29,894 bases of DNA. Source: a virus. The stretch is taken from positions 1 through 29,894 of IMG/VR virus record IMGVR_UViG_3300033571_000137; one strand, given 5' to 3'. The notes below the pieces were generated by a model. The model was not told where the DNA came from. It did not search any database and saw nothing but the letters and a program-made list of their open reading frames with translations. The position numbers were made by a program, and so were the translations under genes. Position 1 is the first letter of the stretch, and each line of letters begins with the position of its first letter. Positions 1 through 29,894 of this stretch are shown here, in pieces.

Positions 1-1
1 T

Positions 2-355
2 AAAGACGCATTGGCAACAGGCAAGAAGTTAACGCTAGAGATCAAGCCAGCAAGCAAGAGCCGCGACCAAGAGGAAAAGTATCACGCCATCATTGGTGAC
101 ATTGCCAAGCAAGCGCAGCACATGGGCGCTAAGTGGTCAGCAGAAGATTGGAAGCGGCTACTGGTGCAAGAGTTTTGCAGGCAAGCTGGATTGGAAAGTG
201 GTCAGATTATTCCAAACCTTGCAGGCGATGGCATAGTACAGCTTGGATGGCAGACGCGCAAGTTTACAAAAGAACAAGCAAGCGAGTTTGTGGCATTTTT
301 AATTTGCTGGTGCGATCAAAACGGGATAGAAATGAATGATGATTCCAAAGTTTAA
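2..355 (+). CDS. ninB: NinB-like recombination protein (5' partial)
   Basis: NinB (lambda Orf) proteins bind single-stranded DNA and help phage-encoded recombination. The reading frame is open to the left edge. The first in-frame start is a TTG at 11, and the usual N-terminal 20-30 residues of the family appear to be missing, so the true start probably lies outside the window. What remains has the family pattern: a KYHAIIGDIAKQ segment, a KWSAEDWKRLLVQEF helix, and QLGWQTRKFTKEQASEF near the end, matching the NinB rule of 'W..edWK' followed by a 'sTRkl...e' strand-helix. It overlaps the next gene by 20 bases and sits with other DNA-processing genes. The family assignment rests on recalled motifs, not a search. 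Confidence 0.8.
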   Translation, partial: KDALATGKKLTLEIKPASKSRDQEEKYHAIIGDIAKQAQHMGAKWSAEDWKRLLVQEFCRQAGLESGQIIPNLAGDGIVQLGWQTRKFTKEQASEFVAFLICWCDQNGIEMNDDSKV

Positions 356-659
356 TTACTTTCGTAGCAAAACACACCTCAAGAACGTAGCTAACCTGCC
401 CTGCCAAAACTGCTACATAGAAGGCCAAACCCAAGCGGCTCATAGTAATTGGGCTGAACACGGCAAAGGACGGGGAATCAAGGCAAGTGACGAATACACC
501 GCTGCCTTGTGCCAGACCTGCCACATGGAATTAGATTCAGGCGCTAGGTTAACGAAGGAACAGCGCAGATCGCTATGGCAAATGGCTTACCAAAGAACGG
601 TGAATCGTTTAAAATCACAGAACTTATGGCCCGATGAACTAAGGAATAACAATGGTTAA
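336..659 (+). CDS. YbcO/DUF1364-like putative HNH-type nuclease
   Basis: This 107-residue protein has two CxxC-type metal-binding pairs, CQNC near residue 23 and CQTC near residue 59, plus His residues (AAHSNW, CHMEL). That layout fits the treble-clef YbcO/DUF1364 proteins, which are putative structure-specific nucleases in lambdoid ninR-like regions. A basic C-terminal helix (RSLWQMAYQRTVNRL) could contact DNA. It starts inside the end of the ninB-like gene in another frame, and its last 8 bases overlap the next gene, so the three are probably translationally coupled. Together with NinB it suggests a recombination or junction-processing step before packaging. Nuclease activity is inferred from fold and position. 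Confidence 0.65.
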   Translation: MMIPKFNYFRSKTHLKNVANLPCQNCYIEGQTQAAHSNWAEHGKGRGIKASDEYTAALCQTCHMELDSGARLTKEQRRSLWQMAYQRTVNRLKSQNLWPDELRNNNG

Positions 660-1041
660 ATATCGCGCAAGCATTGAGTCAGACCCAGTAATGCAATTTA
701 CTATGTGTTTATTGCACAGCGTTACAAACACGCATATCCTGCATCTGACCACCAATAGCTATTCAGAACATAAGGCGCTAGAAGGTTTTTATACAGAAGT
801 CGGCGATTTAGTGGATGAATTTGTTGAGGCATTCCAAGGTAAATACGGACTGTTGCACGACTTCACCACCGATTACGCTATCCCAACTGCCGCTTTGGAT
901 TACCTGACATACCTAAAAGATGAGGTTGAAACCCTTAGACGTATGCCTAGATTCCCACAAGATTCGGAATTGCAAAACATCACAGACGAGATCGCCCAAC
1001 TGATTGACAGCACTATCTATAAGCTGAGATTCCTAAAATGA
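652..1041 (+). CDS. small helical phage protein, DUF5856-like
   Basis: This is a 129-residue, apparently all-helical protein with an opening segment LLHSVTNTHILHLTTNSYSE, then an acidic helix (GDLVDEFVEAFQGKYG), and a C-terminal helix (ITDEIAQLIDSTIYKLRFL). The His/Glu-spaced helices and the 'H.L...S...H.AL..fY' pattern recall the DUF5856-type phage proteins, which look like small ferritin or Dps-like four-helix bundles. Metal storage or DNA protection is only a guess. It overlaps the ParB-methyltransferase gene by 4 bases (ATGA), indicating translational coupling within the early block. It could equally be a scaffold or partner of the MTase; function is unknown. Confidence 0.55.
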   Translation: MVKYRASIESDPVMQFTMCLLHSVTNTHILHLTTNSYSEHKALEGFYTEVGDLVDEFVEAFQGKYGLLHDFTTDYAIPTAALDYLTYLKDEVETLRRMPRFPQDSELQNITDEIAQLIDSTIYKLRFLK

Positions 1042-2240
1042 AACTGAAAATACAATACAAGCCAATACAAGATTTAATCCCTTACGCCAGAAACAGCCGA
1101 ACACACGATGACGCACAGGTTGCTCAGATAGCGGCAAGCATCAAAGAGTTTGGTTGGACTAACCCTGTTTTATTGGACGGGGAAAACGGCATCATTGCTG
1201 GACACGGGCGCGTTATGGCTGCAAGCAAGCTAGGCGAAACAGAGGTTCCGACTATTGAGTTAAGCCACATGGATGAAAACCAGAAACGGGCTTACATCAT
1301 TGCCGACAACAAACTGGCGCTAAATGCAGGTTGGGACAATGAGATGCTGGCGCTGGAATTAAAAGATTTAAGCAATGCAGGGTACGATCTTGGGTTAACA
1401 GGCTTTGACCCTGATGAGATTGATGCGCTTAACCCGCAAGTGGTCGAAGGCTTAACGGATGAGGACGAAGCCCCACCATTACCGCCTGAACCAAAGACAA
1501 AGCCTGGCGACATATACAAACTTGGCAAACACCGCCTTATGTGTGGCGACAGCACCAGTATTGAACACTTAGAGCGTTTATGTGACGGTCAATCTGTGGA
1601 TATGTGGCTAACAGACCCGCCTTACAACGTGGCTTATGAAGGTAAAACCAAAGACAGCCTGACAATCCAGAATGACAGCATGGGCGATGACCAATTCCGC
1701 CAGTTTTTGCGTGATGCTTACGTTGCAGCCGATGCTGTAATGAAATCTGGCGCTGTTTTCTATATTTGGCATGCGGATTCAGAAGGTTACAACTTCCGTG
1801 GCGCAGCCCAAGACGCTGGCTGGAAAGTACGTCAATGCCTTATTTGGAAAAAGTCCAGCATGGTTATGGGTCGCCAAGACTATCATTGGAAGCATGAGCC
1901 TTGCCTTTATGGATGGAAAGAAGGCGCAGGACACCTTTGGGCAGCAGACCGCAAACAAACAACTATTTTGGAGTTTGAAAAGCCTTCCCGTAACGGTGAA
2001 CACCCAACTATGAAGCCTGTTGCTTTGTTTGAGTACCAATTACTTAACAATACTAAAGGTGGCGATATAGTATTAGATTCATTTGGTGGAAGTGGAACAA
2101 CATTGATTGCGGCAGAAAAGAACGGGCGTAATGCTTACCTTATGGAACTAGACCCTAAGTATTGCGATGTGATCGTTAAGCGTTGGGAAGAATTCACAGG
2201 TAAGAAGGCTGAGTTACTTAATGCCGACAGCACCGTTTAA
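1038..2240 (+). CDS. ParB-domain/DNA methyltransferase fusion
   Basis: This 400-residue two-domain protein has an N-terminal ParB/Sulfiredoxin-like domain (about 1-105) with the GHGR motif at 55-58, followed by a DNA N4/N6-methyltransferase domain (about 155-395). The catalytic motif IV DPPY is at 193-196. The AdoMet-binding motif I (DSFGGSGTT) comes later, around 347-355, and this order is typical of beta-class enzymes. HPTMKP at 322-327 is also typical of these enzymes. An acidic, proline-rich linker joins the domains. Such fusions are common in phages next to terminase genes and probably methylate phage DNA against host restriction or mark it for packaging. The recognition sequence cannot be read from the protein. 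Its start overlaps the upstream stop (ATGA). Confidence 0.88.
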   Translation: MKLKIQYKPIQDLIPYARNSRTHDDAQVAQIAASIKEFGWTNPVLLDGENGIIAGHGRVMAASKLGETEVPTIELSHMDENQKRAYIIADNKLALNAGWDNEMLALELKDLSNAGYDLGLTGFDPDEIDALNPQVVEGLTDEDEAPPLPPEPKTKPGDIYKLGKHRLMCGDSTSIEHLERLCDGQSVDMWLTDPPYNVAYEGKTKDSLTIQNDSMGDDQFRQFLRDAYVAADAVMKSGAVFYIWHADSEGYNFRGAAQDAGWKVRQCLIWKKSSMVMGRQDYHWKHEPCLYGWKEGAGHLWAADRKQTTILEFEKPSRNGEHPTMKPVALFEYQLLNNTKGGDIVLDSFGGSGTTLIAAEKNGRNAYLMELDPKYCDVIVKRWEEFTGKKAELLNADSTV

Positions 2241-2637
2241 CCAGAAGTGCAGTCACCTTGGATGTAAGAACCCAAGGTCTAAGCTAAACAGTTATTGTGT
2301 AGATCACGGCGGTAAAGAGTACATCAAAGAGATAGATACCCTGTACCAAACACCGCTGTGGCGAGCAATCAGGACTACACAGATAAGTAAGCAACCCTTA
2401 TGCCAAGCCTGTCTTATTGATGGCAGGGTAGAGGCAGCAAAGCACATAGATCACGTTTTTCCTTGGAAGACATACGGAGAGAAAGCCTTTAGTCAGAATA
2501 TCTTTCAGTCATTGTGTCACGCGCACCACAGTCACAAGACAGCACTAGAGCGCAAAGGTCAGTATGAGCATTACACGCAACAAGGCGTTAAAACCTATGT
2601 AGAGGGCGACTACTGCCCAAGCCTATGGGGTGGGTAG
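2221..2637 (+). CDS. HNH endonuclease upstream of terminase
   Basis: This 138-residue HNH nuclease has a zinc pair C61/C64, the catalytic HIDH motif at 75-78, N93, and a closing CHAHH at 99-103. An additional N-terminal Cys/His cluster (C10, C15, C26, H29) may bind a second metal. Phage HNH proteins encoded beside terminase genes stimulate cos cleavage by the terminase in HK97-like phages, so a packaging role is likely. A homing role is less likely because the gene is compact and compositionally like its neighbours. It overlaps the MTase end by 20 bases and is the last gene before the main intergenic gap. Confidence 0.85.
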   Translation: MPTAPFNQKCSHLGCKNPRSKLNSYCVDHGGKEYIKEIDTLYQTPLWRAIRTTQISKQPLCQACLIDGRVEAAKHIDHVFPWKTYGEKAFSQNIFQSLCHAHHSHKTALERKGQYEHYTQQGVKTYVEGDYCPSLWGG

Positions 2638-2729
2638 GGAAAGCCAAAAAAGGGCTGAAAAAGGCGATAAACTTAAATTTTTGGGATTTATTAAAAAGCA
2701 AGCGCGGGGGCAAACTCGCACAAACTGAG

Positions 2730-2766
2730 TTGACGTTGGGGGGTATTAACCCCAATATGGTAATAT
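2730..2766 (+). promoter_or_regulatory. candidate promoter with internal palindrome before the packaging genes
   Basis: The 153-base gap 2638-2790 is the longest non-coding stretch in the window. It contains TTGACG (2730-2735), 17 bases, then CAATAT (2753-2758), a plausible but weak sigma-70 pair, and an overlapping extended -10 (TG-G-TAATAT, 2758-2766). The spacer holds the inverted repeat GGGG-TATTAA-CCCC (2740-2753), which could be an operator or the base of an RNA hairpin. No strong Shine-Dalgarno precedes the following ATG at 2791. The position suggests the switch into packaging and head expression. The rest of the gap is AT-rich with a 4-bp AGCC/GGCT stem and nothing else that can be assigned. 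Confidence 0.35.
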
Positions 2767-2790
2767 TTTAAAGAAACTAGACTAAAAAAC

Positions 2791-3246
2791 ATGAACCGAC
2801 TACCACCAGAATTGCATTTAGTACACGGCACTAAGTCCGCGCATAAAGGCGGTGCTTTGCCTGAAACTGTAAGGCTCAGAGTTCCAAAGGCCGATTGGCT
2901 TGATAACCCTGACGCATGGGACAGGGATGCTTTTATTAAAGAAACGTCAGACTTTTTATGGGAAACCTACGGGATTGGTTCAGACCAAGACAAGCACGTT
3001 CTTGCTGCCCTGGCTAACCAGATGGAAATTTACATCAAGTGCATGAAGGGCGTGGAAAAGGGCGGTATCATTACTAAGTTTAATAATGGCGCTACCGTTG
3101 GCCCTAACCCTTTCCTGACCGCTGGCGACAAAGCATTGAGCCGAGCAATCGTTTTGATGAACGAATTGGGGCTAACGCCAAGGGGTCGTTTGGCTACCAA
3201 TAAACAAGAAGGCGGCAAATATGCCAAGCTGCTTAACGGGCCATGA
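2791..3246 (+). CDS. terS: terminase small subunit, P27 family
   Basis: This is a 151-residue DNA-recognition subunit of the packaging motor. The central part (WDRDAFIKETSDFLWETYGI...DKHVLAALANQMEIY) and the end (NPFLTAGDKALSRAIVLMNELGLTPRGR) follow the P27/Terminase_4 pattern, where a final 'lGltP.sR' helix precedes a flexible tail. It is directly upstream of the large terminase, with a 4-base ATGA overlap. The ATG at 2791 is the first start after the intergenic region; its Shine-Dalgarno is poor. The length is usual for the family. Confidence 0.87.
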   Translation: MNRLPPELHLVHGTKSAHKGGALPETVRLRVPKADWLDNPDAWDRDAFIKETSDFLWETYGIGSDQDKHVLAALANQMEIYIKCMKGVEKGGIITKFNNGATVGPNPFLTAGDKALSRAIVLMNELGLTPRGRLATNKQEGGKYAKLLNGP

Positions 3247-4904
3247 CCTATGAAGATGGCATCCTGTATGCCGTATCGGTGGTTAAAGGTGAGATTGTTG
3301 TTTGCCAAAATGTCCGTTTAGCCTGTCAGCGATTCCTTAACCAACTAGAAGACAGGGCATGGGCGTGGGAATTTCACGTTAAATACGTTGAGCATTTCCT
3401 AGAATTTGCCAGTACGCTAAAACACACCAAAGGCCCAGATGCGGGAAAGCCGCTAGTCTTACAGCCTTTCCAAATATTTGCTATCTGCGCTATTTACGGC
3501 TTTAGAAGTAAAAAAGACTTGTCTAAGCGGATGGTGTCGGATGTGATTATTTTCATTCCGCGCAAGGCAGGAAAGTCAACTCTGATTGCCGCTATTGGCC
3601 TTTATGAGTTGGTCTTTGGTGAAGCAGGTGCGGAAGTCTACACACTGGCGACAAACCGAGACCAGGCTTCAATTGTGTTTAACGCTGCGTCTGGCTTTGT
3701 GGAAGCTATGCCACATGACGTTGCGGCTATGTATAACGTACAACGCAAACAGATTACTAAGTCTGGTGACGCACAAACAAAATTCGCGGCTTTGTCTAGA
3801 GACACTAAAAAGTCTGGTGACGGTATGAACCCGTCCTGCGCCATTATTGACGAAGCGGCACAAATTGTAGACCGCAACGCAATTGAAGTTATTTTTTCAG
3901 GTATGGTTGCCCGTCAAAACCCACTGCGGATATACATTACAACAGCGTCATTTACTAAGGAAACAAAGTTCTATGAGGACATGATGCTGATGGAATCTAT
4001 CCTCAAAGGCGATGCAGATGACAACCCTAGATGGTTTGGGCTTATGTATGGCCTAGACCCGCAAGATGATTGGCGCAACCCTTCCACTTGGGCTAAAGCC
4101 AATCCGATGCATGGCATTTCAGTTTATGAAGACGCTATTGCACAACGCGCAGAGGAAGCCAAACATAAACCAGCCGCGCTAAATGAATTTTTATGTAAAA
4201 CACTAAATATCTATGTAAGTGCCAATTCAGCATGGGTTGACCGAGCATATTGGGATGATGAAAAATGCGCGATAGTTACAGAACGTGAACCAGAAGCAGT
4301 ATTTATTGGGTTTGACTTAGCCGCAACGCGAGATTTAAACGCAGTTTGTACGCTAAAACGATTTGCTGATGATGACTATGAAGCTGAATTTAAGTTCTTC
4401 TTGCCTGAAGACGGATATGGGCTAATCCCCAAACATTACGGCGATATATTCCGTGTGGCTAGGCAGTCTGGAATCCTTCATGTGACCGAAGGCAATGTCA
4501 TGGATGACCGCGAGATCAGCGACTACATCATTGCCCAATGCGCCAAGTACGATGTTAAAGAGGTAGGCTTTGACGCTTATAACGCTGCCAGCTTGGTGGC
4601 AAGATTGCACGAATCAGGAATTCCTGTTAAAAAAGTCGGTCAGGGCATGGCGGTTTTAAGTAACCCAAGCAAGCACGTTGAAAAACTAATCATGAACTAC
4701 GGCGTTAAACATGATGGCAACCCGTTTGTGGGCTGGCAGCTTGGTAACTGTGAAGTTTATGAAGATGTCAACGGAAACGTAAAGGTTCGTAAAAATGAAG
4801 CTGACAAATCTGCCAAAGTTGATGGCATAATCAGTTTAATCATTGCAATGCACTGTTCATTGGATAACCCTACAATATCGGGGTTTGGATTCAGAACCTT
4901 TTAA
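3243..4904 (+). CDS. terL: terminase large subunit (ATPase/nuclease)
   Basis: This is the 553-residue packaging motor that translocates DNA into the prohead and cuts concatemers. The N-terminal ATPase carries a Walker A-like PRKAGKST at 106-113 and Walker B with catalytic carboxylate (CAIIDE, 199-204). An ITTAS coupling-type motif is near 232-236. The C-terminal RNase H-like nuclease has acidic residues at D358 (GFDLA), D444 (GFDAY) and D527 (KVDGI). The domain order and motifs match Terminase_1 (HK97 gp2/YmfN type). All catalytic residues appear intact. It starts on the ATGA overlapping the terS stop and is followed by the portal gene after 9 bases. Confidence 0.95.
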   Translation: MTYEDGILYAVSVVKGEIVVCQNVRLACQRFLNQLEDRAWAWEFHVKYVEHFLEFASTLKHTKGPDAGKPLVLQPFQIFAICAIYGFRSKKDLSKRMVSDVIIFIPRKAGKSTLIAAIGLYELVFGEAGAEVYTLATNRDQASIVFNAASGFVEAMPHDVAAMYNVQRKQITKSGDAQTKFAALSRDTKKSGDGMNPSCAIIDEAAQIVDRNAIEVIFSGMVARQNPLRIYITTASFTKETKFYEDMMLMESILKGDADDNPRWFGLMYGLDPQDDWRNPSTWAKANPMHGISVYEDAIAQRAEEAKHKPAALNEFLCKTLNIYVSANSAWVDRAYWDDEKCAIVTEREPEAVFIGFDLAATRDLNAVCTLKRFADDDYEAEFKFFLPEDGYGLIPKHYGDIFRVARQSGILHVTEGNVMDDREISDYIIAQCAKYDVKEVGFDAYNAASLVARLHESGIPVKKVGQGMAVLSNPSKHVEKLIMNYGVKHDGNPFVGWQLGNCEVYEDVNGNVKVRKNEADKSAKVDGIISLIIAMHCSLDNPTISGFGFRTF

Positions 4905-4913
4905 GGGGAAATC

Positions 4914-6308
4914 ATGGGAATGTTTGACATATTCAAAAGAAAAGACAAGGTTTCCAAAGAATCAAACACTCTTTTTGGTCAAACCGCGCTTGGTAACAAC
5001 ATTGTTTATCAAGGAAATAACGCTAGACCGACAGTAAATACGCAGATTCTGTACGTCACAACTTCTAGCACCACAGAGGCTGGAAGGCCAGTAGACACAT
5101 CCCTATTAACCCGAAACAGCACCGTTATGTCTTGCGTAGCGGTCAAAGCTAGAGCCTTAGCGCAGTTGCCAATCAAAATCATGGCTTGCAACGACTCTGG
5201 CGAGTATGTAAATGCGCTGACTGATGAAACTGTGGGCGCAAGAGACAAGATTAAAGCCAAACAGGTCTATTCACTACTAACAAACCCTAATAACTTCCAA
5301 AGCAGTTATGAGTTTTGGTATCAGTGGATGATGTGGCATGAATTGCTTGGTGAAGCGTTTACTTTGTGGTGGAGAAAGAATCAAGACGATTCAACACAAA
5401 CACCGCTAGAAATGTATGAGATGGATAGTACCTTAATTGCTGTACAAATAACGCCTACACGTTATCCTTCCTATCGGTTGTCTACACCTTCCTACGGTTT
5501 CAATAAAGATGACCCGTTAGCACCGCACCAAATCATGCACGTTAAAGATATGGCGTGGCAAGGTTCTGCTGGTTTTAACAAAGGCATCTTGGCGGCTGAA
5601 TTAGTTGGCTTAGATCAAGATATTGACCTTTATGCCAACTTTGTAATGCTCAATGGCGCAAAACCAAGTGGTATGTTCATTACGGATAACGTAATTCCTG
5701 ATGGCAAATACAAAGAGATCGCAGCGCGTCTAAAAGAAGCGTGGACAAGCATGACAGGCAGTCAGCAGACCGACCCAAGCAAGCCAGGCCAAGGTATGTT
5801 GTTAGACCAAGGCATGAAGTACGAGCCACTAAAGATGCTTACCTTGCAAGACGCTGATTTGGCTAACCTTAAAAAGCAAACCATGAAACGTATTTGCGGT
5901 TTGTATGGCGTACCGCCAGCAATGTTGCATATTGACGATCAAAAATACAACAACACCCAAACCATGATGGATGAATTCTATAAATCCACTATGTACCCGA
6001 TTGTTGTGAACCTTCAGCAAAAATTGAAGCAGTCTTTGTTTAAAGGCTACCCAAATTTATGTATAGAATTTGATGTACAAGATTTCCTAAAAGGCGCACC
6101 ATTAGACCAGATGAATTATGTGGTGGCTGGTGTAAATGCAGGAATCATGACCCCTAATGAGGCGCGTGAGTATCTTGGAAAGTCAAATATTGACGGTGCG
6201 GATGAGTTAATGACCAAGAAATCAGATGGCCCAATTGCAGGTACTAGCCCACAAGATACTGGAGGCGGTGGCGGCAATCAAACCAAAAAAATGAACATTG
6301 GTAAATAA
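4914..6308 (+). CDS. portal protein, HK97 family
   Basis: This 464-residue protein forms the dodecameric ring at the portal vertex through which DNA enters and to which connectors bind. Family marks include the early 'SCVAVKARALAQLPIKI' stretch, the W-rich central part (FWYQWMMWHELLGEAF), MHVKDM, and the late MKRICGLYGVPPAMLH and NAREYLGK helices. The C-terminal tail is Gly/Asn/Lys-rich and probably disordered. A good purine-rich ribosome site (AAGGGGAA) lies just before the ATG. It is positioned between terminase and protease as in HK97-type phages. Confidence 0.93.
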   Translation: MGMFDIFKRKDKVSKESNTLFGQTALGNNIVYQGNNARPTVNTQILYVTTSSTTEAGRPVDTSLLTRNSTVMSCVAVKARALAQLPIKIMACNDSGEYVNALTDETVGARDKIKAKQVYSLLTNPNNFQSSYEFWYQWMMWHELLGEAFTLWWRKNQDDSTQTPLEMYEMDSTLIAVQITPTRYPSYRLSTPSYGFNKDDPLAPHQIMHVKDMAWQGSAGFNKGILAAELVGLDQDIDLYANFVMLNGAKPSGMFITDNVIPDGKYKEIAARLKEAWTSMTGSQQTDPSKPGQGMLLDQGMKYEPLKMLTLQDADLANLKKQTMKRICGLYGVPPAMLHIDDQKYNNTQTMMDEFYKSTMYPIVVNLQQKLKQSLFKGYPNLCIEFDVQDFLKGAPLDQMNYVVAGVNAGIMTPNEAREYLGKSNIDGADELMTKKSDGPIAGTSPQDTGGGGGNQTKKMNIGK

Positions 6309-6310
6309 AA

Positions 6311-6517
6311 ATGTCCGTTAGTTTTGATTTAATGGTAGCATTGCTCACTAAATACAAGGCAAAATCTGTCCCCAAGCGCGGCAGACCATTGACTACAATA
6401 AAAGACATAGATCGTTCTAAAGTCGATGAGGTAATCCATGACGCAAAACTTGATGATGGTATGCGAAGCAAAATTGGTTCTGGAGAACCAAGGCAACGAG
6501 CCAACAGGCAAAATTGA
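6311..6517 (+). CDS. small basic hypothetical protein between portal and protease
   Basis: This 68-residue open frame starts two bases after the portal stop and runs 80 bases into the protease gene in another frame. It is basic (KYKAKSVPKRGRPL, then a charged RSKVDEVIHDAKLDDG helix) and contains an AT-hook-like RGRP. Without it, 6309-6437 would be an unusual 129-base hole in a tightly packed operon. That supports it, but the long overlap and weak ribosome site argue for caution. I do not recognise a family. It might be a short head-assembly protein or a remnant of a longer protease N-terminus. Confidence 0.45.
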   Translation: MSVSFDLMVALLTKYKAKSVPKRGRPLTTIKDIDRSKVDEVIHDAKLDDGMRSKIGSGEPRQRANRQN

Positions 6518-7214
6518 AGCTGTTGTAACTACTTGGGGTGCGCGTGAAGGCGCAGACGGTAGACGCTTTAATTATCAGCCTGAAGCCTTTATGGATTGGG
6601 CAGAAGCCTTTACTAAAGAAGGCCGACCACTTCCAATGTTTGTAAACCATGATGCAGACGCTATTCCTGTTGGCGAATGGACTGCATTTGAGTTTGACGA
6701 TAAAGGTATGTCCGCACAAGGACGTATCTACATGAATACAACAAGTGGCAAAGACTTGTATCAAGTTATGCGCGAATCGCCCAATATGTTTGGCGGCGTT
6801 TCTGTTGGCGCATACGCTGAAGAATACATGATGGTTGACGCAGATGGCGAACCAGACCAAAGCGATGAGGCATATTTCCAAATCACAAAAGGTGGTTTGC
6901 GCGAAGTGTCGGTCGTGATGTACCCAAATAACCCAGAGGCAGGTGTTCAGAAGCTGGAGTTTTTCCGCGCTGATGGCACTGCTGATTTAAAAGTTTTGGA
7001 ACGGGCGTTGCGCGATGCAAACCTGTCTAAAAAAGATGCGGTCACAGCCGCATCTATCTTCAAGAAAGTAATGGAACAGCGTGAAGCCCCTGCACCTATT
7101 GAAAATGCGCCCCAACTGAGCGACTCAGATGTGGATGTGACCGAAAGCGAGATTCTTAAAGCCTTGAATGAGCGCGAGATTCTCAAAACTCTTAATTCCC
7201 GACTGAAAGGTTAA
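6438..7214 (+). CDS. prohead protease, HK97 (U35) type
   Basis: This 258-residue maturation protease is expected to remove the delta scaffold of the capsid protein. The core is 'GKIEAVVTTWG..EG.DGRRF', with catalytic His in FVNHD (H71) and nucleophile Ser in GGVSVGA (S122), followed by GLREVSVVMYPNNPEA, the conserved strand after the active site. The C-terminal extension is charged and ends in a near-repeat EILKALN/EILKTLN, perhaps a coiled coil that contacts the capsid protein. The ATG at 6438 is preferred because GAGGT lies 5 bases upstream. The gene precedes the capsid gene by two bases. Confidence 0.9.
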   Translation: MTQNLMMVCEAKLVLENQGNEPTGKIEAVVTTWGAREGADGRRFNYQPEAFMDWAEAFTKEGRPLPMFVNHDADAIPVGEWTAFEFDDKGMSAQGRIYMNTTSGKDLYQVMRESPNMFGGVSVGAYAEEYMMVDADGEPDQSDEAYFQITKGGLREVSVVMYPNNPEAGVQKLEFFRADGTADLKVLERALRDANLSKKDAVTAASIFKKVMEQREAPAPIENAPQLSDSDVDVTESEILKALNEREILKTLNSRLKG

Positions 7215-7216
7215 TC

Positions 7217-8563
7217 ATGTCAAAAGAAATCATTGAAAAACTGGACGCAATCGAAGCAACCAATGTTGCCAAGATTGAAGAAGTTACTAGCCAAACTCAA
7301 GCCGCTATCGAAGCCGCTAAAGCCGAGTTTGACGAAAAAGTGTCTGCATTGGAAGCTAAAGTTGCTTCTGTGCAAGCCCCCGCAATCATCAAAATCGCTA
7401 AAACAGTTCGCAGCGATGTGAACCGTTCTGTTAAAGAGCAACTGACTCAGTTCTACAAAGCCAACAACCGTGTGGAAAAAGAATTGAAGATGTTTGCCGA
7501 TGACAGCCAATATGATGCTTACTTGAAAGAAGCCTCTGCATTGACCGCTGGCGGTGATGGCAAAGGTGGTCGTACAGCGTATGACCCTACCTTTGTTGCT
7601 TTGCGTTTGGCTAACCCTATGCGCGGCATTTCTCGCACTGTGGCTACCGATGGTTCTAGCTATCAATTCCGTGTCAAAACTGGCAATGCTGGTGCTGCAT
7701 GGGGCTATAGCATCCAGAACAACGGTGCAACCACTACTGAAGACACAACAATTTGGCAATTGGTTTTGCAAGACTTGAACGTACAATTCCCAATCCGTAC
7801 TGCGGCATTGGACGATATTGACGGTCTGGAAGCAAACGTGGTTGACGATATGTTGGTTGAGTTTGCACAATCCGAAGCCCTGTCGATGATTCAAAACAAC
7901 GACCAAGCTGCACAATCTGCTGGCAACCCTTACGGCGGCACTAACGGCTTGCGCGGTCTTGACCAATACGCAGGTGCTAACAGCACTTACACTGGCGGTA
8001 CATCTTCCACAGCGGCATTTGGCACAACTGGCACTGGTTCCTCAAGCGGTTTGCACAGCTTGGCTACTTATGACCAATTGACTTCTAACGTCAACACTGT
8101 GGGCGCTAACGCAATCACATACAAAGACGTTATCAACACAATCTACGCCTTGCCACAACAATATTGGACTCCTAACACCAAATTCATGGTGAACCCAATC
8201 TTGGCACAAGCAATCCGTGGTCTGCAAGATACCAACGGTCGTCCAATCTTCAACTCTGTTGAATCATTGAACCCCGATGGCATCATTGGTCAGATGTTGG
8301 GCTTTGACGTTGTGATGAACAAGTATTTGGACAACCCATCGCAAGCTACAGTCGGTGCTGCTGGCACAACCAGCCTGTACCCAATGTATTTTGCTGATTG
8401 GTCGCGTTTCCACACAATCGTTGATCGTTTGAACATGGTTATGCGCCGTTACGACCAGACATTGCCAGGCTACATCACCTTCTTCGGTGAGAAGCGTTTG
8501 GCTACATCTGTGCGTGACCCTAACGCTGGTGTGCGCTACCGAAGCACAGGCACAGCAAACTAA
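7217..8563 (+). CDS. major capsid protein 1, HK97 fold, with delta domain
   Basis: This 448-residue shell protein begins with a charged, coiled-coil delta-like scaffold (about 1-104, rich in K/E/A). The HK97 core starts near EASALT (105-110) and continues with GGRT, LRLANPMR, a TGNA strand, QFPIRTAALDD, a spine helix (EFAQSEALSMIQNNDQA), GGTNGLRGL, ADWSRF near the end and EKRLATSVRDPNAG. A protease site just before the core (YLK/EAS) would mimic HK97 cleavage after a Lys; this is inference. The codon choice looks uniform and suited to high expression. A strong intrinsic terminator lies 10 bases after its stop. A paralogue follows at 9149-10177. Confidence 0.93.
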   Translation: MSKEIIEKLDAIEATNVAKIEEVTSQTQAAIEAAKAEFDEKVSALEAKVASVQAPAIIKIAKTVRSDVNRSVKEQLTQFYKANNRVEKELKMFADDSQYDAYLKEASALTAGGDGKGGRTAYDPTFVALRLANPMRGISRTVATDGSSYQFRVKTGNAGAAWGYSIQNNGATTTEDTTIWQLVLQDLNVQFPIRTAALDDIDGLEANVVDDMLVEFAQSEALSMIQNNDQAAQSAGNPYGGTNGLRGLDQYAGANSTYTGGTSSTAAFGTTGTGSSSGLHSLATYDQLTSNVNTVGANAITYKDVINTIYALPQQYWTPNTKFMVNPILAQAIRGLQDTNGRPIFNSVESLNPDGIIGQMLGFDVVMNKYLDNPSQATVGAAGTTSLYPMYFADWSRFHTIVDRLNMVMRRYDQTLPGYITFFGEKRLATSVRDPNAGVRYRSTGTAN

Positions 8564-8573
8564 AAATTGCCTT

Positions 8574-8605
8574 AAGGTGGGGGGAGAAATCCTCTCACCT
8601 TTTTT
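8574..8605 (+). terminator. strong rho-independent terminator after capsid gene 1
   Basis: A 12-bp stem runs from 8574-8585 to 8590-8601, with two G-U pairs (8580/8595 and 8582/8593), and encloses a GAAA tetraloop at 8586-8589. The 3' arm runs into a T tract (8600-8605). A GNRA loop plus a T tract is the classical intrinsic terminator design. It separates the highly expressed first capsid gene from the endonuclease ATG only 4 bases further on. Confidence 0.88.
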
Positions 8606-8609
8606 CAAG

Positions 8610-9152
8610 ATGTTTTATACATACATTCATTTTCGTAAAGATTCTGGAGTACCTTTTTATATAGGAAAAGGTCAAAATAATCGTCTTTTTACGAAAACGA
8701 AAAGAAATACATATTGGAAAAATATTGTAAAAAAACATGGATTTAATGCTGAAATTTGCAGTAATTGGAAAACAGAACATGAAGCGTTAGAGCATGAAAA
8801 ATTTTTAATTGCTTGTTTTAAGGATATTGGAATACCATTGGTAAACATGACAGATGGCGGTGAAGGAACATCTGGTTGGATTCCAAGTGAAGAATGGAGA
8901 AAGAAAAAAAGCAAATCACAAAAAGAAAATTTTGTGAATCCAATGTTGAATGAAAAAAGTAAAATTAAACAAATAAATTCAAGATTAGGAAAATCACATT
9001 CTGAACAACATAAGATAAATATTGGTAAAGCAAGTCTCGGAAACAAAAGTAGAACAGGCTTAAAAAATTCAGTTGCATCTAATTTAAAAAGAGCAATTAC
9101 CATGAAAGCAATTTGGGAAGCTAAAAAATTGTCCACCAAGGAAAAACCATGA
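8610..9152 (+). CDS. free-standing GIY-YIG homing endonuclease with NUMOD3 repeats
   Basis: This 180-residue protein opens with YTYIHF and FYIGKG, the two strands of the GIY-YIG nuclease, with R25, E63 (LEHEKFLI) and N79 (VNMTDGGEG) in the positions of the family's catalytic and structural residues. From about residue 90 there are NUMOD3-like DNA-binding repeats (SEEWRKKKSKSQ, GKSHSEQHKINIGKASLG). The gene is clearly more AT-rich than both neighbours, a sign of foreign origin. The ATG at 8610 is chosen because longer versions would read through the terminator and the capsid gene. There is no visible Shine-Dalgarno, and the start lies right after the terminator hairpin, so expression is probably low. 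Its stop overlaps the ATG of the second capsid gene. Confidence 0.88.
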   Translation: MFYTYIHFRKDSGVPFYIGKGQNNRLFTKTKRNTYWKNIVKKHGFNAEICSNWKTEHEALEHEKFLIACFKDIGIPLVNMTDGGEGTSGWIPSEEWRKKKSKSQKENFVNPMLNEKSKIKQINSRLGKSHSEQHKINIGKASLGNKSRTGLKNSVASNLKRAITMKAIWEAKKLSTKEKP

Positions 9153-10177
9153 CCATCACCGAAAACATCCTCACAGGCATTAAGCAAACACTAGAGACAG
9201 GCGATCAAGTCAAAATTGACTTACGCGAAGCGTCTGCAATCACAGGCTCTGGTAATGGGGTTGGTGGTCGCACTTATTTTGATGATGCATTTGCCGCTTT
9301 GCGTATTGCTAACCCAATTCGCAAATTTGCAAGGGTAATCCCTGCATCTGGTTCAAGCGTTCAGTTTGTAGCTAAGACGGGTAATGCCGCAAGCCCAACT
9401 AATCCTTGGACATACACTTTTACGCCTAACACTGGCTCGCCAGATACCGACACAAGCATTTGGCAGTTGCCAACTCGCGTGATCACGGCTCAATTGCCAA
9501 TCCGATCAGCGGTAATGTCTGATGTGAACTATTTGAACGAAACAATCGTAGAAGATTTGGCTATGGAATTTGCGTCTATTGAAGGCGCATCAATGGTTTT
9601 AAACAACGATCAAGCTGGTTCTGTAACCACTACAACAGGCGGTACAAACGGCTTGCGTGGCTTGAATTTCTACACAAGCGCGGCGGCTTCTGCTTATGGC
9701 ACAAGCGGCAACGCAATTACTGATGGCATACACTCAATTGCTACAGTGACACAAGGCGCGGCGGCTATTACGTATTCCGACCTTACTGACATGGCGCGTC
9801 TGTTCCCGCCACAGTATTGGAATTCGCCAAATGTGGCTTGGATGATGCACCCACAGACAATTCACAATTTGCGTAACCTTGGCGGCGCTGCTGTCATTAA
9901 ACAATTTGCTGAAGTTGGCGATGGCGATGGCGGTGCAGTCACGCATATGTTTGGATTCCCTGTTATTCCTAACTCCAACATAAGTTTGGTAGGTGCAGGT
10001 AATTTCAGCGTCTACTTGGCAGACTGGTCGCGCTTTATGACGATTGCCGATGTGGAAGAAATCACCGTTCAGGCAATGGAACAAACAACGCCTGGCTTTG
10101 TAACTTTATATGCTGAGAAGCGTTTAGTGTCAACTGTTCGTGACCCGTTTGCTGGTATTCGTTTAGTCGGGGTTTAA
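9149..10177 (+). CDS. major capsid protein 2, HK97 fold, no delta domain
   Basis: This 342-residue paralogue of the first capsid protein shares EASA(L/I)T, GGRT, LR.ANP.R, TGNA, PIR.A, E.A...NNDQA, GGTNGLRGL, AITY.D, QYW, GF.V, ADWSRF.TI and EKRL...VRDP.AG in the same order. It begins only 26 residues before the common core, whereas protein 1 has 104, so it lacks the delta scaffold. It resembles an already mature subunit and might form pentons, as T4 gp24 does beside gp23, or minor shell positions. A good ribosome site (AAGGA) precedes the ATG, which overlaps the endonuclease stop. No inactivating lesions are seen. Divergence is substantial, so the duplication is not recent. Confidence 0.92.
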   Translation: MTITENILTGIKQTLETGDQVKIDLREASAITGSGNGVGGRTYFDDAFAALRIANPIRKFARVIPASGSSVQFVAKTGNAASPTNPWTYTFTPNTGSPDTDTSIWQLPTRVITAQLPIRSAVMSDVNYLNETIVEDLAMEFASIEGASMVLNNDQAGSVTTTTGGTNGLRGLNFYTSAAASAYGTSGNAITDGIHSIATVTQGAAAITYSDLTDMARLFPPQYWNSPNVAWMMHPQTIHNLRNLGGAAVIKQFAEVGDGDGGAVTHMFGFPVIPNSNISLVGAGNFSVYLADWSRFMTIADVEEITVQAMEQTTPGFVTLYAEKRLVSTVRDPFAGIRLVGV

Positions 10178-10179
10178 TC

Positions 10180-10848
10180 ATGCCTGTTGACGCAATAGGC
10201 TACTTGAACTACGGAGCGCCTTCGCGCAATCCGTTTAACTACGCAAAGTTTGAACAGATTTCGCGTGATTCGGCAACGCCTTGGTTGACGATGGCAGAGA
10301 TAACTAACCAGTTAAACCTGTTTGACGATACCAGCCAAGACGATTACCTTTATGGCCTTGAATTGGCGACTAGACAAGCAATTGAGGATTACCTTGGGTT
10401 ATCTATCTTCCCTACCTCGTATCGCGTTTGGTACAACTCTGCCAGCTTGTATGGCGTTCCACTAACTCTGGATTTGCCAGAAGTTAGCCAGAACTTTAAC
10501 CCTACGCAAGCAGGTGTGACGATCAATGCGGTTAAGTATTGGACGCAAGGCACAATCCCTGTGCTGACAACGGTTTCTGCAAGCACTTACTATTACGACC
10601 CATCGGGTAATAAAGTAGTGTTGCAAACGCTGCCCACAGACTTAAATTCAAGCATGACAAGCCCTGTGTATTGTGAATACACAACGGCGGCAAACCCAAT
10701 CTCTAACTACCCTGTGGTCAAGCAAGCGGCATTGTTGTTATTGACGCATCTATACAACAACCGTAGCGAGACAACGGATAACCAGTTAAAGAGCATTCCG
10801 TTTGGCGTTTCTACTTTGCTTCGCCCGTACAAACCATTGGTGATGTAA
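10180..10848 (+). CDS. head-tail connector, gp6-like
   Basis: This 222-residue adaptor binds beneath the portal. The start of the core (TMAEITNQLNLFDDTSQDDYLYGLELATRQAIEDYLGLSIFPTSY) is the helical gp6-like connector signature, in which a DNA packaging/adaptor motif 'l..K.hL...d..D..l..li.aA...ie.yl' is followed by a beta-rich insertion. The C-terminal helix (VVKQAALLLLTHLYNNRSET) and the final PFGVSTLLRPYK are typical of the family's end. It follows the second capsid gene by two bases and is followed immediately by the head-closure gene. Confidence 0.88.
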   Translation: MPVDAIGYLNYGAPSRNPFNYAKFEQISRDSATPWLTMAEITNQLNLFDDTSQDDYLYGLELATRQAIEDYLGLSIFPTSYRVWYNSASLYGVPLTLDLPEVSQNFNPTQAGVTINAVKYWTQGTIPVLTTVSASTYYYDPSGNKVVLQTLPTDLNSSMTSPVYCEYTTAANPISNYPVVKQAALLLLTHLYNNRSETTDNQLKSIPFGVSTLLRPYKPLVM

Positions 10849-11193
10849 ATGGCAATTGCTCGCTTTGAAAATATCACCGTAAATAACTTAACCTTTGGGA
10901 AAAGTGATTTCGGTGAGCAAAGCACAACGCAGACCTTATGGTTTGCTACGCGCGCGCGTGTTCATTCTGTTGCTAACAATGTAAGGATTTCCGATAAATA
11001 TCGTGTTTATTCGGACATTGTTAACTTCACTTTGAACTACACGCCCAACACAAAAATGATGGTTGATAACCAAAACCTGTATTCAATTAATTGGCGCGGG
11101 TTTGATTGGCGTATTGATAATGTGCGGGAATCAGATGATCGCATGACGGTAACGATTCTTTGCGTTCGCAACGACCCTGTGGTGGCTGTCTAA
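10849..11193 (+). CDS. head closure / head-tail joining protein
   Basis: This is a 114-residue, mostly beta protein. The stretch LWFATRARVHSVANNVRISDKYRVYSDIVNFTLNYTPNTKMM followed by INWRGFDWRIDNVRESDDRMTVTILCVRN matches SPP1 gp16/HK97 gp7-type head closure proteins ('W.ar.....r.. ... y.I..v.n.......l...c'). It abuts the connector stop (TAA then ATG) and overlaps the next start by a base, and it occupies the standard position between connector and tail terminator. Confidence 0.75.
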   Translation: MAIARFENITVNNLTFGKSDFGEQSTTQTLWFATRARVHSVANNVRISDKYRVYSDIVNFTLNYTPNTKMMVDNQNLYSINWRGFDWRIDNVRESDDRMTVTILCVRNDPVVAV

Positions 11194-11609
11194 TGGCACA
11201 AATGAACCCCGTTCAGTATGGCAAAGCAATCCAGTATCAACTGGAACAGATCGTCACGCCTGTGCCTGTATATGCGGCTTTTAACCGCAACTTTGCAACG
11301 CAACCTAAGTTCATTACTTGGATGCTTCGCAATGTCCACCAACCTGTTTACACGGGTACATATCAATCCGTAAAAGGTATTGATACGCCAGTATTTCAAA
11401 TCTCAATATACACGCAAGCAATTGAAGATGGATTTACAATTTCAAATTCAATACTACAATCATTGCATGGATATAGCGGCTTGTTTGGAGGCGCTGTAAA
11501 CGGGTTCTATATTGCCAAGGCAGATGTGCAGTGGCTTTATAATTCATACGACAACACAGACAAATTGGCGCAGATTTTTCTGGATTGCACAATTGACGTA
11601 CCAACATAA
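11193..11609 (+). CDS. tail terminator / completion protein (gpU/DUF3168-like)
   Basis: This 138-residue protein is expected to cap the tail tube and join it to the head. The start at 11193 overlaps the preceding stop (TAATG) with GGTGG just upstream; an earlier in-frame ATG at 11160 lies inside the previous gene and is disfavoured. The pattern of an N-terminal helix (YGKAIQYQLEQIVTPVPVYAAF), a central VFQISIYTQ strand with A/G-rich helix, and a C-terminal strand describing QIFLDCTIDVP fits the DUF3168 and gpU fold. The assignment leans on gene order. A 35-base gap precedes the tube gene. Confidence 0.68.
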   Translation: MAQMNPVQYGKAIQYQLEQIVTPVPVYAAFNRNFATQPKFITWMLRNVHQPVYTGTYQSVKGIDTPVFQISIYTQAIEDGFTISNSILQSLHGYSGLFGGAVNGFYIAKADVQWLYNSYDNTDKLAQIFLDCTIDVPT

Positions 11610-11644
11610 GATAATTTCACAACTTTTTTTGAAGGAAAATCAAA

Positions 11645-12139
11645 ATGGCATTACCTACCAAAATCTTACCAGGCTTTTCAGCAACGCTGTACGCACAACC
11701 GTCAGCGACCCCAACGCCATTGACCGTTGCTAACCTTTCTGTTTACGCAAGCGTAAGCGCATTGGCTATCTCTGGCAACTTAGTGCCTGTAGAAGCAATC
11801 CCTGCATTTGGTCAAGATGATGCTGTTGCTTCTTTCGGTGTTGCTGGTTCGCGTCAGTCTGACAAAATCCCAACACAGTCTGCCCCAACAAGCATGACGA
11901 TCACTGCGGCTTGGAACCCAAGCGACACAGTTTTGTTGTTGTTGCGCGGCGATGCTTACAACGGCACTATTGATCGCACTTTCGTAATCTCTGCTACCGA
12001 TGGCACTGGAATTGTTAACTACGCTTTCAACGGTCGCGTGAGCCAGTGGCAAATCGACAGCCAGCCAGGTGCGGAAGCCAAAGTGACTTTCACAATCCAC
12101 CCTCGCGGCAACCAGTACGGCTGGACTGCAAGCACCTAA
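11645..12139 (+). CDS. major tail (tube) protein
   Basis: This 164-residue protein builds the stacked hexameric rings of the flexible tail tube. It is a beta-rich protein with an N-terminal segment (PTKILPGFSATLYAQ), a middle (SMTITAAWNPSD..LLLLRGD) and a C-terminal (NYAFNGRVSQWQIDSQPGAEAKVTFTIHPRG) typical of lambda gpV-type tube proteins. A good ribosome site, AAGGAAAA, is just upstream, as expected for an abundant protein. It is preceded by the longest gap in the connector region. Confidence 0.83.
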   Translation: MALPTKILPGFSATLYAQPSATPTPLTVANLSVYASVSALAISGNLVPVEAIPAFGQDDAVASFGVAGSRQSDKIPTQSAPTSMTITAAWNPSDTVLLLLRGDAYNGTIDRTFVISATDGTGIVNYAFNGRVSQWQIDSQPGAEAKVTFTIHPRGNQYGWTAST

Positions 12140-12140
12140 T

Positions 12141-12356
12141 ATGGCAGACCTTAAACAAGTGCTGGCAGAAATGACCAGCAGCTATGTTAGCCTTGATGTT
12201 TTGGCCCGAAGCCAGAACGTCAACGCTAATGATGTGGCAAAAGCAATCGCCAAGGCAGACCCCGATTCTGCTGAGATGGTTGCTTTGCAATCATTGGCTA
12301 AGTGGAATCCTGTGCAGGTAGCTGTGCAAGAGGAAACCCCTAAAGATGCAGATTAA
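12141..12356 (+). CDS. small hypothetical tail-region protein (71 aa)
   Basis: This short acidic, helical protein (ADLKQVLAEMTSSYVSLDVLARSQNVNANDVAKAIAKADP), which could be a winged or HTH-like bundle, starts one base after the tube stop. It resembles no family I recognise. The tight spacing, no-gap organisation and moderate length support it as real. A tail accessory or chaperone role is only positional. Confidence 0.6.
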   Translation: MADLKQVLAEMTSSYVSLDVLARSQNVNANDVAKAIAKADPDSAEMVALQSLAKWNPVQVAVQEETPKDAD

Positions 12357-12570
12357 AGACTCAAACGACTTGCTTGGCTTTCTTGTGAACCAAGCGGAAA
12401 CGGGAAACAAGCAATGGTTTGGGTTCTTGCAACAAAAGATTATCGGCATTACGTTGGCACACCAAATCGCAGCTAACCATGCCGATAAGCTAACACCAGA
12501 ACAAGTGGTGGATTACGTCATTGATTTAAACAACGAAATATTTAACCGCCTTATCAGCAAAAAATCATGA
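12346..12570 (+). CDS. small hypothetical tail-region protein (74 aa)
   Basis: This 74-residue, probably helical protein has a core FLVNQAETGNKQWFGFLQQKIIGITLAHQIAANHADKLTPEQVVDYVIDL. It overlaps the previous gene by 11 bases and the next by 4 (ATGA), which supports translation as part of the chain. The family is unknown. Similar small genes between tube and gp10-like proteins are seen in other siphophages. I cannot say what it does. Confidence 0.6.
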   Translation: MQIKDSNDLLGFLVNQAETGNKQWFGFLQQKIIGITLAHQIAANHADKLTPEQVVDYVIDLNNEIFNRLISKKS

Positions 12571-13130
12571 CAACCACAAAAGTCGAAGTAACTGGACTAA
12601 GCGATGCCTTGGCAGTCTTTGACGAACTTGCAGACGAGATTGGCGACAAGAAAGCTAGAAGCAAGGTTTTAGTTCCAGCAGCGCGGGAAGCTATGAAACC
12701 AGTTTTACAATCAGCTAGGATACTTGCACCTAAAGACACTGGCGACCTATCTAGGACGCTTCAGATAGAGGCTAGAAGGCCCAACAAGCGCGATCAGCGG
12801 TCTAAGTACGCAAGCCCAACAGATACCGTCATTGCTTTGGTAACAACTAAGGCTTTCCCTAAAAAGAAACGCAAAGAGTTTTACGAAGAAAACAAAGCCT
12901 TGTATGCGTCAGATACAAAAGCCTATAAAAAGAAATTTAAGGAATATGCCTTGTCAATTGGCTTTCCTTATGACGCAAGGGCAATAGCACAGGAGTTTGG
13001 GTCTGCACATAACGGAGCGCACCCATTCATGAGGCCAGCATTGGAGTCAAACGCTACTGCTGTGGCTAACAAACTTGGTGAGATAATCGGCAGACGCTGT
13101 GAGGAATTCAGAGCGAAAAACATGAAATAA
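12567..13130 (+). CDS. HK97 gp10-like neck/tail protein
   Basis: This is a 187-residue protein of the HK97 gp10 type, which helps head-tail joining or tail assembly. The signature is an N-terminal VEVTGLSDALAVFDELADEI..KKARSKVLVPAAREAM segment, then APKDTGDL, 'the P.dTG.L' motif that defines this family, a basic insertion, and HPFMRPALE near the end. It lies downstream of the tube gene, whereas in HK97 it precedes it; this is unusual. Overlaps the previous gene by 4 bases. Confidence 0.82.
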   Translation: MTTTKVEVTGLSDALAVFDELADEIGDKKARSKVLVPAAREAMKPVLQSARILAPKDTGDLSRTLQIEARRPNKRDQRSKYASPTDTVIALVTTKAFPKKKRKEFYEENKALYASDTKAYKKKFKEYALSIGFPYDARAIAQEFGSAHNGAHPFMRPALESNATAVANKLGEIIGRRCEEFRAKNMK

Positions 13131-13141
13131 CAGGAAAAAAC

Positions 13142-13624
13142 ATGACAAAACTAGCATCACTTCTTGGTAGCCAATACGAGAGCAAACGTAAAGGCTTGTT
13201 TATCCGTCAGTTTGAATTGGGCGGCTATACCTTCAAGGTCAAAGTGCCTACTGTGGCTGAATCAGACGCTATGTATGAGCGCATCCAAAGCCCCACAGAA
13301 AAGGCAATTGAAGAAGCCTATGCCGAGATCGCCAAGCCCCTTATGCAGTTCAAAGGTCAAGAGACTGAGGAATTTGTTTTCTTAGAAAATGACATTCTGG
13401 TCAATGGTCGGTCTTTGCGCGAGACTGCCAAAATGAAGCTGACAACGCAAAACAGGATTACCGAGTTTGTCAAACTGCTAATTCCAGAAGCAGAAGGCGA
13501 TTCGCTGTCTGACCTGACCTATAAAGAGATTGAGGAAGAATTCCCAATGTCGGTTCAGATCGCCCTGCTAGAAAAGATTTCAGAAGCTATCAGCCCAAGC
13601 TACAAGGAATCGCGGGGAAACTAA
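13142..13624 (+). CDS. tail assembly chaperone, gpG-like
   Basis: This 160-residue product is made by normal termination and is expected to hold the tape measure during tail assembly. Its position (between gp10-like and tape measure) and its acidic C-terminus fit lambda gpG. The start has AGGA upstream. The last codons are CGG GGA AAC TAA, so a slippery heptamer touches the stop codon, and a fraction of ribosomes should shift to the -1 frame to make a gpGT-like fusion (see the next entry). Sequence resemblance to gpG itself is limited; the frameshift architecture is the main support. Confidence 0.83.
   Translation: MTKLASLLGSQYESKRKGLFIRQFELGGYTFKVKVPTVAESDAMYERIQSPTEKAIEEAYAEIAKPLMQFKGQETEEFVFLENDILVNGRSLRETAKMKLTTQNRITEFVKLLIPEAEGDSLSDLTYKEIEEEFPMSVQIALLEKISEAISPSYKESRGN
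13615..13621 (+). other. programmed -1 ribosomal frameshift site (G GGA AAC)
   Basis: The heptamer reads G-GGA-AAC in the upstream frame, a canonical X-XXY-YYZ slippery site close to lambda's GGGAAAG. The stop TAA (13622-13624) follows directly. An AAGGA element at 13604-13608 lies 6 bases upstream, at a spacing where Shine-Dalgarno-like elements stimulate -1 shifts. The -1 frame is open from here to 13980. Confidence 0.85.
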
Positions 13625-13980
13625 TTGGCTCATTGAGGAAACAGGTCGAAATTGCAATGATCTTCAATGGGCATACACACGACACTTTGGCAGATATAGA
13701 CGATGTAACTATGTCTCAACTGCAAACCATGTATGCCGATGGGCTGGTTGGCAACAGTGGGGTTTTAGAGGTGCTTGGTACGCTGACCGCTGGCGTGTTT
13801 AATTACATGAGAGCGCCAAATTCTAGCCCTTATAAACTAGCCAACATTTTGGGTAATGCGTATGATTACATCTATCCACCATTGAGTGAGCAAGACAAAA
13901 AAGCATCTGTGAACAACAGTTTGCTTGCTTTTATGACACAAGCGCCAGGCTTCCAACAAGATAGGTTTAAACATGGCTAA
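13621..13980 (+). CDS. gpT-like part of the gpGT tail chaperone (made by -1 frameshift)
   Basis: After slipping, translation reads CTA at 13621 and continues 119 codons to the TAA at 13978-13980, giving a 279-residue fusion with the upstream protein. The frame is -1 relative to gpG, as required. The only separate start options are a TTG at 13633 or an ATG at 13657 with no good ribosome site, so independent translation is unlikely. The T part (FNGHTHDTLADIDDVTMSQLQ..) is acidic and helical. In lambda this domain binds the tail tube subunits while G binds tape measure. The stop overlaps the tape measure start. Confidence 0.8.
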   Translation, partial: LIGSLRKQVEIAMIFNGHTHDTLADIDDVTMSQLQTMYADGLVGNSGVLEVLGTLTAGVFNYMRAPNSSPYKLANILGNAYDYIYPPLSEQDKKASVNNSLLAFMTQAPGFQQDRFKHG

Positions 13981-15895
13981 TACGATTGCAAGATTAGGCG
14001 TTCGCCTTGGCATTGATAGCGCCGAATTCACAAAAGGCATTGAGGCTGCTAAGAAAGACCTGTCTAATTTTGCATCGGCGGCTACCAATTACGCAGCGGT
14101 AGCATCTGCCGCATTTACCGCAATGACCTTTAAGGCGTTGCAGTTTGCAGACTCTATTGCTGATGTAGCCAAAGCAAACGATGTAGCAATTAGCACCGTC
14201 CTTCAGTTAAGTTCTGCCCTACAACAAAACGGCGGCAACGCTGAGAACGCCAGCAAGATGCTGTCGGCTTTTACGGCTTTTGTAGACAAGGCGGCAAGCG
14301 GTTCTTTTGAGGCACAAAAGGCATTCCAAGACGTTGGTGTAAGTCTAAAAGACATTGGCACATTGGATATGGAATCCTTGATGTCAAAAACGCTGGCTGG
14401 TCTTAACAAGATGCCAGACACATTGACTCGCAATGCAAGAGCAATGGATTTTTTCAGTAAAGCGGCTAAAGGCGTTGACATAGCTGGCTTGGCTGATGAC
14501 ATGGGCAAAGTGTCAACAATTACTGATAAGCAAACAAAATCTATTGAAGATGCTGCAAAGGCTTGGGATTTATTAGAGAAAACTACAAGAGATGCAATGG
14601 TGACATTCACCGCTTTCATTGGTACGCCAATGCTAAAGATGGCTGAATATCTCAATGAATTGCCTACATACATTAACAAGGCGACTATTGCTTTTCAGCG
14701 CATGGGCGATACGATTAGTTTTATTAATCGTTTGCAAGCCGCTGTGATCATGAAAGATTATGTTGCTTTAAAACAGATTGCAGAAGATTACAACAAAATA
14801 AAAGAAAATATTGAAAGCAAGGCTGGTGCAGATAATTATCTGTATGACAATCCAACTTCTCCAATAATTTCAAAAGATACAAGCGAAAAACGCAAAACAA
14901 AATTAGGCGTAGACCCAGAGGCGGTCAAAGCAGAAGCATTAAGACAACAGCAAATTCGTTTTAATATTTCACAGCGTCAGCGCGAAGGTAAAGAGATTGA
15001 AGACAACACCAAGCGTATGGTTGAGCAATTTGCAACGGAAAGTTTGCGTCAAGATGCTTATGCAAGAACTTTAAAAGATAAGCAAGCAGAGTTTGAGTTG
15101 GATATTGCTGGCAAGCAAATGCGTGAGGAAGATGTACGCCTTGCAAAAGACTTATTGCAAATTGAAAGCAATCGTGCTGAAAAAATAAGAGACATTAAAC
15201 TGAACAATGATCTAAACCTTGCGGCGCAAGAGCAACTAATTGATAGAGAAAACCAACTAGCAAACGAAGCAGAGCGACTAGCAAGGGCTAGAAACGAAGC
15301 CACAAGGGGATTGCGCGAAGGCACATTAGAGCAAGGCTTTGGCATGGCGATGGAAGAATATTTCCGTAATGCCGCTACTGCAATGGAGCGTGGACAGCAA
15401 ATCTTTACTTCTGTCATTGGCAACATGGGCGCTGCAATAGATAACTTTGTGCGAACTGGAAAGTTTGCATTCAAAGACTTTGCTAGAAGCATCATTCAAG
15501 ACATTATTGCTATTCAACTAAGAGCGCAAGCTACACAACTTTTAGGCATGGCTTTTTCTGGCTTTGGCGGCAAGTACACGCCAGGCTCTAGCAGTTTTGT
15601 CGGCCCAATGCCACAAGGCTTTGCTGATGGCGGTTCACCACCTGTAGGCGTTGCTTCACTTGTTGGAGAGCGTGGCCCTGAATTGTTTATTCCAAAAACA
15701 GCAGGAACAATCATTCCAAACAATTCACTTGCTAGTGCTATGGGTGGCGGTCAAACAATCAATTACAACGGCCCTTACATTGCCAACATGAGCGCTATTG
15801 ATACACAGTCAGCAACACAATTTTTGTCAAAGAATAAACAAACGATATGGGCGGTCAACCAATCCGCACAGCGTTCTTTACCTGTGAGCCGATAA
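13973..15895 (+). CDS. tape measure protein
   Basis: This 640-residue protein sets tail length and is ejected with DNA. It begins with a typical GIDSAEFTKGIEAAKKDLSNF helix, then hydrophobic helices (AVASAAFTAMTF), an extended charged coiled coil (about 310-445, rich in K/E/R/A), and the lambda gpH C-terminal domain (FVRTGKFAFKDFARSIIQDI...LRAQATQLL). It ends in GFADGGSPPVG..LVGERGPELFIP, the conserved motif after this domain. At about 1.5 angstrom per residue the tail would be about 95-100 nm. ATG overlaps the chaperone stop. Confidence 0.93.
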   Translation: MANTIARLGVRLGIDSAEFTKGIEAAKKDLSNFASAATNYAAVASAAFTAMTFKALQFADSIADVAKANDVAISTVLQLSSALQQNGGNAENASKMLSAFTAFVDKAASGSFEAQKAFQDVGVSLKDIGTLDMESLMSKTLAGLNKMPDTLTRNARAMDFFSKAAKGVDIAGLADDMGKVSTITDKQTKSIEDAAKAWDLLEKTTRDAMVTFTAFIGTPMLKMAEYLNELPTYINKATIAFQRMGDTISFINRLQAAVIMKDYVALKQIAEDYNKIKENIESKAGADNYLYDNPTSPIISKDTSEKRKTKLGVDPEAVKAEALRQQQIRFNISQRQREGKEIEDNTKRMVEQFATESLRQDAYARTLKDKQAEFELDIAGKQMREEDVRLAKDLLQIESNRAEKIRDIKLNNDLNLAAQEQLIDRENQLANEAERLARARNEATRGLREGTLEQGFGMAMEEYFRNAATAMERGQQIFTSVIGNMGAAIDNFVRTGKFAFKDFARSIIQDIIAIQLRAQATQLLGMAFSGFGGKYTPGSSSFVGPMPQGFADGGSPPVGVASLVGERGPELFIPKTAGTIIPNNSLASAMGGGQTINYNGPYIANMSAIDTQSATQFLSKNKQTIWAVNQSAQRSLPVSR

Positions 15896-15896
15896 T

Positions 15897-16577
15897 ATGA
15901 GCCTACAAACTATCCTATCAATTTGCGAGTATGTCGGCATCAACGATCAACGGTTTGTTGGTCAGACTGTTAGCCGCAACCAAAAGATCATCACATCTGA
16001 ATTGCTTACTGTAGTTCCGTTTGCTTTTGACATGAAGCCAATGAATTACCTTTTATATTCTCAAAATCGCGGAACATTAAATAGTTTACGAATTGCTGAC
16101 AAATCCCTTGAACAATATTTAAATTTTGGCTCTACTGGTTGGGTAAATTACATCAACTACCAAGGCGATATGACTTCAGGTCAAATTGCCGCTTGTCAAT
16201 GGCAGACTTCAAGCGCCAATAAAGTTCTGGTGCTTGGTAATCTTCCTGCAATTTCATCCTCTGCTTACATTGTGCGCGTGGGTGACTTTTGCCAAGTTGG
16301 TCGATATTCATATATTGCAACTGCTAATGTTCAGCGTGGTGGCGGTTCTACTGTAAACATTCCAGTACATAGAAACTTGATTGCTACATTGGCAAGCCCA
16401 GTAAATGCTGTGATTGGTCAATACGGCACAACCGCTTCGCTTGGTGGCTCTACTTATACGGGAATCACATTTCCAGTTGTATTGCGTGAATACCCTACAT
16501 ATACGCTTGTTCCAATGACCAATGATTCTTTCTTGCAATGGTCTGGCACATTCAAAGCCTTTGAAAGCGTACTATGA
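15897..16577 (+). CDS. distal tail-like / minor tail protein
   Basis: This 226-residue, mostly beta protein starts one base after the tape measure stop and ends overlapping the next gene by 4 bases. It occupies the Dit/gpM position directly after tape measure. Nothing diagnostic for a hydrolase or adhesin is seen. Repeated strand-turn patterns and Ser/Thr/Gly-rich segments (SSAYIVRVGDFCQVGRYSY) fit a baseplate ring protein. It is probably common in related phages, but I cannot name the family. Confidence 0.7.
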   Translation: MSLQTILSICEYVGINDQRFVGQTVSRNQKIITSELLTVVPFAFDMKPMNYLLYSQNRGTLNSLRIADKSLEQYLNFGSTGWVNYINYQGDMTSGQIAACQWQTSSANKVLVLGNLPAISSSAYIVRVGDFCQVGRYSYIATANVQRGGGSTVNIPVHRNLIATLASPVNAVIGQYGTTASLGGSTYTGITFPVVLREYPTYTLVPMTNDSFLQWSGTFKAFESVL

Positions 16578-17179
16578 ACGTAATCACGCCTGTTGATGGA
16601 ACAAATAATATTAGGTTTGCGGACTTTATCCGTATTACTACCCCAAGTGCAACTTATCGTTTTACCACTGCGCCAAACAACATTACGGTTTCTGCTGTAG
16701 ATGCTACTGCTTTTGATGCCGTTGGAGTCTTGATTAAGGTAGGAGAGGCGCAGCGCGACATTAAGAGTACAGCCAATGAAACGTCTGTATCAATGACAGG
16801 AATTGACACGGCAATGTTGGGTTGGGTTCTTGGTCAAAATGTCAAAGGCTCACAGATTGAAATGTGGCATGGTTTTTTTGACACAAACGGGGCGTTGATT
16901 ACAACTGGTGGCTCTGGTGGCCTATATCAGTTTTTTAACGGCTTCATTAATTCATTCTCTATTTCTGAACAATGGATGGAAGAAGTCAGAATGTATGTCG
17001 GCACAATTTCTGTTTCAGCATCATCAATCCAACTGATTCTTCAAAATCGTCAAGCTGGTCGATATACCAATAACAACTCATGGCAGTTTTACAACGGTGG
17101 TGATACTTCAATGAATCGTGTGAGTTTTATTGAAACAATCAATTACCAATTTGGCAAAGGTGCAAATGCGAATTCGTGA
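16574..17179 (+). CDS. minor tail protein, RDIKST-type baseplate protein
   Basis: This 201-residue beta-rich protein has the pattern 'F.RITTP..TYRF', 'QRDIKST.NETSVSMTGID' and, at the end, 'AGR.TN..SWQ..N.GDTSMNRV.FIETINYQFGK'. This pattern recurs in minor tail proteins beside J-like genes of many environmental siphophages. In gene order it corresponds to lambda gpL and probably links distal tail and tip. It overlaps upstream by 4 bases, and its last 14 bases overlap the next ORF. Confidence 0.72.
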   Translation: MNVITPVDGTNNIRFADFIRITTPSATYRFTTAPNNITVSAVDATAFDAVGVLIKVGEAQRDIKSTANETSVSMTGIDTAMLGWVLGQNVKGSQIEMWHGFFDTNGALITTGGSGGLYQFFNGFINSFSISEQWMEEVRMYVGTISVSASSIQLILQNRQAGRYTNNNSWQFYNGGDTSMNRVSFIETINYQFGKGANANS

Positions 17180-17612
17180 CGCATCACCGTTTGACATTCC
17201 AGCTTTACTGGATATGCTTCGGCGCTACAGAAAATTAACGCCATTGCCTTTTTTGGCAGAAGCTGATGATGCCGAGTATGTGACCCGTTTACTGACTGAA
17301 TTAATGGCTGGCAAGGGGTTGGTATTGGTTGCGGAAAATGAAAGCATTGTAGGTATGCTGATAGCCTCAATTGCGCCTAGCATTTGGTCGCCAAAGCACC
17401 TTTTGATGACTGAAATGGCATATTGGGTTGAGCCTGAATCCCGTGGTGGGACTGCTGGTTACAGATTGTTATCAGAATACCAACAGCGTGGCACAGCAAT
17501 GAAAAAAGAAAACAGAATCTCAAATTACTTAATTAGTAAAATGAGCAACAGCCCGAATCTTCAATTCCAGAAGTTCGGATTCGACAAACTAGAAGAATTT
17601 TGGGTGGCCTAA
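17166..17612 (+). CDS. GNAT-family N-acetyltransferase in the tail module
   Basis: This 148-residue protein has GNAT architecture: an N-terminal MRIRDASPFDIPALLDMLRRY strand-helix, 'LVLVAEN.ESIVGMLIA' beta strands, AYWVEPESRGG (acetyl-CoA-binding region, degenerate R-G-G-T-A in place of the Q/RxxGxG/A loop at 93-97) and a closing FGFDKLEEFW. The start is taken at 17166 because AAAGGTG lies 5 bases upstream; an in-frame start at 17130 falls inside the previous gene. Its place between the L-like and J-like genes, where lambda has K and I, suggests a role in modifying a tail or host protein. The substrate is unknown. Confidence 0.82.
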   Translation: MRIRDASPFDIPALLDMLRRYRKLTPLPFLAEADDAEYVTRLLTELMAGKGLVLVAENESIVGMLIASIAPSIWSPKHLLMTEMAYWVEPESRGGTAGYRLLSEYQQRGTAMKKENRISNYLISKMSNSPNLQFQKFGFDKLEEFWVA

Positions 17613-17613
17613 T

Positions 17614-20600
17614 ATGCCTGGTTCATTAATTGTCGCTGAGTTAGGACTTGTTGGGTTTCAAGCCGTTGCTACTGCTTTTGCCATTAATATGGTGGCATCT
17701 GCTATAGTGTCTAAGGCTTTGGCTCCTGATGGCCCAAACATGGGGGCTACGGCAACAAGCCCTAACCCTGGCAGTCGCGCCCAAGTTGCCCCTGCTGGCG
17801 ATAATAAAGTACCAGTTGTTTATGGTTCTGCTTACGTTGGCGGCATTGTTACTGATCTAAGCATTACTAGCGATAACCAAAATCTGTATTACGTTTTAGC
17901 GTTATCAGAAGTCACCAATACAGAAACTGGTGGAGCGCCAGACACATTTACATTTGGTGATGTGTATTGGGGCGGCAAAAAAGTAATTTTCAATGGCACA
18001 GATCAATACAAAGTAGATTCTTTGTTAGATGAATCAACAGGTTTATACGATACATCTGTTGCTGGTAAATTGGAAATTTACACATATAGAAACGGCTCTG
18101 GTTCTCCAACAAACTCAAGTTTTAGCGCCATCACAGTAATGCAAGACCCTGATCTTGTTTACCAGTGGGATTCTAATAAATTAATGAGCAATTGCGCTTT
18201 TGCAATTATCAAAATTACTTATAGCCAAACAGCAAACCTTACAGGTTTACAGCCTACAAAGTTTCAATTGACAAACAGCCGCTACAAGCCAGGCGATTGT
18301 TTCTTGGATTATTTAACTTCTGATCGGTATGGCGCAGCTATCCCATTGGCTTCAATTAACACAACAAGCCTGACTGCGTTAAATACATATTGCGATCAAT
18401 CTTTTACCTATACAACGTATAGCGGCACAACCACAACGCAAACACGTTTTAGGTTTGATGGAACCGTAGATACCGTTCAACCAGTAATGTCAAATCTTCA
18501 ATTGATGGCGGCTTGCTGTGATTGTTTAATTAAATATAACGAAATCACAGGGTTGTGGGGTGTAATTGTTCAGACACCAACCGTTGTGCCTGTAATGGAC
18601 ATTAATAACTCAAACATGGTGTCTGCTATTCAGATAACGCCAATTGATATTTCATCAAGCTACAACATTGCAGAAGTAAAGTTCCCCAACAGCACAAATC
18701 AAGATTCGTTCAATTCTGCTGTGTTTGATCTAGCAGTTGTTGACCCTTCTTTGCTTTATCCAAATGAACCAGTAAACAAACAAACAATTAGCCTTCCATT
18801 AGTAAATAATAGTGTTCGCGCTCAATATCTTGCTAATCGTTTCCTTAAAGCGGCAAGAGAAGATTTGCAACTTCAATGCGAAATCAATTATTCTGGCTTG
18901 CAATTAGAAGCTGGTGATGTAGTTACTGTTACTAATTCAAACTACGGTTGGACAGCAAAACAATTCCGCATTAACAAGGTAACTGAAAAATTTGCCGATG
19001 ATGGCTCAATTACTGTAGCTTTGGCTTTGTCAGAGTTTAACGCTGCTGTTTATGATGATGTTTCAATCACTCAATTTACGCCAGCACCAAACACAGGAAT
19101 TGGCGACCCTCTGTTTTTTGGCACATTAACAGCGCCAACAATTACTAACCTTCAGCCAAGCATTACCAACCCGTCATTTAGCGTATTGGTAACTTCTGCA
19201 AGTTCTGGCATCACGCAATATGCGGAGATTTGGTATTCGGCTTACGCTTCACCGACAGACGCACAGCGTATCTTTGCTGGTACGACTTCGGTAAACCCAG
19301 GCGGCAATCCGTTTAATCCAAGCGCCAGCATGGGCAACGTCACGCTTTCAAACATTCCAAGCGGCGATTGGTATTTTTCTGTCCGTATGGTCAACGCGCT
19401 TGGTTCTAGCATCTTTTCGCCATCATCTAGCGTATTGCGCTGGAGGCCAACAACTTTCCAATACACCGAGCGTTATGTTGTTGTGGCTTATGGTGACGAC
19501 CTAAGCGGAACTAATCTTTCTGCAAGTCCCCGTAATAAATCCTATTACGGTTTGCTAAATTCATCCGTATCTAACTTTTCAAGCAATCCTGCTGATTACA
19601 CATGGTACTTAGCACAGCCTACATTTGGAACTTCTGTTTATCTTTTGTTTAGCAATCGCACAGGTCGCAAGTTTAGTTTTGCCTCTGGCTTTGGCGAATA
19701 CGCAGCGGGGTCTGGTCAATTTGTGCCATTAACAACAGGGACTTATGACCCTTCAATTTGGAACGCGCTAGAAGACGGGGTTAATGCAATTGATCTTGAT
19801 GTGCGTACTGGGCAATTGATTGAAACAGGGACTACGACTATTGGCGCAGGTGAGATTGCAATTGCTAACAATGCAAACGGAAAAGTTGTTGCGTCTCTTG
19901 CTCAGTTATTGGATTTTGGCGCAGGTGTTCAAACCTTAACTGGTTCTGCATCAACTGTAACCATTGACATTTATGGTCGTGTGCTTGGCTTTACAACGCC
20001 AGATGGCTTTTATTACACAAGGTATAACGCAGTTGCTACTGCTGGTCAAACTGTATTTACACCAACTGCAAGACAAGCCAACTACATTACTGGAATGGAT
20101 TTGGTTTTCCAAAATGGAATGTTGCTTGATACAACCGAGTACACCGAAAACAGCACAACTGTGACATTAAGCAACGCTTGTGCCGTGGGTGACAACGTAT
20201 CTATTATTTCCATGAGAGCAATTGCACAAGGTAATACATATATTAGCCTTGCTATTACAGTTCAATCGGTTGCTTCGGCAACAGTAACATATACATCATT
20301 GCCATATCAAAACATTGTGGCTGGTGATGTTCACACTTTCTTAAATACTGGAACGCCTACGCAATACACGGTATCTTCATACAACGCAGCAACAAGCCAG
20401 ATCACTTACACAACTACAGTAACAAGTGTTTCTGCGGGTCAAACAATTTATGAATATCGGGCAAATGGCACAAGTTACAGGCCGTTCAGCCGTTGGACTG
20501 CATCAATTTCTTCTGTGTCTACTTACACCCCAACCACATGGGCGTTGCATAGCGGATTTGAAAAAATATATTTAAACGGCGCGTCAGTCAATGATCAAGA

Positions 20601-20919
20601 CTATGACTTGATTTCTGGCGCAATTACCAATTTTCCAGCCGCAGCCACAGGGCTTTTAACGCTTATACAATTTGCAGAAAACAACCAAACGATTCCAATT
20701 GGCAATCAACAAAGCGTTGCAGTTAATACGGTAGTTGGCGTTTCCACATACAACTACAATTTTGACCAAAATGCTTTTGAGTTGTACAACAACGGCGCTT
20801 TACAAATCATCACTTCAGATTACACTCAGGGTTCAAGTTCGTACACGTTGACCACAACACCAACAACTACTTTGAACTTACTTCAACAAACGACATATAC
20901 ACGCACAGGAGCCGCTTAA
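17614..20919 (+). CDS. tail tip protein, J-like (host specificity)
   Basis: This 1101-residue central tip protein forms the end of the tail and contacts the receptor. A hydrophobic N-terminal helix (LIVAELGLVGFQAVATAFAI) is followed by 'VPVVYGSAYVGG...VTDLS', a conserved opening of phage tail-tip proteins. The middle has a TipJ-like hub with 'SRYKPGDC.LDYLTSDRYG' and 'GDVVTVTNSNYGW'. Fibronectin-like beta segments follow. The C-terminal third holds three tandem bead modules, each with an NG turn (FQNGML, YLNGAS, YNNGAL) and a following 'Y' strand. It starts two bases after the GNAT gene. No internal stops or lesions. Confidence 0.9.
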   Translation: MPGSLIVAELGLVGFQAVATAFAINMVASAIVSKALAPDGPNMGATATSPNPGSRAQVAPAGDNKVPVVYGSAYVGGIVTDLSITSDNQNLYYVLALSEVTNTETGGAPDTFTFGDVYWGGKKVIFNGTDQYKVDSLLDESTGLYDTSVAGKLEIYTYRNGSGSPTNSSFSAITVMQDPDLVYQWDSNKLMSNCAFAIIKITYSQTANLTGLQPTKFQLTNSRYKPGDCFLDYLTSDRYGAAIPLASINTTSLTALNTYCDQSFTYTTYSGTTTTQTRFRFDGTVDTVQPVMSNLQLMAACCDCLIKYNEITGLWGVIVQTPTVVPVMDINNSNMVSAIQITPIDISSSYNIAEVKFPNSTNQDSFNSAVFDLAVVDPSLLYPNEPVNKQTISLPLVNNSVRAQYLANRFLKAAREDLQLQCEINYSGLQLEAGDVVTVTNSNYGWTAKQFRINKVTEKFADDGSITVALALSEFNAAVYDDVSITQFTPAPNTGIGDPLFFGTLTAPTITNLQPSITNPSFSVLVTSASSGITQYAEIWYSAYASPTDAQRIFAGTTSVNPGGNPFNPSASMGNVTLSNIPSGDWYFSVRMVNALGSSIFSPSSSVLRWRPTTFQYTERYVVVAYGDDLSGTNLSASPRNKSYYGLLNSSVSNFSSNPADYTWYLAQPTFGTSVYLLFSNRTGRKFSFASGFGEYAAGSGQFVPLTTGTYDPSIWNALEDGVNAIDLDVRTGQLIETGTTTIGAGEIAIANNANGKVVASLAQLLDFGAGVQTLTGSASTVTIDIYGRVLGFTTPDGFYYTRYNAVATAGQTVFTPTARQANYITGMDLVFQNGMLLDTTEYTENSTTVTLSNACAVGDNVSIISMRAIAQGNTYISLAITVQSVASATVTYTSLPYQNIVAGDVHTFLNTGTPTQYTVSSYNAATSQITYTTTVTSVSAGQTIYEYRANGTSYRPFSRWTASISSVSTYTPTTWALHSGFEKIYLNGASVNDQDYDLISGAITNFPAAATGLLTLIQFAENNQTIPIGNQQSVAVNTVVGVSTYNYNFDQNAFELYNNGALQIITSDYTQGSSSYTLTTTPTTTLNLLQQTTYTRTGAA

Positions 20920-21756
20920 ATGACTCAAGCCTTTAACCTTTCGCAGTTAGCGAATAACACCAACACAACTGGTCAGATTAACGCTGATACAGCTATTTAC
21001 AACACGGTTAACGTGGCAAATGGCGGAACAAACCTTTCTGCTACTCCTACTAACGGGCAATTGCCTATTGGTAACGGAACTGGCTATGCTCTAGCAACAC
21101 TTACTGCTGGAACTGGAATTGGCATTACCAACGGTGCTGGAACAATTACTATTACTAATTCATCTGCTGGAGGTGCAAGTGGACAGGCTTTTACTTCATC
21201 TGGCACTTTTACAATTCCCACAAACGTAACTGCATTAAAAGTCACTGTTGTTGGTGGTGGTGGCGGTGGCGGTAGTGGAACAACAAATACTTGCGGACAG
21301 GCTGGAGCTGGCGGTGGTGGCGGAGCCACGCTTATCAAATATTTAACTGGGCTAACTTCCGGCAACACGCTAGCGGTAACTGTTGGCTCTGCTGGTGCTG
21401 GTGGTACTAACGGTGGAACTGGTGGGACGTCTTCTGTTGCATCTGGAACACAGTCCATCACAACATTAACTTGCACTGGGGGTAGCGGCGGCGCTACTAA
21501 TGGGTATGCAACATATGTAGCCGGTGGAACAGCTACAAACGGCGATTTAAATGTGCCAGGGGGCGCTGGTATTCCTACCGGCGGTTTTGGCCAATACGGT
21601 GGTACTTCTGGACTTGGATATGGTGTAGGTGGTTTTGGAGCAACAATAACGTCAAATACAGCACGCGCTGGGTCAGGGTATGGTGGTGGTGGTGGTGGTG
21701 GATGGACTGGGGTTGGCGCGGCTGGTGCTGGTGGTATTGTAATTTTTGAATGGTAA
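20920..21756 (+). CDS. glycine-rich tail fibre / adhesin
   Basis: This 278-residue fibre immediately follows the J-like gene. The first 85 residues carry the common fibre linker 'NGGTNLSATPTNGQLPIGNGTGYALATLTAGTGI'. From about residue 90 the FTSSGTFTIP strand leads to a poly-glycine-rich receptor-binding domain similar to that in short gp38-type adhesins, with runs of 5-8 Gly such as [11 protein letters not shown]. The Gly domain ends with hydrophobic IVIFEW. A (TGG)7 tract at 21681-21701 encodes one Gly run and could vary in length in frame. Binding target unknown. Confidence 0.82.
   Translation: MTQAFNLSQLANNTNTTGQINADTAIYNTVNVANGGTNLSATPTNGQLPIGNGTGYALATLTAGTGIGITNGAGTITITNSSAGGASGQAFTSSGTFTIPTNVTALKVTVVGGGGGGGSGTTNTCGQAGAGGGGGATLIKYLTGLTSGNTLAVTVGSAGAGGTNGGTGGTSSVASGTQSITTLTCTGGSGGATNGYATYVAGGTATNGDLNVPGGAGIPTGGFGQYGGTSGLGYGVGGFGATITSNTARAGSGYGGGGGGGWTGVGAAGAGGIVIFEW
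21681..21701 (+). repeat. (TGG)7 microsatellite in the glycine-rich adhesin
   Basis: Seven perfect TGG units encode a short Gly run near the tip. Slippage would change Gly number without breaking the frame. Confidence 0.75.
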
Positions 21757-21765
21757 GAGTTAGCT

Positions 21766-21996
21766 ATGAAAGCACTTATTGCATCTAACGAACTTCGTGA
21801 AACAGGCTACCGTGTGGCTCAAGTCGAGCTTGACGCAAACATTTTTGGTGTTGCGGATATTTTGTTTTGGGTTGATTGCGCCAACAATGTTGTAGCTGAC
21901 CAGTTTTGGTATGACCCCGCTGACCAAACAATTAAGCCTATACCAGTTCCAGAACCTCAGGTACAGCCTACAACCCAAGGCGCTCAAACTTTGTGA
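21766..21996 (+). CDS. small hypothetical protein after fibre gene
   Basis: This 76-residue protein starts 9 bases after the adhesin. Its core (ASNELRETGYRVAQVELDANIFGVADILFWVDCANNVVADQFWYDP) looks like a small beta-rich fold with a Pro/Gln-rich tail (PIPVPEPQVQPTTQG). It could be a fibre chaperone or a small virion protein; I do not recognise the family. The end overlaps the cupin gene by 4 bases (GTGATGA), implying coupling. Confidence 0.6.
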   Translation: MKALIASNELRETGYRVAQVELDANIFGVADILFWVDCANNVVADQFWYDPADQTIKPIPVPEPQVQPTTQGAQTL

Positions 21997-22277
21997 TGAT
22001 TCAGGCAATCCCTTTTGTTCATCAAGTTACCTATGACGGTGCAACTTTAAATGTGTATCACGCAAACAAAGGTCAAGGGTTGCCTCGCCATGAACACGCT
22101 TACGCTCATCTGACTATGTGCCATGCAGGTTCGTGTTTGGTTACTAAAGAAGGCAAGTCAATCACAATGACCAAAGACACTCAGCCTGTTAACTTGCTTG
22201 CAGACGGGTGGCATGAAATTGAGGCTTTGGAAGACGGTACAGTGTTTGTAAATGTATTTGCAGAAAACAAGTATTGA
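21993..22277 (+). CDS. cupin-fold small protein
   Basis: This 94-residue single-domain cupin has a His cluster (LPRHEHAYAHLTMCHAGS, about 30-47) followed by strands ending in NLLADGWHEIEALEDGTVFVNVF, the second cupin motif with a conserved His (WHEI). Metal binding through the HxH and the late His is likely. What a phage uses this for is uncertain; sugar-binding or a dioxygenase-like role, or a fibre-related chaperone, are all possible. It ends 79 bases before the next gene, in a leader region containing tandem hairpins. Confidence 0.72.
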   Translation: MMIQAIPFVHQVTYDGATLNVYHANKGQGLPRHEHAYAHLTMCHAGSCLVTKEGKSITMTKDTQPVNLLADGWHEIEALEDGTVFVNVFAENKY

Positions 22278-22309
22278 CGTAAAATAAACCATAAGACAAG
22301 ACTTCGTAG

Positions 22310-22350
22310 CCCTGTGAGTACATAGGGAGCGTCACAACCTGAGTACAGGG
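22310..22350 (+). promoter_or_regulatory. tandem hairpins with identical AGTA loops in the leader of the second fibre set
   Basis: Hairpin 1 pairs 22310-22316 with 22321-22327 (CCCTGTG/CATAGGG, one G-T wobble) around loop AGTA (22317-22320). Hairpin 2 pairs 22338-22341 with 22346-22349 (CCTG/CAGG) around the same loop. The 3' arm of hairpin 2 overlaps the Shine-Dalgarno AGGGA (22347-22351), 5 bases before the ATG at 22357. The direct repeat TGAGTACA occurs at 22315-22322 and 22340-22347. This could be a translational operator or a DNA operator. No clear promoter is seen in the gap (22278-22356). Confidence 0.5.
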
Positions 22351-22356
22351 AAAGTT

Positions 22357-22839
22357 ATGGCTATTTTTTCTAAAAACACTCTGACGCAAGTGTCAGGGTT
22401 TGACAACCAGATCATCTCTGGTGAACTTGTCTACAACCAAAAAACATTTTGGAATCTGGCACTAGCCACAGAAGGTGTGCCAATTGATTTGACAGGCGCA
22501 ACGATTGACGCACAGATCATTCGCAGACAAATCTCAAACTTAGTAGATACCCGATACGGGCTAAGTTTTGACATTGCTGACTACACAGTTTCAACACCAA
22601 TCGCTGTCAACCTTACGATTGCTAATCGTGTGGACGCTGCTGGCACTTTTACCTTGGTGATTGATGAATCAGCTTGGTCTGTGCTGTCAACTGACCCACA
22701 GTTAGACATTAACGCAACTAGCCCTGTAGCGTTTAGTGGTCGCATCAAGATTGCATATCCAGCCGCAGGGACAACGCCAGCACAAGATTCAATCATCTTT
22801 TTGCTGTTCTTGGTTCGTTCTGATGGAGTTGTAAATTGA
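22357..22839 (+). CDS. fibre-associated structural protein, BppU-N-like
   Basis: This 160-residue beta-rich protein has the pattern '[17 protein letters not shown]', '[33 protein letters not shown]' and '[11 protein letters not shown]'. This resembles the N-terminal, tail-attachment domain of baseplate upper (BppU) proteins. It ends two bases before the collagen-like fibre gene, so it probably attaches that fibre to the tail. A purine-rich ribosome site lies in a hairpin (see leader). BppU likeness is a recollection. Confidence 0.65.
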
Positions 22840-22840
22840 T

Positions 22841-25174
22841 ATGGCAACACAACTCAGCATCGCAAAAGGCAGTCCTTCTGATGTAAATCTAACTGTCAAT
22901 CAGATTGATGTAACGGTTGGCGGTCAAAACAACATCAATGTTGAAGTAACGCCATTACCAACACAGACAATCAATATTGATAGAAACATCACAGGCCCAA
23001 CAGGGCCAACTGGCCCTACGGGGCCAACTGGTTCTCAAGGTGTAACTGGCCCTACAGGTTCTGTTGGCGCAACTGGCCCTACTGGTGCAATTGGCCCAAC
23101 TGGGGCTGCTAGTACCGTTGCTGGCCCTACTGGACCTACTGGCTCACAAGGTATTCAAGGCGCAACAGGCCCAACAGGTACACAAGGCCCTACGGGGCCA
23201 ACTGGTGCAACTGGTTCTACTGGCCCTACAGGGCCAACAGGCGTTCAAGGTAACACAGGAAACATTGGCCCAACTGGTTCGCAAGGCATCCAAGGTATTC
23301 AAGGCGTACAAGGCATCCAAGGGCCAACTGGCCCAACAGGTAATATTGGCTTAACTGGCGCAACTGGGCCAACTGGAACAACGGGTGCAGTCGGCCCAAC
23401 GGGGCCAACAGGCGCACAAGGTGCAGATGGCAATTCGTCTTCATTTTTCCAATACCAAGCAGACACAACCAAAACAAGCGGAACGCCAAACAGCGGTGAT
23501 GTTTATTGGAACAACGCCACACAGACTTTAGCAACTCAAATTGTTTTTAGCCATCTAACTTCAAACGGCATTGACGTTGACATATTTTTAGGCGCGTTGA
23601 AGGTCAACGACATTATTGTTTTACAAGATGCAAACAATTCTTTGAACTACCAGAAATGGACTGTCAACGGAACGCCGATTATTGTTGATAACGTGTCTGT
23701 GACTTTCCCTGTTGCTTTAACCACATCGGCAGGAACAGGCACAACTGGTTTTGCAAACAACCATCAATTGATCGCTGTATTGCAGACCATTGGTCTTCAA
23801 GGCCCAACAGGGCCTACTGGCGCTACAGGCGCGGCATCTACCGTTGCTGGCCCTACAGGTGCAACAGGTTCAACAGGTGCGACAGGCCCAACAGGTTCAC
23901 AAGGAATCCAAGGCCCAACTGGGCCACAGGGCGTTCAGGGTATTCAGGGCATTCAGGGTGACGTTGGGCCAACTGGCCCTACTGGAAGCATTGGTAGCAC
24001 TGGCGCACAAGGCCCTACGGGGCCAACTGGTGCTGACTCTACGGTAGCTGGCCCGACAGGGCCAACAGGAGCCGCTGGAAGCGTTGGCCCAACTGGGCCT
24101 ACAGGTTTGACAGGCAATACTGGCCCAACTGGGCCTACAGGTGCTGGAAATAATATTGCTGTTCAAGATGAAGGTGTAACACTTTCATCTGCCGTGACCA
24201 GTATTGATTTTACAGGCGCTGGTGTTACAGCAACAGCGATAGGAAGTGCTATTTCTGTTGCTATTGCTGGCGGTGGCGGCGGCAGTAGTGTTGACATTCA
24301 AGAATTTAAAACGGCTGGCACATCTACATGGACAAAACCTTCGGGCGCTAAATTAGTCTATGTTGTTTGCATTGGCGGTGGTGGCGGTGGAGGTTCAGGT
24401 TATCGTCAATCCGTTTCAGATACAAACCCTGCCGTTGGTGGTTGCGGGGCGGGTGGTGGTGGTCGCATTGAAATGTGGCTTCCGGGAGTTTCTTTAGGAG
24501 GCACTGAAACTATTACTATTGGTTCTGGTGGAACTGGTAATGCAGCCCGTACTTCAGATGGAGTACTTGGCACTACAGGTGGAATAGGAACAAGAAGTAG
24601 TTTTGGTAGTTGGGTAAACGCTTATGGCGGTAACGGAGGGTTTAGCGGAACAACCAACTCACAAGGTGGTGGAGCTGTAGGTGGTTCTGGTGCGGCAAAT
24701 AATGCGGTAATGTCTGCTGGTTCTAGCACCCCTGCATGGTTTACTAGTATCGGCGGCAATAATAGTGGTGGTGCAGCAGGAGGCAATGCAGGTGCTGGAG
24801 CCATTGGCCCCGGTGGTGGCGGTGGAGGTGGTGGTTTAGTTTTATTGCCCGTTTCTTCTTTAAATGGAGGCAGTGGAGGTCGAGGGGCTGCTTTAAGTAA
24901 TACAAGTGTCGCTACAACAGGTGGCGGGGGAACTGCTGGAACATCAGGAGGTGGAACAGGTGGTACAGGCGCAAACCAAACAGCAGCCTTTTTAGGGGGT
25001 GCTGGCGGTGGAGGTGGTGGTAGCAACCATAACAACGCAACAGGCGGCACAGGCGGCGCTGGAGGTTATCCCGGAGGCGGTGGCGGTGGTGGCGGCGCAT
25101 CTAAGCCGGGTTTTAACTCAGGCGCTGGCGGCAATGGTGGTAATGGTTATGTTGCTGTTGTTACGTTCTTCTAA
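22841..25174 (+). CDS. collagen-like tail fibre with glycine-rich tip
   Basis: This 777-residue fibre has an N-terminal attachment domain (1-50), a first collagen-like Gly-X-Y rod (about 52-197), a globular beta domain (about 198-320), a second Gly-X-Y rod (321-436), an Ig-like linker ([21 protein letters not shown]), and a glycine-rich C-terminal domain (about 480-777) opening with TSTWTKP and [13 protein letters not shown] triplets dominate the rods. The C-terminus ends in [11 protein letters not shown]. The rods make a trimeric shaft; the tip is expected to contact the host. The tip is related to the domain in the adhesin at 20920-21756. Confidence 0.88.
22994..23431 (+). repeat. collagen-like Gly-X-Y repeat block 1
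   Basis: About 146 codons of Gly-X-Y (mainly GPT, GAT, GIQ) form the first rod of the fibre. At DNA level the unit GGCCCAACAGGG-like recurs with variation, a substrate for recombination-driven length changes. Confidence 0.85.
23801..24148 (+). repeat. collagen-like Gly-X-Y repeat block 2
   Basis: About 116 codons of Gly-X-Y follow the globular domain. The interruption [14 protein letters not shown] recurs three times across both blocks, showing internal block duplication. Confidence 0.82.
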
Positions 25175-25183
25175 AGAGACACT

Positions 25184-25396
25184 ATGCCAAAACAATTCCT
25201 ACTAAACGCAGATGGTTCTATTCCAGCCAACGTAAATGTTGAAGCATTACAAGCCGCTAATATTCCTTTAGTATTGCCTACGCCTATGCCAAGAGAAAGC
25301 GGTATGGTTGCTGTTGAGCAAGAGCCGCAACAGATTGATGGCGTATGGAAACAAGTTTGGACATTAGAGCCTTTTATTGAAAATTCACAAGAATGA
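25184..25396 (+). CDS. small fibre-linked protein, putative tail fibre chaperone
   Basis: This 70-residue protein follows the collagen fibre by 9 bases. Its pattern 'KQFLLNADGSIP.NVNVEALQAANIPLVLPTPMPRE.GMVAVEQEPQQIDGVWKQVWTLEP' recurs after fibre genes in many phages of Proteobacteria and resembles a short fibre assembly or virion-associated protein. Its end overlaps the glycosyltransferase start by 4 bases (ATGA). Confidence 0.65.
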   Translation: MPKQFLLNADGSIPANVNVEALQAANIPLVLPTPMPRESGMVAVEQEPQQIDGVWKQVWTLEPFIENSQE

Positions 25397-26451
25397 AAAT
25401 AGCCGTTTACGCAATCAGTAAGAATGAAGAACAGTTTGTAGAACGGTTCTGTAAGTCAGCCAAAGACGCAGACATTATTTTGATTGCTGACACTGGCTCA
25501 ACAGATAAAACAGCAGAGCTTGCAAAGAAGCATGGCGCTGTTGTCTATCCAATCTGCATCAATCCTTGGCGCTTTGACAAAGCAAGAGACACGGCCCTTG
25601 CGCTTCTACCTGCTGACATTGATGTTTGTATCAGCCTAGACTTAGATGAAGTTCTAGAAGATGGCTGGCGAAAAGAGATTGAGCGCGTCTGGACAGCAGA
25701 AACAACCCGTCTACGATATAAATTTGATTGGGGCTGTGGCATTTCTTTCTTTTACGAGAAGATTCACCACCGCAAGGGTTATCACTGGCATCACCCTGTT
25801 CACGAATACCCAAGGCCAGATGGCAGGACAAACGAAATCTATGCCCACACGGATATGTTTTTGGTCAGCCATCACCCTGACCCAACCAAGTCCCGTGGTC
25901 AATATATGCCGTTACTTGAACTGGCGGTCAAAGAAGACCCTAAATGCCCAAGAAACGCCTTCTATCATGCGCGTGAACTTACCTTTCATTCAAGATGGCA
26001 AGAAGCTATTGACGCGCTAAACAAGTACTTGGCTATGCCAGAAGCTACTTGGGAAAACGAGCGATGCTATGCAATGCGTCTTTTAGGGCAAGCCTATGCT
26101 GAAATAGGCAATAATGATGAATCGTTAAAGTGGCTGCGTAGGGCTACGGCAGAGGCTCCAAACACCCGTGAACCTTGGGTAGACTTGGCAATGGCGGCAT
26201 ACCGCAGGGAAATGTGGCATGAAAGCCTATCCGCTGCAATGACAGCTTTAGAAATTAAAGACAAAACCCTTGTTTACACAATGGAACCAAGCGTGTGGGG
26301 CGCTAAACCTTATGACTTGGCTGCTATTGCGGCTTGGCGCTTAGGCATGAAAGAAATGGCCCGTGTACTTTGTCAAAAAGCAATAGAATTAGAACCCACA
26401 GATTCAAGGCTATTACAAAATTTGGAGTTAATGACAAATGCCAACGATTGA
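25393..26451 (+). CDS. GT2 glycosyltransferase with C-terminal TPR repeats
   Basis: This 352-residue cytosolic protein has an N-terminal GT-A domain with 'YAISKNEEQFVERF', DTGSTDKT (33-40) and the metal-binding DxD in SLDLDEVL (D83, D85), followed by about four TPR-like helix pairs (about 190-345, e.g. WQEAIDALNKYLA, LGQAYAEIGNNDESLKWLRRATAEAPN). This combination is typical of GT2-TPR proteins that transfer a sugar onto a protein or polysaccharide. It sits between fibre and lysis genes, so virion glycosylation or host surface modification are both possible. Its stop overlaps the next small gene. No truncation seen. Confidence 0.87.
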   Translation: MKIAVYAISKNEEQFVERFCKSAKDADIILIADTGSTDKTAELAKKHGAVVYPICINPWRFDKARDTALALLPADIDVCISLDLDEVLEDGWRKEIERVWTAETTRLRYKFDWGCGISFFYEKIHHRKGYHWHHPVHEYPRPDGRTNEIYAHTDMFLVSHHPDPTKSRGQYMPLLELAVKEDPKCPRNAFYHARELTFHSRWQEAIDALNKYLAMPEATWENERCYAMRLLGQAYAEIGNNDESLKWLRRATAEAPNTREPWVDLAMAAYRREMWHESLSAAMTALEIKDKTLVYTMEPSVWGAKPYDLAAIAAWRLGMKEMARVLCQKAIELEPTDSRLLQNLELMTNAND

Positions 26452-26617
26452 CGCAACAGACGCTAGATTATCAACGCATGAGGAAGTTTGTGCGTTGCGT
26501 TATGAAATCATTAACGCCAGGCTTAAACGCATGGAAACCATCATAATTACTTGTGCTGGCGCAATGATTATGAGCATGGCTGGCGCTGTCTTTGCCCTGA
26601 TTACGCACATAAAGTAA
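26438..26617 (+). CDS. small membrane protein, XhlA-like (59 aa)
   Basis: This short gene begins with ATG inside the end of the glycosyltransferase gene (14-base overlap) and ends at TAA 26615-26617. An N-terminal amphipathic helix (RLSTHEEVCALRYEIINARLKRMET) is followed by one C-terminal membrane segment (IIITCAGAMIMSMAGAVFALIT). This topology matches hemolysin XhlA-type proteins that assist holin function. It is the first gene of the lysis cassette. Support comes from composition, length, position and overlap. Confidence 0.6.
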   Translation: MPTIDATDARLSTHEEVCALRYEIINARLKRMETIIITCAGAMIMSMAGAVFALITHIK

Positions 26618-26618
26618 T

Positions 26619-27344
26619 GTGGACCCAATCAGTCTCCTTCTTATGGCACAAAGTGCGGTTGGGGCTATCCGCGCTGGCTGTCAAATGCTATCTGAAGGTA
26701 AAGCCGAGATTGGAAAATTTAAGAAGCAGATTGAAGGCGGCGTGGCTGACGCTAAAGCAATTTACGCAGAAGTTACTGGACTGTGGGGGTGGATTCAATC
26801 TTTATTTGGAGCGCCTAAGCAATCTGTTGGAAGCCTTGTCGCCAAGCAAGCCGTTGTTGCCGAGCCAGCCAAACCATCCGAGAAAAAATCCAAACAAGAG
26901 TTAAGTTTTGAGGAATTTCAAGCAAGGGCCGTTCACGACATTTGCGAAAACCTTAAAATTTATTTTGAAGCTATGCGCCAACTAAAAGCGCACTGTCAAG
27001 AACTTGAACAACAGGCTCTGACCACTGAGCGAGTTGCCGACAGCGCGATTGATCGTATTGAAATGGAATGGCAAATCAACCAACTTTCTGCCCAACTAAA
27101 ACAATCAATGATCTACGGCACTCCAGAATCTTTAGGGTTGGGCGCTTTGTACCAAGAATTTTTGGTCAAACATGGTGAGATTTTGGAAGAACAAGAAGTT
27201 GCTAGGACGTTAAAGGCCAAGAAGGAACGGGATAACGCATGGCGACACGAACACCGCAACCAAATCCTGATCGCCAAAGCAACTTACGCAGTAGCAGTGG
27301 CAATAGGGTTCCTTCAACTGATTGGAATGTATTTCACTCTATGA
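26619..27344 (+). CDS. coiled-coil protein with C-terminal membrane helix (lysis region)
   Basis: This 241-residue protein starts at GTG (26619), one base after the previous stop; an ATG at 26643 is an alternative. A first hydrophobic region (PISLLLMAQSAVGAIRAG) leads to an alpha-helical, Lys/Glu/Gln-rich body (FEEFQARAVHDIC...ERVADSAIDRIEMEWQINQLSAQLKQ) and a C-terminal segment (TYAVAVAIGFLQLIGMYFTL) that is probably transmembrane. Function unknown; similar proteins lie next to holins in environmental phages. It overlaps the next gene by 4 bases. Confidence 0.65.
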   Translation: MDPISLLLMAQSAVGAIRAGCQMLSEGKAEIGKFKKQIEGGVADAKAIYAEVTGLWGWIQSLFGAPKQSVGSLVAKQAVVAEPAKPSEKKSKQELSFEEFQARAVHDICENLKIYFEAMRQLKAHCQELEQQALTTERVADSAIDRIEMEWQINQLSAQLKQSMIYGTPESLGLGALYQEFLVKHGEILEEQEVARTLKAKKERDNAWRHEHRNQILIAKATYAVAVAIGFLQLIGMYFTL

Positions 27345-27517
27345 GAGAATTTTGGTTTTGGGTAGCAATCGTCACGCTAATCATCTTTTGCTTGATGGGG
27401 CTATCCTTTGCCATAATTCATGTAAACAAACAGATCACCAAAGCTGAAGCATTGCTAGTCCGTATTGAGGAAAAAGAACGCAAGCAAAAACTTTTAGAAA
27501 GAAAAGACGATGAATGA
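27341..27517 (+). CDS. small membrane protein, spanin- or holin-like (58 aa)
   Basis: The start at 27341 is chosen because it overlaps the upstream stop (ATGA); the longer in-frame version from 27239 would overlap the preceding gene by 100 bases. The protein has an N-terminal membrane helix (FWFWVAIVTLIIFCLMGLSFAII) and a charged helical tail (KAEALLVRIEEKERKQKLLERK). That is the topology of an i-spanin, but the length is about half the usual. Its end overlaps the holin gene by 8 bases. Confidence 0.58.
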   Translation: MREFWFWVAIVTLIIFCLMGLSFAIIHVNKQITKAEALLVRIEEKERKQKLLERKDDE

Positions 27518-28007
27518 TCTACTCAATCTGCTTAAAGGTATTGCGCCTACTCTTGCAACTGCTGTTGCTGGTCCTCTTGGGGGCGCTGCCGTATCTGCCA
27601 TTGCTAGTCGGCTTGGTGTTGGAGATAGCGTAGAGGCGGTCGCTAAAGCTATTGCAGGTGACCCGCAGGCCGCGCAAAAACTTGCAGAACTAGAGTTGGA
27701 ATATGCCAAGCTAGACATGGCAAACACCGCAGATGCAAGAAACATGAACGCCAAGATTCAAGAGTCCGCAAATGCCTCATGGGTTGCTAAAAACGCGGCT
27801 TATGTGCTTGATTTTGCAATTGTGAGTGCAACCATTATCATGACTTGGATTGTGTTCTTTAAGGGCGTTCCTGTTGAAAACAAAGAGATTGCTTACATGG
27901 CAATTGGTTCACTAATCACCATGTGCGGCACTGTTCTTAACTTCCATCGTGGTTCGTCTGCTGGTAGCAAATCCAAAACTGAAGAAATGATGAGGACAAT
28001 CAAATGA
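27510..28007 (+). CDS. holin, GTA-holin 3TM-like
   Basis: This 165-residue inner-membrane protein has an N-terminal Ala/Gly-rich hydrophobic region (TLATAVAGPLGGAAVSAIASRLG), a helical linker (DPQAAQKLAELELEYAKLD), and two C-terminal membrane segments (YVLDFAIVSATIIMTWIVFF and EIAYMAIGSLITMCGTVL), with a basic tail. This matches the three-TM holins of gene-transfer agents and prophages (PF11351 type) from memory. It sits directly before the endolysin and is overlapped by it (ATGA). It should form the membrane lesion that triggers lysis. Confidence 0.75.
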   Translation: MNDLLNLLKGIAPTLATAVAGPLGGAAVSAIASRLGVGDSVEAVAKAIAGDPQAAQKLAELELEYAKLDMANTADARNMNAKIQESANASWVAKNAAYVLDFAIVSATIIMTWIVFFKGVPVENKEIAYMAIGSLITMCGTVLNFHRGSSAGSKSKTEEMMRTIK

Positions 28008-28447
28008 ACTTAACACCACATTTTTCATTAGAAGAACTTACGCACACCGATCACCGTGAGTTTGATAACACGCCTAATGATGTTGAATTGGCTAACCTAG
28101 TTCGTCTAGCTGACTTCTTAGAACAAGTTAAAGCTGTCTTAGGTGGCAAACCAATCATGATTAATTCTGCTTTCAGGTCTAAGCAAGTCAATGATGCAGT
28201 GGGTTCTAAAGACACAAGCCAGCACCGCATCGGTTGTGCTGCTGACATTCGTGTGCCAGGCATGACACCAGATCAAGTTGTGAAAGCTGTCATTGCGTCT
28301 GGCATTGGTTATGACCAAGTGATTCGTGAATTTGCAACGCCAACAGGCGGTGGTTGGACACACATTAGCGTCCCAAACACTGAAGACACAGCGCCCCGCA
28401 AACAAGCGTTAATCATTGATAAAGCGGGAACGCGCGTTTATTCATAA
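28004..28447 (+). CDS. endolysin, M15 peptidase family
   Basis: This 147-residue endolysin is expected to cleave peptide bonds in peptidoglycan (D-Ala or L-Ala-D-Glu endopeptidase). The zinc ligands of the Peptidase_M15_3 fold are visible: H74 in QHRIG, D81 in AADI, and H120 in GWTHIS, with SAFRS just before them as usual. The enzyme has no signal peptide, so it needs the holin for export. It overlaps the holin stop by 4 bases. Confidence 0.9.
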   Translation: MNLTPHFSLEELTHTDHREFDNTPNDVELANLVRLADFLEQVKAVLGGKPIMINSAFRSKQVNDAVGSKDTSQHRIGCAADIRVPGMTPDQVVKAVIASGIGYDQVIREFATPTGGGWTHISVPNTEDTAPRKQALIIDKAGTRVYS

Positions 28448-28478
28448 ATAGTTCATACTACCAACGTCTAATGCGCTT

Positions 28479-28907
28479 ATGAAAATTAAGCGCGTAGACA
28501 TTCGCCATTCTCAAATACAGAATGAATTGTCGGTACTTCAAAAGAAGTGCCTTCCTTACGATACGCCTTATGACACTAACTTTGGTCATTGGTGGATAAC
28601 GTATGACTCATTTAATCTTCCGTGTGCTTTTGCAGGTCTTGTTTCTAGTGTGCGCTGGTTTGATACTGGCTATCTGTGTCGCGCAGGTGTGTTACCTAGT
28701 CACCGTGGACAAGGAATACAGAAAAGGCTTATTCGCGCAAGAGTTCGGCAAGCCCGAGCATTAGGTTGGAAATGGTTAATTACCGATACGCATAAAAACC
28801 CTGCATCTTCAAATAGTTTGATCGCTTGCGGTTTTAAATTGTTTGAGCCTTCAAAGCCTTGGGGGGACAAAGAAACCCTGTATTGGCGATTAAACCTAAA
28901 GGATTGA
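28479..28907 (+). CDS. GNAT-family N-acetyltransferase (second copy)
   Basis: This 142-residue enzyme has a clear acetyl-CoA loop, SHRGQGI, residues 74-80 (motif A, R-G-Q-G), following the beta strand CRAGVLP. The end 'NSLIACGFKLF' is motif B-like. The family transfers acetyl from acetyl-CoA to an amine. It is 31 bases after the endolysin, one base before the phosphoesterase gene. It is not closely similar to the GNAT protein in the tail module, so they are separate acquisitions. A substrate cannot be assigned. Confidence 0.86.
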   Translation: MKIKRVDIRHSQIQNELSVLQKKCLPYDTPYDTNFGHWWITYDSFNLPCAFAGLVSSVRWFDTGYLCRAGVLPSHRGQGIQKRLIRARVRQARALGWKWLITDTHKNPASSNSLIACGFKLFEPSKPWGDKETLYWRLNLKD

Positions 28908-28908
28908 T

Positions 28909-29886
28909 ATGCCCAAAGCGTTATGTAGTGAACAAGAGTTTATTGAGTTGTGGCAAACCTATGCTTCGTCTACAAAACTTGCTGAAATTCTGAAAACTTC
29001 ACCTAGAAAAATCAATGCTAGGCGTAGGCGTATTGAACAAAAATTAACAATAAATCTTGATGCAAGTGAAGAAAAACAAAAGTTTAACAATCACAATGTA
29101 AATCAGTCTAATCGTAATCCTGCCAGAGCGCACTTGGGGATAGAAAATGGAACTGTCATTGTTTTCAGTGATTCACATTTTTGGCCAGGTATTCACACTA
29201 CTGCTTATCGTGGTTTGCTATGGGCTATTGAGGAATTGCAACCGAAGGCAGTTATTGCTAACGGGGATGTTTTTGACGGTGCTTCCATTAGTCGTCACCC
29301 TCGTATTGGGTGGGACTCAACTCCTTCTGTCATTCAAGAACTAAAAGCCTGTGAACTTGCTTTAGGTGAAATTGAAGAAACCGCAAAGAAAGCGCGTCAT
29401 AACGTCCAGTTGGTTTGGACACTTGGAAACCATGACGCACGATTTGAGAACCGTCTTGCAGCCAATGCGCCTCAGTACGAACACGTTAAAGGGTTTTCAT
29501 TGAAAGACCATTTCCCTGCGTGGAAGCCTTGTTGGTCAGCTTGGATAACAAACGATGTGGTCGTTAAACACCGCTGGAAGGGTGGAATTCACGCGACACA
29601 TAACAACACAGTCGGGTCGGGTAAAACAATGGTTACGGGCCATCTACACAGCTTAAAAGTAACACCTTACGCTGACTACAATGGCAATCGTTTTGGAGTT
29701 GATACGGGTACATTAGCAGAAACAGATGGGCCACAATTCATGGACTATTTAGAGGACGCTCCTGTGAACTGGCGTTCAGGTTTCGCTGTTTTGTCATTTA
29801 AGAATGGGAAACTGCTTTGGCCTGAGTTGGTTCACAAGTGGGCTGATGGGCAAATCGAGTTTCGTGGGCAAATCATTGATGTTTAA
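28909..29886 (+). CDS. metallophosphoesterase with putative N-terminal HTH
   Basis: This 325-residue calcineurin-like phosphoesterase has the conserved metal-binding motifs in order: FSDSH (D88/H90), NGDVFDG (D120), GNHDARFENR (N174/H175), a His near 228 and GHLH (H245/H247). The first 45 residues (STKLAEILKTSPRKINARRRRIEQKL) look like a helix-turn-helix, so DNA may be a substrate or target. Such MPE-HTH proteins occur in many phages; nuclease or phosphodiesterase activity is inferred. The stop TAA is 8 bases before the window end. Confidence 0.85.
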   Translation: MPKALCSEQEFIELWQTYASSTKLAEILKTSPRKINARRRRIEQKLTINLDASEEKQKFNNHNVNQSNRNPARAHLGIENGTVIVFSDSHFWPGIHTTAYRGLLWAIEELQPKAVIANGDVFDGASISRHPRIGWDSTPSVIQELKACELALGEIEETAKKARHNVQLVWTLGNHDARFENRLAANAPQYEHVKGFSLKDHFPAWKPCWSAWITNDVVVKHRWKGGIHATHNNTVGSGKTMVTGHLHSLKVTPYADYNGNRFGVDTGTLAETDGPQFMDYLEDAPVNWRSGFAVLSFKNGKLLWPELVHKWADGQIEFRGQIIDV

Positions 29887-29894
29887 AGGATTCA

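Follow-up and report, generated by a model that had tools for sequence, protein, structure and literature searches.

The window analysed here, a 29.9 kb phage fragment, carries a head module whose genes run over positions 3243-10848 in the order terminase, portal, S78 protease, MCP1, MCP2 and connector (Table 1). The module has the features of an HK97-type system with a scaffold fused to the capsid protein: MCP1 has a predicted coiled-coil leader, the S78 protease gene adjoins it and no separate scaffold gene was found in the head cluster. Elsewhere in the window, two probable fibre proteins (22841-25174 and 20920-21756) have collagen-like GPTGPT repeats and glycine-rich C-terminal regions, small ORFs in the tail module (17130-17612) and near the window's end (28479-28907) match the GNAT acetyltransferase family, and in the product of 25393-26451 TPR repeats come after a glycosyltransferase family 2 domain.

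Table 1. Features of the head module in the window.
Feature	Position	Strand	Evidence and layout
Terminase large subunit (phrog_9 type)	3243..4904	+	PF20441, PF03354; phrog_9 E 8.9e-133
Portal protein	4914..6308	+	PF04860 E 2.5e-63
Prohead serine protease (S78 family)	6438..7214	+	PF04586 E 6.1e-11
MCP1, major capsid protein, 448 aa	7217..8563	+	PF05065 E 7.1e-26; AF2 best match GTA capsid Z 21.8; N-terminal scaffold (delta) region ~1-105, core 106-448
MCP1 delta-like leader, residues 1-105	7217..7531	+	AF2 secondary structure; conserved [LMIV]-x-E-AS motif
Hairpin + U-run, candidate leaky intrinsic terminator or mRNA end	8574..8605	+	Conserved in relatives, compensatory changes
GIY-YIG-like homing endonuclease (predicted), 180 aa, inserted	8610..9152	+	phrog_314 E 1.5e-17
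MCP2, second HK97-fold capsid protein, 342 aa	9149..10177	+	PF05065 E 1.3e-23; AF2 best match GTA capsid Z 22.6; core 28-342 preceded by a short leader (1-27) with a candidate cut after E27
MCP2 leader, residues 1-27	9149..9229	+	AF2: helix 3-17, strand 21-24
Head-tail connector (gp6-like)	10180..10848	+	PF05135; phrog_40

Both capsid genes have exactly the coordinates and lengths given in the original prediction. MCP1 and MCP2 score 91.7 and 84.3 bits, respectively, against Phage_capsid PF05065 (Pfam cut-off 24.2 bits), placing both in this family, and both match the phrog_10 major head protein. The claim that they are paralogs is borne out by a profile-profile alignment (probability 100, E 1.7e-77 over 319 columns, ~40% identity), and given this E-value their common motifs reflect homology rather than chance. 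AlphaFold2 (AF2) models, built from input alignments that omitted the row from an annotated phage record, are of moderate confidence (pLDDT 71.7 for MCP1 and 73.5 for MCP2). The structure matches of both models are HK97-fold proteins throughout, with the Rhodobacter GTA capsid protein first and the HK97 entries at Z 16-18. An HK97 fold in the 342-residue protein had been set beforehand as a test of the prediction, and the match of the MCP2 model to the GTA capsid (Table 1) answers it. MCP1 and MCP2 are HK97-fold paralogs. The Rhodobacter capsulatus GTA capsid protein Rcc01687 is the closest solved structure for both; it differs in being the one capsid protein of the matched shell entries, and its remote sequence similarity is confined to ~135 C-terminal residues.

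The original prediction described the two genes as a tandem. Both do lie in the head module, but in this phage they are not directly adjacent, an endonuclease ORF that had been overlooked standing between them. This ORF is AT-rich (GC 0.34-0.36), sits 3' of the hairpin that follows MCP1 and has a stop codon that overlaps the MCP2 start (ATGA); the gap between MCP1 and MCP2 is 588 nt in the window versus ~56-80 nt in nearly all relatives. Its product contains a YTYI...FYIGKG motif, typical of GIY-YIG enzymes, and matches the homing endonuclease family phrog_314, while a Pfam search with it returned no match. A related ORF occupies the same gap in a distant relative (L255), and this recurrence suggests repeated homing to the MCP1-MCP2 gap. 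We considered whether MCP1 and MCP2 might be one gene halved by the endonuclease, a reading ruled out by the completeness of each core and by relatives that lack the insertion and carry the same two genes. In five loci (L228, L229, L234, L235 and L238) the gap holds a 107-aa protein (GRGGTxVGVARARDIxNG...) that has no Pfam match and is unrelated to the endonuclease ORF.

The same head gene order, with both MCPs and a hairpin between them, is found in the cultured Methylophilaceae phage P19250A (KX815270), which has no endonuclease between its MCP genes. Its MCP1 and MCP2 are 63% and ~52-54% identical to those of the window, and its terminase homologue is ~32% identical to SfII-type terminases. 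Methylophilales phage Venkman, a reported relative of P19250A, has one annotated capsid protein and a separate scaffold, with no match to the pair. No bacterial prophage relatives were found in a scan of genome contigs with the P19250A MCP1.

To survey the pair in uncultured phages, we scanned IMG/VR with MCP1, MCP2, the P19250A MCP2 and two alignments of divergent members. These scans recovered at least 330 loci with either MCP1 or MCP2, some of which are overlapping pieces of one contig and thus not a count of independent genomes. Exactly one of each gene was present in 312, and the rest lie at contig ends, except for L043, whose MCP2 is split, and L015, a contig with a duplicated end. Every locus that covers both positions holds both genes, and later counts refer to 222 distinct complete MCP1-MCP2 pairs. 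A search for the pair in related phages had been proposed beforehand as a check. In a tree of 78 pairs, the paralogs form two clean clades separated by a bipartition with support 1.0, which points to a single duplication that preceded the radiation of the sampled lineage. Median dN/dS was 0.11 for MCP1 and 0.08 for MCP2, indicating purifying selection on both genes; for MCP2 this had been named beforehand as a test, and the low value rules out a decaying duplicate. The mirror-tree correlation between the two proteins was modest (0.45). As judged from these sequences, the MCP pair is both ancient and obligate in a large, mostly uncultured aquatic phage lineage, and that lineage is larger than what was sampled.

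This universal pairing bears on what MCP2 might be for. Of the three roles first proposed for MCP2, namely a penton protein, a partner in a mixed lattice and a capsid variant kept by gene exchange, the last is contradicted, as the pair separates only at contig ends and the paralogs fall into two clades. A broader form of this idea is that MCP2 builds a second particle type, for example a smaller head, or passes between phages as an exchangeable variant. MCP2 does have its own complete HK97 core, but it lacks a scaffold tower, occurs without MCP1 only at contig ends and is separated from MCP1 by a single bipartition, and we consider such a role very improbable.

The leaders of the two proteins differ in length and in predicted structure. 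In the AF2 model of MCP1, the leader comprises a predicted coiled-coil helix of 49 residues (3-51), a second helix (64-81) and a strand (88-90). In HK97, scaffold residues 2-66 form coiled-coil towers, which are trimeric and stand two per hexon at the portal, and beneath every capsomer residues 76-103 make a helix-turn-strand spoke (PMC10275583); this clamp is also seen in D3 (PMC12749128). Structural alignment pairs residues 2-342 of the MCP2 model with residues 76-382 of HK97 Prohead I (8fqk_D), these ranges giving the first and last residues only. As modelled, the MCP2 leader appears comparable to the helix-strand clamp of HK97 scaffold residues 76-103, with the tower absent. This equivalence to the spoke depends on medium-confidence AF2 models because profile alignment of the MCP1 leader with the MCP2 leader detected no sequence homology. 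The original prediction had assigned a delta region to the first protein only and had the second start about 26 residues before its core. MCP2 indeed lacks the coiled-coil tower and has 27 residues ahead of a site shared with MCP1, but the short leader and its candidate cut site are apparently kept, so that MCP2 is not fully scaffold-free.

That shared site, which the original prediction did not include, is a candidate protease site of the form L/M/I/V-x-E followed by A-S, with the putative cut after E105 in MCP1 and after E27 in MCP2. Glutamate occupies both positions in all 120 of the distinct pairs looked at initially, almost always with L, M, I or V at P3, and in nearly all of them it is followed by A-S. 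In the larger set the universal glutamate was required by the search pattern, and full-length proteins that failed the pattern were inspected by eye; these keep a glutamate with altered neighbours, as in EQAGL (P19250A MCP1) and ETNQL (L156 MCP2). By its sequence, the candidate site resembles the x-x-E motifs of T4-type proteases (PMC5694885), and the S78 protease encoded next to MCP1 is the probable processor of both MCPs. In P19250A (L152, 4600-5988 and 6066-7124), both MCPs read AGLQGSG rather than ASALTGSG after the candidate cut, which hints at a joint change with the protease or at local conversion between the paralogs.

One might also imagine that MCP2 lies outside the shell, its capsid fold having been repurposed for regulation or as a decoy; the protein was deposited as a 'hypothetical protein' in P19250A beside a 'gene transfer agent capsid protein' (MCP1). 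Its conserved prohead-protease-like site, its N-arm and its position among head genes argue against this, and of all the roles considered here we find it the hardest to credit.

A second element missed by the original prediction is a hairpin with a U-run directly after MCP1. Such sites occur in the window at the chance rate (19 found versus 20.2 expected), so that the window's hairpin would by itself be weak evidence, and it is the comparison with relatives that gives it meaning. A hairpin and U-run directly follow MCP1 in 221 of the 222 distinct pairs (median -17.85 kcal/mol); the corresponding counts are 22 of 218 after MCP2 and 7 of 221 before MCP1. In most regions scanned, no other element of this kind is as strong as the MCP1 hairpin. 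RNAalifold recovered nine stem pairs, seven of which show compensatory changes. From these sequence features we infer that the hairpin terminates transcription leakily. Codon usage was also compared. MCP1 (ENC 37.3) is as strongly biased as the likely tail-tube gene at 11645-12139 (37.7), with MCP2 at 48.4 and the connector at 49.5, and MCP1 has the lower ENC, hence the stronger bias, in 191 of the 222 pairs. A point on the other side is that recognisable Shine-Dalgarno sequences are commoner for MCP2 than for MCP1. The hairpin and the codon bias together suggest that MCP1 is probably made in excess and that MCP2 belongs to a lower-expressed downstream group. The hairpin would also lower expression of the downstream connector and tail genes, and would thus mark a high-MCP1 boundary rather than set an MCP2-specific ratio.

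Low dosage would be compatible with MCP2 acting in few copies, in a portal-proximal ring or as an assembly regulator controlling size, instead of at all pentons. In HK97, the towers that surround the portal come from neighbouring hexons (PMC10275583), and a tower-less subunit could mark a special position. However, a missing tower would remove the main contact between scaffold and portal, making MCP2 seem unlikely beside the portal, and we give this role only a slim chance.

The A-loop lines the capsomer axes in the HK97 fold. Using region borders that are approximate, drawn from AF2 secondary structure and the HK97 layout, we found that identity between the paralogs is lowest in this loop (0.21), compared with 0.64 in the N-arm, 0.43 in the E-loop and 0.47 in the spine helix. 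In T4, where gp24 occupies 11 vertices and probably arose by duplication of gp23, mutations that bypass gp24 lie partly in the gp23 A domain (PMC9958956). Taken together, the A-loop divergence and these bypass mutations make five-fold placement of MCP2 the most economical reading. The lack of a tower does not force a penton role because the pentons of HK97 and D3 have scaffold towers too (PMC10275583, PMC12749128).

Other properties of the pair also recall T4. As in gp23/gp24, two HK97-fold paralogs occur together, and the N-terminal propeptide is far shorter in the one that is minor in T4 and probably so here: one protease removes 65 residues from gp23 and only 10 from gp24 (PMC9958956), and the candidate [LMIV]-x-E site, followed by A, would release leaders of 105 residues from MCP1 and 27 from MCP2. 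However, the T4 pair is ~20% identical versus ~40% for MCP1 and MCP2, and the T4 scaffold is a separate core whereas here it is fused to MCP1 in a genome of ~39 kb. In a Pfam search (E <= 0.001), no T4 capsid family was listed for either protein, PF05065 being the only family returned. MCP1 and MCP2 resemble HK97 and GTA capsid proteins, and their duplication is independent of that in T4. The gp5-type systems of HK97 and D3 share the MCP-fused scaffold, the adjoining S78-type protease, similar terminase and portal families (PMC10275583, PMC12749128) and a comparable helix-strand clamp, and the genome size is similar for HK97. They differ in using one MCP for all capsomers, in contrast to the two MCP genes found here, one without a tower.

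The main rival to a penton role, and the second of the roles first proposed, is a mixed lattice, in which hexons, and perhaps pentons too, would contain both proteins, and MCP2, at positions either fixed or variable, would tune shell size or stability. There is precedent in the two-component family 2B encapsulins of Streptomyces lydicus, in which two HK97-fold paralogs co-assemble into variable mixed shells (PMC12407261), although these are cellular compartments of variable composition, and their genes do not belong to a phage head operon that also encodes portal, protease and terminase. MCP2 has also kept the N-arm, the E-loop and a modelled P-domain clamp with which it could contact MCP1. 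Against random mixing, the low-dosage signals and the strong A-loop divergence favour a defined minor site, and a hexon that took up a subunit with no tower would lose the two-trimer arrangement of towers known from HK97. We therefore regard a mixed lattice as rather unlikely, albeit worth keeping in view.

Of the roles proposed, a penton protein is the best supported. With moderate confidence, we favour a reading in which MCP2 is processed and forms a minor part of the shell, most likely as the penton protein, in convergence with T4 gp24. The head would be built from the two paralogs, MCP1 with its fused scaffold forming the bulk of the shell as hexons, and MCP2, made at a lower level behind the leaky terminator, entering the virion as a minor component, most likely at the 11 pentameric vertices. 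Its short helix-strand leader would clamp MCP2 to the growing prohead, contributing no coiled-coil tower, and would then be removed by the same S78 protease. Such an arrangement would be an independent invention of the gp23/gp24 scheme in a ~39 kb phage with an HK97-like head module. Whether a dedicated penton protein evolved here independently from a scaffold-fused MCP by dropping the tower and keeping the clamp and cut site, with the supply ratio set by the conserved leaky terminator, is a fuller scenario that we put forward tentatively, at slightly short of an even chance.

A dedicated minor HK97-fold paralog is a kind of system already known from T4. A full-text search of openly accessible literature turned up no small tailed phage reported to have tandem HK97-type MCP paralogs. 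As far as the literature and collections searched extend, what is new is that such a system occurs independently in a phage whose head module is HK97-like and whose scaffold is fused to the MCP, along with the tower-less minor paralog, the conserved intergenic hairpin and the universality of the pair across a large aquatic lineage. The isolate P19250A has its MCP2 labelled as hypothetical, so that capsid annotation in the group is incomplete. Capsid assembly poses the question of how a single HK97-fold protein comes to occupy either five-fold or six-fold positions, and of the part that a fused scaffold plays at each. A lineage that has apparently split these jobs between paralogs, one with and one without a tower, offers natural separation-of-function alleles, and hundreds of aligned pairs could reveal, for testing, which constraints apply to hexons only and which to pentons only.

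Follow-up and report, generated by a model that had tools for sequence, protein, structure and literature searches.

The comparisons reported here, all made at the level of sequence, indicate that the gene lying between the two capsid genes of this phage encodes a mobile, functionally maintained, free-standing homing endonuclease with predicted cleavage activity, and that in this mostly uncultured phage family the gap between the capsid genes is apparently a repeated landing site of the homing endonuclease gene (HEG). The family offers a natural, well-sampled system of occupied and empty alleles (five and ~100, respectively) for the analysis of intronless homing outside T4; a sharply bounded, one-sided tract suggests a candidate cut site, and the position parallels that of T4 segD. 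The results also do away with an attractive but mistaken connection between homing and capsid duplication.

The HEG between two intact capsid genes

The window, i.e. the whole stretch of DNA analyzed, is a complete virus record of 29,894 bases. Its HEG is an ORF of 180 aa on the + strand (8610–9152, with ATG at 8610 and TGA ending at 9152), preceded by the gene for MCP1, an HK97-type major capsid protein of 448 aa (7217–8563, + strand), and followed by that for MCP2, a paralogous capsid protein of 342 aa (9149–10177, + strand). Both are intact Phage_capsid proteins with 40% mutual identity, and both ORFs are complete and unbroken by the HEG. The GC content is 0.28–0.30 inside the HEG (29% overall) vs. 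0.45–0.50 in its flanks (~47% for the neighbourhood). An endonuclease encoded by a group I intron or an intein was considered and rejected: the HEG is intergenic, its neighbours are uninterrupted with no intron or intein around it, and an Rfam search of the window matched no family and no intron. The original prediction of an AT-rich GIY-YIG gene, neither intron nor intein, between two intact capsid genes is thus borne out by the ORF, its composition, and the protein family and fold described below. All ~100 distinct relatives, like Methylophilaceae phage P19250A, retain the two tandem HK97 paralogues; an N-terminal extension of about 80–100 aa is found in MCP1 only.

The HEG protein matches PHROG 314 ('homing endonuclease') with an E value of 1.6e-17. 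It falls below threshold for both the Pfam GIY-YIG and NUMOD3 families; searching the window record for Pfam GIY-YIG, or the PDB with the protein by phmmer, also gave no useful match. An alignment of 45 family members taken from viral contigs includes 25 with NUMOD3 (PF07460), 11 with LEM-3-like GIY-YIG and 5 with GIY-YIG matches. Of the label GIY-YIG/NUMOD3 originally given to the gene, the first half is upheld by residues and fold; NUMOD3 is matched by many other family members, and the window protein itself has no match to it at E 0.01. In the 45 aligned sequences Y5, Y17, G19, E63 and N79 never vary, and R25 has a conservation of at least 90%; we take these six to be the GIY-YIG catalytic positions, as in I-TevI and UvrC. 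An AlphaFold2 model has pLDDT values of 88–97 over the first 80 residues (in blocks of ten), and GIY-YIG enzymes (PD-T4-3, UvrC and I-TevI, 1ln0, among them) account for each of its best 11 PDB matches, at E values of only 0.02–0.65 and none <0.001. Catalytic residues and predicted fold both fit, and on these grounds the protein is assigned to the GIY-YIG superfamily, with a GIY-YIG domain at approximately residues 1–80 and a helical, NUMOD3-like putative DNA-binding tail at ~90–177.

Upstream of the HEG lies a terminator-like element consisting of a 12-bp hairpin and a T run (8574–8605, + strand); this stretch has a folding energy of -22.5 kcal/mol (z -3.9), and the gap of HEG-free relatives almost always contains a GC-rich hairpin with a T run behind it. 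The hairpin and T run are retained in relatives while the sequence varies freely, and the conserved hairpin may set the MCP1:MCP2 ratio. The HEG start codon is located 4 nt 3' of the T run, with no Shine-Dalgarno sequence directly upstream; HEG expression is probably weak and dependent on MCP1 read-through, a mode also proposed for several HEGs of T4. At the 3' junction (9130–9152, + strand) a probable MCP2 ribosome-binding site, AAGGA, lies inside the HEG frame, and the HEG stop codon TGA overlaps the MCP2 start codon in the ATGA at 9149–9152, so that translation of MCP2 may be coupled to that of the HEG.

Empty junctions and the altered end of MCP1

Loci of relatives were collected by searches with MCP1 or MCP2 and then tabulated; the two genes are in tandem in every relative whose contig reaches far enough. 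The empty site that the original prediction proposed to look for is present in 101 distinct relatives, in which the MCP1/MCP2 gap is just 53–67 bp and contains no HEG, and the nearest of these (L160/L082 and L081) have ~90% nucleotide identity to the window across nine genes. An orthologous HEG (63–66% amino acid identity) occupies the same junction point, directly after the T run, in L001–L005; as L002 and L003 are near identical, there are five distinct carriers (the window, L001, L002, L004 and L005). In L002–L005 the HEG stop codon TAG falls within what appears to be the native MCP2 leader (AATTTAGGAACTG) and the right junction is clean; in the window and L001 the HEG extends up to the MCP2 start codon and encloses the probable MCP2 ribosome-binding site.

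In four of the five carriers the last 8–9 codons of MCP1 are unusual, and MCP2 lacks such codons. In the window the foreign-looking tract comprises the last eight MCP1 codons (TAC CGA AGC ACA GGC ACA GCA AAC; 8537–8560, + strand), with synonymous codons that are rare in empty relatives. Each carrier was compared with its nearest empty relative over the last nine aligned MCP1 codons and over other stretches of nine codons. The number of differences in the 27 nt of the tail is 8 for window/L160 (mean elsewhere, 2.2), 9 for L004/L215 (2.6), 9 for L005/L115 (3.3) and 7 for L002/L216 (2.5), and L001 shows no excess in the tail relative to the relatives available. Eight or more differences are seen in 2.6% of empty–empty pairs (n=196). 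The boundary is sharp for window/L160, where eight of the 12 mismatches in the last 30 MCP1 codons fall in the final eight. When scored by codon rarity, the last-nine-codon region ranks first in all of MCP1 and MCP2, and the start of MCP2 gives no tract signal; none of 20,000 random groups of five was as extreme, a figure that serves as a guide and not as a formal probability, given that such groups are phylogenetically non-independent.

A drop in synonymous divergence near the insertion had been proposed as a check. Against the nearest empty relative there is no drop; divergence instead rises sharply in the last 8–9 codons of MCP1 and not in MCP2. Between the carriers L004 and L005 the drop does occur, with one mismatch in the 27 nt of the tract vs. 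a mean of 6.3 elsewhere. The tract of the window shows no special similarity to those of the other carriers, and no exact match to it was found elsewhere. In a search of the viral collection, the pattern CGNWSNACCGGGACAGCNACSTAAA matched just the five contigs already known as carriers, from which it had been designed. As a carrier-only signature the tract fails in its TAC-CGN-AGC form, since these codons are native in a distant empty clade (L238, L241–L247, L251–L253), and such phages may thus have been tract donors; the GGG/TAAA form is carrier-only so far. A general codon constraint on the MCP1 3' end of empty phages was likewise rejected, as the stretch is not among the most constrained, and conspicuous codon preference is limited to codon -9 (TAT) and codon -2 (ACC). 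Codon -9 (Tyr; 8537–8539 in the window) is TAT in 98 of 101 empty relatives, and TAT makes up 4–74% at other MCP1 Tyr codons. From these patterns we infer that the MCP1 tail is a short, one-sided tract resembling co-conversion, with the cut at or upstream of the hairpin. The expectation of local gene conversion near the HEG is accordingly retained for one flank, the MCP1 tail, and finds no sign on the MCP2 side.

The reading in which we have high confidence is that the HEG encodes a mobile, free-standing GIY-YIG endonuclease spreading by intronless homing, in which cleavage, cut position and homing in mixed infection are predicted steps. When a carrier and a related phage without the insertion infect one cell, the enzyme would cleave the DNA of the latter around the MCP1/MCP2 junction; the likeliest place is close to the 3' end of MCP1, on the upstream side of the HEG insertion point. 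Recombination repair off the carrier would then bring in the HEG and, on its left, a short flank made up of ~9 terminal MCP1 codons plus the hairpin. The junction would be a permissive niche, in which insertion downstream of the terminator-like hairpin and upstream of the MCP2 ribosome-binding site breaks no gene, and the HEG 3' end would either supply or borrow that ribosome-binding site. Points against homing are that there are only five distinct carriers and that L001 has no tract excess; for the window HEG taken by itself, losses from an older insertion are a possible history. T4 free-standing enzymes usually cut at least hundreds of bp from their own gene, and the cut could therefore lie elsewhere.

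The MCP1-tail codons might instead represent recoding selected against the phage's own enzyme, the target being the 3' end of MCP1, an explanation that is compatible with homing and that we regard as possible but doubtful. It would account for the fact that four of the five carriers changed most of the last eight codons, mainly synonymously, and that codon -9 is TAC in four of the five carriers vs. three of 101 empty relatives. However, no substitution is common to all five carriers, L001 retains TAT CGC TCC, the occurrence of TAC CGT AGC as native codons in the distant empty clade fits transfer from a donor, and the near identity of the L004 and L005 tracts is as copying predicts. Co-conversion and recoding for self-immunity are not mutually exclusive for the MCP1 tail. 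Should the HEG be aimed at the coding end of MCP1, with carriers made immune by a swapped synonymous tail, the result would be marker exclusion at the capsid locus among co-infecting two-capsid phages, and the junction between a capsid gene and its paralogue would be a recurrent GIY-YIG niche (cf. T4 segD); this is a speculation to which we lend little weight at present.

Mobility, selection and the wider family

Trees were calculated from MCP1 with the tail codons removed and separately from MCP2. On each the five carriers are scattered, and the supported branches cannot be reconciled with fewer than five changes in HEG presence. Between L004 and L005 the HEG has 91% nucleotide identity vs. 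69–81% for nine neighbouring genes; between L002 and L005 the values are 86% and 61–76%. The closest carrier to L004 is L005 by HEG and L002 by MCP1 and MCP2. Occupied and empty alleles thus exist at one site, and the HEG tree is discordant with its neighbours; by these comparisons the HEGs of L002, L004 and L005 have undergone horizontal transfer. For the window HEG synonymous sites are saturated with respect to the other orthologues (dS ~2 or more), and the case for its own recent arrival therefore rests on its absence from close relatives.

That same saturation, which makes the divergence of the window HEG about as old as the phage lineages, and the presence of all five distinct orthologues at exactly one junction would suit an ancestral junction resident, transmitted by descent with many losses and no homing. 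We consider such a history unlikely, because the HEG identities of the L004–L005 and L002–L005 pairs exceed those of every neighbouring gene, the HEG grouping conflicts with that of MCP1 and MCP2, and at least five changes per tree together with ~100 empty relatives would demand many precise losses.

It is similarly improbable that the HEG is a degenerate, inactive remnant, to which its AT-richness, the weak Pfam score, the lack of a clear ribosome-binding site and a start just after the terminator-like hairpin might point. The ORF is full-length with every catalytic residue present, and dN/dS is 0.10–0.12 (i.e. ~0.1) for the HEG pairs with unsaturated dS, which argues that purifying selection has kept the protein functional.

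Other GIY-YIG genes of the broader family are located at other junctions in related phages, namely TerL/portal (L106/L206), upstream of portal (L091), adaptor/next gene (L088) and downstream of MCP2 (L240), and a HEG relative with 61% identity is present at another locus in an unrelated phage (L006). The broader family is thus not tied to capsid genes, and a general link between such endonucleases and capsid duplication falls away to that extent; the orthologous subclade is confined to the MCP1/MCP2 junction.

Capsid duplication and comparison with known systems

The tree of MCP1 and MCP2 sequences consists of two fully supported clades, each containing its counterpart from P19250A; the capsid genes were thus duplicated before the sampled family diversified, with no tie to the HEG at this junction. 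The original suggestion that MCP2 was brought in, or is kept, by the HEG through co-conversion of flanks can draw on the facts that the HEG adjoins MCP2 and that a flank tract exists, but it is extremely improbable, since the duplication predates the split from P19250A, ~100 HEG-free relatives retain both genes, the tract spans ~24–27 nt of MCP1 and none of MCP2, and the MCP1/MCP2 junction is no unusual breakpoint. The correlation of pairwise distances across that junction is 0.44, within the range of 0.23–0.73 for neighbouring junctions, and its candidacy as a special recombination boundary was rejected. The further suggestion that the enzyme attacks phages with a single MCP was not supported, no such relative being found among the collected loci; the phages naturally exposed to it would be those that have both MCP genes and no insertion at the junction. 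By analogy with the relation of T4 gp24 to gp23, MCP2 may function at the vertices or as a minor capsid protein.

The closest parallel in position is T4 segD, which lies between the major capsid gene 23 and the vertex-protein gene 24 and also encodes a GIY-YIG enzyme (PMC2988022). Both genes are free-standing, lie between capsid paralogues and are near terminators; the likeness is one of position. However, segD is antisense to its neighbours and uncharacterised, whereas the window HEG is co-oriented and overlaps the start of MCP2, with many empty sites in relatives and a tract in one flank. For other T4 Seg enzymes intronless homing, co-conversion and marker exclusion are documented, and T4 HEGs are described as promoterless cassettes with cleavage sites away from the gene, terminators nearby and translation initiation signals missing (PMC2988022). 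The window HEG resembles segF, segG and segB in being a free-standing GIY-YIG gene in an intergenic gap with apparent flank co-conversion, but differs in that their cleavage has been measured and its own is predicted, and in that its tract is very short and one-sided. Nuclease genes have also been found at the boundaries of genetic exchange between phages (PMC10448857). The window element fits this known kind of free-standing HEG; its novelty lies in the phage family that carries it, in the large number of empty sites, and in a tract that is narrow and confined to one side.

By tblastn the protein has 35–38% amino acid identity to homing endonucleases of, for example, Enterococcus phage VRE9 and Synechococcus phage S-SRM01; these PHROG 314/NUMOD3 proteins share its family but belong to other phages and other loci. 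P19250A (KX815270) is the sole annotated phage matched by both capsid proteins (63% and 52% identity) and has the same tandem MCP1–MCP2 order and head module; unlike in the window, its junction is empty (77 bp, with a hairpin and no HEG).

Elsewhere in the window, reading of the sequence shows a DNA methyltransferase-like gene (1038–2240) followed directly by an HNH-like nuclease gene (2221–2637) and, among the late genes, a gene (25393–26451) for a glycosyltransferase-like protein with TPR-like repeats, which has a 59% relative in L025. A scan of bacterial genomes returned six loci in metagenome-assembled bins with very different taxon labels, which give no basis for a host assignment; the bins holding family contigs L232–L236 are labelled as different bacteria and even an archaeon, and are thus probably contaminated.
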